Shown here piece by piece: positions 1 through 64,000 of a stretch of DNA of 64,000 nt (position 1 is its first letter; every line of letters begins with the position of its first letter). Source of the stretch: Ruminococcus sp. Marseille-P6503. GTDB lineage: Bacteria; Bacillota; Clostridia; Oscillospirales; Ruminococcaceae. Both the position numbers and the translations under genes were made by a program. The notes under the pieces are model-generated. The model saw nothing but the letters and a program-made list of their open reading frames with translations. It was not told where the DNA came from and made no database searches. The stretch lies in assembly GCF_900604945.1 (NCBI RefSeq), contig NZ_UWPB01000002.1, positions 744,001 through 808,000 on the forward strand, in the 5' to 3' direction.

Positions 1-383
1 AGACTCTTAATATCGAGGCGCTTACGATGATCGATATGGCAAAGAAGGATATTCTGCCGGCTGCGGCTACATACATCAAGGAGCTTGCAAAGACTGCGGA
101 GCTTGCAAAGGGCTGCGGCGCGGACGACAGCTTTGAAACCGATATGGTCAAGAGATTGTCGACGCTTGCCGCTCAGACTTACAAGAAGCTGGGCGCGCTG
201 GAGGACGCTGTAGTTAAGTGCCATGAGATCGAGGACGTTCAGGAGCTTGCGGCGTATTATCACGACGTGGTGTTTACGGCAATGGGCGAGCTGAGAGCGT
301 CAGCCGATGAAATTGAAACGCTGGTAGGAGAGAAGTACTGGCCGTATCCTACATATGGACAGCTGCTGTTCTACGTTAAATAA
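1..383 (+). CDS. glnN: Glutamine synthetase type III, C-terminal fragment
   Basis: The gene enters from the left edge, and the frame is open back to base 3. The visible 126 or so residues contain LNIEALTMIDMA followed by a long helical segment, and end in YWPYPTYGQLLFYVK. These features match the C-terminal end of the large (about 700 residue) GSIII family, which makes glutamine from glutamate and ammonia at the cost of ATP. The catalytic core lies outside the window. The next gene is an ammonium transporter with a PII domain, so the pair forms an ammonium uptake and assimilation unit. An in-frame ATG at 27 is internal, not a start. Confidence 0.85.
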   Translation, partial: TLNIEALTMIDMAKKDILPAAATYIKELAKTAELAKGCGADDSFETDMVKRLSTLAAQTYKKLGALEDAVVKCHEIEDVQELAAYYHDVVFTAMGELRASADEIETLVGEKYWPYPTYGQLLFYVK

Positions 384-490
384 TTCAGACAGTTTTAATA
401 TTATATTTTAATATATGTTCTTCTAATAAACTCCTATATACATATTTTTAACTTGCTAATATCGCTGCATTATATTTTAGATACACAATG

Positions 491-545
491 AGGTGTATAA
501 ATCCCGAGAACGATCGTTTTCGGAAGATTTATACACCTTTTTGTT
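491..545 (+). terminator. Strong stem-loop with U-tract between glnN and amt (terminator or attenuator)
   Basis: The 13-nt arms at 491-503 and 526-538 pair perfectly. An inner stem (504-512 with 515-523, closing on AT) extends this to about 22 base pairs with a two-base AA bulge. It is followed by TTTTTGTTGTTGTT. The structure ends only about 13 bases before the amt SD. It can serve as the glnN terminator, or as an attenuator if amt is transcribed from upstream. Confidence 0.75.
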
Positions 546-565
546 GTTGTTGGGAGGAAAATAAT

Positions 566-2371
566 ATGACAGTATTAACGGATAACGTAATTCAACAAGC
601 GATAGACGCCGCAAAGGATGTTGGCTTCGGTATCTGGTTTTTGATAGCCGTTGGGCTTGTATTCTTTATGCAGGCAGGCTTTGCAATGGTTGAAACAGGT
701 TTCACCAGAGCGAAAAATGCCGGCAACATTATAATGAAAAATCTGATGGACTTCTGTATCGGTACGGTAATGTTCATCCTTATCGGTTTCAGTTTTCTCT
801 GCGGTGAGGACGTGGCGGGACTTATCGGAAAGCCCGGTTTTGACATTTTTACCGCATACGAAAATTTTGACTTTTCAAATTTTGTCTTTAACCTTGTATT
901 CTGCGCTACGGCGGCTACGATCGTATCGGGAGCCATGGCGGAAAGAACAAAATTTATTTCTTACTGTATCTATTCGGGAGTTATCAGCGCTCTCATCTAT
1001 CCTATCGAAGCGCACTGGATCTGGAGCGCGGACGGATGGCTTTATCAGATGGGATTCCACGATCTGTCGGGTTCCTGCGCGATCCATATGGTAGGAGGTA
1101 TTTCCGCACTCGTAGGCGCTAAGATCCTTGGACCAAGAATCGGTAAATTCAGTAAGACCTCTGACGGCGAAATCAAAGTACACGCTATACCCGGTCACAA
1201 CCTGACGATCGGAGCTCTTGGAGTATTTATTCTCTGGTTCGGCTGGTATGGTTTTAACCCGGCTGCTTCAAAATCAGTTGAAATGCTTGGCTCTATATTC
1301 CTTACTACAACGATTGCTCCTGCTGTTGCAACGGTAGTATGCATGATCTTCACATGGCTGAAATACGGCAAACCTGATGTTTCAATGTGCCTTAATGCTT
1401 CGCTTGCAGGACTTGTAGGAATTACGGCGGGATGCGACGTAATGGACGCTTTCGGAGCCCTTGCAGTCGGCATTGTTTCAGGATTGCTGGTATGCTTCGG
1501 CGTATGGTTCCTTGATTATAAGCTTCACGTTGACGACCCGGTTGGCGCGGTAGCGGTTCATATGTTCAACGGTATCTGGGGAACGATAGCGGTTGGTCTT
1601 TTTGCAACTGATACTACTCCCGGATTTGCAATCGCTCAGAACGGCGGCGCAAGCGGAATAAGCGGCAACGGATTATTCTATGGCGGCGGCTTTGAGCTGC
1701 TCGGCAAACAGTGTTTAGGCGTTCTGGCAGTAGGCGCATGGACGGCTATAACAATGATAATTGTATTTTTTGCAATCAAAAAAACCATTGGCCTGAGAGT
1801 TTCCGAGCAGGAAGAGATCCTCGGTCTGGACGCTACCGAGCATGGACTCGTTTCTTCCTATGCTGATTTTGCTCCCGCAATGGGCAGCGATATGTTGGGT
1901 TATACTAAGGATGACGCTAAGAGTGTGATAAAGGTGGACGCATCAACAGAGCCCAAGGTTCCTGTTGAAAAGGCTGTTCCCGTTGAAAATTACACAACGC
2001 CTAATCCTGACGGCTCTCCTAAGATCACAAAGGTAGTTGTTGTCTTTAAGCAGACAAAGCTTCAGGATCTCATTGCAGCAATGGAATCTATTGACGTGAC
2101 AGGTATTACTGTAACAAATGTGCTTGGCTGCGGTATGCAGAAAGGACAGCAGGAATATTACAGAGGAGCAGTTGTTGAAACAAACCTTTTGCCTAAGGTA
2201 AAGGCTGAAATTGTAGTATGCAAGGTTCCTGTCAGAACTGTTATCAATGCGGTTAAATCAGCGCTCTACACCGGACACATCGGCGACGGAAAGATATTTG
2301 TCTATGATATTGAAAACGTAATAAAGATCCGTACAGGTGAGGAAGGCTACGACGCTCTTCAGGATGAGTGA
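566..2371 (+). CDS. amt: Ammonium transporter fused to a C-terminal PII (GlnK-type) domain
   Basis: A 601-residue protein. Residues to about 420 form an Amt channel with about 11 membrane segments. The twin pore histidines are visible in SCAIHMVGG and AVAVHMFNG. After a linker, residues about 486-598 are a complete PII domain: GMQKG (Gln39), EYYRG T-loop, LLPKVK (Lys58), TGHIGDGKIFV and VIKIRTGE. Aligned without gaps to E. coli GlnB, T-loop Tyr51 is Val and position 49 is Ala, so uridylylation there is impossible. PII normally plugs Amt when 2-oxoglutarate is low; here the plug is tethered. The ATG at 566 is chosen because GGGAGG sits 8 nt upstream. An in-frame ATG at 488 lies in the terminator hairpin. 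Confidence 0.92.
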   Translation: MTVLTDNVIQQAIDAAKDVGFGIWFLIAVGLVFFMQAGFAMVETGFTRAKNAGNIIMKNLMDFCIGTVMFILIGFSFLCGEDVAGLIGKPGFDIFTAYENFDFSNFVFNLVFCATAATIVSGAMAERTKFISYCIYSGVISALIYPIEAHWIWSADGWLYQMGFHDLSGSCAIHMVGGISALVGAKILGPRIGKFSKTSDGEIKVHAIPGHNLTIGALGVFILWFGWYGFNPAASKSVEMLGSIFLTTTIAPAVATVVCMIFTWLKYGKPDVSMCLNASLAGLVGITAGCDVMDAFGALAVGIVSGLLVCFGVWFLDYKLHVDDPVGAVAVHMFNGIWGTIAVGLFATDTTPGFAIAQNGGASGISGNGLFYGGGFELLGKQCLGVLAVGAWTAITMIIVFFAIKKTIGLRVSEQEEILGLDATEHGLVSSYADFAPAMGSDMLGYTKDDAKSVIKVDASTEPKVPVEKAVPVENYTTPNPDGSPKITKVVVVFKQTKLQDLIAAMESIDVTGITVTNVLGCGMQKGQQEYYRGAVVETNLLPKVKAEIVVCKVPVRTVINAVKSALYTGHIGDGKIFVYDIENVIKIRTGEEGYDALQDE

Positions 2372-2443
2372 TATATGACCGGCGCCGCATAGCGCACATT
2401 CCAATTAATTTGCCCCCCATCCCACTTATAAATTACAGTTTGG

Positions 2444-2476
2444 GCCCGCTGCCGCGGAGAATTTCCGGCAGCGGGC
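2444..2476 (+). terminator. GC-rich stem-loop after amt
   Basis: Perfect 11-bp arms (2444-2454 and 2466-2476, GCCCGCTGCCG) enclose an 11-nt loop. There is no U-tract on either side, so factor-independent termination is uncertain. The rest of the 2372-2620 gap shows nothing codable. Confidence 0.45.
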
Positions 2477-2623
2477 TTCAGGCGTTGAATAAAATGCAAA
2501 CGGCGGAAAAAGTAGTCGGACGCCGTCTGAATATATTGTAACATATGGAATTATAAAGTCGTTCGCATACGTCGGGAAGCTTGCGTCAATAATTTATCCG
2601 TCGGCTGATAAAGGGAGTAAATG

Positions 2624-2664
2624 TTTGTGAAAAACTTGACAAAGCCCTGTATATAGGGTATAAT
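2624..2664 (+). promoter_or_regulatory. Consensus promoter of the aconitase operon with overlapping Rex-like palindrome
   Basis: TTGACA at 2636-2641, a 17-nt spacer and TATAAT at 2659-2664 form a perfect sigma-A promoter. An 18-bp palindrome at 2625-2642 (TTGTGAA-N4-TTGACAA) covers the -35. It matches 12 of 14 fixed positions of the clostridial Rex operator TTGTTAA-N4-TTAACAA. The spacer also holds CCCT-N6-AGGG (2645-2658). Redox repression of aconitase by Rex is inferred. Confidence 0.75.
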
Positions 2665-2698
2665 TACATTATATATTATTGAGAAGGGAATGTTTTGA

Positions 2699-4636
2699 AT
2701 GGGTTTGACACTTACAGAAAAAATCTTGAAAAATCATCTTGTTGACGGCGAATTTGTTAAGGGACAGGAAATCGGAATCAGAATCGACCAGACGCTGACT
2801 CAGGACGCTACCGGAACAATGGCATATTTGGAATTTGAGGCTATGGGTGTTCCGAGAGTAAAGACTGAGCGCTCTGTTGCTTATATCGACCACAACACGC
2901 TTCAGTCGGGCTTTGAAAATGCCGATGATCACCGTTTTATCGGCTCGGTAGCAAAAAAGCACGGCATTTATTTTTCCAGACCCGGAAACGGAATCTGCCA
3001 TCAGGTTCAGCTTGAAAGATTCGGCATTCCCGGAAAGACGCTTATCGGCTCTGACAGCCATACTCCTACCGGCGGCGGAATCGGAATGATAGCTATCGGC
3101 GCTGGCGGTCTTGACGTCGCGGTGGCAATGGGCGGCGGAGCATATTATATTACCTACCCTAAAATAGTTAAGGTGAATCTTACCGGAAAGCTTTCTCCGT
3201 GGGTTGCGGCAAAGGACGTTATTCTGGAGGTTCTCCGCAGACTGTCGGTAAAGGGCGGCGTAGGAAAGGTTATCGAGTATACCGGCGAGGGAGTCAGGAC
3301 GCTTTCGGTTCCGGAGCGCGCGACAATTACAAACATGGGGGCGGAGCTCGGAGCGACAACCTCTATTTTCCCGTCCGACGAAATTACCCGCGAGTTCCTG
3401 AAGGCGCAGGGCAGAGAGGACGTTTGGTGCGAGCTTAAGGCTGACGGCGACGCGGTTTACGACGAGATCGTTGATATTGACCTTTCGCAGATAGTTCCTA
3501 TGGCGGCTTGTCCTCATTCTCCCGACAACGTTAAGACCTGCGATGAGATAGGAAAGCTGAAGATAGATCAGGTTTGTATCGGCTCATGTACGAATTCCTC
3601 GTTTATGGATATGATGAAGGTCGCTTATATTTTAAAGGGAAAGACTGTTCACCCCGACGTATCACTTTCTATCGCTCCCGGTTCAAAGCAGGTGCTTAAT
3701 ATGCTGGCGCAGAACGGAGCCCTTGCCGATATGATAGACGCCGGAGCGAGAATACTGGAGTCAGCCTGCGGTCCCTGTATCGGAATGGGACAATCTCCTA
3801 ATTCAAAGGGCGTATCCCTGAGAACCTTTAACAGAAACTTTGAGGGACGTTCAGGCACAAAGGACGGACAGATATATCTGGTATCTCCCGAGCTTGCGGC
3901 GGTTTCGGCGCTGACCGGCTGCCTTACCGACCCGAGAACTCTGGGCGATATGCCTGAATTCAAGCTGCCCGAGCATTTTGTGATAAACGATAATATGATA
4001 GAGCCTCCCGCTCCCGTTGAGGAAATGGACAAGGTGGAGATTTTAAGAGGTCCGAACATCAAGCCGTTCCCGGAAACAGCTCCTCTTGACGAATCTATCG
4101 AATGTAAGGTATCGCTTAAAGTCGGCGACAATATAACTACAGACCATATCATGCCTGCGGGAGCTAAAATTCTTCCGCTCCGTTCAAATATTCCTGCAAT
4201 TTCCCAGCATTGCTTCACAGTGTGCGACGAGGAATTTCCAAGACGCGCAAAGAACATGGGCAAGTCGATCATTGTAGGCGGCTCCAACTACGGCCAGGGC
4301 TCGTCAAGAGAGCACGCGGCGCTTGCTCCTCTCTATCTCGGAATCAAGGCGGTGCTGGTAAAGAGCTTTGCGAGAATCCACAGAGCTAATCTTATCAACG
4401 CAGGTATTCTGCCGCTTACATTTGTAAACGAAGCTGATTACGACAAGATTTCACAGGGAGATGAAATCTTGCTTGCAGACGTAAGAAAGGCAATAGAGGA
4501 GGACAAGACTCAGCTTACCGTTGTAAACAAGACCACAGGCGCGGAAATCCCCGTTCTCTGCGAGCTTACAGGACGTACGAAGGATATTGTTCTTGCCGGA
4601 GGTTTGCTTGACTATACAAGAGAAAGCCTGAAATAA
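2699..4636 (+). CDS. acn: Aconitate hydratase (Aquifex-type, about 645 aa)
   Basis: Interconverts citrate and isocitrate through a [4Fe-4S] cluster. The cluster ligands are visible as Cys297 (GSCTNS) and Cys357/Cys360 (CGPCIG). Substrate-site motifs GSDSHTPTGGG (117-127) and, in the swivel domain, GGSNYGQGSSREHAAL are intact. The length fits the compact Aquifex-type aconitase rather than the 900-residue AcnA/AcnB. It heads an operon with a small membrane protein and icd, supplying isocitrate for 2-oxoglutarate; no citrate synthase is in view. The start ATG follows GAAGGGA. Cluster lability makes it oxygen-sensitive, as expected in an anaerobe. Confidence 0.93.
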   Translation: MGLTLTEKILKNHLVDGEFVKGQEIGIRIDQTLTQDATGTMAYLEFEAMGVPRVKTERSVAYIDHNTLQSGFENADDHRFIGSVAKKHGIYFSRPGNGICHQVQLERFGIPGKTLIGSDSHTPTGGGIGMIAIGAGGLDVAVAMGGGAYYITYPKIVKVNLTGKLSPWVAAKDVILEVLRRLSVKGGVGKVIEYTGEGVRTLSVPERATITNMGAELGATTSIFPSDEITREFLKAQGREDVWCELKADGDAVYDEIVDIDLSQIVPMAACPHSPDNVKTCDEIGKLKIDQVCIGSCTNSSFMDMMKVAYILKGKTVHPDVSLSIAPGSKQVLNMLAQNGALADMIDAGARILESACGPCIGMGQSPNSKGVSLRTFNRNFEGRSGTKDGQIYLVSPELAAVSALTGCLTDPRTLGDMPEFKLPEHFVINDNMIEPPAPVEEMDKVEILRGPNIKPFPETAPLDESIECKVSLKVGDNITTDHIMPAGAKILPLRSNIPAISQHCFTVCDEEFPRRAKNMGKSIIVGGSNYGQGSSREHAALAPLYLGIKAVLVKSFARIHRANLINAGILPLTFVNEADYDKISQGDEILLADVRKAIEEDKTQLTVVNKTTGAEIPVLCELTGRTKDIVLAGGLLDYTRESLK

Positions 4637-4655
4637 TATAGACAGGGGAATCGGC

Positions 4656-4832
4656 ATGATTGCGTCTGTACTGATATTAACGCTTATGCTGCTTATATCG
4701 GACAAGCTCCGCGTAAATCCGCTGAATCAAAAAAAGCTGAGCGTGAAAAAGCAGCTGCTCTTTATTCTGATTCTCGCTTTGCCCTATATCTTATATTTCG
4801 TTATTATGATGCTTTTTGCGTTAAGCTTTTAA
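4656..4832 (+). CDS. Small membrane protein (58 aa) between acn and icd
   Basis: A 58-codon frame begins with ATG at 4656 after an AGGGGAA ribosome-binding site and ends 17 nt before icd. It is predicted to have two membrane helices (residues 1-15 and about 34-57) joined by a basic linker containing [17 protein letters not shown]. Tight spacing on both sides means it is co-transcribed with two soluble TCA enzymes. I do not recognise the family. The hydrophobic-basic-hydrophobic pattern and the good SD argue that it is real. A transport or membrane-tethering role is possible but unsupported. Confidence 0.6.
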
Positions 4833-4849
4833 AACAGGAGGAAAGTAAA

Positions 4850-6061
4850 ATGGCTAAAATTCAAATGAAAACACCCCTCGTCGAGATGGACGGCGACGAG
4901 ATGACCAGAATTATCTGGCAGGAGATCAAGGATATTCTTATCCTTCCTTATGTGGACCTTAAGTCTGAATATTATGATCTTGGTCTTGTCCACAGAAATG
5001 AAACAGACGATCAGGTAACGGTCGATTCCGCAAACGCTACCAAAAAGTACGGCGTTGCGGTAAAGTGCGCTACTATTACTCCTAACGCTGCAAGAATGCC
5101 GGAGTACAACCTCAAGGAAATGTGGAAATCCCCTAACGGTACTATCAGAGCAATGCTGGACGGCACGGTTTTCAGAACTCCTATCCTTGTAAAGGGAATA
5201 ACTCCGTATATCCCTACATGGACTAAGCCTATAACCATTGCCCGTCACGCTTACGGCGACGTTTACAAAAACGTTGAAATGAAGTGCCCCGAAGGCTCTA
5301 AGGCTGAACTGGTATGTACGGATAAGGACGGAAACGAAACGAGAGAAACGATCTACAGCTTTGAGTGCGACGGAATTATTCAGGGTCAGCATAACAAATC
5401 CTCGTCAATAGCCTCCTTTGCGAGAGCCTGCTTTAACTTTGCCCTTGACACAAAGCAGGACGTATGGTTCGCTACAAAGGATACTATCTCCAAGAAGTAC
5501 GACCATACCTTTAAGGACATTTTCCAGGAAATTTACGATAATGAATATAAGGAGAAGTTTGAGGCCGCCGGAATCGAGTATTTCTATACCCTTATCGACG
5601 ACGCGGTTGCAAGGGTAGTGCGTTCTGAGGGCGGATATATCTGGGCGTGCAAGAACTATGACGGCGACGTTATGAGCGACATGGTGGCTACCGCTTACGG
5701 CTCGCTGGCAATGATGACCTCGGTTCTGGTATCTCCCGACGGCGTTTACGAGTACGAGGCTGCTCACGGAACGGTACAGCGTCATTATTACAAGCACCTG
5801 AAAGGCGAAGAAACCTCGACAAACTCGGTAGCGACACTGTTTGCATGGACAGGAGCCCTCAGAAAAAGAGGAGAGCTTGACGGGCTTGCTGAGCTTGTTA
5901 ATTTTGCTGACTGCCTTGAAAAGGCGACAATTAAAACCATTGAGGACGGAGTTATGACCGGAGATCTGTATCTGCTTTCCAAGCTTGAGAACAAGAAAAA
6001 GGTCAATACCGAGGACTTCCTCAGGGCTGTGGACGAAAGATTAAAGGCAATGCTCGGCTGA
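4850..6061 (+). CDS. icd: NADP-dependent isocitrate dehydrogenase (homodimeric, eukaryote-like subfamily)
   Basis: Oxidatively decarboxylates isocitrate to 2-oxoglutarate. The 403-residue protein has the isocitrate-binding [16 protein letters not shown] segment, RHAYGD, the metal-binding NYDGDVMSD, and [11 protein letters not shown], whose Arg-His pair is typical of NADP rather than NAD specificity. AGGAGG precedes the ATG by 7 nt. Encoded directly after aconitase, it completes the oxidative half-TCA route to 2-oxoglutarate, matching the glutamine synthetase and Amt-PII genes upstream. The NADPH it makes can support biosynthesis. No sign of truncation. Confidence 0.94.
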
Positions 6062-6102
6062 TTAAGGGTCTTTATTGAATTTATTTAGATATTATCCATA
6101 GG

Positions 6103-6127
6103 GGGCGGATTTTTATCCGTCCTTTTA
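6103..6127 (+). terminator. Terminator between icd and rex
   Basis: An 8-bp stem (6103-6110 with 6115-6122, one G-U pair) has a TTTT loop and is followed by TTTTAT. It ends the acn-icd transcript shortly before the rex ribosome-binding site. Confidence 0.6.
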
Positions 6128-6154
6128 TGCGGTTTTAACGGAGTTGGAATTTTT

Positions 6155-6799
6155 ATGGCGAAAAACGGTTCTATATCTTCATCGGTAATAAAAAGACTTC
6201 CGAGGTATTACAGATTTTTGGGCGAGCTGAAAAAGCAGGGCGTTGACAGAATATCTTCCAGAGAGCTTTCGGCGCTGATGAAGCTGACTGCCTCCCAGAT
6301 AAGGCAGGACCTTAACTGCTTCGGCGGATTCGGTCAGCAGGGATATGGCTATCATGTAGACGAGCTGCACGGTGAAATAGGGAAAATTTTAGGCGTAGAC
6401 AAACATTTCAAGACGATACTTATCGGCGCGGGAAATCTTGGTCGCGCCATTGCGACTCATATCAATTTTGAGACCAGAGGCTGCAGGCTTATAGGGATTT
6501 TTGATATAAATCCGGATATAATCGGAAAAAGCGTGGGGAATCTGCAGATACGCCATGTAGACGAAATAGAGGACTTCTGCCGAGAAAATTCTCCGGCGGT
6601 GGCGGTTTTGTGTATTCCGAAGGCAACGACCCAGGAGATCGCGGATAAGCTTGTAAGTCTGGGACTGAAGGCATTCTGGAATTTCTCACACTATGATCTG
6701 AGTATCGAGTACGAAAACATAGTAGTTGAAAACGTTCATCTGGGGGACAGTCTTCTTACGCTTACCTACGGCGCCAATATTATTGACAATTCCGATTAA
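6155..6799 (+). CDS. rex: Redox-sensing transcriptional repressor Rex
   Basis: A 214-residue Rex. It has an N-terminal winged helix (RLPRYYRFLGELKKQG, then ASQIRQDLNCFGGFGQQGYGY) and a Rossmann fold with GAGNLGRAIA for NAD(H). The C-terminal swapped helix ends the chain. Rex releases DNA when NADH rises, derepressing fermentative and electron-sink genes. Two Rex-box-like palindromes lie within 4 kb on either side (2625-2642 and 8360-8377), each covering a -35 element, so its local regulon may include acn-icd and the dynamin operon. The start ATG follows GGAG with a 9-nt spacer. Confidence 0.95.
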   Translation: MAKNGSISSSVIKRLPRYYRFLGELKKQGVDRISSRELSALMKLTASQIRQDLNCFGGFGQQGYGYHVDELHGEIGKILGVDKHFKTILIGAGNLGRAIATHINFETRGCRLIGIFDINPDIIGKSVGNLQIRHVDEIEDFCRENSPAVAVLCIPKATTQEIADKLVSLGLKAFWNFSHYDLSIEYENIVVENVHLGDSLLTLTYGANIIDNSD

Positions 6800-7000
6800 A
6801 TATTTATTTTAGTATGGATTTGCCTTAAGAAAAAGCTGTATTGTTTTCAGAGCTGAAATGACGGCTGCTTTTAACGCCTTTGATAAAGCCCTCGTCGTTT
6901 TCTTAAACCGACAGGCAGAAAAGCTTCCTGAGGTTTTGCATACGATTATTGCCCGGTATTTCCTTAACAAAATATTTATCGTTTTTTGTTCGGATCTTTA

Positions 7001-7029
7001 TTGTAAGCGCTTGCTTGCTATAGTATAAT
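7001..7029 (+). promoter_or_regulatory. Promoter of the membrane GGDEF gene
   Basis: TTGTAA (7001-7006), a 17-nt spacer and TATAAT (7024-7029). Transcription would start near 7036, so the first usable ATG with an SD is at 7100. The preceding 6800-7000 holds no recognisable gene. Confidence 0.7.
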
Positions 7030-7099
7030 ATATAAATAAGTTTTATCTATCATGCAGTATGAATATAGTATTATATCCGCAATGAGAGGGATCCTGCAA

Positions 7100-8188
7100 A
7101 TGAAATCAACAGCAAAACTTGATATTTCGCGTTTTGTTAATATTTCACCCAAATATATGTATTTGTTTGCATACATATGCTGTCTGCTCGTTCACGGGGT
7201 ATTTCTTTTTTACTTCAGATATATAGGCGTTACAGAGATGATGTACTTCAATTTTTTCAGCGTGGCGATGTATCTCTGTTTTTCTCTAATGCTTTTCCGG
7301 GTGAAAAATCTAACGCCAATGACTTGCATGGCTCTGCTTGAAATAACGATCCATTCCATAGCCGCAACGGTTTATGTAGGCTGGGGCTTCGGGTTTGCTA
7401 TGTTTCTGGTATGCGTTGTGCCTGTTCCGTTTTTTATAAACTTTAAGAGAAACATTACGCCTTATATCATAACTCCGTTGATCGTAGCTGCTTTTATGGG
7501 ACTGAGGGTGTATACTGCTGACGAGGCGAACGTAGTATATCATCTGAACGACGAAACGTCGCAGATAATACTTTATATGTTCAACAGCTTTTTCGCGTTT
7601 CTGATGATTATCGGTATATCGGGGATATATAAGGTTTCAAGGCAGATATCTCAGAGACAGCTCAAAACTAAGAACGAAACGCTCAGTCGGCTTGCCGCAA
7701 TTGACCCGCTTACTCAGCTTTTCAACAGACGGGCAATGATGGATTTTTTTAAGCAGATACAGAGAAGCGCCGAGGCTGTTCACAGCAGATATATAATCGC
7801 AATGGGGGATATTGATTATTTTAGGGAAGTAAACAACACTTACGGTCACTTCTGCGGAGACGTGGTTTTAAAACGTGTTTCGGCAGTGATGAGCGAGCTT
7901 GTTCCGGCAGAGGGCTATGTATGCAGATGGGGCGGAGAAGAGCTGCTGTTTGCAGTGCCGAATACCGATATCGAAGCGGGCACGGAAATTGCAGTGAAGA
8001 TATGTGAAAAGATAAGAAGCATGAAATTCTGCTGCGGCGAAAGCAGCTTCGGAGTTACGATCACGATCGGCGTCTGCGAATGCGGAGAGGATATTCCGTA
8101 TGAGGAGGGTCTGAAAATTGCCGACCGTTATTTGTATGACGGTAAAAAACGCGGCAGAGACTGCGTAATAAACGGCGATATTCAATAA
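7100..8188 (+). CDS. Membrane-anchored GGDEF diguanylate cyclase
   Basis: A 362-residue protein. The N-terminal half has about six hydrophobic segments. The C-terminal domain begins at DPLTQLFNRRAMMDFF and carries GDIDYFREVNNTYGH and the active-site signature GGEEL, a functional GGDEF variant. It should make cyclic di-GMP from two GTP. The usual RxxD product-inhibition site five residues upstream is absent (PAEG there). The ATG at 7100 is chosen because GAGGGA lies 8 nt upstream. An in-frame ATG at 7052 has no SD and sits only about 16 nt from the predicted transcription start. The membrane part probably senses a signal, but no named sensor domain is recognised. Confidence 0.88.
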   Translation: MKSTAKLDISRFVNISPKYMYLFAYICCLLVHGVFLFYFRYIGVTEMMYFNFFSVAMYLCFSLMLFRVKNLTPMTCMALLEITIHSIAATVYVGWGFGFAMFLVCVVPVPFFINFKRNITPYIITPLIVAAFMGLRVYTADEANVVYHLNDETSQIILYMFNSFFAFLMIIGISGIYKVSRQISQRQLKTKNETLSRLAAIDPLTQLFNRRAMMDFFKQIQRSAEAVHSRYIIAMGDIDYFREVNNTYGHFCGDVVLKRVSAVMSELVPAEGYVCRWGGEELLFAVPNTDIEAGTEIAVKICEKIRSMKFCCGESSFGVTITIGVCECGEDIPYEEGLKIADRYLYDGKKRGRDCVINGDIQ

Positions 8189-8232
8189 GGATATTGATTT
8201 TCTTATGAGTATATGCTTTGATAATAAATCAG

Positions 8233-8268
8233 AAAACCTGCCGGATAATTAGGTTCGGCAGGTTTTTT
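8233..8268 (+). terminator. Intrinsic terminator of the GGDEF gene
   Basis: Arms AAAACCTGCCG (8233-8243) and CGGCAGGTTTT (8256-8266) enclose a 12-nt loop and run into a T-tract. Confidence 0.85.
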
Positions 8269-8359
8269 GTCTGAAATATGCCGCCAGTTGTGCATTGTGC
8301 ATTGATACTGACGGCTTATTTTGTGCAAAAGGGTAATTTTTCAAAGCGTTTTGTATAAA

Positions 8360-8392
8360 TTGTTGACTATTTAACAACAATTGTGATATAAT
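8360..8392 (+). promoter_or_regulatory. Promoter of the dynamin operon with overlapping Rex box
   Basis: TTGACT (8363-8368), an 18-nt spacer and TATAAT (8387-8392). The 18-bp palindrome at 8360-8377 (TTGTTGA-N4-TTAACAA) matches 13 of 14 fixed positions of the clostridial Rex operator and covers the -35. A leader of about 270 nt (about 8399-8669) follows before the first start codon. It contains several small hairpins, including CCCGG/CCGGG just upstream of the SD, but no riboswitch I can name. Confidence 0.75.
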
Positions 8393-8669
8393 ATTAAGGT
8401 TAAAAGCAGATTTTTCCTTGGGCTGTCAGGCTTCGGGAAAAGCGGAGAATCGCGTATCGTAAGGCGATCGGAAAAACGGCTTTTGCGATATGCATTAGGC
8501 TTGTGCGGATTTTGAAGAGAATGATTAAAAAGACAGTGATATTTGAGTATCGTATGAACAGTTAAAATGAGCTGACGGATAAGCGGACGGTCTGCCGTTA
8601 AAATAAAAAGAGAGATTCTGTTCTGATATTATTAACCCGGTATTTTATCCCGGGATTTGGAGGTCTGAA

Positions 8670-10721
8670 ATGGATAAGCAAATTGATTACGGAAGTTACG
8701 CCGGCTACCGTGACACCGTGCGGACTCTGACGGGAAATTTAAAGGAGCTGCTTCGGCTGAGCGAGGATATCTGCCTTGTGAATACCGCCAGGTCGATAAG
8801 GGAAACTATTGAAAAATCAGACGACGATCACTTTGAGGTCGCGATAGTGGGAGAGTTCAAGAGGGGAAAGTCTACTCTTATAAACGCTCTTCTCGGACAG
8901 GAGGTTCTGCCTGCCGACGTGCTTCCGGCAACGGCTACTCTTAACAGGGTTACATACAGCGAGGAGCCTTATGTACAGGTTGAGTACAAAAACGGTACCA
9001 GCGAGAGAGTGGATATTGACCAGCTGGAAAATTACGTTACCAAGCTTACCGCCGAAGCCGAGGAAAAAGCGGAAACCGTAAAAGAAGCCACGGTGTATTA
9101 CGATACCGATTTCTGCCGCAATAACGTGGATATAATTGACACTCCCGGCTTGAATGACGACGAGCAGATGACTAACGTCACCCTTTCAATACTTCCCAAG
9201 ATCGACGCCGCGGTGTTTGTGATCAGTGCAAATTCTCCGTTTTCGCAGTTTGAAAAGGACTTTCTTGAGAAAAAAATGCTTACTTCGGACGTGGGAAGAA
9301 TAATTTTTGTAGTCAACTGCTTCGGGACATTTTCTCAGGAGGACGAGAATAAAATAGTTGAAACCGTAAGAAGCCGAATTACAAAGTATGTAATGGATAA
9401 GGCTAAAAAGGTTATGGGAGAGGACAGCAGGGAATTTGCTGTTTATAAAAGAAAAATAGGAACTCCAAGAGTTATAGGTCTGTACGCAAAAAGAGCGCTT
9501 ACCGCCAAGACCATAGAGGATGAAAAGCTTCTGGAGGAAAGCAATTTCCCTGAATTTGAAAAGGCGCTTGAAACTATGCTTACCAAGGAAAGAGGAGTTA
9601 TTGCCCTTCAGATCCTTGCAAACAAGATAACAAATTCAGGAACGGAGATACTTCGTTCGGTAGTTATGCAGGAAAACGCTCTTATGATGGCAAACGACGA
9701 ATTTATGGAACGCTATGAGAGCGCGATAAACGAGATTGATGAGATTAGAAACAAGAAGCGTCAGGAATTTGTAAGGATAAACGACGCCGCGAATAAAGTG
9801 TTTTCAGATCTGCAGCCGGTGCTTGACAGCTACTGGACAAATATCGAGCAGGCGGCTATGGAGGTTATCGACGGATTTCAGATGTCCTCAGACGATTTCA
9901 AGAAGGATCAGCTTAAAATGGTTACTGCCAAGCTTACCGAAAAGATCAGGGAGAGCATTGAGGCAAGGGCGCAGCTTATCTGCGAGCAGATACAGAATTC
10001 CATTAATATAGCCATTAGCGTTGAAACAGAGCGTTTGCAGGGCTTTGAGGACGAATTCTTTGAATCGGTGGCCAGAATTCAGGAGATGTTTACGATTTCC
10101 GAAAGGGTCTCAAGAAACGGTAGCGGAATTGATAAAGGAATAGGCGCGGCTCTCGGCTCGTTCGGAGTAGGCGGGCTGTTCCTTGGCTTCCGTGAGGCGG
10201 GCTTCAAGGGGGCCTTGCTGGGCGGAGTAACCGGATTTGCAGGCTTTTATGCTACTTTCTATACAGCCATGTTCTTTACGGGAGTGCTTGGAATAACCGC
10301 CGCTCTTCCTGCTACCTTATGTCTTATGGCGATTGCAGGTTTGGCGGGAACGTTTTCTGCCAATTTCGCGGTGGATAAGATACTTGTCAAGGAGAGGATA
10401 GATAAGTATAAGTCAAACTTTAAAACTCAGGTCAGAAAACAATTCCATGAGCTGAAGCTGAACAACGACTTTACTGAAACCGTGCGCCGTCAGGTATTTT
10501 CAGCGTTCGAGGGATTGAAAACAAAGATCGAGAGCGAAACGGAGATAATTCTCCGCGATACTCAGGAGACTCTTGATAACTTAAACGATCTTAAAAATGA
10601 AAAGAGCAATATTTCCGAAAGGGAAATGGAACGTCTGCACGCTATCGCAGAAACCGCCAGCGCGATCGTTTCAGACGCCTATGCAGTCAGAAGAGTGCTT
10701 TCTGAGGCAATGGAAAATTAA
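8670..10721 (+). CDS. Bacterial dynamin-like GTPase, membrane-inserting (first of pair)
   Basis: A 683-residue large GTPase. It has P-loop GEFKRGKS (61-68), switch residues near PATAT (86-90), DTPG (157-160) and, at the base-recognition position, NCFG (216-219), which departs from the usual N/TKxD. Long helical stalk segments follow. At about 490-575 a glycine-rich hydrophobic stretch could form two or three membrane segments or a paddle. This is the architecture of bacterial dynamin-like proteins, which remodel or hold membranes and often work as unequal pairs. It heads an operon with an M48-like protein and a second dynamin. GGAGG lies just upstream of the ATG. Confidence 0.88.
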   Translation: MDKQIDYGSYAGYRDTVRTLTGNLKELLRLSEDICLVNTARSIRETIEKSDDDHFEVAIVGEFKRGKSTLINALLGQEVLPADVLPATATLNRVTYSEEPYVQVEYKNGTSERVDIDQLENYVTKLTAEAEEKAETVKEATVYYDTDFCRNNVDIIDTPGLNDDEQMTNVTLSILPKIDAAVFVISANSPFSQFEKDFLEKKMLTSDVGRIIFVVNCFGTFSQEDENKIVETVRSRITKYVMDKAKKVMGEDSREFAVYKRKIGTPRVIGLYAKRALTAKTIEDEKLLEESNFPEFEKALETMLTKERGVIALQILANKITNSGTEILRSVVMQENALMMANDEFMERYESAINEIDEIRNKKRQEFVRINDAANKVFSDLQPVLDSYWTNIEQAAMEVIDGFQMSSDDFKKDQLKMVTAKLTEKIRESIEARAQLICEQIQNSINIAISVETERLQGFEDEFFESVARIQEMFTISERVSRNGSGIDKGIGAALGSFGVGGLFLGFREAGFKGALLGGVTGFAGFYATFYTAMFFTGVLGITAALPATLCLMAIAGLAGTFSANFAVDKILVKERIDKYKSNFKTQVRKQFHELKLNNDFTETVRRQVFSAFEGLKTKIESETEIILRDTQETLDNLNDLKNEKSNISEREMERLHAIAETASAIVSDAYAVRRVLSEAMEN

Positions 10722-10774
10722 TTTCTGCGCTGCTGCCGGTTTTCCGGCACAGGAAAAATTAAGGAGGTACTCGA

Positions 10775-11752
10775 ATGAGCGATTCAATGGAATCCGTCAA
10801 TCCGCTTATGCAGATCGATACGGGATTTCGTTCATATCTTAACGCATATACGCGCTCCTTTCAGAATCATGTGGTGGACGGACAGCTTGACTATGCGTTC
10901 GACTCGGATTTTGCGGTAAGGCAGAAGATCACAGGGCTGACCGGCTGGAGCAAGCTTGCAAAGGCTGTAAATTCAGCGGACATTTCCGCGGAAGCAAAGC
11001 ATTTGTTTATGAAATGCAATCAGGCGGGGGCGCTGAAGTATCCCGAGCTGTATGATATTGTCAAAGTGTGTGCGGAAAGACTTGAGCTTAATTTGCCTAT
11101 AGTATTTGTAAGGGAAGATATAGATAAACCGCTGATTTATTCAGTCGCGAGCGATATAATCGAGCCGTGCATCGTCATGACCCAGAAGCTTCTGGAGCTG
11201 TGTACGGAGGAGGAGCTTCAGCTGCTTATCGGCTGCGAGGCGGGAAGGATACAGAACAATCATGCGGTCTACAATTGGGCGTTTACATATCTTAATTATA
11301 ACAGGAACGTGTATAAGCCCGCCGAGCGTTCGTATAAGCAGAGCGTAAGCAATCAGATCGTCTGTTCGCTTATCGAATGGGTGAAATACGCCGATATTAC
11401 CGCTGACAGAGCGGGGATCATCTGCATTGACAGACCGGGAAGATTTCTCGATATTTTCTGCGGACTATATAAAAAGGGATATATTGATTTTTACGGCAGA
11501 TCCGGAAAGGATCTGGACTTCGGCAAACTCAGCGGACTTCACGGCGACAATCATACGACCGCGGCAAGAAGCCTGAAATCCGACGGTTCGCTGTCGGAGC
11601 TTGAAAGGCGTCTGCTGGCGTCGGCTGAATTTTTGTCCTGTGATTCGCTGTTTGCGTGGAGAAGAGATATTGACAAGAGCGATATCCATACTATTTCCGG
11701 TCAGATATGCGACGTAAGAAGCTCTATAATTCTCGGAACGGGGGGGCAGTAG
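10775..11752 (+). CDS. M48-peptidase-like protein with degenerate zinc motif (probable pseudoprotease)
   Basis: 325 residues, no signal peptide or clear membrane segment. The middle resembles an M48 (HtpX-like) peptidase: IVMTQKLLELCTEEELQLLIGCEAGRI is followed by NNH, and further on YADITADRAG, where the family has a helix with HExxH-x-x-x-H and the ExxxDRAG motif with the third ligand. Here HExxH reads CEAGR (154-158): both zinc histidines are gone, the Glu is kept, and the DRAG element (about 211-214) is preserved. A catalytic role is therefore unlikely, and a binding or scaffold role is more plausible. It sits between two dynamin-like GTPases, 53 nt after one and 1 nt before the next. SD AAGGAGGT is strong. 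Family assignment is by motif only. Confidence 0.65.
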   Translation: MSDSMESVNPLMQIDTGFRSYLNAYTRSFQNHVVDGQLDYAFDSDFAVRQKITGLTGWSKLAKAVNSADISAEAKHLFMKCNQAGALKYPELYDIVKVCAERLELNLPIVFVREDIDKPLIYSVASDIIEPCIVMTQKLLELCTEEELQLLIGCEAGRIQNNHAVYNWAFTYLNYNRNVYKPAERSYKQSVSNQIVCSLIEWVKYADITADRAGIICIDRPGRFLDIFCGLYKKGYIDFYGRSGKDLDFGKLSGLHGDNHTTAARSLKSDGSLSELERRLLASAEFLSCDSLFAWRRDIDKSDIHTISGQICDVRSSIILGTGGQ

Positions 11753-11753
11753 T

Positions 11754-13523
11754 ATGGATGTTTACGATTACAGGGCTGCCGGAAGAGATATTGACGAAGT
11801 CCGTGAAAATATAGGCGGGCTTACTTCAGACCGGGGACTTGAGAAGATTCTCGGACGGGAATTTGCCGAAGAGCTGAGAGAATGGGAAAAAATAGTTGAA
11901 AAAAGATGCAGCGAGCCTTTTACGCTGGTTATTCTGGGAGAATTCAAAAGAGGAAAAAGTACGATAATAAACGCGCTGCTGGGCAAAGAGCTTGCGCCGT
12001 CAAACGTTTCTCCTGAAACCTATACGATAAATGAAATATCCTACGGCGATACTCCGTCTGTAGAGGCGGTTCTGGAGAACGGACAGAGGATACCGCTTAC
12101 GCTCGCGGATATAACGAGAGATCGGCTTGAAGTAAAAATGAAGCTGTTTCCGTCGAAGATATCCTATCTCGATATACGCGACAACGCTCCTATTTTAAAG
12201 GAGCTGAGGATAGTTGATACTCCGGGGCTTTCCGATCTTGACGATCTTGACAGGCAGGTAACGGAATATCTGGTCAATGCGGACGCTATTATGTACGCGG
12301 CGTCATGTCTGCTGCCGTTTTCGGAAACCGAGCTGATGTTTCTGGGAAGGCATATACAGCCGCAGAGATTCGGAATGCTTTATGTGCTGGTCAATATGAC
12401 GGACGCTTTGAACTGCCAGAATGACGTCGATAAAATAATGAACCGTTTTTCAAGGCTTGCGGAGCAGATCGTGCCTAACGCTTTTGTTTACGGCATAAGC
12501 GCCGCCGATGAGCTTAGAAGAAAGCTTGGCAGGGAACGGCTTCCCGATAAGGGAACGAGAGAGTTTTATGAAACTCAGTTTTTCAAGTTCGAGCTTTCCC
12601 TGAAGCGGGACATTATAATGCAGAAGGACGTTATAAGGACCAGACGCGTCCTGACTATGCTTGAGCAGGTCGTGAATGAAACCAGAGCAAAGATCCATAT
12701 GTTTGCCGATATGGCGGAAATGGATCAGAAAAAGCTGGAGGAAAAGACGCGCGACTTTGACGAGCAGTGTCTGCAGCTTGCTTCGGCGCTTGAGGAATGC
12801 AAGCCGGCGCTTCATCTGAGCGTTATTGAAATGCAGCAGGAAGCGGAGCAGTGGATGTACGAATTTTTTGCAGGACTGAGGATGAGTATGCTGGAGTGCC
12901 GCAAAAAGGACGAAAACGGCGAGGATATTTATTCCTCTGAGGATATTGAAAAGTATTTTTATTCGTTTCTTATGGAAAAGGTGGGCGAGGCATACCGCAC
13001 CTGCATAGAGTGCCACCGCGCCAGAATAAACGATATTGTGGAAAAAATGAGCCGCGATCTTGCCAAAAAGCTGGGGCTTCAGGATCTTTCGTCGGTAACG
13101 CAGGCAGCTTCCGCCGACCGCCTTATGATGTCGCTTAACAAAAACGTTACCCGTTCTGTAATGAGCGTAAAGCTGTTCGGAACAAGCGAAACGTTTCCTC
13201 CCGCGGCGCTGTCGGTGTTCAGCATAATCCTTAAAAAGAAAAGACAGACTGATATAATCGACATTGCTCTTGAAAATTACGACGATATAAGGATCAATAT
13301 AGTCAAGGATATAAAAAACGTATATCAGGATCTGGAGGTAAAGGCGTGTCAGCGTCTTGACGGTATATATCAGTATCAGGCTGAGGTCGGAAAGGAAGCG
13401 CTGAATCAGGCGAAGGAGATGATAGGAAGCCTGGACGTCAGAACGGTAGGCGACGCTCTGGTCAAGGCTGATGAACTGCTTGAAAAGTCTGCCGCGCTGC
13501 TTTCAAAATACGATCTGGAATAG
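11754..13523 (+). CDS. Bacterial dynamin-like GTPase (second of pair)
   Basis: A 589-residue GTPase. It has P-loop GEFKRGKS (62-69), DTPG (155-158) and NMTD (214-217), a near-canonical base-recognition motif. A long helical region follows, with strong coiled-coil character around 320-350. A short hydrophobic patch near 463-475 (PPAALSVFSIIL) may be a membrane-binding paddle; there is no full membrane span. It thus looks like the peripheral partner of the membrane-inserting dynamin two genes upstream. The start codon lies one base after the previous stop, so the genes are translationally coupled. Confidence 0.87.
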   Translation: MDVYDYRAAGRDIDEVRENIGGLTSDRGLEKILGREFAEELREWEKIVEKRCSEPFTLVILGEFKRGKSTIINALLGKELAPSNVSPETYTINEISYGDTPSVEAVLENGQRIPLTLADITRDRLEVKMKLFPSKISYLDIRDNAPILKELRIVDTPGLSDLDDLDRQVTEYLVNADAIMYAASCLLPFSETELMFLGRHIQPQRFGMLYVLVNMTDALNCQNDVDKIMNRFSRLAEQIVPNAFVYGISAADELRRKLGRERLPDKGTREFYETQFFKFELSLKRDIIMQKDVIRTRRVLTMLEQVVNETRAKIHMFADMAEMDQKKLEEKTRDFDEQCLQLASALEECKPALHLSVIEMQQEAEQWMYEFFAGLRMSMLECRKKDENGEDIYSSEDIEKYFYSFLMEKVGEAYRTCIECHRARINDIVEKMSRDLAKKLGLQDLSSVTQAASADRLMMSLNKNVTRSVMSVKLFGTSETFPPAALSVFSIILKKKRQTDIIDIALENYDDIRINIVKDIKNVYQDLEVKACQRLDGIYQYQAEVGKEALNQAKEMIGSLDVRTVGDALVKADELLEKSAALLSKYDLE

Positions 13524-13661
13524 CAGTCGAAACATCTAAGAAAAATAATATTTTGTTAATAAATGATTTGAGTGCAGGGTTTTATATTAAAAAATCCTGC
13601 ATTGTTTTTGTTGATTTTTGCTAAAATTAAATGTGAAAGTTTGGTGAAAAGTATCATTGAA

Positions 13662-13718
13662 TTGTAATCGCTATTATGTTACAATTGTATTACAATAATT
13701 AGCTGAGAACGTTATCAT
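13662..13718 (+). promoter_or_regulatory. Promoter with overlapping inverted repeats upstream of the surface-protein gene
   Basis: TTACAA (13690-13695), a 17-nt spacer and TATCAT (13713-13718) form a plausible promoter. TTGTAA (13662-13667) and TTACAA (13679-13684) are inverted repeats 11 nt apart. The near-palindrome TTGTATTACAA (13685-13695) covers the -35. The same palindrome, reversed, recurs at 52341-52351. The binding regulator is unknown. Confidence 0.5.
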
Positions 13719-13809
13719 AATGCTTGGAAAAGCTGGATTTATTTGTAACAGCATTGATACTTGCATTTTCAGCTGATTAAATTGAAATTAAAATTGGAGG
13801 AAATTGGAA

Positions 13810-15591
13810 ATGAAGTTAAACAGAATTTTAGCCGGCATGTCCGCCGCTGCTATGGCTGCTTCAATGCTCACAATGGTTACTGCTTCAGCTGCCGCTAAGC
13901 CTGCGACTATTACGGGAGATCATACTTTCGTGAGCAACAAAGAAGGAACTGCTACTGACGGCTTTGTAAAGGAAATGTATCACGCTGATTACAGCTTTTC
14001 ACCTGAGGATACGATTTATGTAAAGGTTGAAAGCACAAGCGACGCTGATACAAGCGCCTGGCAGATTGCTGTAAACGCTTATGACACAAGCTGGGGCGGC
14101 TGGTCGGCTGTAAACGGCGATGAAGGCGCACTTGAATTTACTACTACTGTCGCTGACGTTGTAGCTGTCAACTCTTCTATTAAGGAAGACTTGTCAAATC
14201 TTCAGGGAATCAATGTTGAGGTATGGAACACTGAGGTAGACGATACGATTTCCTACGAGATCAGCATCAACGGCGGCGCTTCCGAGGACGATTCTTCAAC
14301 TGTTGATTCCGAATATCCTGAGGACGCTGTATTTGCTAACGGAGGTACATCATGGAGCGGCGTTGAGTTTGACAGCGTAAAGGAAATTGCATTCGGCGCA
14401 TGGGACGGAATCTGGCTTCAGTGCGATTATCCGAAGGAAGGCATGAATGTCGCTGACGAAACAAACGCTAAGTTGGTTCTTGTACTTGAGGCTGACGAAA
14501 CAGTAACTGCCGGATCAGCAATTTTCCGCGTAGGTGACACAACTGATGAGACTCCTCATGCATACCTTGCTGAGGCTGACGGCACTACATTTACAGTTGA
14601 GATTCCTATTACAGAGCTGAAGGCTTTCCAGGACGCTGCCGGTTATGCTGCGGTAGATAGTTGGGATAACGGCTTTGCTTGCAATCTCCAGGTTGGTGCT
14701 GCCGGTAAGGTTACAGCTTATGTAACAGGTATGGCGTACACACCTCTTGAGGATTCTACAGACGATTCATCAGACACTGAAACTGAAGTTTCATACACAG
14801 CTTTCGAGATGTTTACAGATTCTCAGTGGGGCTGGGGCAACTGGGATCCTGTTGCTGACGGCGGTTTAGGTACAGACGCTGAGATCACAGGCGACGGCAC
14901 TTACACTGTAAGCATTAGCGCTGATCAGGTTGCCAAGTGGTATGACGAGGAAGGCAATGAGGTTCTTGCCGGAACAGAGGGCGCTACGCCTGCACCTGCC
15001 GTAGGCATTGGCACATGGTGCGTAGATATCCGCGGTCTTGCTGACGCGCTCGGCGTTGGAACAGATGGTCTTGGTAAAGACTTGACTGCTACCGACAAGA
15101 TGAATGTTGCTAAGGAAGGCGGTCTTACGATTACAGATGTAAATCTTATTGTAGACGGCGAGACAGTTTATACTTATGATGACGCTGACGTTCTCTTCGG
15201 CGATATCGAAGGAAACGGAAACGTTAGACTTGAAATTTACAACCAGTACGGTGAAACAGGCGGAAGCGACGGTAAGGCTGATCCTACAGCTCCTGCTGAG
15301 ATTTTGGCTCTCGCTACCGATCTTGTAGCTGAGGATGAGATCGCTGTAACATTTACAGTTAACGGTCTTCCTGAGGAGCTTCCTGAGCCTGTTGAGTCTT
15401 CCGACGACGCAAACGATTCAACTGCTGATTCTACTGATGATTCTGCTGCTTCGGCTACAGATTCCGATGCTACATCTTCCAAGGGCGACGCTTCCGGTTC
15501 TGACGCTAACCCGTCAACAGGCGCTGCTGCTCTTGCAACAGTAGGCGTGCTTCTTGCAGGCGCTGCTGTAGTAGCTACAAAGAAGAAGTAA
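13810..15591 (+). CDS. Secreted surface protein with NPxTG wall-anchoring signal
   Basis: 593 residues. It starts with a Sec signal peptide (basic start, then alanine-rich hydrophobic core ending ASAAA). It ends with an Asp/Ser-rich spacer, NPSTG, a hydrophobic segment and KKK, the layout of a sortase substrate with NPxTG instead of LPxTG. The body contains Trp-rich beta-type modules (TSWSGVEFDSVKEIAFGAWDG, with a related unit around SQWGWGNWDPV). These resemble carbohydrate-binding or adhesion modules, but I recognise no named family. The ATG at 13810 has GGAGG 9 nt upstream. The gene is transcribed alone. Confidence 0.75.
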   Translation: MKLNRILAGMSAAAMAASMLTMVTASAAAKPATITGDHTFVSNKEGTATDGFVKEMYHADYSFSPEDTIYVKVESTSDADTSAWQIAVNAYDTSWGGWSAVNGDEGALEFTTTVADVVAVNSSIKEDLSNLQGINVEVWNTEVDDTISYEISINGGASEDDSSTVDSEYPEDAVFANGGTSWSGVEFDSVKEIAFGAWDGIWLQCDYPKEGMNVADETNAKLVLVLEADETVTAGSAIFRVGDTTDETPHAYLAEADGTTFTVEIPITELKAFQDAAGYAAVDSWDNGFACNLQVGAAGKVTAYVTGMAYTPLEDSTDDSSDTETEVSYTAFEMFTDSQWGWGNWDPVADGGLGTDAEITGDGTYTVSISADQVAKWYDEEGNEVLAGTEGATPAPAVGIGTWCVDIRGLADALGVGTDGLGKDLTATDKMNVAKEGGLTITDVNLIVDGETVYTYDDADVLFGDIEGNGNVRLEIYNQYGETGGSDGKADPTAPAEILALATDLVAEDEIAVTFTVNGLPEELPEPVESSDDANDSTADSTDDSAASATDSDATSSKGDASGSDANPSTGAAALATVGVLLAGAAVVATKKK

Positions 15592-15611
15592 TTTAATTAC
15601 TGATATTAAAT

Positions 15612-15642
15612 AAAGCTCGCTTTAAGCGGGCTTTATTTTTTT
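15612..15642 (+). terminator. Intrinsic terminator of the NPxTG protein gene
   Basis: A 10-bp stem (15612-15621 with 15625-15634, one G-U pair) with a 3-nt loop is followed by ATTTTTTTT. Confidence 0.85.
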
Positions 15643-15653
15643 GTAAAAATCTC

Positions 15654-15704
15654 TTGACAGATTTCATTCTATGCGTTATACTTAATATACACCCCCTAGG
15701 GGTG
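15654..15704 (+). promoter_or_regulatory. Copper-operon promoter and CsoR operator
   Basis: TTGACA (15654-15659), a 17-nt spacer and TATACT (15677-15682). Immediately downstream, covering the transcription start, is the G/C-block palindrome CACCCCCTAGGGGTG (15690-15704), followed by GGGGTG. Such C-tract/G-tract palindromes are typical CsoR operators, and csoR is the last gene of the operon, which implies autoregulation. Confidence 0.8.
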
Positions 15705-15840
15705 GGGGTGATAGAATAAGAGTACAAATACGGCAGAAAATATAACTGTAATTAATATTCCGGCTTTTAGAGCGGCATTTTGAAATTACAGCTCGCTGTG
15801 CTGACCTGCCGGAGCATACTGTAATGAAGGGATGAGTTTA

Positions 15841-18378
15841 ATGAAGGAGAGGTTTTCTGTTACCGGCATGACCTGTTCGGCGTGTTCGGCTCATGTGGAA
15901 AAAAGCGTGTCAAAGCTTGACGGAGTAAACAGCGTTGCGGTAAGTCTGCTTCAGAATTCAATGACCGTGGATTACAACCGTGATAAGCTTACGGAGCAGG
16001 ATATAATTTCTGCGGTAGAAAAGGGCGGTTACGGTGCTTTTGTTTACGGAAAGCAGGAAAGTACGGAAAAAACTCTCCCTGACATGAGCTCAGGGATAAA
16101 AAAACGCATGATATGGTCGCTGATTTTTCTGGTGCCGCTGTTTTATATATGTATGGGGCATATGGCGGATATTCCGATACCTCCGATTTTTACCGGTCAT
16201 AAGAATATGATGGTATTCGCGCTGACGCAGCTTTTTCTTACCATACCTATAGTTGTGATAAACAGAAACTATTTTGTAAACGGCTTTAAAAATCTTATAC
16301 GCAGAGCGCCGAACATGGACAGCCTTATTGCTATCGGTTCTGCCGCGGCAGGCGGCTACAGCTCAGTTCAGCTGTTTGTAATGGCATATCATATGGGCAG
16401 GGGAAATATGTCCGCCGCTCATGACGCAATGATGAATCTGTATTTTGAATCCTGCGGAATGATACTGACACTTATTACAGTGGGAAAGTTTCTGGAAGCA
16501 CGCTCCAAGGGGAAAACCTCTCAGGCTATTGAAAAGCTTATGAATCTTGCGCCTAAGACGGCGGTTGTGATTCGCAACGGGGAAGAGGTCACTATACCTC
16601 TTGAACAGCTTGCCGTCGGCGATATATTTGTTGTCAGGTCAGGTCAGACTATACCCTGCGACGGAAAAATAGTGGAGGGAAGCTGCTCTGTGGACCAGTC
16701 GGCGATAACCGGCGAAAGTATTCCGGTTTCCAAAACCGCTGACGATGAGGTTATCGGAGGAACTATCCTGTCAGGAGGCTTCTGCAAGGGCAGATGTATG
16801 AAAACAGGCGAGGACGCCGCCCTGTCCCAGATAATAAAGCTTGTGGAGGAAGCGGCTTCGTCAAAAGCGCCCATTTCAAAGCTTGCCGACAGGGTCAGCG
16901 GCGTGTTCGTCCCGATAGTTATAGCAATAGCCCTTGTAGCGGCGATCGTCTGGCTTGCCGTTGGCGCCGGCTTCGCGGAGGCGCTGTCGGTCGGAATCGC
17001 CGTTCTGGTTATTTCATGTCCCTGCGCTCTCGGTCTTGCAACGCCGACCGCGATAATGGTGGGTACGGGAAAAGGAGCAGAAAACGGAATATTGATAAAA
17101 TCCGCCGAAAGTCTGGAGCTTGCCCATAAGGTAACGACGGTAGTGCTGGACAAAACGGGAACCGTCACAAACGGAACGCCTGTAGTTACGGACGCGGTTT
17201 ATTTCGGCTGTGAGGAAAGCGGACTGTTGAACAGCATATATTCTCTGGAAAAGGCTTCCTCTCACCCGCTTTCCAAGGCAATATGCTCCTATGCTGAAGC
17301 AAAGGGGGCAAAGGCTGTTGACTGCAAGGCTTTTGAGGAAATCCACGGCGGCGGAATCAGGGGAAGGGTAGGCTCAGAAGTGATCTGTGCCGGAAACAAG
17401 CGGCTGATGTCAGAGCAGGGAGCGGACGTTTCGGCATATGAAAAGCGGGTGGAAAAGCTTGCCGACGAGGGCAAGACTCCGCTGTATATTTCAGTAAACG
17501 GCAGTCTTAAAGCGATCATCGCAGTAAAGGATACCGTAAAAAATACCGGCAAAAACGCTGTAGCCCAGTTGAGGAAAATGGGAATGAAGGTAGTAATGCT
17601 TACCGGCGACAACAAACGTACAGCCGAAGCAATAAGACGGGAGCTTGACATTGATACCGCTATAGCCGAGGTTCTTCCGCAGGATAAGGAGCGGGAGATA
17701 AGAAGGCTTCAGGAAAGCGGCGAGAGAGTCGCTATGATAGGCGACGGAATAAACGACGCTCCCGCCCTTGCCAGAGCAGACGTAGGCATAGCTATCGGAG
17801 CCGGACAGGATATTGCAATTGAGTCGGCGGACATCGTGCTGATGAAAAGCGATCTTCAGGACACGGCGGCGGCTTTTCAGCTGAGCAGAGCAACGATCAG
17901 AAATATCAAGGAAAATCTTTTCTGGACGCTGTTTTACAATTCGCTGGGAATACCCTTGGCGGCAGGCGCTTTTTATCCGCTTACAGGCTGGACGCTTAAT
18001 CCTATGTTCGGAGCGGCGGCAATGAGTCTGAGCTCGGTATTCGTAGTGACAAACGCGTTAAGGCTTAAATTTTTCAAGCCGGATTTCAGCTATGTGCCTT
18101 TTGAAGCTCCGCCTCCGGCAGAAGGTGTAAATAATGAATCATTTGAAACGAAAGGATTTGGTATTATGAAAAAGACTATCAAAATCAACGGAATGATGTG
18201 CGGTCACTGTACCGCTCATGTTGAAAAGGCGCTTAACGCTGTCGAGGGCGTAACGGCAAAGGCGTCGCTTGAGGACAACGCCGCTTATGTTACGCTTGAC
18301 AGGAATGTAGACGACGCGGTTCTGAAAGCCGCGGTTGAAGAGGCTGGCTACGAGGTGACGGAAATAAATGAAGGCTGA
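15841..18378 (+). CDS. copA: Cu(I)-exporting P1B-type ATPase with N- and C-terminal HMA domains
   Basis: 845 residues. The N-terminal HMA domain has GMTCSAC (Cys12, Cys15). Eight membrane segments include the transport motif CPC (about 393) and, in the last helices, FYNSLG and MSLSS, the Cu(I)-specific set. The catalytic motifs are DKTGT (Asp437 phosphorylated), SSHPLSKA, TGDNKRT and GDGINDAP. After the last helix a linker leads to a second HMA domain (GMMCGHC) that looks like a fused CopZ chaperone. The ATG at 15841 is preferred: GAAGGG is 9 nt upstream but abuts the alternative ATG at 15832. It exports cytosolic copper. csoR overlaps its end by 11 nt. Confidence 0.93.
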   Translation: MKERFSVTGMTCSACSAHVEKSVSKLDGVNSVAVSLLQNSMTVDYNRDKLTEQDIISAVEKGGYGAFVYGKQESTEKTLPDMSSGIKKRMIWSLIFLVPLFYICMGHMADIPIPPIFTGHKNMMVFALTQLFLTIPIVVINRNYFVNGFKNLIRRAPNMDSLIAIGSAAAGGYSSVQLFVMAYHMGRGNMSAAHDAMMNLYFESCGMILTLITVGKFLEARSKGKTSQAIEKLMNLAPKTAVVIRNGEEVTIPLEQLAVGDIFVVRSGQTIPCDGKIVEGSCSVDQSAITGESIPVSKTADDEVIGGTILSGGFCKGRCMKTGEDAALSQIIKLVEEAASSKAPISKLADRVSGVFVPIVIAIALVAAIVWLAVGAGFAEALSVGIAVLVISCPCALGLATPTAIMVGTGKGAENGILIKSAESLELAHKVTTVVLDKTGTVTNGTPVVTDAVYFGCEESGLLNSIYSLEKASSHPLSKAICSYAEAKGAKAVDCKAFEEIHGGGIRGRVGSEVICAGNKRLMSEQGADVSAYEKRVEKLADEGKTPLYISVNGSLKAIIAVKDTVKNTGKNAVAQLRKMGMKVVMLTGDNKRTAEAIRRELDIDTAIAEVLPQDKEREIRRLQESGERVAMIGDGINDAPALARADVGIAIGAGQDIAIESADIVLMKSDLQDTAAAFQLSRATIRNIKENLFWTLFYNSLGIPLAAGAFYPLTGWTLNPMFGAAAMSLSSVFVVTNALRLKFFKPDFSYVPFEAPPPAEGVNNESFETKGFGIMKKTIKINGMMCGHCTAHVEKALNAVEGVTAKASLEDNAAYVTLDRNVDDAVLKAAVEEAGYEVTEINEG
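18166..18378 (+). CDS. copZ: Possible internally initiated CopZ copper chaperone (nested in copA)
   Basis: In frame with copA, ATG at 18166 is preceded by AAAGGA (18151-18156) at a 9-nt spacing. From here a 70-residue CopZ-like protein (HMA fold, CxxC at residues 12 and 15) could be made alone. The preceding linker (FETKGFG) is AT-rich and looks like a former intergenic region. Separate translation is inference; the fused form is certain from the open frame. Confidence 0.45.
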   Translation: MKKTIKINGMMCGHCTAHVEKALNAVEGVTAKASLEDNAAYVTLDRNVDDAVLKAAVEEAGYEVTEINEG

Positions 18379-18625
18379 CAAGAACGACGTTACCTCTCTG
18401 ATAAAAACCGCGAGAGGACAGCTGGACGGTATTCTGAAAATGATCGAGGACGACAGATACTGCATGGATATTTCAAATCAGCTTATGGCGGCGCAGGCAA
18501 TTATAAAGAAAGCCAACAAGGCTATTCTGTCAGCTCATATGCAGTGCTGCGTAACGGAAGCTGTGGAAAGCGGTAATCCTCAGAATAAAATCGAAGAGCT
18601 GGTAAATCTCATAAACAAGCTGTAA
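18368..18625 (+). CDS. csoR: Copper-sensing repressor CsoR
   Basis: An 85-residue all-helical repressor of the CsoR/RcnR family. The Cu(I) ligands appear as Cys32 (RYCMD), His57 and Cys61 (SAHMQCC), the Cys-His-Cys set of copper sensors. It represses the operon until Cu(I) binds. The start overlaps the copA end by 11 nt with GAGGTGACGG as SD, so it is translationally coupled. The operator is at 15690-15704. Confidence 0.92.
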   Translation: MKADKNDVTSLIKTARGQLDGILKMIEDDRYCMDISNQLMAAQAIIKKANKAILSAHMQCCVTEAVESGNPQNKIEELVNLINKL

Positions 18626-18635
18626 AATGCAGAAA

Positions 18636-18683
18636 TGCCCGAAAACGCGCGACTGGCTTAACAGTCGGGTGCGTTTTCGGGCA
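18636..18683 (+). terminator. Long stem-loop ending the copper operon
   Basis: Perfect 13-bp arms TGCCCGAAAACGC (18636-18648) and its complement (18671-18683) enclose a smaller CGACT/AGTCG stem. A U-tract is weak on the plus strand, so efficiency is uncertain. Confidence 0.6.
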
Positions 18684-18690
18684 TGATTTA

Positions 18691-18772
18691 TTGACTTTGA
18701 ACGGCGCAGATGCTATAATGACCTTAAACCATGGTAGTGATTCATTTCAGAAACATGGTCATGATACATTCC
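18691..18772 (+). promoter_or_regulatory. Promoter and direct repeats before the XRE regulator
   Basis: TTGACT (18691-18696), a 17-nt spacer and TATAAT (18714-18719). Downstream are two 19-nt direct repeats starting CATGGT (18730-18748 and 18754-18772; 14 of 19 identical, 24-nt period). They are a likely operator, perhaps for the encoded protein itself. Confidence 0.65.
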
Positions 18773-18791
18773 AAGAAAGCGGTGAACAGTT

Positions 18792-19799
18792 TTGAAAGAA
18801 AAGATTACATTAGGAAAATTTATTCAGGAAAAACGCAAGGCAAAAGGATTATCCCAGAGTCAGATGGCTCAGCAGCTCTTTGTTACAGAGTCTGCCGTAA
18901 GCAAGTGGGAGAGAGGCGTTTCTTATCCGGATATATCTATGATACAGGGGATCTGCGAGGTTTTGGATATTTCCGAGCACGAGCTTCTTACCGCAAGCGA
19001 CGACTACCGTCAGCGGGAAATAGAAAAACAGGCTGAAAGTCTGAAGAAAACCAAGCGCAACTATACATGGATATGGGTCGCTGTGTACGTTATATCGCTT
19101 ATTCCCTGCTTTATTGTGAATATTGCGGTCAGCGGGGCGCTCACATGGTTTTTTATCGTGCTTACCTCCGAAATGGTCGCGTTTTCGCTGATAAATCTTC
19201 CTGTGCTTGTAAAAAAGCATAAGGGCTTGTGGACTCTGTGCGGATTTTACGTATCAATAGTTCTGCTTTTGGCTTTCTGCCGGATTTATAACGGAGGCAA
19301 TTGGTTTTTAACAGCTTTATTAGGAGTAACCTTGGGACTTTCGGTAGTATTTCTTCCGTTTGTTCTTAAGGACGGTCTGTTCGGGGATAAAATACGAAGA
19401 AACAAGGGTCTGATAAGCATGGCGGCGGACACTGTTTTTCTCATATTGCTTATTATTTCGGTTTCAGGCATACCCTCGGCAGCTCTCGAACTTCTTTTGG
19501 CGCTGATCGTTTTCCCCTGGGCATATCTTATTGTAATAAGATACCTTAAAATTAACGGTATGTTCAAGGCGTCGATATGTCTTGCGCTGGGCGGAATCTG
19601 GGCTGTCATTCAAAGACCTCTTATATCCAGTATTCTGGACGGAAAGCCTTTCAGAATAGAACCGATAAATTTTGCGGATTGGTCCAGTCCCGATTATCTG
19701 AATGCGAATATAATGACTTCCATATGCGCTGTATGCGTGCTTCTGGCGGTTATTTTCGCAATAAGCGGAGCGGTAATTGCGGCAAAGTCAAAAAAATAA
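18792..19799 (+). CDS. Membrane-bound XRE-family transcriptional regulator
   Basis: 335 residues. Residues about 5-65 are an XRE helix-turn-helix (IQEKRKAKGLSQSQMAQQLFVTESAVSKWERG in outline). A basic linker leads to about seven hydrophobic segments filling the rest. Such one-component membrane regulators are common in Clostridia, and their ligands are mostly unknown. Translation starts at TTG (18792); no ATG lies near the conserved start. The direct repeats in its 5' region may be its target. It is not co-transcribed with the copper genes. Confidence 0.8.
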   Translation: MKEKITLGKFIQEKRKAKGLSQSQMAQQLFVTESAVSKWERGVSYPDISMIQGICEVLDISEHELLTASDDYRQREIEKQAESLKKTKRNYTWIWVAVYVISLIPCFIVNIAVSGALTWFFIVLTSEMVAFSLINLPVLVKKHKGLWTLCGFYVSIVLLLAFCRIYNGGNWFLTALLGVTLGLSVVFLPFVLKDGLFGDKIRRNKGLISMAADTVFLILLIISVSGIPSAALELLLALIVFPWAYLIVIRYLKINGMFKASICLALGGIWAVIQRPLISSILDGKPFRIEPINFADWSSPDYLNANIMTSICAVCVLLAVIFAISGAVIAAKSKK

Positions 19800-19802
19800 A
19801 AT

Positions 19803-19849
19803 AAAAAGGCTGTTACACCGTCTGAGTTTGGTGTAAACAGCCTTTTTTG
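19803..19849. terminator. Bidirectional terminator between the XRE gene and GH74
   Basis: AAAAAGGCTGTTACACC (19803-19819) pairs with 19830-19847 with one bulged A. A-tract and T-tract flanks serve both convergent genes. Confidence 0.85.
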
Positions 19850-19872
19850 TTTTCAATGCTTACGATTCAGCC

Positions 19873-22140
19873 TTATTTCTCATCGCCGTATAAAAGTCCC
19901 CTCGAGCCTGTTCCGATATAAACACGTCCGGATATTCTCGGATCTCCGCAAACTGATGAAACGTTTCCGAAGCTCTGACTGTCAGAATTTATTCTGTGCC
20001 AGGTCAGACCGTAGTCGGGCGACCTGTAAAAACCGTACACGCCGCATATTCTGCCGACCGTGAAAAGCATGGGAATGTTGTTTCCGCCCTTTCCGAAGCC
20101 AATGCACCGCGAATAATCGCCGTCGGACAGCAGATTTCTGATATTGACTGAAAACGAGCTTTTATCAAATTCCAGCAGATAAAGCCCGTCAATGCCGTTG
20201 GCGATCCAGAGGCGGCCGGAAATTCCGCTTTCAGCCCGTATCTCATGCTTTATTCTGAAACCGCTGGGTATTTTAACGTTCAGCCTTATTTCCTTAAAGC
20301 TTTCCGCCTTGTCAGCGGAGGCAAAAAATCTGTAATCGTCAGTGACGCCGTAAAATACTTCACAGTCTATGCGGTCGGAAAATATCCTGACGTCGCACGG
20401 CAGCGAAAGCGGCTTGCCTTCCGGATCGAAAAATTCGGAACGGCTCCAGTCTTTACCCTCATTATCGGTGTAAAAGGTCATATCGGAGCGGAATACTCTG
20501 TTATAACAAAGAGTCCAGACGATACGCCTGGAATCGGCGGAAACAGCAGTCCAGCCGGAATCGGTATTCGGCTTCTGAATACAGTCAAGGGCTGTGTCGG
20601 CCTCGTCGGTAAAGCCGTAGGGATAGGAAAGACGCTTCCAAGTTCTGCACTGGTCATAAGAAAGTATAACTCCGCCCTTGGTCTTTCCTGTCCAGTTACC
20701 CCGGGGGGTGCATACGACATAGTATGGAGCTTTGTCGGGAAAATCCGCGTTAAGGCAGGTAATATACCTGTTGCCGCGTGAGTCGTCAAAGGAATTTTCA
20801 CACTGCTTATCAACGTCTGTAAAAGCAAAGCCGCCCAAATCCCCTAAGATATCGATTACATGGACGGGACCGTCGGGAGGCGAGTATACGTTAAGATGAA
20901 CGGTTTCCTCCAGTCCGCTGCACAGCGGAGCAAAGCGGACGGTTTTGTCTTTCAGGTTTTCGGTATAAAAAATGCCGGTTCCCGTATTGAATACCGCAAA
21001 GCTTTCGTCAAACGGCGATACTTTAAAATCGCTTACCCAGTGAACGCAGGAGCGTCCGCCGTTATATTCCGGCTTCATATATGAAACGTTCCAGTCTATA
21101 ACTCCGATTTCGAGTCCCTCCAGCACAGGCTCCCAGCTTTCGCCGCAATCGAAGCTGCGGTATATAATATCGTCGCCCTCCCTGCAAACGGTTGAAACGT
21201 ACACGGCTCCGTCTGAACATTCGCAGGCGCAGTAGCCTCCTTTTATACGGCGCTCAGAGCTGCCGCAGTTCGGGTCGATGGGGGTAACGTCGCTGTCAAA
21301 AACCGCCGAGCCGTTTTCAATACGGTACCTGTAAACTCTTCCGTCGAAGACAGAGCCAGTATCGCAGGAGTACGCCCCCATTCCGCCGAACGCGATTTTT
21401 CCGCTTTGACAGAAGGTTATATAAAGATAACGCCCGTCAAAGGATACTTTCTGCGGAACGAAGCCTATGTAATCGCATTTGCCGCTGTCATAGCCCTCAG
21501 GAGCCGTAAGCGGCTGAAAGCTTTTTCCGCAGTCGGCGGACTGATACAGAGTGTTTCCTCTGCGTCTGCCGTCAGGAGAGTTTACATCTCCGCCGGTTCC
21601 CGCGAGCATAGCGCGTCCGTCAGGCGAGATCCACAAAAACGTAAGATTTTTTTCTTCGTTTACCGAAAGCTTTTCCCAGCTTTCTCCCATATCGTCCGAG
21701 CGGAACAGTCCGTCCGACTGCGAGGCAAACCAGAGTGTGCCGTTCCTGAACAAAAGCCTTTCGCCTGTTGAACGCCCGACCTCGTTTCCGTGAACCTGGC
21801 AGGGAAGCGGCTTATCGGAAAAGCTTTTTCCTCTGTCGGAGGATATGACGAGATAATTGTTCTTTTTTGTGCCGCATACAAAGAAAAGCTTGTCAGGGTC
21901 GTTTTCGTCCAAAGCCATTGACAGAGGATAGGTCTGCGCCGGGTCTTCCCCTGTTACGCTGTCGCACAGAGGTATCCACGCCTTTTTATCAAAGTCAAAA
22001 CGGTACATTCCGCCGATATCTGTTCTGGCGTAAAGCGCGTTTTTGGATTTGGGGTGAAAAATAAAGCCTGTAACATAGCCGCCGCCCGGTATAGGGCAGT
22101 TTTTATACGAATAAAGAATACTGTCCTGAACTGTATACAT
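19873..22140 (-). CDS. Family GH74-like beta-propeller glycoside hydrolase (xyloglucanase type)
   Basis: 755 residues. The opening GGGYVTGFIFHP...YARTDIGG is the GH74 signature; Asp41 matches the catalytic base. The second catalytic Asp lies in GDLGGF (Asp434). Multiple BNR-type repeats (SSDRGKSF, SDDMGESW, SADCGKSF, SFDCGESW, SPDYGLTW) build the tandem propellers. GH74 enzymes cleave xyloglucan or act from its reducing ends. No signal peptide, CBM or dockerin is visible, so it probably acts inside the cell on imported oligosaccharides. The ATG at 22140 has GGGAGAG upstream. It follows an orphan ABC ATPase gene by about 20 nt. Confidence 0.85.
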   Translation of the reverse strand: MYTVQDSILYSYKNCPIPGGGYVTGFIFHPKSKNALYARTDIGGMYRFDFDKKAWIPLCDSVTGEDPAQTYPLSMALDENDPDKLFFVCGTKKNNYLVISSDRGKSFSDKPLPCQVHGNEVGRSTGERLLFRNGTLWFASQSDGLFRSDDMGESWEKLSVNEEKNLTFLWISPDGRAMLAGTGGDVNSPDGRRRGNTLYQSADCGKSFQPLTAPEGYDSGKCDYIGFVPQKVSFDGRYLYITFCQSGKIAFGGMGAYSCDTGSVFDGRVYRYRIENGSAVFDSDVTPIDPNCGSSERRIKGGYCACECSDGAVYVSTVCREGDDIIYRSFDCGESWEPVLEGLEIGVIDWNVSYMKPEYNGGRSCVHWVSDFKVSPFDESFAVFNTGTGIFYTENLKDKTVRFAPLCSGLEETVHLNVYSPPDGPVHVIDILGDLGGFAFTDVDKQCENSFDDSRGNRYITCLNADFPDKAPYYVVCTPRGNWTGKTKGGVILSYDQCRTWKRLSYPYGFTDEADTALDCIQKPNTDSGWTAVSADSRRIVWTLCYNRVFRSDMTFYTDNEGKDWSRSEFFDPEGKPLSLPCDVRIFSDRIDCEVFYGVTDDYRFFASADKAESFKEIRLNVKIPSGFRIKHEIRAESGISGRLWIANGIDGLYLLEFDKSSFSVNIRNLLSDGDYSRCIGFGKGGNNIPMLFTVGRICGVYGFYRSPDYGLTWHRINSDSQSFGNVSSVCGDPRISGRVYIGTGSRGLLYGDEK

Positions 22141-22160
22141 AACGACTCTCCCAAATTTGT

Positions 22161-22862
22161 TTACCATTCTATAGTTGAAACGTCGGCGGGGTTTTCATTT
22201 AAAACCACCTTGTCGACTTTGCTATTTTTAACATGAATCACCCTGTCCGCCATGGGGGCTATCGCCGAGTTATGAGTAATTACTATAACGGTCATTCCGT
22301 TTTTTCGGCAGGTATCCTGAAGCAGCTTGAGTATCGTTTTGCCCGTGTTGTAATCCAGGGCTCCCGTAGGCTCGTCGCAGAGGAGGAGCTTAGGCTGCTT
22401 TGCAAGGGCTCTTGCAATTGAAACGCGCTGCTGCTCGCCGCCGGAAAGCTGCGAGGGGAAATTGTTCATTCTGTCCTGAAGCCCCACATTTCGCAGTACC
22501 TCTTCGGGTGAAACGGCGTCGGGGCAGATCTGGGTGGCAAGCTCCACATTTTCCAGAGCCGTAAGATTTGTTACGAGGTTGTAAAACTGAAAGACAAAGC
22601 CAATGTCGTAGCGTCTGTACGACGTAAGCTGACGCCGGTTATATTTTGCAATATCCTTGCCGTCAACTATAATCTCGCCTTCGTCGCAGGTATCCATACC
22701 GCCGAGCATATTGAGTATCGTGGTCTTTCCCGCTCCGCTTGCGCCTACAATAACGGCAAACTCGCCCTTGTTTATCTCGAAGCTTACTCCGTCGGAAGCG
22801 TTTATGGTGATTTCTCCCATTATGTAACGCTTATAAACGTTTTTAAACTCTACAAAGCTCAT
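22161..22862 (-). CDS. ABC transporter ATP-binding protein (MacB/LolD type), without permease
   Basis: 233 residues. Walker A is GASGAGKT, the Q-loop is FVFQFYNL, the signature is LSGGEQQR and Walker B is [11 protein letters not shown], followed by the His switch VITHN. The DEPTGALD form marks the MacB/LolD/FtsE family, which pairs with FtsX-like permeases for lipoprotein, peptide or antibiotic export. No permease gene is adjacent: upstream is a LysR regulator and downstream a GH74 enzyme. It is either an orphan serving a permease elsewhere or the remnant of a lost operon. The ATG at 22862 follows GGGGGAA. Confidence 0.9.
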
Positions 22863-22930
22863 GATTAATTCCCCCGTTCGCATTTATTATACTATAAACC
22901 TTATTCTATTTCAACAATGATTTGTTAACT

Positions 22931-23839
22931 TTAATACTCAGGCTCATACGATTTTTCGGAAACGCATTCAAGGAAAGCTTTCATTATGGCGGTTGCCGGA
23001 TATTTGGTGCAGGTAACGGCGCAGATGCTGCGCTGAGGGAGAGGCTCTTTAAGCTTGATTTCAAATATGTCGCCGCGTTTTATATCGTCTGCGGCTATCT
23101 CTCTGGGGATAAAGCCTATTCCCAGATTGTTTCTGACCAGAGGCAGAACAAGATTAATTGAGGCAAGCTCTATATCGGGTCTGAGAAGAATATTATGGAG
23201 CCGGAATATGTAGTCGAGATAATGTCTTGTAGTGGTGCTTTCCTGAAGCGATATAAGCGGATAGTTCGAGATGTCGTGCATGGAAATGGGCTTTTCACGC
23301 AGATGTGAAAATTCGCTGCCCGCTACCAGAATATCCTGGAGCTTGTCCAGAACGGTTATGCTCAGCTGCTGCTTATCCATAAACGGAGAGCTTACTACGG
23401 CGGTATCAATAATGTTTGATTTCAGGGCTTCGATCGCGTCGGGGGTAGTCATATTGTCTATTTTTATTTTCACCATAGGGTGGAGGTTATGGAATTTGAT
23501 TATTTGCTTTATTATATGCCTTTGCATAGCCGCTTCGGAAACGCCTAGCCGTATGATCCCGCTTTTGGTCTTATTGAAAAGAGAAATCTCCTCCTCAGCG
23601 GAAAAAATATGCTTGCAGGCGATCTGTATATGCTTGAAAAGAAGCTCGCCCTCCGGAGTAAGCTCAACGCCTTTTTTGCTGCGGGTGAAGAGCGTGCAGC
23701 TGAGATCCTCTTCAAGATTTGATATGCACCGGCTTACGCTGGGCTGTGAAAGATAAAGCGCCGACGCGGCTGAGGTTATATTTTTCAGTTTCGCAACAAA
23801 GTAGAATACTTTATAATGCTCGAAATTTATCGACGACAT
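22931..23839 (-). CDS. LysR-family transcriptional regulator
   Basis: 302 residues with an N-terminal winged helix (NITSAASALYLSQPSVSRCISNLEEDL in outline) and a periplasmic-binding-protein-like effector domain. It is divergent from the ATP synthase operon across a 258-bp gap holding the atp promoter and a wide inverted repeat. The C-terminal end lies 68 nt before the ABC ATPase start. LysR proteins usually regulate themselves and the divergent gene, so it may influence ATP synthase expression, but its ligand cannot be read from sequence. Confidence 0.9.
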   Translation of the reverse strand: MSSINFEHYKVFYFVAKLKNITSAASALYLSQPSVSRCISNLEEDLSCTLFTRSKKGVELTPEGELLFKHIQIACKHIFSAEEEISLFNKTKSGIIRLGVSEAAMQRHIIKQIIKFHNLHPMVKIKIDNMTTPDAIEALKSNIIDTAVVSSPFMDKQQLSITVLDKLQDILVAGSEFSHLREKPISMHDISNYPLISLQESTTTRHYLDYIFRLHNILLRPDIELASINLVLPLVRNNLGIGFIPREIAADDIKRGDIFEIKLKEPLPQRSICAVTCTKYPATAIMKAFLECVSEKSYEPEY

Positions 23840-23879
23840 AATAAAACCTCCTTTTTTTACAGCTGTTTGTTATCTATAG

Positions 23880-23941
23880 CATAAACGTATGATAGACATA
23901 GAAAATATGTATTTTACAAATGTTTATGAAAGTATTATAAT
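23880..23941 (+). promoter_or_regulatory. ATP synthase promoter with wide inverted repeat
   Basis: TTTACA (23913-23918), a 17-nt spacer and TATAAT (23936-23941). CATAAAC (23880-23886) and GTTTATG (23922-23928) are inverted repeats 35 nt apart, the right arm lying in the promoter spacer. This could be where the divergent LysR protein binds. The 5' leader is about 150 nt. Confidence 0.65.
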
Positions 23942-24097
23942 ATATATAGCGATAAAAATCAAGGGCTTAACATGGCTTACAATTTAATTTTTGTATATTA
24001 TCAGTATAAAATCAAAGGCGATTCAGTTTCCGGCTTCTGTTTGTAATCAGAGATCGGCGGCGCTTTGGTTTTATTTTTTTGGAGGTGAAGAGCATTG

Positions 24098-24790
24098 ATG
24101 GATAAAATTGCGCACGCGATAAGCGAAGCGATGGAAAACAGCACAGCGTTTACTATACCGCTGTTCGGAGGGATACCCGTTTCACAGAGCTGCGTCGTAA
24201 CGTGGATCATAATGGCGGCGCTTGTGGCGCTTTCGATTGTTTTTACCAGAAATCTCAAGCTTGTTCCCGGAAGAAAGCAGATGATGATTGAAGCCTTTGT
24301 CGGTTTTCTGAGGAATTTTTTCAGGGATCAGCTGGGAGAAAAGGGAATGTGCTATTTTCCGTTTCTTTGTACGGTAATAATTTATATAGGCTTTTCAAAT
24401 ATCATAGGGCTTTTCGGCTTTACCCCGCCTACCAAGGATCTGAACGTAACCGCTGCGCTGGCGATTATGAGCATTATTCTGGTTGAAGTCGCGGGAATAA
24501 GGGCGAAGGGAACTAAGGGCTGGCTGAAAAGCTTTGCGAAGCCTGTAGCGATTATCGCTCCTCTGAACGTTATGGAGATAGCGATCCGTCCGCTTTCTTT
24601 GTGTATGCGTCTTTTCGGAAACGTGCTGGCGTCGGTCATAATAATGGAGCTGCTGAAGGCGGTGGTGCCGATATTTGTTCCGCTGGTATTTTCAGCGTAT
24701 TTCGATATTTTTGACGGATTTATCCAGGCATATGTATTTGTATTCCTTACCTCGCTTTACATAGACGAGGCTATTGAAGACGAAGATTGA
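24098..24790 (+). CDS. atpB: ATP synthase subunit a
   Basis: The membrane subunit that forms the ion half-channels beside the c-ring. 230 residues with about five or six helices. The essential Arg is in IRPLSLCMRLFGN, and the last helix is SAYFDIFDGFIQAYVFVFLTSLY. First gene of a complete Fo-F1 operon (a-c-c-b-delta-alpha-gamma-beta-epsilon); no atpI precedes it. The start is ATG 24098; a TTG one codon upstream is equally compatible with GGAGGTG. Confidence 0.94.
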   Translation: MDKIAHAISEAMENSTAFTIPLFGGIPVSQSCVVTWIIMAALVALSIVFTRNLKLVPGRKQMMIEAFVGFLRNFFRDQLGEKGMCYFPFLCTVIIYIGFSNIIGLFGFTPPTKDLNVTAALAIMSIILVEVAGIRAKGTKGWLKSFAKPVAIIAPLNVMEIAIRPLSLCMRLFGNVLASVIIMELLKAVVPIFVPLVFSAYFDIFDGFIQAYVFVFLTSLYIDEAIEDED

Positions 24791-24808
24791 TTATTTGGAG
24801 GTATTATC

Positions 24809-25027
24809 ATGTTGGTAGCTATTGGCGCGGCGGTTGCCGTAATCACAGGAATCGGAGCAGGAATCGGAATCGGTATCGCAACGGGAAAGGCGACGGAATC
24901 TATTGCAAGACAGCCCGAGGCTAAAAAGGACATCAGAAGCTCGCTGCTGCTCGGCTGCGCGCTTGCAGAGGCAACGGCTATTTACGGTCTGATCGTAGCG
25001 ATCCTTATCATTTTCTTTGTTAAGTAA
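24809..25027 (+). CDS. atpE: ATP synthase subunit c, copy 1
   Basis: A 72-residue hairpin of two helices, with the glycine-rich GIGAGIGIGIATGK, the RQPEA loop and ion-binding Glu54 in LAEATAIYG. The Na+-type ligands are absent: Ile21 stands where Na+ c-subunits have Gln, and Ala55 where they have Ser. Proton coupling is therefore inferred. The protein is identical to that of the next gene. GGAGG precedes the ATG. Confidence 0.94.
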   Translation: MLVAIGAAVAVITGIGAGIGIGIATGKATESIARQPEAKKDIRSSLLLGCALAEATAIYGLIVAILIIFFVK

Positions 25028-25059
25028 AAGAATATATAAAAATTTTCGGAGGTATTATT

Positions 25060-25278
25060 ATGTTGGTAGCTATTGGCGCGGCGGTTGCCGTAATCACAGG
25101 AATCGGAGCAGGAATCGGTATCGGTATCGCAACGGGAAAGGCGACAGAATCAATCGCAAGACAGCCCGAGGCTAAAAAGGACATCAGAAGCTCGTTGCTG
25201 CTCGGCTGCGCGCTTGCAGAGGCGACGGCTATTTACGGCCTTATCGTTGCGATCCTTATCATTTTCTTTGTTAAATAG
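25060..25278 (+). CDS. atpE: ATP synthase subunit c, copy 2 (identical protein)
   Basis: It encodes exactly the same 72 residues as the copy 33 nt upstream. The DNA differs at ten synonymous codons plus the stop codon (TAG versus TAA). It has its own CGGAGG SD. The duplication raises c-subunit dosage, which suits the multi-copy c-ring. The absence of any amino-acid change points to purifying selection on both copies. Confidence 0.94.
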   Translation: MLVAIGAAVAVITGIGAGIGIGIATGKATESIARQPEAKKDIRSSLLLGCALAEATAIYGLIVAILIIFFVK

Positions 25279-25303
25279 CATTGTTTGAAAGGGGCATATT
25301 TTT

Positions 25304-25789
25304 ATGCTGAAATTAGACTGGAATCTGGTATTTACGATTATAAACCTTCTGATTCTGTATCTGCTGCTGAAAAAGTTTCTTTTCAAGCCAGTATGCGACA
25401 TGATGGATAAACGGGCAAAAATGATACAGGACGAGATGGACTCGGCGGAGGCTGAAAAAGCCGAGGCAATGAAGCTTAAGTCCGATTATGAGGAAACGCT
25501 GAAGAACGCCCGTCAGGAGGCTGTGAAAATTACCGATGACGCGAGGGCGCGCGCCGGAAAGGAATACGATCTGCTGATGGAAAACGCCAGAGCCGAATCT
25601 GCCAAGCTTATTGCCGACGCTGAAAAGTCCATTGAAAACGAACGCGTAAGGGCAATGGACGGAGCCAGATATGAGATAGCCGATCTGGCGCTGCTTGCCG
25701 CCGCAAAGGTTATAAGGAAAAACGCGGACGGCGTTGACAGCCGCGAGCTGGCGGAAAGCTTTATTTCCGAGGCGGGTGAGCAGGAATGA
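25304..25789 (+). CDS. atpF: ATP synthase subunit b
   Basis: 161 residues. One N-terminal membrane helix (TIINLLILYLLLKKFLFKPV) is followed by a long charged helix rich in Ala, Glu and Lys, which dimerises as the peripheral stalk tying F1 to Fo. Its stop overlaps the atpH start in ATGA. SD AAGGGG lies upstream. Confidence 0.92.
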   Translation: MLKLDWNLVFTIINLLILYLLLKKFLFKPVCDMMDKRAKMIQDEMDSAEAEKAEAMKLKSDYEETLKNARQEAVKITDDARARAGKEYDLLMENARAESAKLIADAEKSIENERVRAMDGARYEIADLALLAAAKVIRKNADGVDSRELAESFISEAGEQE

Positions 25790-26292
25790 TTTTTCAGAGT
25801 ACAGAAAACTGCGCGAGGGTTTTGTTTTCACTGAATATCCCAAGGGCTGACGTTTCCGAGGCTGAAACGGTCTGGAATGAATCAGGGGAACTGAGGGAGG
25901 CGCTTTGCTGCCCTGCCGTCGGTCTCGGAGAGAAATATGCCGTTACAGACAGGCTTTTCCCTAGCAGTATGACCTCTTTTATAAAGACTATGTGCGCCTT
26001 CGGACATATCGCACAGCTTTCGGATATATTCAAGGCCTACAGAAAGCTTGAGCTTAAGAAGCAGGGCATAGTTGAAGCGACGCTTTATTGTGCAGACAGA
26101 CCCGACAATGAAACGGCTGAAAAGTTCAGAAAAATGCTTTGCGAAAAATACGGGGCAAACGACGCGGCGCTTGAAATAACCGAGGATAAATCTCTGATAA
26201 TCGGATACAGGCTCGTCGTAGGAGATACGGAATACGACAAAAGCGCTGCCGGAGCGGTTAAGGCGCTTCGCAGAAAGCTTGTCTGCCGCTGA
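25786..26292 (+). CDS. atpH: ATP synthase subunit delta
   Basis: 168 residues. It links the top of F1 to the b stalk. Sequence conservation is low, as usual for delta. The assignment rests on position between atpF and atpA, on length, and on the C-terminal pattern with ITEDKSLIIGYRLVVGDTEYDKS, which resembles the VDPSLIGGFVLRVGD motif of the family. Starts inside the atpF stop (ATGA), so translation is coupled. Confidence 0.9.
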   Translation: MIFQSTENCARVLFSLNIPRADVSEAETVWNESGELREALCCPAVGLGEKYAVTDRLFPSSMTSFIKTMCAFGHIAQLSDIFKAYRKLELKKQGIVEATLYCADRPDNETAEKFRKMLCEKYGANDAALEITEDKSLIIGYRLVVGDTEYDKSAAGAVKALRRKLVCR

Positions 26293-26325
26293 GAGGCGTT
26301 TATGTAAAATTTGGAGGTGTGCGAT

Positions 26326-27825
26326 TTGAGTATGAGCCGCAGTGATATAATATCCGTTCTGAAAAGTGAGATTTCAGATTTTGAAGCCAAAATGCAGGTG
26401 TCCCAGACAGGTACTGTCATAACCATAAACGACGGAATCGTCAGCGTATACGGTCTTAATCACGTTATGTACGGCGAGCTGGTCGAGTTTGAAACGGGCG
26501 TTAAGGGAATAGTGCAGAATATTGAAAGCAGGACGGCGGGCGTTGTTCTGCTCGGCTCCGACCATGGTCTTACGGAGGGCTCAAAGGTAGTCAGAACCGG
26601 AAAAAGAGCAGGCGTGCCGGTAGGCGAAAATTTTATCGGAAGGGTAGTGGACGCGCTGGGCGCTCCTATAGACGGTCTGGGACCTGTTGAGGAAGCTGAT
26701 TTTTATCCTATAGAGAGGGAGGCTCCGGGAGTTGTAAACAGAAAATCCGTAACCGTTCCGCTCCAGACGGGAATTCTTGCTATAGATTCAATGTTTCCTA
26801 TCGGAAGAGGGCAGCGAGAGCTGATCATAGGCGACCGTCAGACCGGAAAGACGGCGATAGCTGTGGATACTATAATCAACCAGAAGGATCAGGATATGAT
26901 ATGTATCTATGTAGCTATAGGTCAGAAGGCGTCTACCGTTGCAAAGCTGGTAGGAGATCTGAAAAGGCACGGCGCTATGGATTATACCATCGTTGTTTCC
27001 GCCATGGCTTCTGATCTTGCGCCTCTGCAGTACATAGCGCCGTATTCCGGAACGGCTATGGCGGAGTATTTTATGGAAAAAGGAAAGGACGTGCTTATCG
27101 TATACGACGATCTTTCCAAGCACGCTGTGGCATACAGGGCAATGAGCCTGCTTCTGCAGCGCTCCCCGGGAAGAGAGGCTTATCCGGGAGATGTTTTTTA
27201 TCTTCATTCAAGACTACTGGAGCGTTCTTCAAGGCTTGACGACGAGCATGGCGGAGGCTCTATCACCGCTCTGCCTATAATAGAAACCCAGGCGGGGGAC
27301 GTTTCCGCTTATATACCTACAAATGTTATTTCGATTACCGACGGACAGATATTCCTCGAATCCCAGCTTTTTTTCTCGGGCATAAGACCTGCGGTAAACG
27401 TAGGACTTTCCGTTTCGCGAGTAGGAGGCGCGGCGCAGACCAAGGCAATGAAAAAGGTTGCCGGAACGCTGCGTATAGAGCTTGCTCAATTCCGTGAGAT
27501 GGAGGTGTTTACACAATTCAGCTCCGAGCTTGATAAAACCACCAAGGAGCTGCTGGATCACGGAAACCGGCTTGTGGAGCTGCTTAAACAGCCGCTTTAC
27601 AGACCGCTTCCGCTGCATGAGCAGGTGATTTTGCTGTGTATTGCCAAGCATAAGCTTATGCTTGACGTTCCTATCAGGGATATAAAGAAATTCCGCGCCG
27701 ATATTATAAGCTATTTTAAAGCTAATCATCCTGAGATAACGGACGAGATCGACAGAACCAAGGCTTTGTCAGACGAGCTGGAGGAAAAGATCGTGTCCTG
27801 CGCAAAAGAGTTCAAAGGCAGGTAA
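26326..27825 (+). CDS. atpA: ATP synthase subunit alpha
   Basis: 499 residues. The non-catalytic nucleotide-binding subunit of F1. Walker A is GDRQTGKT, with [13 protein letters not shown] and the arginine-finger region ISVSR-like SVSRVGG. The start is set at TTG 26326 because GGAGG ends 8 nt before it; ATG 26332, two codons later, is the alternative. Five nt separate its stop from atpG. Confidence 0.95.
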
Positions 27826-27830
27826 CGGCT

Positions 27831-30157
<2,327 letters not shown>

Positions 30158-30160
30158 CGA

Positions 30161-30571
30161 ATGGCCAAGACGTTTCATCTTGATATAATCGCCAGCGACA
30201 AGTATTTTTTCGGCGGCGAGTGCGAGGAACTGGTCTTTCCGGGCATTGACGGCTCTTACGGGATACTTCCGGGGCACGAGCCGATGATAAGCTGTCTTTC
30301 GTCGGGAGAGCTCAGGTTCAGAACCGACGGCGAATGGCACAGTGCGGCGGTAAGCGACGGCTTTCTTGAGATAATGCCTAAGTTTGTGAAAATACTGGCG
30401 GATACGGTCGAGCGTCCCGAGGACATAGACCGCAAGCGCGCCGAAGCCGCCAAGGAGCGGGCGGAAGAACGTCTGCGACAGAAGCTGAGCATAAGACAGT
30501 ATTATCATACTCAGGCTGCGCTGAACCGCGCCATGACAAGACTTAAAATTACAAGCAAATCTGCCAAATAA
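30161..30571 (+). CDS. atpC: ATP synthase subunit epsilon
   Basis: 136 residues. A beta-sandwich (GIDGSYGILPGHEPMIS) and a C-terminal helical hairpin that can inhibit ATP hydrolysis. It starts 3 nt after the atpD stop, with GGGGAGG inside the end of atpD. Last gene of the operon. Confidence 0.93.
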   Translation: MAKTFHLDIIASDKYFFGGECEELVFPGIDGSYGILPGHEPMISCLSSGELRFRTDGEWHSAAVSDGFLEIMPKFVKILADTVERPEDIDRKRAEAAKERAEERLRQKLSIRQYYHTQAALNRAMTRLKITSKSAK

Positions 30572-30578
30572 TGAAACG

Positions 30579-30614
30579 GCTCTGCGGATAGCACAAAACC
30601 GCGGGGCTGTTTTT
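30579..30614 (+). terminator. Terminator of the ATP synthase operon
   Basis: A 9-bp stem (30579-30587 with 30599-30607, two G-U pairs) and an 11-nt loop are followed by TGTTTTT. Confidence 0.75.
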
Positions 30615-30750
30615 GTGCGTATATACGAAATTTTAACGCTGTAAAAAATTCTTGTTAAAAAACGTAGAATTTTTGCCTGTCCGATTGTTTTATATATAGG
30701 ATACGCGGAACGTAGCGTACGGAAAATAAAATAAAAAATGGACAAAAGAG

Positions 30751-30795
30751 AAAACGACCTGTGAAATTGCTGATTTTGCAGGTCGTTTTTTGTTT
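30751..30795 (+). terminator. Second terminator-like hairpin with no gene before it
   Basis: AAAACGACCTG (30751-30761) pairs with 30779-30789, followed by TTTGTTT. The 136 nt between the atp terminator and this one hold no convincing gene; an 8-codon frame at 30739-30765 overlaps the stem. It may end a small RNA. The rest of 30572-30991 is AT-rich leader for the next gene. Confidence 0.55.
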
Positions 30796-30991
30796 AAAAT
30801 GACGAAATATTAAATTGTATGCATTTTTTATCAAAAACTATTGCAATTTATGGATATATATGTTACAATAAATTACGACCATTTTCGACATCAATATGAA
30901 ATCAATGAAAAATATTGATATTATGCCGAAAAGTAACGGCTTTGCGGACGGGAGCCGAAAGGGTGAATTTATTGTAAAGGAGTTTCAGAAG

Positions 30992-33900
30992 ATGAAGAGA
31001 TTTACGGCGGCGTTTCTTGCGCTGATACTGACCTTCGGAAGTCTGTGCCTGCCGGCGGACTTATTCGACGGTCTGTTTATGAGAGCAGGGGCGTATACTT
31101 ATGGGGATTATGTGTATAGAGTGCTTGACGATGGGACGGTGGAGATAATAGATTATAACGGCTCGGCAAGCGTTCTTGATATTCCGGGGAGTATTGAGGG
31201 GAGGTTGGTAACGATAGGTGTATATGCATTTAACGGTTGCAAAAGTTTAACCGAAATAACAATATCGGACGGTGTAGCAAATATAGGAAGTGGAGCATTT
31301 GATAATTGCACAAGCTTAACCAAAATAACAATTTCGGACAGCGTAACAGATATAGGAGGTTATGCATTTTCTAATTGCACAAGTTTAACCGAAATAACAA
31401 TATCGGATAGTGTAACAAGTATAGGAGGTAGTGCATTTTATAAATGCACAAGCTTAACCGAAATAACGATACCGGATAGTGTAACAGGAATAGGAGGAGG
31501 TGCGTTTCAAAGTTGCACGAGTTTAAATAAGATAACGATACCTGGTAATGTAAAAAGTATAGAAGATTATTCATTTGAATATTGTACAAACTTAACCGAA
31601 ATAACGATACCTGATAGCGTAACAAGTATAAGAAATTGTGCGTTCAGTTCTTGCACAAATTTAAAAACAATAAAAATCCCATCTAGTGTAACAAGCATAG
31701 GGAATTGGGCATTTTCATCATGCCCCAACCTCACCCTTATCTGCGAAAAAGGCAGCTATGCTCATACCTATGCCAAGGATAATAGTATCCCCTACAGACT
31801 TACAAACGCGGACGCTCCCGACGAGCTTACTATAACTCTGGACAAGGACTCCTACCTCTACACCGGAAGCGAGATAAAGCCGGAGGTAACGGTAACGGAC
31901 GGGGATACCGAGCTGAAGGAGAATACCGATTATACTTTGTCCTACAGGGACAACGTAAATATTGGAACAGGGTCTGTAACGGTAAATTTCAAGGGCGATT
32001 ACAAGTCGCGGAAAACCGTTAAATTCAAGATTACGGACGTTGAAAAGCCGGAGAAGCCGGTTGAAGGGGACTCGATTTATATAGGAGCTGTCGATATAAA
32101 CGGAAATCCTATCAAAAGCTTCAGCTGTACATACGGCGATTCCTGTGAGAAAACTGAAAACGGATTCATAATAATATATGATCTTGATACCAGTAAGACT
32201 CTTGAGATCAATGCGGAGGGGTATTATTCTCATATAATAGACCTGGCAAGCTACAAGGACACCGGCATGAATGTTGAAACAGTTATGCTGTTTAAATTAG
32301 ACGACAATCCCCATAAGCTTCAATCGGCATATGTCAAGATTGACGGTATGAAAAATATACTTAATATGAATCAGACGATTCTGCTCAATGAGGACGACGC
32401 GGATTTTTATGTAAATGATATAGAGTTTCAGTTCAAAGTGATCGGAAATGAGCAGAATGTTGTTAATTACACGCTTTATGCAAATGATGGAAGCGTTGAA
32501 ATCGGCTGTGCGGACGAGAACGGAAAGCTTGTAGTGAAAGAAAATAAGCTTGAAGCAAGCAGCGATTACAGCGTAAGAGTTGAGTCGGCAGACGGAAGCG
32601 TTACCTATACCGATTTGGCGCTTACGGTTGTCAAGGTACAGGAATCGGACTACGGTATGTTTGAGGTTTCCGACGGTTCGCTTGATTTTCAGATCCCTGA
32701 CGATGTTCCTATCATAGGCGGAAGCAAAATGTCGCTTGGACAGGCAAATTCGCCCGTCACAATACAATATAAAGGCGATGGAACGGTTCGGGTGGCAATC
32801 GGAGGATCAAATAGTTATATAGACAAGGAAAAGACTCTTGGAGAGGCAAAGAAGTTTGTAAACAGTGCAAAGCTGAATGTCAATATAGGCGATCTGAAAG
32901 GCTCCGTTGAGTATAAAGAGATTCAGAAATCCGTAATTTCCGGAAAATTTCTCATGTTTGACAAAGCAAAAATAAATGTTGTCGGATACGGAGAAGGAAA
33001 AGTAAATTCCGATGGCAGCGTAAACATGGACGTAGCTATTGTATTAACTGTTGAGGGCGCCGGCAGCATATCCAATTTTACATTTATAGATTATGTTCCT
33101 GTATATATGGAATTAGGGTTTGACTTTGCCCTTAATTATACTAAAGACATGGAATTTGACAGCCGGTACGGTTTAAGTCTTAAAGGCTGGAGCGATGAGC
33201 TTACAATTGATACTTCAATAAATATTATTCCGTTTATTGGGCCGGGTTTTAAATATTATAACGCAGGAGTTTACGGCAACATCAATCTGAAAACACGCGC
33301 AACGCTGATAACCTATATTGAAGCGAAAAAGGGCTTTAACCTTATAACTGCCGGCGCAGAGGTAGGAGCGAGGGTAGATGTAGGTCCGTTTAGAGCGAAA
33401 TTACCTGTCTGGAAAACAGACAAGGATTTTGTTATTTACAATTACGAGGAGCCAGCCTCCGTCAACGCTCTGAAATCAGTTCAGCCTTCAAATGATATGT
33501 CCTCGCTGTTTAATATAGAAAACTATACGCTGAACAAGGATAAATCGACCTCGGTTTTCAGCGGAAACGAAACGGCGGACAATTCGCTTACAGAAATAAT
33601 AAACGGCTGTCTCGCCAGCGCTCAGCCTCAGATAATTTCCTGCGGCGGAACAACTCTTATGGTTTATCTTGACAAGGACAACAGCAGAACGGATATAAAT
33701 TCAAACGTGCTTATGTATTCGGTTTATGACGAAAGCACAGCTACATGGTCTGAGCCGAAAAAAGCGGATAATAACGATCTGCTTGACAACAGAGCAAGTC
33801 TGTATACGGACGGAAGCGATATTTATCTGATATATGAGGAAGCCGGAGAGCAGCTTGCCGACGACGCTTCAATAAGCGATTTCGCGGCTTCGCTGGAAAT

Positions 33901-36790
33901 AGTGTCCGCAAGGTTCAATGCGCAGACAGGCGGATTTGAAAACTTTGAGAAGCTTACGTCTAATGATATAATGGATTCAAAACCCTCTGTTTCAAGTATC
34001 GGAGGAACGCTTACAGCAGTGTGGGCTGCAAATCCGGATTCGGATTATTTCGGACTCAACGGAAAGAACAGAATAATGTACAGCGTTTATTCTGAAAACG
34101 GCTGGAGCGAGGCTGCCGTGCTGGAGGAGAATCTCAGCTGTATAACGGATCTGGCAGTCGGCAGTCTGGACGGAAAGGCAGTCGTTTCATATATTCTGGA
34201 CAGTGACAACGATCTGATTACGGAGGACGATAAAGAGCTGTTTATCCATGCGATCGGTTCAAAAGCCGTTTCAGCAGGCAGCGGATGTCTTGACAATCTG
34301 CAGTTTGCGGTTCTTCCGCAGATGGAATCTGAAGTCCTGACCTGGTATGAGGACGGCTTTATAAAGTACGCTGAAAATATTTCCGGAATCAGTGATTATG
34401 CCATAGACGGGGCGGATTACAGTGTAGCTTCGGATTATGTAATTACAGACGGAAGGATATATTATACGTCACGCAATGACTGTTCGACAGATCTTATGCT
34501 TGTCACCTACGAAAACGGCTGGAGCGAGCCGATCGTGATTGAAACGACGGCGTCGGGCAGCTATTTTGAACAGCTTGCCGCGGCGGGAGATACCGCGGTA
34601 ATGGTCAGAAACAAGGTTGACGTAAACAGCGATGAGATTTCTGAAAAGGCTGATATCGTAAGCTACCGTTATGCCGATATAACTGATCTTAAAGTAAATA
34701 ACGCCGTATATGATTACAATTACGCGGTTCCCGATTATCAGATGCCGCTGTACATCAGCGTTTCAAATAACGGAACCAGAACCGTGAACGGAGTAAGAGT
34801 AAATGTATACAAGGATGAAGAAAATGTTTACAGCAAGGATATTGCATACGTTATCCGCGCGGGAGCGGACGAAGATATTCTGATCCTGCTTGATACTGAT
34901 AAGACCTTCTATACGGGAGATTACAGGATATGCGTACTGCCTTTGAATTCTCAGGACGCTGATCCGGAGGATAACGAAACCGTATTTTCCTGCGGACTTT
35001 CCGATCTTGAGGTTGAAGTGAACGAGTATGTGGCGGGAAACGGAGGAACGGTGACCGTAAGCGTTAAAAATAATTCGTATGTTTCGGTAAGCGGTTCAGA
35101 GCTTTCTGTGGAGGACGAAAACGGAAAGGTTCTGAAAACGATAGACGTGCCGGAAGTGGCAGGCGGCGGAATAGAGGTTTTCAATATACCTGTTAAGGAG
35201 CTGCTGAGCGATGACGAGTCGGAAAAGTTTATCCGTTTTAATTTGATTACTGACGCTGACGAATACGACGTGCTGAATAATTCAGCTGTAAAAAGCGTAA
35301 TAAGATATGCGGTTTCGATCGGAACCTGCGACATTGAGCTGGATCAGACTGAATTTATGTATGACGGAAATGCCGCAGAGCCGGCGATAACTGTAAAAGA
35401 CGGCGACAGGCTTCTTGCTGTAAATACCGATTATAAGGTTGAATATTCCGATAACGTGAATGCAGGCGCTGCTTCTGCAACTATAACCGGCATCGGCGAA
35501 TATTCGGGAAGCGTTGTCATAAGCTTTGAAATAAAGCCTGAAAGAGCGGAAAAGCTGTCTGTTTCGGTAGCGGACGATGATCTTGTTTATACCGGAAAAG
35601 CACTTTCTCCTGAAGTTACGGTCACGAACGAAGAAAAAACGCTTGTATCAGGACGCGACTACTATCTTGTTTACAAAAATAATATCAACGCCGGAACGGC
35701 GGAAGTAACGGTCATTGGAACGGGAAATTATACCGGCGAGGTTACGAGAAGCTTTACTATCGGCAGAAGAAACGTTTCAGACGGATTGTCCTACTCATAT
35801 CCTTCTACTTATACATATACCGGATACGCCTGTCTGCCTGCGGTTACTGTAAAATACGGTACGGAAGCGCTTGAAAAAGACTCAGACTATTCCGTTTACT
35901 ACAGTGATAATGTAAACGCCGGAAAAGCCGAAATTATTATAACCGGACTCGGCAATTATACGGGAACAATAACCAAAACCTTTGTTATCATACCTAGAAG
36001 CATTACATCTCTCAGCTTGAGCAATATTGAGGAAACGTATATTTATACTGGCTCGGCGATAGCTCCTTCGCCGGCGCTGAAATACGGAACGAAGCAGCTT
36101 GCGGTTGGCGCTGATTATATGGTTTCATATAGTTCTAACTTTGCCATAGGCACAGCCACTGTAAAGATAACCGGAAAAGGCAACTATACCGGAACGCTGA
36201 CAAAAAGCTTTGATATCGTTCCTAAAACTCCTGTGTTTAAGGAGGAGTATACTTCCGTTACCGACGCTGTACGTATAAACTGGGATAAGGTGGATAACGC
36301 GACGGGATACCGCATTTATAGGTTTAACGAGAAAGACAAATCTTGGGATAATATAGAAACGATCAAGGACAATACCGTCCTTACATACCGCGACGAGGGG
36401 CTGAAGTCAGGCACAGTATACAGATATAAGGTAAAGGCTTATAAAAAGGTAGGAGATGTAAACTATTGGGGCTTCGCCTCGGACGAAAAATATACGGCTT
36501 CAGCGCCGGAAAAGGTTACGGTTACAAAGGCGAACCGCTCAACAACCTCCGTACGGATTTTTTGGGAGGAGGTAAACTGCACAGGCTATAAGGTCCAGCA
36601 GTACAACTCTTCATCAGGGGAATGGGAAACACTGGAGCTTGTTTCTTACGGAACGACGGAGCTTAAGATTTCCGGACTGAAAAGCAATAAGCAGTATAAA
36701 TTCCGTGTTCAGGCATATACGAAAGTACCCGGAAGCGACAACAAAAAGGGTGATTGGTCCGATGTGTTTACAGTCAGCACAACATCATAA
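30992..36790 (+). CDS. Large secreted mosaic protein: BspA-type leucine-rich repeats, propeller, Ig-like and FN3 domains
   Basis: 1932 residues with a signal peptide at the chosen ATG 30992 (AAAGGAG 9 nt upstream; an in-frame ATG at 30896 lacks an SD and the signal sequence). Order: BspA/LRR_5 repeats of about 23 residues (roughly 75-275, SLTEITIPDSVTSIG pattern); an Ig-like unit (YTGSEIKPEVTV); an unassigned region; a propeller-like region with GWSE repeats; CARDB-like domains; four more Ig-like units of the DYxVxYSDNVNAG type; and two C-terminal FN3 domains. No sortase signal or dockerin is seen. Adhesion or polymer binding is likely; no catalytic motif is recognised. Confidence 0.82.
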   Translation: MKRFTAAFLALILTFGSLCLPADLFDGLFMRAGAYTYGDYVYRVLDDGTVEIIDYNGSASVLDIPGSIEGRLVTIGVYAFNGCKSLTEITISDGVANIGSGAFDNCTSLTKITISDSVTDIGGYAFSNCTSLTEITISDSVTSIGGSAFYKCTSLTEITIPDSVTGIGGGAFQSCTSLNKITIPGNVKSIEDYSFEYCTNLTEITIPDSVTSIRNCAFSSCTNLKTIKIPSSVTSIGNWAFSSCPNLTLICEKGSYAHTYAKDNSIPYRLTNADAPDELTITLDKDSYLYTGSEIKPEVTVTDGDTELKENTDYTLSYRDNVNIGTGSVTVNFKGDYKSRKTVKFKITDVEKPEKPVEGDSIYIGAVDINGNPIKSFSCTYGDSCEKTENGFIIIYDLDTSKTLEINAEGYYSHIIDLASYKDTGMNVETVMLFKLDDNPHKLQSAYVKIDGMKNILNMNQTILLNEDDADFYVNDIEFQFKVIGNEQNVVNYTLYANDGSVEIGCADENGKLVVKENKLEASSDYSVRVESADGSVTYTDLALTVVKVQESDYGMFEVSDGSLDFQIPDDVPIIGGSKMSLGQANSPVTIQYKGDGTVRVAIGGSNSYIDKEKTLGEAKKFVNSAKLNVNIGDLKGSVEYKEIQKSVISGKFLMFDKAKINVVGYGEGKVNSDGSVNMDVAIVLTVEGAGSISNFTFIDYVPVYMELGFDFALNYTKDMEFDSRYGLSLKGWSDELTIDTSINIIPFIGPGFKYYNAGVYGNINLKTRATLITYIEAKKGFNLITAGAEVGARVDVGPFRAKLPVWKTDKDFVIYNYEEPASVNALKSVQPSNDMSSLFNIENYTLNKDKSTSVFSGNETADNSLTEIINGCLASAQPQIISCGGTTLMVYLDKDNSRTDINSNVLMYSVYDESTATWSEPKKADNNDLLDNRASLYTDGSDIYLIYEEAGEQLADDASISDFAASLEIVSARFNAQTGGFENFEKLTSNDIMDSKPSVSSIGGTLTAVWAANPDSDYFGLNGKNRIMYSVYSENGWSEAAVLEENLSCITDLAVGSLDGKAVVSYILDSDNDLITEDDKELFIHAIGSKAVSAGSGCLDNLQFAVLPQMESEVLTWYEDGFIKYAENISGISDYAIDGADYSVASDYVITDGRIYYTSRNDCSTDLMLVTYENGWSEPIVIETTASGSYFEQLAAAGDTAVMVRNKVDVNSDEISEKADIVSYRYADITDLKVNNAVYDYNYAVPDYQMPLYISVSNNGTRTVNGVRVNVYKDEENVYSKDIAYVIRAGADEDILILLDTDKTFYTGDYRICVLPLNSQDADPEDNETVFSCGLSDLEVEVNEYVAGNGGTVTVSVKNNSYVSVSGSELSVEDENGKVLKTIDVPEVAGGGIEVFNIPVKELLSDDESEKFIRFNLITDADEYDVLNNSAVKSVIRYAVSIGTCDIELDQTEFMYDGNAAEPAITVKDGDRLLAVNTDYKVEYSDNVNAGAASATITGIGEYSGSVVISFEIKPERAEKLSVSVADDDLVYTGKALSPEVTVTNEEKTLVSGRDYYLVYKNNINAGTAEVTVIGTGNYTGEVTRSFTIGRRNVSDGLSYSYPSTYTYTGYACLPAVTVKYGTEALEKDSDYSVYYSDNVNAGKAEIIITGLGNYTGTITKTFVIIPRSITSLSLSNIEETYIYTGSAIAPSPALKYGTKQLAVGADYMVSYSSNFAIGTATVKITGKGNYTGTLTKSFDIVPKTPVFKEEYTSVTDAVRINWDKVDNATGYRIYRFNEKDKSWDNIETIKDNTVLTYRDEGLKSGTVYRYKVKAYKKVGDVNYWGFASDEKYTASAPEKVTVTKANRSTTSVRIFWEEVNCTGYKVQQYNSSSGEWETLELVSYGTTELKISGLKSNKQYKFRVQAYTKVPGSDNKKGDWSDVFTVSTTS
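31200..31735 (+). repeat. Tandem 69-bp coding repeats (LRR block)
   Basis: About eight in-frame units of roughly 69 bp, each with GCATTT-TGCAC-TTAAC-ATAACGATACC-type words. They are clearly more AT-rich than the surrounding gene. They encode BspA-type leucine-rich repeats and could change in number by recombination. Confidence 0.8.
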
Positions 36791-36803
36791 GCCTGAAAAA
36801 TAA

Positions 36804-36846
36804 AAATGCCGTGAAGCTTGATTTAAGCTTCGCGGCATTTGCTTTT
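36804..36846. terminator. Bidirectional terminator between the mosaic-protein gene and htpG
   Basis: AAATGCCGTGAAGCTT (36804-36819) pairs with 36825-36840 over about 16 bp with one G-U pair, with A- and T-rich flanks. The two genes converge here. Confidence 0.85.
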
Positions 36847-36851
36847 ATTTA

Positions 36852-38738
36852 TCACACCATAAGTCCGCAGATAAGATTTGCAAATTCAACAGGATCCTCT
36901 ACGCTCAGCCCCTCAATAAGACGAGCCTGAGAGTAGAGTAGCTTGGTATAATCCTTAAGCTTATCTCTGTCGCTCGCATAAAGATCTTTAAGCTTTGCAA
37001 AAACGGGGTGAGAGGAGTTAAGCTCAAGACATTTTTCCGCCTTGACTTCCTTACCCTCGTTCTGAGGCATGGAGTTGAGGACCTTTTCCATTTCTATAGT
37101 AATGCTGCCCTCGGCGGACAGGCACACCGGATGGCTTTTAAGCTTGGAGGAAAGACGGACGTCCTTTACCTTGCCCTCAAGCGCGTCGGTCATGAATTTG
37201 AACATATCCTGATTTTCCTCGGCAGTCTTTTTCGTTTCTTCCTTTTCTTCTTCAGTTTCAAGATCAAGATCGCCGTCAGAGATAGATTTGAACTTTTTGC
37301 CCTTATATTCCATCATGACCTTGATAGCAAATTCATCAACATCCTGAGTAAAGTAGAGCACCTCAAAGCCCTTGTCCTTTACTCTTTCCAGCTGCGGCAG
37401 CATTTCGATTCTGGCAATGCTTTCTCCGCAGGCGTAATAAATCTCCTCCTGGTCTTCCTTCATTCTTGAAACGTACTCTTCAAGAGTTACGTTCTTGCCG
37501 TCAAAGGAGGACGGCCACATAAGAAGATCCTGCAAAGTATCCTTGCTTGCGCCGTAGGACTGATAAATTCCGAACTTGAACTGAAGTCCGAAGGTTTCAT
37601 AGAATTTAAGATACTTTTCGCGGTCGTTTTTAAGCATTTTTGCAAGCTCGTTTTTAATGGATTTTTCTACGTTTTTGGCAATTATCTTAAGCTGTCTGTC
37701 GTGCTGCAAAAGCTCTCTCGATATGTTGAGCGACAGATCCTCGGAATCCACAAGTCCCTTTACAAAGCTGAAATAATCCGGCAGCAGATCCGCGCATTTT
37801 TCCATGATCAAAACTCCGCTGGAATAAAGCTGAAGTCCTTTTTCATAGTCCTTAGAATAATAGTCGAAGGGCGCCTTTGAAGGAATGTAAAGCAGCGCGT
37901 CGAAAGTGGCGATACCTTCGTTTTTGCTGTGAATGTGAGCAAGGGGAGGCATATAATCCATAAACTTTTCAGTATAGAAGTTGTTGTAATCCTCATCTTT
38001 CAGCTCGTTTTTGTTTTTCTTCCAGATGGGAGTCATGCTGTTGAGCGTTTCATTAACAATGTGCTTTTCAGGCTCGGCATTCTCGTCATCAGGATAATGG
38101 GTGTGCTCTACGTCCATTTTAATAGGAAAGCGGATATAATCGGAATATTTCTTTACAAGCGACTGGATCTGATATTGATCTAAATACTTGTCGTAGTTCT
38201 CGTCGTCGGTGTTGTCCTTCATTTTAAGAACTATTTCAGTGCCGAAGCCGTCCTTGCCGCATTCCTCTACTGTGTAGCCGTCAACGCCGTTAGACTGCCA
38301 CTTCCATGCTTTTTCCGAGCCGTAGGGCTTTGTATACACCGTAACCTCTTTGGCAACCATAAAGGTTGAATAAAAGCCTACGCCGAACTGACCGATTATG
38401 TCAACGTCGTCGCCAAGCTCGTTATCCTTTTTAAAATTGAAAGAGCCGCTGTTTGCGATAGTTCCTAGGTTGTTTTCCAGCTCCTCTTCGGTCATTCCTA
38501 TTCCGTTATCGGAAATTGTAAAAGTGCGGTTTTCCTTGTCCGCTTTAAGCTGAATGGCAAAATCGTCCTTATTCATGCCGACGCTGGTATCTGTCAGCGA
38601 TTTATAATAAAGCTTGTCGATAGCGTCGCTGGCGTTGGAGATAAGCTCTCTCAGAAAGATTTCCTTGTGAGTATAGATTGAATTGATCATCATGTCCAGC
38701 AAACGCTTGGATTCTGCTTTGAACTGTTTTGTTTCCAT
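36852..38738 (-). CDS. htpG: Molecular chaperone HtpG (Hsp90)
   Basis: 628 residues. The N-terminal GHKL ATPase shows [30 protein letters not shown] and GQFGVGFYS. The middle domain carries the catalytic-loop Arg in NISRELLQ. The C-terminal dimerisation domain is complete. It refolds client proteins using ATP. A perfect CIRCE operator lies between promoter and start codon, so HrcA repression and heat induction are expected. Confidence 0.96.
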
Positions 38739-38763
38739 TTTTATCAGACCTTCCCTTTGATTT

Positions 38764-38828
38764 TTAGCACTCTTGATGTTCGAGTGCTAACTATATTTTT
38801 ATTATACATCTCTTTTGATAAAATGCAA
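38764..38828 (-). promoter_or_regulatory. htpG promoter with CIRCE (HrcA) operator
   Basis: TTAGCACTC (38764-38772), nine bases, GAGTGCTAA (38782-38790): a perfect CIRCE element in the 5' leader. On the minus strand TTGCAT (38828-38823), a 16-nt spacer and TATAAT (38806-38801) form the promoter. Confidence 0.92.
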
Positions 38829-38890
38829 TAGCTATAACAAAATAGATACTTTTTATTTACACTTAATAAATAAATGCCGGTGCGAAGGAT

Positions 38891-38920
38891 TTGCATTTTA
38901 TATTAAAAATGTGCTATAAT
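38891..38920 (+). promoter_or_regulatory. metF promoter
   Basis: TTGCAT (38891-38896), an 18-nt spacer and TATAAT (38915-38920), divergent from the htpG promoter. Confidence 0.7.
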
Positions 38921-39011
38921 ATAATTTAAAGACTTTATATGCACAGTATATATTCACTGTATTTTATGCTTTTCTGCGGAGAGTACATATGTAAATGAAA
39001 GGACGGAGAAA

Positions 39012-39872
39012 ATGAAAATATCTAAGCTTTTTGAGGAGCACAGACCTCGGTTTTCCCTTGAGGTTTTTCCGCCGAAAAAAAACGGCGGCATTGAAACCAT
39101 ATATGAAACTCTCGACGGATTAAAGGATCTGAAGCCTGCGTTTATCAGCGTTACATATGGAGCCGGAGGGAATATTGCCGATAATTCCACCTGTGAGATC
39201 TGTTCTATAATCAAGAATAAGTATAATATAATGCCAATAGCTCATCTTACCTGCGTCAACAACACCAAGGCGGATATAGACTATATTCTGAATGAGCTAA
39301 AAACTGTGGGAGTAGAAAATATTCTTGCGCTCAGGGGAGATATAAATCCTGACGTTCCTCCCAAGCATGATTTCAAGCACGCAGACGAGCTTGTATCCTA
39401 TATTAAGGCCAGAGGGGATTTCAGTATTTCTGCCGCCTGCTATCCTGAGTGTCACCCGGATTCCGACAGCATGGTTTCCGATATCCTTCATCTGAAGCAC
39501 AAGGTTGACTGCGGAGCGGAGCATCTTGTTTCACAGCTGTTTTTCAATAATGAGGATTTTTATGAGTTCCGTGAAAAGTGCAGGATAGCAGGGATAAATG
39601 TTCCTATCGAGGCGGGAATAATGCCCGTTACCTCCAAAAGCGGAATAATGCGCATGGTATCAATGTGCGGAGCGTCTATTCCTAAAAAGCTTGCCAAAAT
39701 GCTGAACCGTTTTGAGAACAACCCCAAGGCGCTCGAGGACGCCGGTATCGCTTACGCTATAGATCAGATCGTCGATCTTATATCAAGCGATGTTGACGGA
39801 ATACATCTTTACACAATGAATAAGCCGTATATCGCGCAAAGGATATTTGCGGCGGTGGAATCTATGAGATAA
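39012..39872 (+). CDS. metF: Methylenetetrahydrofolate reductase
   Basis: 286 residues. A FAD-dependent TIM barrel reducing 5,10-methylene- to 5,10-methyl-tetrahydrofolate for methionine synthesis or one-carbon metabolism. SLEVFPPKK with the catalytic Glu, FISVTYGAGG, LALRGD and the HLVSQLFF segment are all present, and length is typical. AAAGGACGGAG precedes the ATG. It is followed 17 nt later by a CPBP membrane protein gene. Confidence 0.94.
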   Translation: MKISKLFEEHRPRFSLEVFPPKKNGGIETIYETLDGLKDLKPAFISVTYGAGGNIADNSTCEICSIIKNKYNIMPIAHLTCVNNTKADIDYILNELKTVGVENILALRGDINPDVPPKHDFKHADELVSYIKARGDFSISAACYPECHPDSDSMVSDILHLKHKVDCGAEHLVSQLFFNNEDFYEFREKCRIAGINVPIEAGIMPVTSKSGIMRMVSMCGASIPKKLAKMLNRFENNPKALEDAGIAYAIDQIVDLISSDVDGIHLYTMNKPYIAQRIFAAVESMR

Positions 39873-39889
39873 CGTTCGGGAGGACTTTG

Positions 39890-40945
39890 ATGTTTTACGG
39901 TAATTTCGGAGGAACAAATTTTCAGAGCGATTATTACAATCAGCTGATAGAAGCCCGCCGGCGTGAAAAAAAGGCGATGTTTGTAAACTGCTCCAAGCTT
40001 GGAATAATTCTGATCGTTTATAATCTGCTTAATTCTCTGTTCCTGAACGTATATTATCTTATAGTATACGCGTATAAAAACGGCAGGATAGTGCTGAGCG
40101 TGGCAGCTGCCAAGGAATACCTAGCTCAGCAGCGGGAACTTATAAGCTCGTCCGTCTTTTCAATGGCGGGAAATTTATTTATTATCTTTTCAAGCCTTGC
40201 GGTTATTCTTATTATCGCGCGTTTTGTCATGAAAATAGATTTTTCGGAGATGATGAAGCCGAAAAAGGAACATACTGCTCAGGCGGCAAAATGGTTTCCG
40301 CTTTGCCTGACGCTGAACGTTCTGGTCAGCATTATAATCGCCTATTTTACATTTTATATGGGACAGATGGGAATAACCGTTCCGGAAAGCGATCTGTCCA
40401 TAAGACAGCCGAGCGCTGCTGCGGTGATACTGCAAATAGCGTATGTTATAATTCTCGGTCCTGTTGCAGAAGAGATAATTTACAGAGGCATAATACTTAC
40501 GCTGTTAAAGCCGTTCGGAAAATTTATGGCTGTGTTTTTCTCCGCGCTTATATTCGGACTTATGCACGGAAATATTCCTCAGGCTGCTTCTGCCTTTGCC
40601 AGCGCTCTGATATTCGGAGCGGTTGCTATTCAATGCAACTCGATCATACCTACGATCATTATTCATATCGTAAATAATATATTCGCCAGCTTTATGGATT
40701 TTGCTGATGTTTACGGCTGGGCGTACGCTCAGGAAATATATATGGCGTTTGAAATACTGGTGATCTTCATGGGAGTTTATGTGCTGTTTACAAGCGGCTG
40801 GAGGCTTAAATTTAATAATGACCGAGCCTATGCGATGACCTCGTCCCAGCGTTACGGCGCGGTATTTTCAAATGTGTTTATTCTTATTTATTTTATCATG
40901 ATAATATTTGAGTTTGTAACAAGCTTTATAAGGGCCAATTCCTGA
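39890..40945 (+). CDS. CPBP (Abi/Rce1-like) family intramembrane protease
   Basis: 351 residues with about eight membrane helices. The three family motifs are present: EEIIYRG (glutamate pair and Arg), FGLMHG (His) and HIVNNIFASF (His, Asn). These glutamyl intramembrane proteases act in prenyl-protein processing in eukaryotes and in bacteriocin immunity or unknown roles in bacteria. The N-terminal 35 residues are cytosolic. The ATG at 39890 follows GGGAGG by 6 nt. It is probably co-transcribed with metF, without an obvious functional link. Confidence 0.88.
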   Translation: MFYGNFGGTNFQSDYYNQLIEARRREKKAMFVNCSKLGIILIVYNLLNSLFLNVYYLIVYAYKNGRIVLSVAAAKEYLAQQRELISSSVFSMAGNLFIIFSSLAVILIIARFVMKIDFSEMMKPKKEHTAQAAKWFPLCLTLNVLVSIIIAYFTFYMGQMGITVPESDLSIRQPSAAAVILQIAYVIILGPVAEEIIYRGIILTLLKPFGKFMAVFFSALIFGLMHGNIPQAASAFASALIFGAVAIQCNSIIPTIIIHIVNNIFASFMDFADVYGWAYAQEIYMAFEILVIFMGVYVLFTSGWRLKFNNDRAYAMTSSQRYGAVFSNVFILIYFIMIIFEFVTSFIRANS

Positions 40946-41025
40946 GATTGATTTTCGACGCGGCTGACTAACAGGTATGTATGATGTAAAAACAGCTTGC
41001 CGACAAAAAAGAAAGGATGATTATC

Positions 41026-41460
41026 TTGAAAATTTCCACAAAGGGAAGATACGCGCTTAGACTTATGCTTGACCTTGCAATGCATGACGACGGAAGCTAT
41101 ATTCCGATAAAGGATATAGCTAAGCGCCAGTCGATTTCGGATAAATATCTTGAACAGATAATTTCTGTGCTTGGACGGGCAGGATATGTTAAAAGCGTCC
41201 GGGGTGCCGGAGGAGGCTATAAGCTTGCGCATCCGGTAAAAAGCTATACCGTCGGAATGGTTCTGCGCCTGACCGAGGGAAGCCTTGCGCCGGTCGCCTG
41301 TCTTGACGACAATGTCAATACCTGTGAACGCAGGAATGAATGCGCTACTCTCATGGTGTGGGAGAAACTGTATGAGGCGATCAACGGAGTGGTAGATTCA
41401 ATTACGCTGGAGGATCTGGTGGAATATCAGAAATCCCTCGCGTCGGATTATGTTATTTAA
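41026..41460 (+). CDS. Rrf2-family transcriptional regulator (IscR-like, three cysteines)
   Basis: 144 residues from TTG 41026, chosen because GAAAGGA ends 8 nt before it and the protein then begins MKISTKGRYALRLM as in the family. The ATG at 41017 overlaps the SD. The winged helix includes ISDKYLEQI and VRGAGGGYKLA. Three Cys (CLDD...TCERRNEC; spacing 7 and 5 residues) near position 90-105 suggest an iron-sulfur or redox-sensing site like IscR (5 and 5). No isc/suf or cys genes are adjacent, so targets are unknown. Confidence 0.9.
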   Translation: MKISTKGRYALRLMLDLAMHDDGSYIPIKDIAKRQSISDKYLEQIISVLGRAGYVKSVRGAGGGYKLAHPVKSYTVGMVLRLTEGSLAPVACLDDNVNTCERRNECATLMVWEKLYEAINGVVDSITLEDLVEYQKSLASDYVI

Positions 41461-41553
41461 GGCAATGCCGCTGACCTGCGCTGCCTTAGAATAGAAGTAC
41501 GGAGTTATTTCCGCATTATGCTTACAATAAAGCAAAGTATCGGAAGGAGGTGC

Positions 41554-41573
41554 ATTTTCCCTTTGGGGAAAAT
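41554..41573 (+). promoter_or_regulatory. Hairpin between a strong SD and the aroE start
   Basis: ATTTTCCC (41554-41561), a TTTG loop and GGGAAAAT (41566-41573) form a perfect stem. The strong SD GGAAGGAGGTG (41542-41552) lies just upstream and aroE ATG 10 nt downstream. Folding would bring SD and start to a workable distance. Confidence 0.55.
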
Positions 41574-41582
41574 GAATATACA

Positions 41583-42434
41583 ATGTCAAGAAAATACGCT
41601 ATTTTAGGAGGCTCTTTGAAGCACACGATGTCGCCGCCTATTCATGCCAGGCTTTTTGAACTGAAAGACCGGGAGTATCAGTATGAAATAGTTGAGGCTA
41701 CCGCCGAAGGTCTTGTTCAGACGGCGAAATACCTTAATTCGCTGAATGGATATAATATAACTATCCCTCACAAGGTCGGGATAATAAAATATCTTGACAG
41801 GCTGGACGAATCGGCAAAGAGATACAATTCAGTAAACTGCGTTGACAATAAGAACGGCGTGCTTACCGGATATAATACCGACTGCGACGGATTTCTGCAT
41901 ACTGTAAGAGCTATGGGCGTCAGGCTTTCGGGCAGAGTTTTGCTTATTGGCTGCGGCGGAGTCGGAAGAATGATAGCTATCGAGTCTGCTCTGGCAGGAG
42001 CCGATCTTAGCATTGCCGTGCTGGAAAGCGATCTGCCGCTTGCCGTTCAGGCTGAGAAGGAAATATACGCTATGAAGCCGGACGCTGAAATAACCATTGT
42101 GACTATGGATAAAATTGACGATACGAAGCATTATGACCTGCTTGTAAACGCCTGTCCCGTCGGAATGTATCCCAAAGTTGACGGCTGCCCGGTTGGCGAC
42201 GGTATAATCAGGGCAAGCGGCGCGGTGTTTGATCTTATTTACAATCCCCGTGAAACGGCGCTTGTCCGCAAGGCGAAGGCGCTTGGGAAAAAAGCGGCGG
42301 GAGGAATGGCTATGCTGGTATGGCAGGCGGTTTCGGCGCACCAGATATGGGACGGTGACAGTTATTCCGACAGCGAGGTTCAGTCGATAATTGAAGAAAT
42401 GGAAGACGCTGTTGAAAAGAATTTCAAATTGTAA
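41583..42434 (+). CDS. aroE: Shikimate dehydrogenase
   Basis: 283 residues. Reduces 3-dehydroshikimate with NADPH in aromatic amino-acid synthesis. The shikimate site is GGSLKHTMSP, NITIPHK (catalytic Lys) and GYNTDCDG (Asn, Asp). The nucleotide site is GCGGVGR, and NACPVGMYP follows. The start at ATG 41583 follows family conservation; an upstream GTG (41550) overlaps the strong SD. The gene pairs with aroK 14 nt downstream. Confidence 0.92.
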   Translation: MSRKYAILGGSLKHTMSPPIHARLFELKDREYQYEIVEATAEGLVQTAKYLNSLNGYNITIPHKVGIIKYLDRLDESAKRYNSVNCVDNKNGVLTGYNTDCDGFLHTVRAMGVRLSGRVLLIGCGGVGRMIAIESALAGADLSIAVLESDLPLAVQAEKEIYAMKPDAEITIVTMDKIDDTKHYDLLVNACPVGMYPKVDGCPVGDGIIRASGAVFDLIYNPRETALVRKAKALGKKAAGGMAMLVWQAVSAHQIWDGDSYSDSEVQSIIEEMEDAVEKNFKL

Positions 42435-42448
42435 CGGAAGTGAAGCCT

Positions 42449-42949
42449 ATGAACAGAAAAACGGTGTATCTTTGCGGCTTTATGGGCTGCGGAAAGTCCA
42501 CTATAGGGAGATTGCTTGCCAAACGTCTGGGTACGGGATTTACGGATCTTGATACTTACATAGAAAAAAAAGAGGGCTTGAGGATCCCTGAGATTTTTGA
42601 AAAGTACGGCGAGGATCATTTCCGCGCGGCTGAAACCGAGGCTCTGGAGGAGCTGGGCGCGGCGGGAGGCGTCGTAGCGACGGGCGGCGGGGCTCTGCTT
42701 TCTGACGCAAACGCTCAGACTGCCGCAAATAACGGTACTGCGATATTTATTGACACGCCCTTTGAGATATGCTACGGAAGGATAAAAGGCGACAAGAACC
42801 GTCCTATAGCATATAATTCCACCAAAGAACAGCTTTTGGAAAGGTTTGAATACCGCAGACCGCTTTATATGAAAAATTCCCGGGCGGCCGTTGACGGCTC
42901 AGGAACTCCTTTAGGCATAGTCGAGCAAATAATGAAAAATCTGATATAG
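42449..42949 (+). CDS. aroK: Shikimate kinase
   Basis: 166 residues. Phosphorylates shikimate at the 3-OH. P-loop GFMGCGKST, DLDTYIE (Asp for shikimate), EDHFRAAETEAL (Arg), ATGGGA and the KNRPIAY lid are all present. ATG 42449 has GGAAG 8 nt upstream. Co-transcribed with aroE, giving two consecutive steps of the pathway. Confidence 0.93.
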   Translation: MNRKTVYLCGFMGCGKSTIGRLLAKRLGTGFTDLDTYIEKKEGLRIPEIFEKYGEDHFRAAETEALEELGAAGGVVATGGGALLSDANAQTAANNGTAIFIDTPFEICYGRIKGDKNRPIAYNSTKEQLLERFEYRRPLYMKNSRAAVDGSGTPLGIVEQIMKNLI

Positions 42950-42952
42950 CAA

Positions 42953-42992
42953 AAACGGACGGACATTCATATGCCCGTCCGTTTGTATTTTT
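42953..42992. terminator. Terminator after aroK (bidirectional)
   Basis: AAACGGACGG (42953-42962) pairs with CCGTCCGTTT (42974-42983), flanked by A-rich and T-rich runs. It serves aroK and the converging zinc-ribbon gene. Confidence 0.8.
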
Positions 42993-43018
42993 ATTGCAGA
43001 CTATGCGGTTAACGTAGT

Positions 43019-43828
43019 TTATTGAGCTTCAGCCGAATTTGTTTCTTCTGAAAGGGAGGAGCTGTCCGCATACTGCTCCGGATTCTCTATTTCCATTGTA
43101 GGATCGATTATTCCTGCTGAATATTCAAGATTGAAAAGCTTCCATTTCCCTCTGACCTTTCCTACATAGCAGTTATATCGGAAGTTGTCGGTTTTCTTTG
43201 CTCCTGAAAACGTAACGTCCGCCACTACCGAATACGCTTCGCTTACCGACGGCGCTGAGCCGTATTTGCTTTTGTACTCTGACAGACTGAAATCCTCAAG
43301 GACAGTTTCCTTTCCGCAGGACACGGTTATTGAAAAGCCCTCTCCGTATTCTTCAGTAAAGTCCTTGAGAAATTCGCGCATATATTCCTCTTTACCATAG
43401 CCCAGAGTTTCCCGCTCATCCTCATACTCCTTTTTCATTTCAGACGGGAAGCATTTTATAAAGCTGTCAAAATCCCGCTGGCTCAGGGAGGAGAAATACT
43501 GATTTATCACGTCTGTTTTATTGCTGCTGAACAGCGTTCCGTTTTTAATAAGAACGGCGCCGACCACTACGACAGCGATAAACGCTATAATAATAAGAGC
43601 GTTTCTTCTGGCGTGGGGATCGGTATACTTTCCCTGCGCTTTCTGTTTGTTCTTTTCACGCTGACGGTCATAAAATTCCTTTTTCTCTTCGTCGGTCATA
43701 AATCTTTCCGGCTTAGTGAACTTTTTATATTTTTCCAGGGCTTTGGATTTTGTCTGCTTTCCGTAGCCGCACTTTGTGCAGAAATCGCCGTCATAATAGC
43801 TTCCGCATGATTTGCAAATCTTAGACAT
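43019..43828 (-). CDS. Zinc-ribbon membrane protein of unknown function
   Basis: 269 residues. The N-terminal zinc ribbon (CKSCG...CTKCG) is followed by a basic, Lys-rich cytosolic linker, one membrane helix (about 75-95) and an extracellular domain of about 165 residues. That domain resembles the small cone-shaped folds (DUF4878/NTF2-like) found in many Firmicute surface proteins (VINQYFSSLSQRDFDSFIKCF). I do not recognise a specific function. It is transcribed alone. Confidence 0.65.
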   Translation of the reverse strand: MSKICKSCGSYYDGDFCTKCGYGKQTKSKALEKYKKFTKPERFMTDEEKKEFYDRQREKNKQKAQGKYTDPHARRNALIIIAFIAVVVVGAVLIKNGTLFSSNKTDVINQYFSSLSQRDFDSFIKCFPSEMKKEYEDERETLGYGKEEYMREFLKDFTEEYGEGFSITVSCGKETVLEDFSLSEYKSKYGSAPSVSEAYSVVADVTFSGAKKTDNFRYNCYVGKVRGKWKLFNLEYSAGIIDPTMEIENPEQYADSSSLSEETNSAEAQ

Positions 43829-43920
43829 AATTAAACCGCTCGGTCAAGAGCTACTCCTTTCAGATTCTGATTTTTATTGTACTTCATCGTGACGGATTTG
43901 TCAACATTGGCAGAATAATT

Positions 43921-44631
43921 TTACACACTAACGCTTTTCAGCACTTTCCCTACAGGCTCGTGAATCACAAGGTCGGCGCCGGAATCCATAGGGGTTGTAC
44001 CACGGTTTATCAGTATAAGGTTTTTTCCTCTGAAATATCTTACCATTCCGGCGGCGGGATAAACGGTAAGAGAGGTGCCGGCAATTATCATTGTATCGCT
44101 TTGAGAAATCGCGGCAATAGCTTTGTCAATTGTATCGCTGTCAAGCTGCTCCTCATAAAGCACCACGTCGGGCTTGATTATTCCGCCGCAGGAGCAGCGT
44201 GGCACACCGAAAGAGTTTAATATGTATCGGGCTGTGTAAAGCTTTCCGCATTTCATACAGTAATTTCTGTGCACCGATCCGTGAAGCTCCAGTACGTTCC
44301 GGCTGCCGGCGGCCTGATGAAGTCCGTCTATATTCTGAGTTATTACGGCAGCCAGCCTGCCGCGTTTTTCAAGCTCGGCAAGCTTATAATGCGCGGCGTT
44401 GGGCTTCGCGTCAAGACACAGCATTTTGTCACGGTAAAAATCGTAGAATTTTTCGGTATGGCTGTCAAAAAAGGTTCTGCTTAGCATGGTTTCCGGCGGG
44501 ACGTCGTATTTCTGGTTATAAAGCCCGTCTGCCGAACGGAAATCGGGAATACCGCTTTCAGTGGAAACTCCCGCTCCTCCGAAAAAAACTATTCTGTAAC
44601 TTTCATCGATCATTCTTTGAAGCTCTGACAT
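43921..44631 (-). CDS. cobB: NAD-dependent protein deacylase of the SIR2 family
   Basis: 236 residues. GGAGVSTESGIPDFR binds NAD, TQNIDGLH and LELHGS (catalytic His) follow, and a zinc site is formed by CMKC and CSC. Length and motifs fit class U or III bacterial sirtuins, which remove acetyl or acyl groups from Lys using NAD. It is followed on the same strand by other minus genes, but the 22-nt gap from the binding-lipoprotein gene puts this gene downstream of that pair, possibly in one transcript. Confidence 0.92.
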   Translation of the reverse strand: MSELQRMIDESYRIVFFGGAGVSTESGIPDFRSADGLYNQKYDVPPETMLSRTFFDSHTEKFYDFYRDKMLCLDAKPNAAHYKLAELEKRGRLAAVITQNIDGLHQAAGSRNVLELHGSVHRNYCMKCGKLYTARYILNSFGVPRCSCGGIIKPDVVLYEEQLDSDTIDKAIAAISQSDTMIIAGTSLTVYPAAGMVRYFRGKNLILINRGTTPMDSGADLVIHEPVGKVLKSVSV

Positions 44632-44653
44632 AATATCACCCGTTTCCGTTGTT

Positions 44654-45937
44654 TCAGCCGTCGGAGTTTGTTATCTGCAAAAACAGAGCGTACAGCTTTT
44701 CGCTTACCTCGACTGTATCGGCTCCGTCGTAATAAATTTCGTCAAATGCGGACTTAAACGCGTCTATAAGCTCGGAATTTTCAAGCGCCGGATTTATACA
44801 GCTGATTTTGCCCGAATTCTGAACAAGCCTTTCATTAGCCTCATACTGTATTCCTTCAAGCATATCGTTGGCTTCAAGGACCTCCAAGGCGGAGCGGCTT
44901 ATCGGAACGCCTTTTTCAAGTCCCTGAACCGACGCCGTTTCTTCGCTGCTTACCAGAAAATCCAGAAGCTTTGCCGCAGCCTCAGGGTTTTCGGTATCAC
45001 GTTTTATGGCGTAAAGCGCGGTAGGCTTGGCGTACCAGCCGGTAAGCTTTGCATTGTCCATAGTCAGATAATCTCCGGCGACTATCGTATATCCGTTTTC
45101 CTGAGCGGGAACGCAGTAATATTCAGCGTCCGATATCCAGTACATCGTTCCCGCGCTCTTTCCGTTTATAAAATCGTTTTTGTCAAGCTCCTCAACGGGC
45201 TTTGTTACCTTGCCGTCTACAAGCGATTTATAGAATAAAAGCATATCTGCGATATTTTCCCGCGTAAAGTTAAGCCTGCCGTTTTCGTCCGCAAATTCTA
45301 TTCCGCTAAGCTGTTCCTCGTATGCGACGGAGGACAGCCACAGCTGCTTTAAGTTCAGCTCCATAGGATAGATACCGTCAGCGGACATCGCTTCGGACGC
45401 CTTGAAAAGGTCGTCCCAGGTTTTCGGCAGCTCCAGACCATATTTGTCGTATATAGTTTTATTGTAAAACATAGTCTGAGCGTTAAGCGCCGTGGGGATT
45501 CCGTTCAGCTTCCCTCCGACGGTTCCGAAAGCCAGCGCCTCTTCGCTGAAGTTTTCCAGCCGGATATAGTCGCTCAGCTCGTTAAGGTCGTAAAAGCCTT
45601 GTCCGTCAGCGGAATACTTATACAGCCAGTCGTAATTTATCTGCATTACGTCGGCTTCGGTGCGTGAGGAAAGCTCGATAGCCATACGTCTCTCGAAGCC
45701 GGTCCATTCATTATATTCCGGAATAACGTCAATATCCGGGTTCTGATTTTCAAAATATCTGATAGCGTCTATGGTATAACTGTGTCTTATATCCTTTCCC
45801 CACCAGGAAAAATATATTTCACAGGGCTGTCCCGCAAGCTTTATTTCCGTTTCTCCCGAGCAGGAGGAGAGGCATATTACAGCCGCTGCCGACATAGCAA
45901 GCATGGATTTTTGGCGGTGTTTCATAGGATTTTTCAT
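44654..45937 (-). CDS. Extracellular sugar-type solute-binding lipoprotein without transporter genes
   Basis: 427 residues. The signal peptide ends in lipobox LSSC, so it is lipid-anchored outside the membrane. The mature part is a family 1 binding protein: FSWWGKDIRHSYTIDAI, FENQNPDIDV, ADVMQINYDWL, LNGIPTALNAQTMFYNKTIYDKYG and TWDDLFKA. No ABC permease or ATPase is nearby. Instead it lies 29 nt after a Cache/GGDEF membrane protein gene, so it probably presents ligand to that receptor. The start ATG is close (1 nt) to AAAGGAAG; a second ATG four codons later is possible. Confidence 0.85.
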   Translation of the reverse strand: MKNPMKHRQKSMLAMSAAAVICLSSCSGETEIKLAGQPCEIYFSWWGKDIRHSYTIDAIRYFENQNPDIDVIPEYNEWTGFERRMAIELSSRTEADVMQINYDWLYKYSADGQGFYDLNELSDYIRLENFSEEALAFGTVGGKLNGIPTALNAQTMFYNKTIYDKYGLELPKTWDDLFKASEAMSADGIYPMELNLKQLWLSSVAYEEQLSGIEFADENGRLNFTRENIADMLLFYKSLVDGKVTKPVEELDKNDFINGKSAGTMYWISDAEYYCVPAQENGYTIVAGDYLTMDNAKLTGWYAKPTALYAIKRDTENPEAAAKLLDFLVSSEETASVQGLEKGVPISRSALEVLEANDMLEGIQYEANERLVQNSGKISCINPALENSELIDAFKSAFDEIYYDGADTVEVSEKLYALFLQITNSDG

Positions 45938-45966
45938 GCTTCCTTTCTTACAGGATGACCGGACAG

Positions 45967-47454
45967 TTATTTTCTGTCCGTATGCTTGTTTATGGATTCA
46001 TAGTAGACGCAGCTGTCCTTTTCTGCTTTCAATGACAGGCTGAGAGCCTTTGCAGCGCATTTGTAAAGCTCGTCAAAAGTCTTTCCGCTGTCCGGGTAAA
46101 CGCATACGCCAACGGCGAAGTACAGCTTATGCTCCTGATTTTCTCCGGCAAAAAAGCCTTTAAAGCTTGTGCAGAGCGAATCGCATCTGGCTTTAAGCGT
46201 GCTGTGCGCCTTAAAAAGATCAAAATCCGAAAAATCAGCAAACACTGTAAATTCGTCTTGTTCATTGATTCCGATTATATCGTCGGAACCGAACGAGGCG
46301 CTTATCAGATCTCCTGTTTTCTTCAGAGCCTCGTTGGCGTAGTCGCAGCCCAGACGCATTTTTATTTCGTCAAAATCTTTTATCCTTATAAGAATGAACG
46401 CGTATGTGCTTCCGGGCAGACAGGTTTCTATACGGTCGGATATTTCTTCTTCAAGGGCCATTCCGTTAAGAAGTCCGGTAACGGTATCCACTTCCTCGCT
46501 GTCGAACAGCCCTTTGTTTTTATCAGCTTCAGAGGTATATTTCATCGAGGCAATATAGCCTGAGAAAATAAGAATTACAGCAGAAACGGAGAAAAAGGCT
46601 AATATGAAAGCTCCTGCATTTGCTTTTCCGTTAAAAATACCGTCCGCTTCAGCACAGCTTATTACTTTCCAGCCGGCGCTGCATTCCGCCAACGCGCCGA
46701 TAAGACCGTCGCGGGAAAAAATAATGCTTTCGCTATTCTCGGTAAGAAACGACATATTTTCCGGAAGGACGTCCCCGATTTGCTCTGAAGCGTTTTCAGA
46801 GGAATAAATAACGTTTCCGCTGCTGTCAATAAGGTATATCATATCCCGGCTTTCCGAATCGGCGCTTTGAAATACCGTATCGAGCTCGGTAGTATAAACC
46901 GAGGTAAGCAGCAGAGCGTTTTCGTTTATCTTTTTGATGTAATATAGTCTGCTGAACCGGCTGTTGTGTTCCGATATCCAGACGCTGTCGGAATTTTTCT
47001 CAATATGACCGTAAAAAGCTTCAAACATAGACGGTCCGAAAATATCAGAGGTTCCGTCCGATATTTTGCCGGCGCTTTCTCCGTTTCGATAGATTATTCC
47101 GAAATCACAATAGTTTTCCATCAGGCTTAATGATATCATTTTATCAGTGAGCTGTTGCTCCTGTTGAAGCTCCTCAAAGGTCTTGACGCCGTTTTCCGGC
47201 GGATAGTAGGCAATAGTCTCGTCGTCCTCAAATATAGAGGTTCCCGCCTTCTCTATTCTCAGCAGAAAGCTGTTCATGCTTTTTCTGTATTGAGAGGCAA
47301 GCGAAAGCGTGTGATTTTCAAGCTGTGCTTCAAGCGATTGATTACTGTTGCAGATTATCAGAGAGCCTGCCGCCGCGGACAGAATTATTCCCAGTATTGT
47401 GTAGACGGCAATAAGCCGGTTGCGGAGCTTTTTTAATTTGTTTTCTTCAGCCAC
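45967..47454 (-). CDS. Membrane receptor: extracellular Cache-like domain and degenerate GGDEF domain
   Basis: 495 residues from GTG 47454 (SD AGGTGAG). One helix at about 12-32, an extracellular region (about 33-270) of Cache type, a second helix at about 278-300, then a GGDEF-fold domain starting DTVTGLLNGMALEEEI. The signature reads EQDEF in place of GGDEF, and the metal/substrate segment (IRIKDFDEIKMRLGCDYANE) has lost the usual KxxND and GHxxGD residues. Cyclase activity is unlikely; it may bind nucleotide or signal by contact. The next gene is a binding lipoprotein. Confidence 0.8.
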   Translation of the reverse strand: MAEENKLKKLRNRLIAVYTILGIILSAAAGSLIICNSNQSLEAQLENHTLSLASQYRKSMNSFLLRIEKAGTSIFEDDETIAYYPPENGVKTFEELQQEQQLTDKMISLSLMENYCDFGIIYRNGESAGKISDGTSDIFGPSMFEAFYGHIEKNSDSVWISEHNSRFSRLYYIKKINENALLLTSVYTTELDTVFQSADSESRDMIYLIDSSGNVIYSSENASEQIGDVLPENMSFLTENSESIIFSRDGLIGALAECSAGWKVISCAEADGIFNGKANAGAFILAFFSVSAVILIFSGYIASMKYTSEADKNKGLFDSEEVDTVTGLLNGMALEEEISDRIETCLPGSTYAFILIRIKDFDEIKMRLGCDYANEALKKTGDLISASFGSDDIIGINEQDEFTVFADFSDFDLFKAHSTLKARCDSLCTSFKGFFAGENQEHKLYFAVGVCVYPDSGKTFDELYKCAAKALSLSLKAEKDSCVYYESINKHTDRK

Positions 47455-47497
47455 GATCTCACCTGCCGTTTCCGAATATCAGCTTTAATATGTTTAT

Positions 47498-47525
47498 ATT
47501 ATATCACATTTTTCTATTTATTCAA
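47498..47525 (-). promoter_or_regulatory. Promoter of the receptor / binding-lipoprotein genes
   Basis: On the minus strand TTGAAT (47525-47520), a 16-nt spacer and TATAAT (47503-47498). The remainder of 47526-47680 is AT-rich with nothing recognisable. Confidence 0.6.
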
Positions 47526-47686
47526 GACGAACAGGTGCATTTACGGAATTTGTACGATATTTATTAAGTATGAGTTTACATTTGATATAGTAAGAAAAAG
47601 GCTGTGAAAACGCAATTATTGTTTCCGCGCTTAACCAAATGTGAAATGTACACAAAAAAATAGTGCGTAAAATGACAAACAGGCTA

Positions 47687-47715
47687 TTGACAGACACAAG
47701 ATATAGTGGTATAAT
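47687..47715 (+). promoter_or_regulatory. Consensus promoter of the NrdD-like small gene
   Basis: TTGACA (47687-47692), 17 nt, TATAAT (47710-47715): both hexamers are perfect, predicting strong expression. Confidence 0.85.
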
Positions 47716-47804
47716 ACTAAATACAGTACAATAAGTGCTATGAAAGACAGCGGATCTGGGTTGAAATCCGCAGATTGATATTATGAGTGAAAGAGGTTAG
47801 AAAA

Positions 47805-48077
47805 ATGGTTGATGTAAAAGTAAATAACGGCGAGCTTTCGCAGGCTGAGATAAACGCGTACATAACAAGAGCTCATGAGCTTTATCCGGAAAAAACTATC
47901 GAGGGTATAGAGCTTAATGTTGACGGCGACTTTGTTGATATTCAGTATCATTTTGCAGACGTTCCTTTCCAGAGAATTCGCAGGATCACAGGATATCTTG
48001 TGGGAACCATCGACCGTTTCAACAACGCAAAGCGCAGCGAGGTTGAGGACAGGGTAAAGCACGGAGTTGCTCAGTAA
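47805..48077 (+). CDS. Small protein resembling the C-terminal region of class III ribonucleotide reductase
   Basis: 90 residues from ATG 47805 (AGAGG 8 nt upstream; the earlier GTG at 47787 precedes the SD). The C-terminal half, RIRRITGYL...DRFNNAKRSEVEDRVKHG, matches the RITGYL-DRWN-K-E-DR pattern seen near the end of anaerobic ribonucleotide reductase NrdD. The catalytic body and glycyl-radical loop are missing. The first half (ELYPEKTIEGIELNVDGDFVDIQYHFADVPF) is a compact alpha/beta unit. A perfect promoter suggests it is a real, strongly expressed stand-alone protein. Function unknown; similarity from memory only. Confidence 0.65.
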   Translation: MVDVKVNNGELSQAEINAYITRAHELYPEKTIEGIELNVDGDFVDIQYHFADVPFQRIRRITGYLVGTIDRFNNAKRSEVEDRVKHGVAQ

Positions 48078-48211
48078 TTATACAGTAATGCTCTTGCTTT
48101 AAATGCAAGGTAAAGGCTTTATTTGCGCCGTTTGGATTGTCTGTAAGTTTTATCTGAAAAAGCTGTGTCTTGATAAAACGAGTTATGGAAATCAGCGGTA
48201 AATCTATAAAT

Positions 48212-48250
48212 AAAAATATCGGGAGGTCAGGAACCGCCCGATATTTTTAT
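48212..48250. terminator. Terminator between the NrdD-like gene and rlmH
   Basis: AAAAATATCGGG (48212-48223) and CCCGATATTTTT (48237-48248) form a perfect 12-bp stem with a 13-nt loop. It works for both converging genes. Confidence 0.85.
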
Positions 48251-48297
48251 GCTGTCAAGGCGCAGCCTGAGCTGATCAGGGAAAGCCTCAGCCGCGA

Positions 48298-48783
48298 TTA
48301 TTTATGATATTTAGTATGATTTGAAATCTGGAAGCTGCGGTATATCTGTTCCAGCAGCATTATTCTTGCAAGCTGATGAGGGAAGGTCATTTCAGACATG
48401 GAAAGTCTGAGGTGAGCTTTATTTTTTATGTCCCCGCTTATTCCGAAGGAAGAACCGATAATAAAGTTTACGGTTGAAAAGCCGTTGGACGCGCATTCGT
48501 TTATCTTTGAGGCAAGCCCTTCGCTTGAAAGCTGTCCGCCCTCGATACACATGGCAACGTTAAATGCGCCTTTTCTGCCGATATACGCTTCAATGGACTT
48601 GGCCTCGGCTAAAAGCGCTGCGGCTGTTTCCTTTTCCGACGGAGAATCCGGCAGCCTTGCTTCGGCAAGCTCTATTATTTCCAGCTGACAGAAGGGTCTT
48701 AGCCGCTTTGAATATTCTGCTGCGGCGTCGCGCCAGTATTTTTCTTTCAGCTTTCCTACGGTTACAAGATTGATTCTTATCAA
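48298..48783 (-). CDS. rlmH: 23S rRNA pseudouridine-1915 N3-methyltransferase
   Basis: 161 residues of SPOUT fold. VTVGKLKEKYWRDAAAEYSKRL-type opening, MCIEGGQLSSEGLA, FIIGSSFGIS (AdoMet knot) and LSMSEMTFPHQLARIMLLEQIYR are the full RlmH signature. It methylates pseudouridine 1915 in helix 69. Starts at TTG 48783, overlapping the stop of the upstream gene (TTGA), so it is translationally coupled to the metallo-hydrolase gene. Confidence 0.94.
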   Translation of the reverse strand: MIRINLVTVGKLKEKYWRDAAAEYSKRLRPFCQLEIIELAEARLPDSPSEKETAAALLAEAKSIEAYIGRKGAFNVAMCIEGGQLSSEGLASKINECASNGFSTVNFIIGSSFGISGDIKNKAHLRLSMSEMTFPHQLARIMLLEQIYRSFQISNHTKYHK

Positions 48784-49565
48784 AACGCCACCGCCATTCC
48801 GCAGCCGTCGGGCGAGGCGATATCCAGCAGATAGTCGCTGTTTCGTCTAAATTCGTTCAGAAAGTCTACCGCCGAGCTTTCCGCTATAAAGGCGGTGTTG
48901 TTTTCCTGGCTCAGATGACCCAGAACGAACCGGCAGGTTCCGCCTTCGATCAGCTTTTTCAGCTGTCTTGAGCAGTCCGAATTTGACAGATGACCGTGAG
49001 AGGAGGCGATCCTCTGCTTAAGAGTATACGGATACGAGCCGTTTCTCAGCATTTTTTCGTCATAGTTTGATTCCAGAAGAACCATGTCGGCTCCGGTCAG
49101 CTTTCTGTCTACCTCAGGAGTTATTTCTCCGAGATCGGTGCAGGTAACGATGACCTTTCCGTCAGGGCATACTATCCGGTATCCGCAGCTTGCGGGGGCG
49201 TCATGAGGAGTTTCAAAGCTGCTGACGCAGAACCCTCCGACTTCAATATCTCTGTTATCCACCGAATACATTGCGGCGTCCGCCGCAACCTTGTCCGAGG
49301 AGGCAAGTATTTCAAGATTTACCGTCTGGGCATAGACCGGAATACTGTATTTTTTAGTAAGGATTTTAAGTCCCGCGATATGGTCTGAATGAGTATGGGT
49401 GATAAAAACGGCCTGAACCGCTTCGGGAGAGATACCGTTGTTTTCAAGAGCGCCTACAAGACGTTTACAGGAAACGCCTGCGTCAATAAGTATTCCTGAG
49501 TTTTCATTTCCTATGTAAGACGAGTTTCCCTTGCTTGAGGAAAACAGCGGGTAAAACCTTGCCAT
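48780..49565 (-). CDS. Metallo-beta-lactamase-fold hydrolase, YycJ/WalJ-like
   Basis: 261 residues. Opening FYPLFSSSKGNSSYIG and ILIDAGVSCKRL, then the metal motif THTHSDH, match the WalJ/YycJ family of probable exonucleases linked to cell-wall and DNA-replication coordination. Further metal ligands lie in TCTDLGE and LGHLSQENN. The ATG at 49565 follows family conservation, though its SD is poor. An in-frame ATG at 49610 would add 15 atypical residues. It overlaps rlmH, a common pairing. Confidence 0.88.
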   Translation of the reverse strand: MARFYPLFSSSKGNSSYIGNENSGILIDAGVSCKRLVGALENNGISPEAVQAVFITHTHSDHIAGLKILTKKYSIPVYAQTVNLEILASSDKVAADAAMYSVDNRDIEVGGFCVSSFETPHDAPASCGYRIVCPDGKVIVTCTDLGEITPEVDRKLTGADMVLLESNYDEKMLRNGSYPYTLKQRIASSHGHLSNSDCSRQLKKLIEGGTCRFVLGHLSQENNTAFIAESSAVDFLNEFRRNSDYLLDIASPDGCGMAVAF

Positions 49566-49606
49566 GCGATTTTGTCCGCAGCCTTGAGCCGCGGGCCTCC
49601 TCCGTT

Positions 49607-50440
49607 TCATATTGATTTCTCATAAATATATTTTGCTACTGAGTTTTCGGTATTTGCGCCTATTATTTCGTCAGCCTGTTCCTTTACCGCCGTAACGGCG
49701 TTTTTTACCGCAACGGAGTGATCTGCTTCTTCAAACATAGGCAGATCGTTAAGATTATCTCCGAAGCAGATTATTTTTTTCGGTCTGATAAGCTTACGCA
49801 AAAACTGAACCGCTTTCTTTTTTGAAGCCGCCGAGGAGAAAATTTCTATATACCACAGCCCGTCGGAATAGCGGTCGCTGTAGAAAGTAACCTCTGTTCC
49901 TTTAATTTGCTGGGCTCCGCGGTAAAGCGGCAGAAGCCGTTCGTATGAATCTATTATTGTAAAATAAATTATGTCCTTGCGGCATAACGAGCAAAAGTCA
50001 TCGGTACGGGAAAAGGACTTATAGTATTTTATCTTTCGTTCATTATAGAAATCCTGCATTGCTCCGCTTGAAATACGCTCATAATAGGTATGCATAGCCG
50101 TGTCCTCTACAGTATACATAAACGCGTCTAAGCCGCAGCTGCGCAGAAGCGCTATGATATTCCTTACTGTATCTTGATCAAGCAGCGCTTTGCGGATATA
50201 TTTTCCGGCTTTGAAGTCGTATATCAGAACGCCGTTCATTAAAATTACAGGAAAATCAAGCGTAAGACCTTTCAGTATTACTCCGCTTGACGCCAGCGTT
50301 CTTGCGGTAGCGGCAGTAAAAGCTGCTCCGTTTTCTGCCGCGAGATTGAGCCGTCTGAGGCTTTCTTCACTGAGCCTGGCGGAGTTATCCAGCAGGGTTC
50401 CGTCGAGATCAGAAATAAAAAGAGTTTCTGTATTGTTCAT
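49607..50440 (-). CDS. HAD-superfamily hydrolase, Cof type
   Basis: 277 residues. Motif I DLDGTLLD, motif II in TAATAR, and motifs III/IV FGDNLNDLPMFEEAD surround a type IIB cap. Cof-like enzymes dephosphorylate sugar phosphates, flavin or pyridoxal phosphates; the substrate cannot be read here. ATG 50440 has AGGAGG 7 nt upstream. It ends 41 nt before the WalJ-like gene start, so the three minus-strand genes form an operon. Confidence 0.88.
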   Translation of the reverse strand: MNNTETLFISDLDGTLLDNSARLSEESLRRLNLAAENGAAFTAATARTLASSGVILKGLTLDFPVILMNGVLIYDFKAGKYIRKALLDQDTVRNIIALLRSCGLDAFMYTVEDTAMHTYYERISSGAMQDFYNERKIKYYKSFSRTDDFCSLCRKDIIYFTIIDSYERLLPLYRGAQQIKGTEVTFYSDRYSDGLWYIEIFSSAASKKKAVQFLRKLIRPKKIICFGDNLNDLPMFEEADHSVAVKNAVTAVKEQADEIIGANTENSVAKYIYEKSI

Positions 50441-50472
50441 CAGCAAACCTCCTGAATCACAATTCCTGCCGC

Positions 50473-50501
50473 GTATAATTAAAACAGGACGTCCGGGACA
50501 A
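50473..50501 (-). promoter_or_regulatory. Possible promoter of the HAD-walJ-rlmH operon
   Basis: On the minus strand TTGTCC (50501-50496), 17 nt, TTATAC (50478-50473). The match is moderate; placement before an operon start supports it. Confidence 0.4.
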
Positions 50502-50506
50502 ATCAA

Positions 50507-50600
50507 AAGCCTGAAGTTTCAGCATAAGCAGTATATCTGCTGATTTTCTCACCGCATTGTGCAAAATTAATGCCTGAAACTATCTTATGCTGACAGGCTT
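50507..50600 (-). repeat. Long-range inverted repeat between murA and the HAD gene
   Basis: AAGCCTG-aagtt-TCAGCATAAG (50507-50528) pairs with CTTATGCTGACAGGCTT (50584-50600), leaving a 5-nt bulge and a 55-nt inner loop that itself holds short repeats. On the minus strand a T-rich run (TTTTGATTT) follows. It may be the murA terminator or a structured RNA. Confidence 0.5.
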
Positions 50601-50634
50601 CGGATTTCTTCCGAATATCCTGAAAATTTTTATA

Positions 50635-51921
50635 TCAGCCGCTGAGCTGCGATGCGCTTATTTCAGAAATATGAACGCGCTTTATATCCGCACCGAGCTG
50701 TTTTAGCTTTTGGTCTATACACTCGTAGCCTCTTTCGATGTAGTGTATGTTTTCAATTTCGGTAGTGCCCTTTGCGGCAAGACCTGCAATAATCATAGCC
50801 GCGCCGGCTCTCAGGTCGGTTGCGACTACGGGAGCGCCTTTAAGCTCGCCCGTGCCCTGAATAACGGCTACCGTTCCGTCAACCGAAATATCCGCTCCCA
50901 TTCTTCTCAGCTCGGAAACGTATCTGAAACGATTGTCAAAAATGTCGTCCGTAACTATGCTTGTACCCTCCGCCAGAGTAAGCAGGGTGGAAAACTGCGG
51001 CTGCATATCAGTAGGAAAACCAGGGTGCGGCATGGTTTTAAGCGAGGTTTTCATAAGAGGTCCGTCAATAAAAACCCTGACGCTCTCATCGTTTTCTATA
51101 ACGGTAACTCCGACCTTTCTCAGCTTTGCGGTAATTGATTCAAGGTGCTTGGGGATAATGTTCTTGATTAAAACGTCGCCCTTTGTGGCGGCGGCGGCAA
51201 CCATATAGGTTCCGGCTTCTATCTGATCCGGAATAATGCCGTAAGTTATGCCCTTGAGGTAATCAACGCCACGCACTTTTATTACATCTGTTCCCGCTCC
51301 TCTTATATCGGCGCCCATTGAGTTGAGGAAATTCGCGAGGTCAACTATATGGGGCTCCTTGGCGGCGTTTTCAATTATGGTAAGACCCTTCGCCTTAACA
51401 GAAGCCATAATAGCGTTTATAGTACCGCCTACGGTATTGAAGTCAAAATATATCTGAGAACCGATAAGTCTTTCGGCTGTGCAGTGAACCTCGCCGTTTT
51501 CTATATCGTCGGAAGCTCCGAGACATCTGAAGGCTTTCAGGTGCTGGTCGATAGGTCTGTCGCCCAAATCACAGCCGCCCGGCATAGCCACATACGCTTC
51601 GTGAAAGCGTCCCAGCAGCGTTCCCAGAAAATAGGTTGACGCTCTCATTGAACGCGCGAGCTCATACGGAACTCTCGGAACCGTTATTCCTCTGGTATCA
51701 AAATAAACTGTATTTCTATTGATAAGTCTGATTTCAGCTCCCATAGATTTAAGGATCTTCATGCAGATGGTTATATCGCTTATTTCGGGAACGTTTTCAA
51801 GCACACAGGGCTCGTCACACAGAATAGTTGCGGCAACAAGCGCAACCGCGGCGTTTTTTGCGCCGCTGATCGTTACTTCTCCGTGCAGAGGGATACCGCC
51901 GTTTATTACAAACTTATCCAA
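50635..51921 (-). CDS. murA: UDP-N-acetylglucosamine 1-carboxyvinyltransferase
   Basis: 428 residues. Transfers enolpyruvate from PEP to UDP-GlcNAc, the first committed step of peptidoglycan synthesis. SGAKNAA supplies Lys22/Asn23. The catalytic loop PGGCDLGDRPIDQH carries the Cys that fosfomycin alkylates, so target-level sensitivity is expected. FPTDMQPQF and RFRYVSEL are intact. The start is set at TTG 51921 (MDKFVINGG), 11 nt after AAGGAG. A GTG four codons upstream falls in the SD itself. Confidence 0.94.
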   Translation of the reverse strand: MDKFVINGGIPLHGEVTISGAKNAAVALVAATILCDEPCVLENVPEISDITICMKILKSMGAEIRLINRNTVYFDTRGITVPRVPYELARSMRASTYFLGTLLGRFHEAYVAMPGGCDLGDRPIDQHLKAFRCLGASDDIENGEVHCTAERLIGSQIYFDFNTVGGTINAIMASVKAKGLTIIENAAKEPHIVDLANFLNSMGADIRGAGTDVIKVRGVDYLKGITYGIIPDQIEAGTYMVAAAATKGDVLIKNIIPKHLESITAKLRKVGVTVIENDESVRVFIDGPLMKTSLKTMPHPGFPTDMQPQFSTLLTLAEGTSIVTDDIFDNRFRYVSELRRMGADISVDGTVAVIQGTGELKGAPVVATDLRAGAAMIIAGLAAKGTTEIENIHYIERGYECIDQKLKQLGADIKRVHISEISASQLSG

Positions 51922-51933
51922 AGTTGTACACAC

Positions 51934-52464
51934 TCCTTAATTTTACAGCTGCTTTTTGGCAAAGCACCTGTATATTATAGCACAGAAAGCATAAATATAA
52001 AAGCTGTAAATTGGAAAATCTCTGAAATGATTAAAAATCATTAACATTTATTATATAAATAAGTGTATATTAACCGTATTTTTGATCTGCGCATAAAAAA
52101 TTATAGTAAACGTAAAGAGCCTGAATTAAAAGGAAATCAAATAAACTCAGCACAATCGGCAGGCTCTGAAAAAACTGAATAAAGCTTTGGTAAAAACATT
52201 AACACCTCTAATAGTTTACCACAATCGTATAAAAAAATCAATAGTCAGCACGATAAAAATCGCAGTTTTCGATAAATTTCTTTGATTTTTATTCTTATTG
52301 TAACCAAAAAGCAATTAAACCAGGGTAACAAATCGGACAGTTGTAATACAAACGTAACTAAAGTAAGCAATTTGTAATTATTACAGTACAATTTTTTTCA
52401 CACTTTGCGTTTTTTAAGGCTTACGGTATTAAAAAAAGTCTAGAATCGTGGGAATCGTTATGAC
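51934..52464. other. AT-rich intergenic region, no gene seen
   Basis: About 530 bp with no credible reading frame. It contains a minus-strand TATAAT (51979-51974) likely for murA, an inverted repeat AGAGCCTG (52116-52123) / CAGGCTCT (52160-52167) next to an A-run, and a cluster of GTAAY words (52310, 52325, 52343, 52354). The palindrome TTGTAATACAA (52341-52351) is shared, reversed, with the promoter at 13685-13695. Confidence 0.5.
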
Positions 52465-52508
52465 GAAAAAACAGCCGGAGCAGCGGGCTTTCCGCAGTTT
52501 CCGGCTGT
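52465..52508 (-). terminator. ruvB terminator
   Basis: ACAGCCGGA (52471-52479) and TCCGGCTGT (52500-52508) pair around an inner GC-rich loop. The minus strand then reads TTTTTTCG. Confidence 0.8.
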
Positions 52509-52518
52509 ACGGTTTAGA

Positions 52519-53559
52519 TTAAAGCATTGTTTGTCCGTCCTTTAAAATCCCCAGGTGCTCATAGGCAAGCTGAGTTGCGCAGCGTCCTCTGGGCGTTCTT
52601 GAAATAAACCCAAGCTGCATGAGATAAGGCTCGCAGACGTCTTCAAGGGTTACAGCCTCCTCGCCTATAGCCGAAGCCAAGGTGTCAAGACCGACAGGTC
52701 CTCCTCCGTAGCCTTTTATTATCATGTTCAGCATTCTTCTGTCAAGATTGTCAAGACCGAGACGGTCTACCTCCATGCGGTCGAGAGCGATCCTTGCAAT
52801 ATCCTTGGTTATTCTGCCGTTGCCCATAACCTCCGCGAAGTCCCGCACCCGCTTGAGAAAACGGTTGGCGATTCTAGGCGTTCCTCTGGAACGGGAAGCA
52901 AGCTCCATCGCGCCTTCTCTGTCGCAGGGCACTCCGAGGATCACCGCGGAACGCATTATTATCTCGCAAAGCTGATCGCTGTCATAAAGCTCCAGACGTT
53001 CGATAACTCCGAATCTGTCCCTGAGGGGCGAGGTAAGCTGTCCCGCGCGGGTCGTGGCGCCTACAAGGGTGAACTTGTTAAGCTCAATCCTTATGGATCT
53101 TGCGGCAGGACCTTTACCCATGATTATATCCAAAGCGTAATCCTCAAGCGCAGGATACAGGACTTCCTCCACTTGCCTTGAAAGCCTGTGTATCTCGTCG
53201 ATAAAAAGCACGTCGCCCTTTTCAAGGTTAGTGAGGATAGCCGCCAGATCGCCCGGTTTTTCGATCGCCGGACCGGAGGTGGTGCGTATATTTACGCCCA
53301 TTTCATGGGCGATAATGGTTGAAAGGGTGGTTTTTCCAAGCCCCGGAGGACCGTAAAGCAATATATGATCAAGGCTGTCGCCTCGTTTTTTCGCCGCCTG
53401 TATGTAGATCGAAAGATTTTCCTTTACCTTTTCCTGACCGATGTATTCCGCGAGAGTTTTGGGGCGCAGGCTTACTTCAAAGTCATCGGTGGTATCTGCC
53501 TCTATCTGTTTGGGAGCGACTATTCTGTTTTCAATATCAAAATCGCTTTTTTCTATCAT
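52519..53559 (-). CDS. ruvB: Holliday junction branch-migration helicase RuvB
   Basis: 346 residues. AAA+ motor with Walker [10 protein letters not shown], Walker B FIDEIHRL, sensor GATTRAG, arginine finger region and the C-terminal winged helix ending in TPRGR. It drives branch migration with RuvA. The ATG follows AAAGGACA. Last gene of a ruvC-ruvA-lipoprotein-ruvB cluster. Confidence 0.96.
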
Positions 53560-53610
53560 TTTAATGTCCTTTCAGGTAAAACGTATACAGATGTGTATAT
53601 TGCGGCATAT

Positions 53611-54297
53611 TTATTCAGCGGAGATTTCCTGCTTGGTTTCGTTCAGACCGAACTGAGTCAGGGTTATATCTATTGTTTCTGTATCGGAAAAGACCGGAGT
53701 ATACTGAGCGAGAACGGTTCCGTTGCCTTCGTCGTAAAAGGAAACGGCGGCGGAAAGTTCCTTCCAGTTTATAATCATAAGATAGCTTCCCTCAAAGCCC
53801 TCGGGAGCCGGGAACGCCTTGCTGGAGCTGAGCATAGAGCCTGCGGCGACCTCGTCAACTCCCGTCTGTGAATTTAACAGACTGCCCAAAGAGGCTGTAA
53901 TTTTCTTGGTCAGCGCGGCGCGGGCTTCGTCGGAAAACGAATCTCCGGAGTATCCCGACATCTGCATATAGCTGTTCACCTGATTTTCAGACAGCGCATA
54001 GACGGTCAGCTTGTCAGGCTCAGAAAGCTCCGCTTCTGCAAACGACGTATAAAATCCGGCAGCGTCTTCATCTGAAAGACCCATATCCTCAGCGGATATT
54101 TCTTTTGCTGTGGTCTGCGTCAGCGAGGTAAGCTCCCGCGAGCAGGAGCGCATAAATTCTTCGGGAATTATTTTTTCCGAGCTTGTCGCTTTAGACGAGT
54201 TTACGCCGTCCTTTTCCGAGCTTTCGTCCTTTTTATCGCAGGCGGAAAAAGATAGAGCCATAACAGCCGCGGCTGTAAGTGCAAAAAGTTTTTTCAT
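53611..54297 (-). CDS. Lipoprotein of unknown function inserted between ruvA and ruvB
   Basis: 228 residues. Signal peptide with lipobox SFSAC, then a Ser/Lys/Glu-rich linker and a domain of about 160 residues (FYTSFAEAELSEPDKLTVYALSENQVNSYMQMSGY). The domain is unrecognised and resembles DUF4358-like lipoproteins only loosely. Spacing of 47 nt to ruvA and 51 nt to ruvB puts it in the ruv transcript, an odd place for an exported protein. Confidence 0.65.
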   Translation of the reverse strand: MKKLFALTAAAVMALSFSACDKKDESSEKDGVNSSKATSSEKIIPEEFMRSCSRELTSLTQTTAKEISAEDMGLSDEDAAGFYTSFAEAELSEPDKLTVYALSENQVNSYMQMSGYSGDSFSDEARAALTKKITASLGSLLNSQTGVDEVAAGSMLSSSKAFPAPEGFEGSYLMIINWKELSAAVSFYDEGNGTVLAQYTPVFSDTETIDITLTQFGLNETKQEISAE

Positions 54298-54344
54298 AGC
54301 TTTACCGTACGTTTTTATTAAACGTTATCCTTTCATGATTGATT

Positions 54345-54938
54345 TTAAAACCTCGCTAATCCTATAAGAGCTTTTTTGATAAGCTCCTCCACCGGAAGAT
54401 CGGGGTCAAGCTGCGATACAGCTCCCGCCGCCTCCGCCGATGAATACCCCAGAACCTCCAGCGCAGTTATCGTTTCGCCTATATTTCCGCCTGTGACAGA
54501 TACGGGAACGGCGGTCTGTCCTCTGACTGAAATTGTTTCTCCGGCTACCTTGTCTTTAAGCTCCAGGCATATTCTTTCGGCGGTCTTTTTTCCTATTCCC
54601 TTTACCTGAGTAAAGGACTTTGAATCCGAGGTGGCTACCGCAAGGGCAAACTGCTGAGGATTCATGGCGGACAGAATGGCAAGACCCGCCTTTGGACCTA
54701 CTCCCGAAACAGAGATAAGCAGCTTGAAGGCTCTCAGCTCCTCCTTGTCCGCAAAGCCGAAAAGCTCCACGGCGTCCTCTCTTACGCTCATATATGTAAG
54801 CAGAGTTACCTTTTCCTCTCCGGCGATTTTTTGCAGCGTGGAAAGGGTAGTTTTACAGGCGTAGCCTACTCCGCCGCATTCCACGACGGCAAGCTCCGCT
54901 TCGGTGTGTATAAGTTTTCCGCTCAGTGAATATATCAT
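54345..54938 (-). CDS. ruvA: Holliday junction-binding protein RuvA
   Basis: 197 residues. An OB fold (MIYSLSGKLIHTE), two helix-hairpin-helix motifs (VSGVGPKAGLAIL and VKGIGKKTAERI) and the C-terminal domain III (ALEVLGYSSAEA) that contacts RuvB. ATG 54938 with GGGAGA is used rather than the in-frame ATG 17 codons upstream. Confidence 0.95.
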   Translation of the reverse strand: MIYSLSGKLIHTEAELAVVECGGVGYACKTTLSTLQKIAGEEKVTLLTYMSVREDAVELFGFADKEELRAFKLLISVSGVGPKAGLAILSAMNPQQFALAVATSDSKSFTQVKGIGKKTAERICLELKDKVAGETISVRGQTAVPVSVTGGNIGETITALEVLGYSSAEAAGAVSQLDPDLPVEELIKKALIGLARF

Positions 54939-55001
54939 GATCTTTCTCCCTTCAGACGGGACTTCCTCGCTTTCAGAAATCTGATTCAAGCCTCAGGTTT
55001 T

Positions 55002-55508
55002 TTAGTCTTTATTTTTTACGCTGTCCATAATTCTCCTGCTGTTCACCGAAAGCCCGTGAGTAATGGCGATAGCTACGGCGTCGGCAGTGTCGTCGGGCTT
55101 GGGGACCGCTTTTAGGCGGAGCATCGTTCTGGTCATTTCCTGAACCTGCTTCTTTTCCGCTCTGCCGTAGCCCGCTATGGAGCATTTTACCTGGAGAGGG
55201 GTATATTCGTAGATAGGTATGTTTTTCTGAATAGCCGGCAGAAGCGTAACGCCTCTCGCCTGAGCCACATCTATAGCGGTTTTTTCATTGGAGTTGAAAA
55301 AAAGCTTTTCTATCCCCATTTCGTCCGGCAGGTAGGTATTTATTATCTCGCACATATCGTCGTAAATCGTTTTAAGGCGTTTGCTGAAAGGCATATCCGC
55401 GCCGGTAGTTATCGCTCCGAAGCTGACGGTGGAAAAGCTTCCTCCGTTGTAATCCACAACTCCGTAGCCTACTATTGCATAGCCAGGGTCTATTCCGAGA
55501 ATCCGCAA
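55002..55508 (-). CDS. ruvC: Crossover junction endodeoxyribonuclease RuvC
   Basis: 168 residues. Resolves Holliday junctions. Acidic active site: Asp in ILGIDPG, Glu in GIEKLFF, Asp pair in PDDTADAVAIA. Start TTG 55508 (MRILGIDPG) lies 5 nt after GGAGGGG; an earlier TTG at 55526 precedes that SD. First gene of the ruv cluster, about 150 nt downstream of the rubredoxin gene. Confidence 0.94.
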   Translation of the reverse strand: MRILGIDPGYAIVGYGVVDYNGGSFSTVSFGAITTGADMPFSKRLKTIYDDMCEIINTYLPDEMGIEKLFFNSNEKTAIDVAQARGVTLLPAIQKNIPIYEYTPLQVKCSIAGYGRAEKKQVQEMTRTMLRLKAVPKPDDTADAVAIAITHGLSVNSRRIMDSVKNKD

Positions 55509-55628
55509 AAAATCCCCTCCGGACAAATTTATTACGTCTTCCGCACATAACGGATATGCGGCGTTTCAATAAATATTATAGCATACGCGCTTACAAAAGT
55601 CAAGCACAAACGTTCACATAAAAGCAAA

Positions 55629-55653
55629 GCCGTTCCGCATAAAGCGAAACGGC
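55629..55653 (-). terminator. Rubredoxin gene terminator
   Basis: A 10-bp stem (55629-55638 with 55644-55653, one G-U pair) has a 5-nt loop. On the minus strand it is followed by TTTGCTTTT. Confidence 0.75.
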
Positions 55654-55660
55654 ATAACGG

Positions 55661-55819
55661 TTATTCAACAGGAGAAAACTGATCCTTTCCTACGCCGCAG
55701 AGCGGGCAGAGAAAATCGTCGGGAACATTCTCCCACTCGGTTCCCGGAGCAACGCCGCTGTCGGGATCTCCAGCCTCGGGATCGTAGATATAGCCGCAGA
55801 TATCGCATACATACTTCAT
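55661..55819 (-). CDS. Rubredoxin
   Basis: 52 residues read directly: [17 protein letters not shown] at the start and [13 protein letters not shown] near the end. The two CxxCG pairs (Cys5, Cys8, Cys38, Cys41) bind one iron. It carries single electrons, typically to rubrerythrin or flavodiiron oxidases for oxygen and peroxide defence in anaerobes. AGGAGG precedes the ATG. It is transcribed alone from a promoter overlapped by an inverted repeat. Confidence 0.95.
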
Positions 55820-55857
55820 AGTGCATCCTCCTTGAATTAAGATTTTATCTTCTGACC

Positions 55858-55893
55858 ATACTAGTAGTATATCACATTACTGAAAAAATACAA
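55858..55893 (-). promoter_or_regulatory. Rubredoxin promoter with overlapping operator-like repeat
   Basis: On the minus strand TTGTAT (55893-55888), 16 nt, TATACT (55871-55866). The perfect inverted repeat ATACTA-G-TAGTAT (55858-55870) covers the -10. The regulator is unknown; a redox or peroxide sensor would fit. Confidence 0.55.
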
Positions 55894-56032
55894 GAGATAA
55901 TTTATCATAAGGTCATGGCTTTTTTATGAATCGTGAATTTTGCAAGGCTCCCGGGAGACCCTGCTTAAATTCGGCGTTAAGCGTAAAAGTACATTTTCTT
56001 GTACACAACTAATGATTTTTTCAAAAAAAGTG

Positions 56033-56061
56033 TTGCAATTACATACAAGCTGTGGTATAAT
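56033..56061 (+). promoter_or_regulatory. nrdR promoter
   Basis: TTGCAA (56033-56038), 17 nt, TATAAT (56056-56061). A leader of about 95 nt follows, GC-rich from 56105, with no SD adjacent to the ATG. Confidence 0.75.
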
Positions 56062-56166
56062 AAATAAACAAAAGCACAATATCTGAAGGTCATTTATTTT
56101 ACAGGAAAGGGAGGCGGCCCGTAAAGCCTTGCCGTCTGGAGCGGCTGCTGAGCGCGGCAGTTTTAT

Positions 56167-56625
56167 ATGAGATGTCCGTTTTGCAATTTTGAAGATACGA
56201 AGGTAATAGATTCGCGGCCGAGCGAAGGCAAAAAAAGACGCAGGCGTGAATGTACAAACTGCGGAAGAAGATTTACTACCTATGAGGTTGTGGAAAAGCC
56301 TCTGCTTATGGTATATAAAAAGGACGGAAGCTTTGAGCCCTTCGACAGAATGAAGCTTTTGAAAGGACTTCAGAGCGCGATCAAAAAGCGCCCGGTAAGC
56401 GTTGAAGATATCAACGCGCTTGTGGACGATATAGAGAATACTTACGCCAACGCTATGCAGACCGAAACGACTACCAGCGAGATAGGCGATAAGGTTTTGC
56501 AGGAGCTTAAAAAGCTTGATCACGTCGCCTATGTCCGCTTCGCTTCAGTTTACAAGGATTTCGGCGATGTTGATTCGTTTATCCAGATCATATCGGAGCT
56601 TTCTGATGAAGATAGTTCAAAATAA
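56167..56625 (+). CDS. nrdR: Transcriptional repressor NrdR
   Basis: 152 residues. Zinc ribbon MRCPFC...CTNCGRRF followed by an ATP-cone domain (VYKKDGSFEPFDRMKLLKGL). It represses ribonucleotide reductase genes when dATP is bound. The start is fixed by the conserved MRCPFC although there is no normal SD. Last chromosomal gene before the prophage-like block. Confidence 0.95.
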   Translation: MRCPFCNFEDTKVIDSRPSEGKKRRRRECTNCGRRFTTYEVVEKPLLMVYKKDGSFEPFDRMKLLKGLQSAIKKRPVSVEDINALVDDIENTYANAMQTETTTSEIGDKVLQELKKLDHVAYVRFASVYKDFGDVDSFIQIISELSDEDSSK

Positions 56626-56631
56626 TAATCC

Positions 56632-56668
56632 GGGGCTGCCGTTCAAATTCGGCGGTCCTTTTTATTTT
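56632..56668 (+). terminator. nrdR terminator
   Basis: A 10-bp stem (56632-56641 with 56650-56659, three G-U pairs) has an 8-nt loop and is followed by TTTTATTTT. Confidence 0.75.
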
Positions 56669-56731
56669 GCGGAATTCGCGGCGTTTGTAGCTTGACGCGC
56701 AAAATCAAAAAAACTGACACGCAAAAACGAA

Positions 56732-56779
56732 AAAAAGCAGTGAAATGTTTCAAAAGTTTGGGACAAATCACTGCTTTTT
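56732..56779. terminator. Hairpin at the prophage edge
   Basis: AAAAAGCAGTGA (56732-56743) and TCACTGCTTTTT (56768-56779) are perfect 12-bp inverted repeats with a 24-nt loop and A/T tails on both sides. It is a probable bidirectional terminator closing the prophage late transcript. Confidence 0.7.
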
Positions 56780-56813
56780 AAAATTTAAACGCTGTTATAA
56801 AGTAATAAAAAGG

Positions 56814-57014
56814 CTATTTTAACAGCTTTAAAATATCTGAAATATCACAATTAAGAATTGAGCAAATAGCGTCTAAATGCGAAAATTTGAAACGCTCGGC
56901 TACATTATTGCATAAATCAGAAACGGTTGAGGGTCTGATATGTGCAGCTTTGGCAAGCTCAGCCTGAGTTATGTTGCGCTCATTGAGCAATTGTCTTAAA
57001 TTAATCTTGATCAT
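56814..57014 (-). CDS. Small XRE/Cro-like DNA-binding protein
   Basis: 66 residues, almost entirely a helix-turn-helix domain (LLNERNITQAELAKAAHIRPSTVSDLCN in outline), ending in the ILNCDISDILKL pattern of stand-alone Cro/C1-type regulators. GAGGAGG precedes the ATG. It lies 68 nt after dam at the end of the prophage late genes, unusual for a phage repressor, which normally sits near the integrase. It may regulate the methylase or a host gene. Confidence 0.85.
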   Translation of the reverse strand: MIKINLRQLLNERNITQAELAKAAHIRPSTVSDLCNNVAERFKFSHLDAICSILNCDISDILKLLK

Positions 57015-57082
57015 TGCTTCCTCCTCATACTTTTTTTACGGTACAAATAACAGATTACGTTATTTGTTCTCTAAAAAAAATA

Positions 57083-57820
57083 TTAGAAATTAGTTATTAT
57101 AACCTCCTTAAAGCTGCCGGAACTGAGGCTGTTACTACGCGAAACAGCGGTTATATTATAATCAGCATAAAGGCTGCGTATATAGTCATCATCGTTATAA
57201 GACAATACAAATTTACCTTTAATACGGTGCAATATCAAGCACAGCTTTTCATGATCTGCTTGTGTAAACTTAACGTCGTAATGTTTTTCTGTCGTATGGT
57301 ACGGTGGATCGCAATAAAACAAGGCTTTTGGTCTGTCATAAACTTTTATGAGATCAGCATAGTCCTTATTTTCAATTGTTACTCCAGAAAGCCTGTTTTC
57401 CAAGCTCTTAAAATCATCTGTATCAAGTACCTTTTTATTGCACCCGAAGCTTCGTAACTCTGCACCGTAGCTTGTCTTAATAAGCACAAAAAACATTGCG
57501 GCACGCTGTATGTCCGTAAAACCTCGGCTGTTAATATGATCTTTGCAGTCGAAAAACATCTCTCGACTATTAAGATAGTAGCGTATTTCACGTCTAAGCT
57601 CGTCGCTGTGATATTTTAAGCAGCGGAAAAAGTTGACCAGATCACTGTTAGCGTCGTTGTAAACCTCCAGAGCGGCGTGCTTGTCTTTTGCAAAAAGCAC
57701 CGACCCTCCGCCGCCGAAAACATCAATAAATCTGTCGTAGCTTCTGTCCAGAGGAAACGCCTCGACTATCTTATTTTTCAGCTGACTTTTGCCTCCTATC
57801 CATGGTATTGGACTTTTCAT
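57083..57820 (-). CDS. DNA adenine methylase (D12 class)
   Basis: 245 residues. PWIGGKSQL and FIDVFGGGGSV bind AdoMet, CDPPYH is the catalytic DPPY, and SYNDD follows. This is the Dam/D12 class of N6-adenine methyltransferases. In phages such enzymes protect DNA from host restriction. No restriction endonuclease is adjacent. SD GGAGAG lies upstream. A hairpin at 57854-57880 separates it from the SH3-like gene. Confidence 0.92.
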   Translation of the reverse strand: MKSPIPWIGGKSQLKNKIVEAFPLDRSYDRFIDVFGGGGSVLFAKDKHAALEVYNDANSDLVNFFRCLKYHSDELRREIRYYLNSREMFFDCKDHINSRGFTDIQRAAMFFVLIKTSYGAELRSFGCNKKVLDTDDFKSLENRLSGVTIENKDYADLIKVYDRPKALFYCDPPYHTTEKHYDVKFTQADHEKLCLILHRIKGKFVLSYNDDDYIRSLYADYNITAVSRSNSLSSGSFKEVIITNF

Positions 57821-57853
57821 TCTGCATCTCTCCTTATATAATAGTATAATAAC

Positions 57854-57880
57854 AGCTCCGAGAGCAGTACCCCCGGAGCT
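57854..57880 (-). terminator. Hairpin between the SH3-like gene and dam
   Basis: AGCTCCG (57854-57860) and CGGAGCT (57874-57880) pair around a 13-nt loop. The minus strand continues GTTATTATAC, only a weak U-tract. Confidence 0.5.
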
Positions 57881-57887
57881 GAATTAT

Positions 57888-58133
57888 TTAGTTGATGGGT
57901 TTAAGATAATCAGCAACTATAAAATAATGCTTGCGGTTGATTTTTACTTTGTACCAGATATGACCGTATGCAATGCATTTAAAATTCTTTTGCACTTGGA
58001 TTTTAATGTTATCATCAAGCACTCCGACTATTGAACCTGCTTTGAAATTGCAGTCAGACCGATAGTTGATTCGGGTCGTTGTCATCATTGATATATATGT
58101 AATTTCCTCTGTCTTGACCTTATCTGTATCCAT
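57888..58133 (-). CDS. Small SH3-like protein downstream of the lysin
   Basis: 81 residues. After an N-terminal arm it reads INYRSDCNFKAGSIVGVLD...GHIWYKVKINRKHYFIVADYLKP, the pattern of a bacterial SH3 domain that binds peptidoglycan. No signal peptide. ATG 58133 has AGGAG 7 nt upstream, inside the lysin stop region; an ATG at 58148 overlaps the lysin stop as ATGA. It is probably an accessory wall-binding subunit for the lysin. Confidence 0.65.
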   Translation of the reverse strand: MDTDKVKTEEITYISMMTTTRINYRSDCNFKAGSIVGVLDDNIKIQVQKNFKCIAYGHIWYKVKINRKHYFIVADYLKPIN

Positions 58134-58144
58134 TATATCACTCC

Positions 58145-59029
58145 TCATATGTCGGATTTATTGATCCACCCAGTCACATACAGTCCGGTCGGTGATTTGC
58201 CGCAATTACTCTTTTTGTTTGTAATGCGTATACGATTATTAACTACAGCATTGTCGTAAATGTAATAAGCGCCGCTCTTTTTTACGCCGCTTTTCGCAGT
58301 CGCGGAAACGTACAAGGTCGTATTTTTAAGCGTTATCTGCGTGCCTTTTGTATAAGACTTAGCCGAGGTCTGCGGTTTGGCAGACGATGAGGACGAAGCT
58401 TTCTTAAATCCGTTAAAGCCGCCTTTTTTGATCGTCGTCGGATAGTCAACATAGCAGTAATCGCAGTCAACATTGCCGGATATACCGCTGATTTTACCCG
58501 TGCTGCTGTACTGCCATATACCGTAGCTGCCACTGTAATTGCATTTGCTGTTGTATTCTGCTATCCACAGCGCATACCTCTTAGCCACATTGGCTGAGAT
58601 GTATGTCTGTAAAGGAGAACGGCTTATGTACAGTCCCGAAAAGAATCCCGCTTCCTCCAGCGCGTTACAGAACGCCTTTACTATGCTGTCACAGAAGCTT
58701 CTGCCTTTCGCGAACTGCTTCCGCTCTTCCAAGTCAAAGAAAATCGGCATTTCAAAAGTTTTACCCTTTATTGCGGCAAGACATGATTTTGCTTCCTGCT
58801 TTGCCGCTTCAACGCTGTCCGCATAGCTGTACCAGTACGCTCCGACGTTAAGTCCTGCCGCTTTGGCGTTCTTGTAGTATTCCTCGAAACGCGGATCTAT
58901 CTGCTTAGGATACGCCAAAGCGTTTCCGTAGCCGGCGCGGATTATTACAAAATCAATACCCGCCGCCTTTACTTTTTTGAAGTTTACCTCGCCCTGATAA
59001 TATGATACGTCTATTCCTTTTGTTTTCAT
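58145..59029 (-). CDS. Prophage endolysin, GH25 muramidase with C-terminal SH3-like domain
   Basis: 294 residues. The GH25 domain starts KGIDVSYYQG, with IFFDLEE carrying the catalytic Asp/Glu, and SGLYISRSPLQTYI, ALWIAEYN and GIWQYSS following. It cleaves the MurNAc-GlcNAc bond. A Ser/Ala linker leads to a 65-residue C-terminal domain ending TGLYVTGWINKSDI, an SH3-like wall binder. ATG 59029 has GGAG 10 nt upstream and lies just after the holin stop. Confidence 0.92.
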   Translation of the reverse strand: MKTKGIDVSYYQGEVNFKKVKAAGIDFVIIRAGYGNALAYPKQIDPRFEEYYKNAKAAGLNVGAYWYSYADSVEAAKQEAKSCLAAIKGKTFEMPIFFDLEERKQFAKGRSFCDSIVKAFCNALEEAGFFSGLYISRSPLQTYISANVAKRYALWIAEYNSKCNYSGSYGIWQYSSTGKISGISGNVDCDYCYVDYPTTIKKGGFNGFKKASSSSSAKPQTSAKSYTKGTQITLKNTTLYVSATAKSGVKKSGAYYIYDNAVVNNRIRITNKKSNCGKSPTGLYVTGWINKSDI

Positions 59030-59036
59030 CGTTGTA

Positions 59037-59222
59037 TTACTCCTTAGCATTTGAATTTTTCTGATACTGTGTGCCAAAATAAAATGAAATCACGACAGTA
59101 AACACAGTCAAAAACTGCTCTGCCGATATAGCCTGCTTAACTGCTAAAATGCAGAAAACAACAGTCAGCATAAGCGTTACAATCGACTTTACATTGATTA
59201 ATTTTGCCAGTTTCTGTTTCAT
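59037..59222 (-). CDS. Phage holin
   Basis: 61 residues. Basic N-terminus, two membrane helices (about 14-29 and 37-51) around AISAEQF, and a polar tail: the form of small class II-type holins in Firmicute phages. It lies directly before the lysin, with its start one nt after the preceding gene. It should release the lysin by piercing the membrane. Confidence 0.85.
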   Translation of the reverse strand: MKQKLAKLINVKSIVTLMLTVVFCILAVKQAISAEQFLTVFTVVISFYFGTQYQKNSNAKE

Positions 59223-59223
59223 A

Positions 59224-59643
59224 TCAGTTTACCTCGCTTTCAGTTTCATCCGCGCTCAGCTCGTTTACCGCCGAAGCCGCAGCTTCTCCCTTATCAAGCA
59301 CAAGCCAGTCTACGTAATACGTCCCTGCCGGAAGCGTTGAGGACGGCGCACCGCTCGCGTTCTGCCCCGCGCATATTACAGCGTATATCGAAGCGTTAGT
59401 CGCGCTTGTCTGGTTGTACGTAAGCGTAAGACAATAGTTTAAAAACGGGCTGGGCGCGCCGGCTCGTCTTAATGTCGCCACGATCCTTGTGTTGATAGTC
59501 GGAGTGAACGGCAGGGATAGTTTTTTGTTGATGAGCGACGACGAGCTTGAGCTTGTGATCGTCTCCGTTCCGGAAATAAGCGGCAGCGCCTTCCCTATCG
59601 CCTCGTCTACCTGTTCGCCTGAAAAATTAAGATTGTAACTCAT
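59224..59643 (-). CDS. Small prophage structural protein (tail/baseplate-associated)
   Basis: 139 residues. The start NLNFSGEQVDEAIGKAL is typical of short tail- or fibre-associated proteins encoded before phage lysis genes. The rest (TRIVATLRRAGAPSPFLNYCLTLTY...GTYYVDWLVLD) is predicted beta-rich. ATG 59643 follows GAGGT; an upstream ATG 11 codons earlier lacks an SD. Specific role unknown. Confidence 0.65.
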   Translation of the reverse strand: MSYNLNFSGEQVDEAIGKALPLISGTETITSSSSSSLINKKLSLPFTPTINTRIVATLRRAGAPSPFLNYCLTLTYNQTSATNASIYAVICAGQNASGAPSSTLPAGTYYVDWLVLDKGEAAASAVNELSADETESEVN

Positions 59644-59670
59644 AAAATACCTCGCTTTCATATTTTTGCA

Positions 59671-59698
59671 TTGCAAATTCTTATATTTGTGCTATAAT
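59671..59698 (+). promoter_or_regulatory. Own promoter of the prophage lipoprotein gene
   Basis: TTGCAA (59671-59676), 16 nt, TATAAT (59693-59698), directed against the late genes. It allows expression in the lysogen. Confidence 0.75.
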
Positions 59699-59732
59699 TT
59701 ACTTAAAGTAAATTTTTGATGGGGGACATAAC

Positions 59733-60245
59733 ATGAAAAAACTTCTTACATTCGCGCTTACATTATCTCTCGTCTGCTGTCTTGCCAGCTGCAACAACAG
59801 CAATAACGAGAGCAGTAAGACTTCCGACAGCCAAGCCGCAAAAGCTAACGCGCAGTCAACTACAACGACTACCACGGCAAGTACGACTACCACCACGACA
59901 ACAACTGCGGAAAAGACTACGACAACTACAACAACCGAAAAGACAACCACCACTACGACCACGCCTGAAACGACTACAACAACAGCTCAGACGTTTGATA
60001 CAAGCTATTATAAATACGAATCTTCACAGTTGAAAGTCGCTAAGTATGACATAAGCCTGTATGCCGCACCTGACAAAAGTTCAGAGGTGTTATATAATTC
60101 GACCGAAGGGGCTGTTCTGGAGATAATCGGCGAAGCAAATAACGACTGGGAGGTCGCTTTAGTTGACGGAAATATTGTGTTTGTAGAAAAGTTTGCAATA
60201 AAGGTTTCAACTAAACTTTATACTGCTCCTGTTGATATATATTGA
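59733..60245 (+). CDS. Prophage-borne lipoprotein with Thr-rich linker and SH3-like domain (moron)
   Basis: 170 residues. Signal peptide with lipobox LASC (Cys20), a linker of about 50 residues made mainly of Thr with Glu/Lys/Ala/Pro interruptions, then a domain of about 80 residues (YDISLYAAPDKSSEVLYNSTEG...NNDWEVALVDGNIVFVEKFAIK) of bacterial SH3 type. GGGGGA is 6 nt upstream. It runs against the phage late genes with its own promoter and stops 7 nt before the convergent tail gene. The build is host-like, suggesting a lysogenic-conversion gene. Confidence 0.8.
   Translation: MKKLLTFALTLSLVCCLASCNNSNNESSKTSDSQAAKANAQSTTTTTTASTTTTTTTTAEKTTTTTTTEKTTTTTTTPETTTTTAQTFDTSYYKYESSQLKVAKYDISLYAAPDKSSEVLYNSTEGAVLEIIGEANNDWEVALVDGNIVFVEKFAIKVSTKLYTAPVDIY
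59857..59990 (+). repeat. Low-complexity Thr-codon repeat
   Basis: ACN codons in runs of six to eight, broken by GAAAAG or similar, encode the Thr-rich linker. ACA, ACT, ACC and ACG are mixed, which limits slippage. Confidence 0.85.
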
Positions 60246-60252
60246 TAAAAAA

Positions 60253-62244
60253 TTAATTTTCCAATCCTTCCTTGACAGATATATAGCCGCCGTTCTTTTC
60301 TATTAAAAAATCACTTGCATACACTATACCATCGGTATAGACACTACCCGTTTCAACGTTGATTGTGCAAACTGTAGTTCCATTTTTTTCACAACCTAAT
60401 TGTCCCGCCTGACAATAAAATTTACAACCAGTATTATCGTTCGTAAGCACCCATTGTAGCGGTGAAACCTCGATTGTCCACTCATTGTGCGACAATTTTA
60501 TCAAGCTTGTTTCTTTGTCATCCGTTTCAATGTTAATATTACCGCCTGTAATTTCCGCATTGTTCGATTTAAGACTATTAGCTATAACATCACCTGCGCT
60601 GTCGACCTTAAATTTGCCATTTCCGCAGTTAATATTACCATTCGTTATATTTGCAGAAGTCATAGTAACATTACCGCTTTTATCAACTTTAAATGCGCCG
60701 TTGTCAATAGCGCAGCCGACAAGCTTCAGAAGATTGTTCGCAAATGTCATTGCGCCCCCGCCGAAGCTGAACGTTCCGTCCTCGAGATTGATTTTCGACC
60801 CTGTTTTGTTCGCCTCGGAATAATTTAACGACTGAATAACTATCGCCGACAGTATACCCGTAAGTATCTGCTCGGCGTTTATTCTGCCCTGAATGTCGAT
60901 TGCCGTGTTGATCGGACCGTGTATACCGTCTGTACCGCCGGCAATTCCGTGATTGTTTATCAGCAGAAATTCCTTAGCCTGCTCGATGTCAAGGTTATCC
61001 GTGTAATATGTAGCAACAGGCTGATTGTCAGCATTGAATTTTGTGACTACATATCCGCCCTCGTTGCCGACGATGTAGTCTATAGATTCCTGAAATGCAG
61101 CTTTCAGCTTTTCCTCCGTCGCGTTCAGAGCGGCTGCGACGACTTTTTTTACCTTGCGCATCATGGGACTGCTGTCATTGCCTTTATTGTCGCTGTCCGG
61201 CGTTCCCGTCGCGGAAATATTCGCGCTCAGACCTCCGTCGTAGCTGTACGACATAGACATCAGCGGTACCCGGTAGCTTGTGCCGTCAGCCTTCTGCACA
61301 GTTACAACGTCGAGAATATCCAAGCGTGGATCTCCTAAACGGTGATAGATCGAAAGCGGTCTGTACGGCTTCATAAGATAATTGCTCGCCGCCTTAGCCA
61401 GCAGATTTTGCGTCATGTACGGATTTGTAAACGTCATCGCTCTGCCCGGAATCGCCGTTATGCTCAGCGTTTTGTTTTCATCGACTTTGCAGCTTATCTG
61501 CGATATTTTAATGTCGTTCTGATCCGTTTCCGGCTCGTCGGCTCGTCCGGCTGTGACAGTATAGTCAATGTCCGTCCACGCTTTGTGTATAAGATGTCCC
61601 TCACGGTCTAGCATGGCGCATTTGCCGCCGTCCAGACTGACGCAGTAGCTGAGCATTTCCCGGTAAGTACACTCTTCAAGCGGAGCGTCGATCTTTATCG
61701 GAGCGGAATCTCTGACATATATCTTCTGACCGTCTGCCGTCAATATAGCTTCTCCGTCCTCATCGCAGAGCTGGGAATAATCATACCTCGGGGGAAGTAT
61801 TCCAAGCTTGTTGCATATCTCCAGCTCTACATCGTCGGTAGTTGCCGGAAAGCTTAACGACGACGTATATGTATCGTCAGATTTGTAAAAGCCGTCATGA
61901 GCTTCAACAGTCCATTTTTCACCGTTCTGCTTGCATGACGTCACTTTGTATCGCCCGAAAGGTATTAACTCCTCCTCCAGCTCGCTGAATAAATTTACAG
62001 CGTAAAAATACAGCACAAACGTCTTGCCGCTTATATCCGCCGTAAGTCCTGTGACCTCAGCAGTTATGCTTTGCGAGATAGTGTCACCTGCAATAATGTC
62101 TTTGTTTGCAGTGCTTGCCTGCGTCGTAATCTTAGCGATCCCGTCCGACAGCTCCGTTCCGTCCGCAAACTCCATCACCGCCCGGAACGTTCTGCTGTCA
62201 GACATTATATAGTCCGCGACCTCCTGTGAAACGACCTGATACAT
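60253..62244 (-). CDS. Phage tail-associated (Tal/baseplate) protein
   Basis: 663 residues. The N-terminal 350 residues form a gp27-like tail-hub region (FRAVMEFADGTELSDGIAKIT, IPFGRYKVTSCKQNGEKWTVEAHDGFY, DILDVVTVQKADG). A helical stretch (ATEEKLKAAFQESIDYI) leads to a repetitive beta region with GNINCGNGKFKVDSAGD-type units, typical of tail-fibre shafts. ATG 62244 follows GGAGG by 7 nt. Third in the order tape measure, distal tail, tail-associated protein. Confidence 0.85.
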   Translation of the reverse strand: MYQVVSQEVADYIMSDSRTFRAVMEFADGTELSDGIAKITTQASTANKDIIAGDTISQSITAEVTGLTADISGKTFVLYFYAVNLFSELEEELIPFGRYKVTSCKQNGEKWTVEAHDGFYKSDDTYTSSLSFPATTDDVELEICNKLGILPPRYDYSQLCDEDGEAILTADGQKIYVRDSAPIKIDAPLEECTYREMLSYCVSLDGGKCAMLDREGHLIHKAWTDIDYTVTAGRADEPETDQNDIKISQISCKVDENKTLSITAIPGRAMTFTNPYMTQNLLAKAASNYLMKPYRPLSIYHRLGDPRLDILDVVTVQKADGTSYRVPLMSMSYSYDGGLSANISATGTPDSDNKGNDSSPMMRKVKKVVAAALNATEEKLKAAFQESIDYIVGNEGGYVVTKFNADNQPVATYYTDNLDIEQAKEFLLINNHGIAGGTDGIHGPINTAIDIQGRINAEQILTGILSAIVIQSLNYSEANKTGSKINLEDGTFSFGGGAMTFANNLLKLVGCAIDNGAFKVDKSGNVTMTSANITNGNINCGNGKFKVDSAGDVIANSLKSNNAEITGGNINIETDDKETSLIKLSHNEWTIEVSPLQWVLTNDNTGCKFYCQAGQLGCEKNGTTVCTINVETGSVYTDGIVYASDFLIEKNGGYISVKEGLEN

Positions 62245-62296
62245 TGCGCACCTCCTAAACCTCAACAACGCTGACAGTCATACCTGTAACGTTGCC

Positions 62297-62626
62297 TTAG
62301 TTATCCTTGTATGTGTGAATTGACGACGACGGCAGCGTAGAATAGCAATGCAGCGTTCTGCGCTGACCCGTATCGTCTGTAAAAGTGATATAAAAGAACG
62401 GCTTGCCAAGCTGGGTAAACGCTGAGCGTATCAGCGAAACCTCCGCGTAAGTAAGCGTGTCCCATGATATTGAAAGCGTACCCTTTACCGCTCTGACGTC
62501 GCCGACAAAATTACAGTCGCCGGATCGTCCCGCGTTTTCGCTCCAGATCGCTTCCGGCGTGTATGATATACCGTCCTGAGCCGGAGGCGGAAGCGTTACC
62601 CCGTCAACTATTATGTTGTTGTTCAT
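62297..62626 (-). CDS. Distal tail-like phage protein
   Basis: 109 residues, predicted beta-rich (GTLSISWDTLTYAEVSLIRSAFTQLGKPFFYITFTDDTGQRRTLHCY). By size and position between tape measure and tail-associated protein it fills the distal-tail slot, but it is shorter than classical Dit. SD GGAGGGG precedes the ATG; 12 nt separate it from the tape measure stop. Confidence 0.7.
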   Translation of the reverse strand: MNNNIIVDGVTLPPPAQDGISYTPEAIWSENAGRSGDCNFVGDVRAVKGTLSISWDTLTYAEVSLIRSAFTQLGKPFFYITFTDDTGQRRTLHCYSTLPSSSIHTYKDN

Positions 62627-62638
62627 TATATCCCCTCC

Positions 62639-64000
62639 TTAGATTTTGAGCGGACATTCGCCGCTGCTTGACGTCATGTCGTTAATGTCGTCTATAAGCA
62701 CCTCGGCAAGCTCCTTGCTTTTAATAACAAGCTTGAGTACAACAGGCTGCTTTGCGCCTGCTCCGTTTTCGCACATCGCTTCGCGTACTGCCTGCCTGAT
62801 AGTCGATAAAGGAGAAACAACCTCGGTCTCGCGCTTGTTGTCGCCCAATACAGCCAGAAACTCGCCGTAATTGGCGGGCACGACCGTTCCGGCTGCCAAT
62901 TTAGGTATCTGAGGTATATTAATATCTGACAAACCGCCGAACGGCTGCCAGTCAAGTATTTCAATATCCCGTATCCAGCCGATCGCGGCATTAATAGCTT
63001 CAAACGGCTTAGCGATAACCCAGTTGATACCGTCGATCAGCCCGTTTACAACGGTGAAAAACGTTTCCGAGATACCCTCTTTTATGCCGCTGAATATCTC
63101 TCCGCCTTTGCTGAATACGTTCTTAACTCCTTCCCAAGCTTTTGTGAAGATGTTTTTAAACCAGTCCGCAACGGAAGCGAACGGCTTCTTCACAGCTTCC
63201 CAAACGCTGCCGAAAAATTCGCTGACAGCAGAAAAAGCTGATTTTATGTTATCCCATGCTGTAGTGAAAACACCGCTGAACCAGCTTGCAACTGAAGAAA
63301 ACACGTTGCATATTCCGTCCCATATTCCTGTAAAAAAGTCTACTACCGCGCTCCATGCGTTCTTTATGCCTTCCCACGCTTTAGTAAAGAGATTCTTAAA
63401 CCATTCGCCGACAGCGGCAAAAACATTCTTTATACCTTCCCAAAGATCGCTGAAAAATTTTACTACAGTATCAAAGATACCTACGCACCAATCAAAAAAG
63501 CTGTACATAGTTTCTTTTATACATTCCCACATATCGATTGCAAATTGCTTAACAGTATCCCAGTTTTTGTACAATGCAACGCCAATTGCAATAAGCGCGC
63601 CAATTGCCAGAACGACCAATCCGATTGGTGAGGTTAAAAAATTAATTGCTGCAGCGAATGCTGTTGTGACTGCTGTTGCTATTGTACATACAGCATTCCA
63701 TGCGACAGTAGCTGCGGTCATTATACCTTGTGCCGCTGCATTTGCCAGTTTAGCAGCCTTGCTTGCAATCCAAGCAGCTGTTTCTTTTGCTAAATTTGCA
63801 ATGGTTGTTCCTATTGCAACGACAAAATCTTTTACATATAGAGCGATTATTTTTAGTGATTCAATTTTATCTGCTATTTTTGCAGTAGTAACTGCTGCAA
63901 TTGCAGATTTTAACTTATTCATTATACCAATCAAACCGCCTGCATTAATTATCCATTCCGCTATCGTTGTAATCTCCCAAACTGCAAAAAACGCTGCCAC
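62639..64000 (-). CDS. Phage tape measure protein, C-terminal part (runs off the window)
   Basis: At least 453 residues; the frame stays open to base 64000, so the real start lies beyond. Ala-rich helical and hydrophobic segments (about 1-150) are followed by about six copies of a roughly 31-residue unit with Trp/Phe at fixed places (FFTGIWDGICNVFSSVASWF, AWEGIKNAWSAV), the classic tape-measure repeat that sets tail length. The C-terminal domain ends with IKSKELAEVLIDDIN. Confidence 0.88.
   Translation of the reverse strand: MAAFFAVWEITTIAEWIINAGGLIGIMNKLKSAIAAVTTAKIADKIESLKIIALYVKDFVVAIGTTIANLAKETAAWIASKAAKLANAAAQGIMTAATVAWNAVCTIATAVTTAFAAAINFLTSPIGLVVLAIGALIAIGVALYKNWDTVKQFAIDMWECIKETMYSFFDWCVGIFDTVVKFFSDLWEGIKNVFAAVGEWFKNLFTKAWEGIKNAWSAVVDFFTGIWDGICNVFSSVASWFSGVFTTAWDNIKSAFSAVSEFFGSVWEAVKKPFASVADWFKNIFTKAWEGVKNVFSKGGEIFSGIKEGISETFFTVVNGLIDGINWVIAKPFEAINAAIGWIRDIEILDWQPFGGLSDINIPQIPKLAAGTVVPANYGEFLAVLGDNKRETEVVSPLSTIRQAVREAMCENGAGAKQPVVLKLVIKSKELAEVLIDDINDMTSSSGECPLKI

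Follow-up and report, generated by a model that had tools for sequence, protein, structure and literature searches.

Two dynamin-like GTPases and an M48-like protein without its zinc site form a conserved gene trio in Ruminococcus and related bacteria

Introduction

Bacterial dynamin-like proteins have been described as paired in operons, and the extra gene of the C. jejuni dynamin operon as encoding a putative HcpA-like beta-lactamase (PMC6104087, PMC4159319). In mitochondria the M48 domain of OMA1 is described as cleaving OPA1 (PMC8027119), and Eleos is presented as a dynamins-like defence system (PMC11811056).

The locus analysed here resembles the known bacterial pairs (Cj-DLP1/2, LeoA/B/C, BDLP1/2, IniA/C) in carrying, in one apparent operon, two unequal dynamins assigned to the BDLP/mitofusin branch. 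It differs from them in that an M48-derived third subunit, M, lies between the dynamin genes. M shares an M48 core, by profile and fold, with the metallopeptidases HtpX, Ste24, BepA and OMA1; unlike these, it has lost both zinc-binding histidines, its third ligand is changed and it has no strong transmembrane segment. An M48 protein and a dynamin also form a pair in OMA1-OPA1. The likeness is one of analogy. M is without a zinc site, no membrane anchor was seen and the genes lie in a bacterial operon. Cleavage of a dynamin by an M48 partner would be possible only in the two relatives with an intact site, L038 and L039. Eleos and other dynamin defence systems likewise have a pair of dynamin-like GTPases, but M is extra and the PADLOC models for them do not discriminate. 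The literature searched contained no combination of a dynamin pair with an M48 pseudoprotease.

Results

Gene layout

The trio spans positions 8670-13523 of the window, the whole stretch of 64,000 nucleotides analysed, in the order A-M-B: a dynamin of BDLP/mitofusin type, an M48-type protein without zinc site and a second dynamin, all on the forward strand.

8670..10721, + strand: dynamin A, BDLP/mitofusin type, 683 aa; Dynamin_N E 1.7e-33; BDLP (2j68) E 4.2e-28 over residues 53-663
10775..11752, + strand: M, M48-like pseudoprotease, 325 aa; Pfam Peptidase_M48 E 2.3e-5; also model with Foldseek, and family alignment
11754..13523, + strand: dynamin B, without strong hydrophobic segment, 589 aa; Dynamin_N E 7.5e-20; model matches BDLP (E 1.6e-19), IniA, Cj-DLP and mitofusins
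8363..8392, + strand: sigma-70-like promoter, TTGACT-18-TATAAT, 11/12, TG before the -10; consensus match only
13571..13603, + strand: terminator-like stem of 13 pairs with T tract; consensus match only

The gene coordinates confirm the gaps of 53 nt (A to M) and 1 nt (M to B) given in the initial annotation. Its proposal of a single promoter fares less well: promoter-like and terminator-like sites are present, but the scans returned 12 promoters against 8.1 in shuffled sequence and 5 terminators against 5.6, so that transcription of the trio from one promoter is no more than plausible. The leader of the trio measures roughly 270 nt, and Rfam at gathering thresholds found no RNA in the window. 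In the window's genome, no protein besides the two trio dynamins matches Dynamin_N at an E-value below 1e-15.

The two dynamins

8850..8876, + strand: dynamin A, G1 P-loop GEFKRGKST, residues 61-69; columns 97-99% conserved in 74 rows
9135..9158, + strand: dynamin A, G3 IDTPGLND, residues 156-163; every column 99% in 74 rows
10128..10379, + strand: dynamin A, hydrophobic region rich in glycine at about residues 487-570, a likely membrane paddle; hydropathy maximum 2.0 at residue 539
11937..11963, + strand: dynamin B, G1 P-loop GEFKRGKST, residues 62-70; 100% in 80 rows in all columns except E63

The P-loops noted initially are thus identical in A and B, and the G1 and G3 GTPase motifs are present in both (74 and 80 rows, respectively). 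At the G4 site A has NCFG in 73/74 rows, where a motif with Asp is expected, and B has NM(T/I)D in 80/80. A helical neck and trunk would follow the G domain in each protein, as indicated for A by the BDLP sequence match over residues 53-663 and for B by a model (pLDDT 73.7, pTM 0.52) that matches BDLP at E 1.6e-19. Both dynamins are assigned, by fold and sequence, to the BDLP/mitofusin branch. The 19-residue hydropathy maximum of A is 2.0 at residue 539, versus 1.21 (within the G domain) and 1.15 for B, in agreement with the earlier suggestion that one dynamin has a putative membrane-inserting region. By comparison with BDLP and LeoA, this region of A is likely to be the membrane paddle.

An M48 core in M

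M exceeds the curated cut-off of Pfam Peptidase_M48 (24.7 bits against 20.3), and a profile built from 22 of its relatives gives sequence matches to Ste24p (E 0.002) and HtpX (E 0.0045). Its AlphaFold2 model (mean pLDDT 87.3) has Ste24p (prob 0.99, E 6.7e-3, TM 0.30), ZMPSTE24 and the HtpX domain as best Foldseek matches, and no match at all reaches E 0.001; against HtpX domain 3cqb_B the TM is 0.70 by target length, with rmsd 2.6 over 91 columns. The comparison with M48 structures proposed at the outset thus supports an M48 core, as opposed to a whole-length match, and gave no fold-based refutation. The hydropathy maximum of M, 1.07, indicates no strong transmembrane segment.

Loss of the zinc site

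11234..11248, + strand: M, residues 154-158, CEAGR at the HExxH position; family alignment, 79 loci
11393..11416, + strand: M, DITADRAG, residues 207-214, with Asp207 at the third zinc ligand position; family alignment, 79 loci

The replacement of HExxH by CEAGR with DRAG retained (residues 211-214), described in the initial annotation, is borne out. The third zinc ligand of M48 enzymes is the Glu of an ExxxD element; at that ligand position, 207, M has Asp rather than Glu, a point beyond the earlier description. As read from its sequence, the M of the window has neither the HExxH nor the third-ligand Glu of an active M48 enzyme.

HExxH is retained in none of 79 loci. The first His is replaced in all, by C, S, A, R, G, I, F or Y, and the second has become Arg or Lys in 71/79. 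Position 207 is Asp in 75/79 (C, N, Y or T in the remainder) and position 211 is N or S in 11/79. Glu155 is present in 79/79 and His163 in 78/79 loci, and Cys217 is invariant in 80 rows; Glu155 is missing in two further genomes, G867 and G1007. These same residues are also conserved in the relatives with an intact site. Asp207 accompanies Arg/Lys158 in 71/71 rows versus 4/8 of the other rows (Fisher 4.7e-5, rows being related). A salt bridge between the two in place of zinc was considered but is not relied on, as G948 has Arg158 with Asn207, several further His158 rows keep Asp207, and the rows are related.

A conserved N-terminal segment

10799..10858, + strand: M, residues 9-28, NPLMQIDTGFRSYLNAYTRS, a conserved segment near the N-terminus and putative docking peptide; pLDDT under 50; mean entropy 0.76 bits

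This segment, with the pattern NPLLxIDTxF, is among the most conserved parts of M (0.76 bits versus 1.27 for the active-site stretch 131-165), yet it is modelled with low confidence, which may come from the shallow alignment (22 rows). It is present in L038 and L267-L269, and persists as NPLLKIDTSFQSYL in G867 and G1007, both without Glu155. Invariant positions of M are enriched in residues 1-51 (11/27, p 0.0009), with no clear enrichment in residues 1-38 alone (6/27, p 0.08). Residues 9-28 are a candidate docking peptide.

Conservation and distribution of the trio

The neighbourhood search proposed initially found the trio conserved well beyond this genome. A-M-B lies on one strand in 75/79 related loci, the other four reaching contig ends, and the order is kept in 34/35 genomes with flanks read, in a family survey of 47 trio-type genomes that left the flanks of eight unread. 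In a set of 150 relatives, 18 family members have A (E 1e-60), and each of them has M as well. Order and strand persist while the flanking genes vary between loci; recurring flank genes look like transport or housekeeping genes, judged from sequence starts. Many gut and rumen Ruminococcus-like bacteria have the trio, and laboratory strains such as Ruminococcus bicirculans 80/3 (L072) and R. albus (L076, L078) carry it too. Within the genus it occurs in 11/16 genomes and is missing from 5/16, and the device is therefore dispensable. In G143 a dynamin closely related to A (43%) belongs to a dynamin triplet without M48, and A-type dynamins can thus do without M. In the wider intact M48 subtype, 4/12 members adjoin dynamins, in other families, and 8/12 do not, four of those eight being in genomes with dynamins.

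No M relative was found in viral contigs and no M match in plasmids. The one match to A among phage records is an unverified 8.8-kb fecal contig bearing the whole trio, taken for a mislabelled bacterial piece. One trio copy, L235, lies on a contig carrying an integrase.

Intact relatives, selection and co-divergence

Two family members, L038 and L039, retain an intact HECGH...E site. L038 has the full A-M-B, with HECGH and EVTCDRAG in M (Pfam M48 E 6.2e-20, 72.2 bits; dynamins E 8.9e-30 and 6.8e-20). In L039 the site of M is intact but the N-terminal third is missing, and a glycosidase-like frame comes before the gene; the complete intact-site trio is thus known from L038 alone, the L039 locus being a contig chimera or a real fusion. 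In a tree of 93 rows a single change of the first His suffices. Because one of these relatives, L038, shares the A-M-B order, loss of the chemistry followed formation of the operon, and M is a pseudoprotease that has stayed in the operon since.

M is under purifying selection, as judged from codon changes: dN/dS is 0.03-0.11 among the 12 closest pairs and has a median of 0.16 over 299 pairs. In 17 genomes, correlations between the distances of the three proteins lie at 0.94-0.98, versus 0.86-0.90 with rpoB, and at 0.76-0.94 after rpoB is removed.

Discussion

The data directly support a conserved gene unit, a zinc site that is lost here and kept in relatives of the same gene order, purifying selection and correlated divergence. 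With moderate confidence we read the trio as a single functional unit encoding a heteromeric device of BDLP/mitofusin-type dynamins, in which M would be a non-catalytic subunit derived from a former partner protease. Dynamin A would insert into the membrane via its hydrophobic tip and pair with dynamin B, and GTP-driven changes of the pair would tether, bend or repair the membrane. Ancestral M would have been an M48 metalloprotease acting with the dynamins, its catalysis lost once in this lineage. Its N-terminal segment may dock on a dynamin, and the emptied cleft may still hold the former substrate without cutting, or close the complex. Docking, retained substrate binding and a tethering or repair output are what we infer. 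As initially annotated, the protein between the two dynamins is M48-like and has lost its zinc site; the adaptor role given to it is an interpretation that fits the purifying selection, the correlated divergence and the conserved N-terminal segment that the model leaves unresolved. In that role, it was suggested, M might recognise membrane or client proteins.

The same facts would suit a decoy or inhibitor instead of a structural subunit: by binding the dynamins, or else a cellular M48 protease such as HtpX, M would shield the dynamins from proteolysis. Pseudoproteases often act as regulators, and such a model follows iRhom-like logic. By itself, however, it leaves the one-operon stoichiometry and the correlated divergence with both dynamins unexplained, and we regard it as unlikely. 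About as unlikely is a bolder proposal: L038-type M48s, and those paired with a dynamin in other Firmicutes-like families, would cut a dynamin as a switch, independently of OMA1-OPA1, and in Ruminococcus the dead M would grip the dynamin by cleft and N-terminal peptide, leaving control by binding only. That M is instead an enzyme whose metal-binding or catalytic site has been rearranged (Glu155, His163, Asp207, Asp211, Cys) draws on the near-invariance of Glu155, His163, Asp207 and Cys217, but position 154 is variable, position 211 is changed in some loci, Glu155 is lost in G867 and G1007, and the intact relatives conserve the same residues with no need of a new role; we find it very improbable.

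In favour of phage defence of the dynamin/Eleos kind, with M as an extra subunit, are the PADLOC matches of A to LeoA (E 5.7e-21) and LeoBC (1.2e-17) and of B to LeoBC (1.1e-15), the patchy presence in the genus and the contig that L235 shares with an integrase. The same models match 8/8 other dynamins tried, however, indicating merely "dynamin", and were dropped as a defence sign; the flanks differ, with recurring genes that look, from their sequence starts, like transport or housekeeping ones, and M is without match in plasmids or viral contigs, making this reading quite improbable. Chaperone-like roles have been described for M48 proteins such as BepA, and M might be a stand-alone quality-control factor of that kind merely co-transcribed with the dynamins. 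Against this, the trio keeps order and strand while its flanks change and its members diverge together beyond rpoB, and we hold it to be highly improbable.

Bacterial dynamin pairs are known and their control is poorly known. Lying between the two dynamin genes, the pseudoprotease M is a concrete candidate regulator with protease-competent relatives of the same gene order. A series of site losses is available (site intact, a single His retained, both His gone, catalytic Glu gone as well), and M48 control of bacterial dynamins, with OMA1-OPA1 as comparison, becomes testable in common gut and rumen bacteria. The trio suggests that a former protease may now be the binding partner of a membrane machine.

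Results

A dynamin/M48-like/dynamin layout had been proposed for this stretch in the initial annotation, and it was borne out by three genes whose Pfam calls agree with it, all on the forward strand and separated by gaps of 53 nt (A-M) and 1 nt (M-B).

Genes of the A-M-B trio in the window
8670-10721, + strand: dynamin A, 683 aa, Pfam Dynamin_N
10775-11752, + strand: M, the M48-like protein, Pfam Peptidase_M48
11754-13523, + strand: dynamin B, 589 aa, Pfam Dynamin_N

By sequence comparison, residues 53-663 of dynamin A matched BDLP (E 4.2e-28). Dynamin A has a hydrophobic, glycine-rich stretch at about residues 487-570, and no comparable segment was found in dynamin B. The predicted model of B (mean pLDDT 73.7, pTM 0.52) had BDLP, IniA, the C. 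jejuni pair and mitofusins as its nearest folds. That of M was confident apart from residues 1-28 and, when compared with M48 structures, showed an M48 core resembling Ste24p and HtpX, as the proposed assignment required. A and B are the only proteins in this genome matching Dynamin_N better than E 1e-15; five further hits cover short stretches, none better than E 1.4e-5.

Where G4 is expected, residues 216-219 of A read NCFG in 73 of 74 rows and TGID in the A of locus L038; judged from these residues, nucleotide specificity may have changed alongside loss of the protease site. A leader of about 270 nt (window 8393-8669) lies between a promoter-like site and dynamin A and has no Rfam match. 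Elsewhere in the window, Pfam identifies a 627-aa ammonium transporter fused to a P-II regulatory domain (488-2371) and an Hsp90 family protein (36852-38738).

The trio is a real unit, conserved beyond this genome. When 84,980 species genomes were scanned by pattern, 117 related stretches came up; the 80 kept represent 79 loci, with record titles naming Ruminococcus, Oscillospiraceae or Clostridia/Clostridiales bacteria. One-strand A-M-B order holds for 75 of these loci, and the remaining four (L059, L085, L093, L116) reach contig ends instead, and in L085 A is split over two overlapping frames. In L123 a 189-aa gene sits between M and B, preceded by short repeats (L123 7140-7871), an insert which we take to resemble a type III ToxN/AbiQ-like toxin-antitoxin cassette. 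Flanking genes vary. The most frequent neighbouring cluster is present at 13 of 79 loci, in differing positions, and eight loci have an upstream transporter cluster, by eye of polyamine type.

In a survey of the family, 52 of 297 genomes gave a match, five of them (G074, G883, G973, G1002, G1059) only to a solitary longer M48, leaving 47 of trio type. A and B flank M in 34 of the 35 trio-type genomes whose flanks were read, the exception being G057 (L039), the upstream part of which is doubtful; four more (G000, G006, G013, G050) were read separately, and eight of the 47 lie outside the flank count. Among 150 relatives, all 18 family members with A also carry M; G143 has A but lacks M, and G057 has M and B but lacks A. 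Within the genus, 11 of 16 genomes hold the trio, and in two of the five lacking it (G003, G011) the best Dynamin_N match is no stronger than E 6.7e-7. A human-fecal contig labelled bacteriophage (L235, MT836781.1, 1-8795) holds a whole trio, its M reading CECGR, adjoining integrase-like, excisionase-like and PemK/MazF-like genes (names by eye).

Other families of the phylum sample yielded 12 M48s of the same subtype as M, their motifs intact or the copies broken. Four directly adjoin one or two dynamins (G574, G738, G813, G526); for four others the genome has its dynamins at other places (G697, G550, G618, G473), and in the last four genomes no dynamin scores better than E 4.9e-6. Adjacency in four of eight genomes with both is, by our estimate, far above what scatter over about 2,500 genes would produce at one to four dynamins a genome. 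The same scan also gave seven loci of HtpX- or M56-like type (L167, L169-L174), none with a dynamin nearby. In G198 (L168) one gene separates two dynamins from an intact M48, and G143 (L236) has a row of three dynamins, one of them A-like, with no M48 there. Some members of the same family have solitary M48s (about 460-800 aa) that keep HE(C/V)GH and have no dynamin near (L272-L277, L040); two of these genomes also hold a trio-type M.

The zinc site described as degenerate is so throughout the 79 loci: the first His is replaced by C (37), S (27), A (7), R (4) or G, I, F and Y (one each); the second position is R (66), H (7), K (5) or C (1), and the third-ligand position D (75) or C, N, Y and T (one each). 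Two same-family relatives retain HECGH and EVTCDRAG: G066, where L038 is a full trio in a near-complete genome (M48 match E 6.2e-20), and G057 (L039). The intact-site M of L039 (166-2621) is missing the N-terminal third and lies directly against a frame resembling a glycosidase, which a chimeric contig or a fusion would explain. Upstream of the L038 trio, 2434-5796 encodes another dynamin, the third at this locus (Dynamin_N E 1.9e-24), along with small proteins whose cysteines are zinc-ribbon-like. A quick tree was built from 93 M sequences, with a long-branch warning from the tool. A single branch separates the intact rows from the rest, and the tree has one change at the first His and at least three at the second; L038 and L039 pair as sisters with a support of 93 (not starred), and their link to the 80 rows lacking HExxH has support 99. 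By its sequence relationships, M is classed as a pseudoprotease by descent. It is under constraint, with dN/dS of 0.03-0.11 in the 12 closest pairs (median 0.16, maximum 0.49 over 299 pairs; medians 0.10 for A and 0.16 for B).

Residues 9-28 of M (NPLLxIDTxF) score 0.76 bits, level with the best folded stretch, 39-57 (0.73), the active-site stretch 131-165 being less conserved (1.27), and have pLDDT <50 despite this conservation. The segment is kept in the intact L038 and still reads NPLLKIDTSFQSYL in L267-L269, though their protease core is further decayed; it is missing from seven short-headed intact M48s (L155, L156, L159, L160, L161, L164, L166), and L157 and L168 have other N-termini. Invariant residues are enriched in 1-51 (p 0.0009), 1-38 alone not significantly (p 0.08). 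This segment is a putative docking peptide for a dynamin.

Discussion

Searches of mostly non-subscription literature returned no paper on a bacterial dynamin and M48 operon, no such operon by title or abstract for dynamin with the M48 family in bacteria, and no such combination among the matches listed for dynamin with pseudoprotease. Within the literature searched, the dynamin/pseudoprotease/dynamin operon appears undescribed.

Several other roles for M can be weighed. It might be a protective decoy, which we consider unlikely. Residual chemistry is less probable still: Glu155, of the former HExxH, is retained in 79 of 79 loci, yet is missing in G867 and G1007. That M is merely co-transcribed with the dynamins is the least probable of all. 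Across 17 genomes, pairwise divergences correlate at 0.981 (A-B), 0.976 (M-B) and 0.939 (A-M), those with rpoB being lower (0.855-0.901); given rpoB, partial correlations are 0.755-0.937, or 0.678-0.882 with G066 left out. The good correlation with rpoB speaks for largely vertical descent. A trio serving phage defence is improbable, only slightly less so than residual chemistry.

In the likeliest reading, A and B form a heteromeric pair with M as a bound, non-cutting subunit. The two dynamins would tether or remodel membranes, as has been shown for the heteromeric pair Cj-DLP1/2 (PMC6104087). M would descend from a protease that once worked with the dynamin pair. The data bear directly on the gene unit and its order, the lost zinc site, the relatives that retain it and the constraint on M; the binding of M, its binding surface and the cellular output are what we infer.
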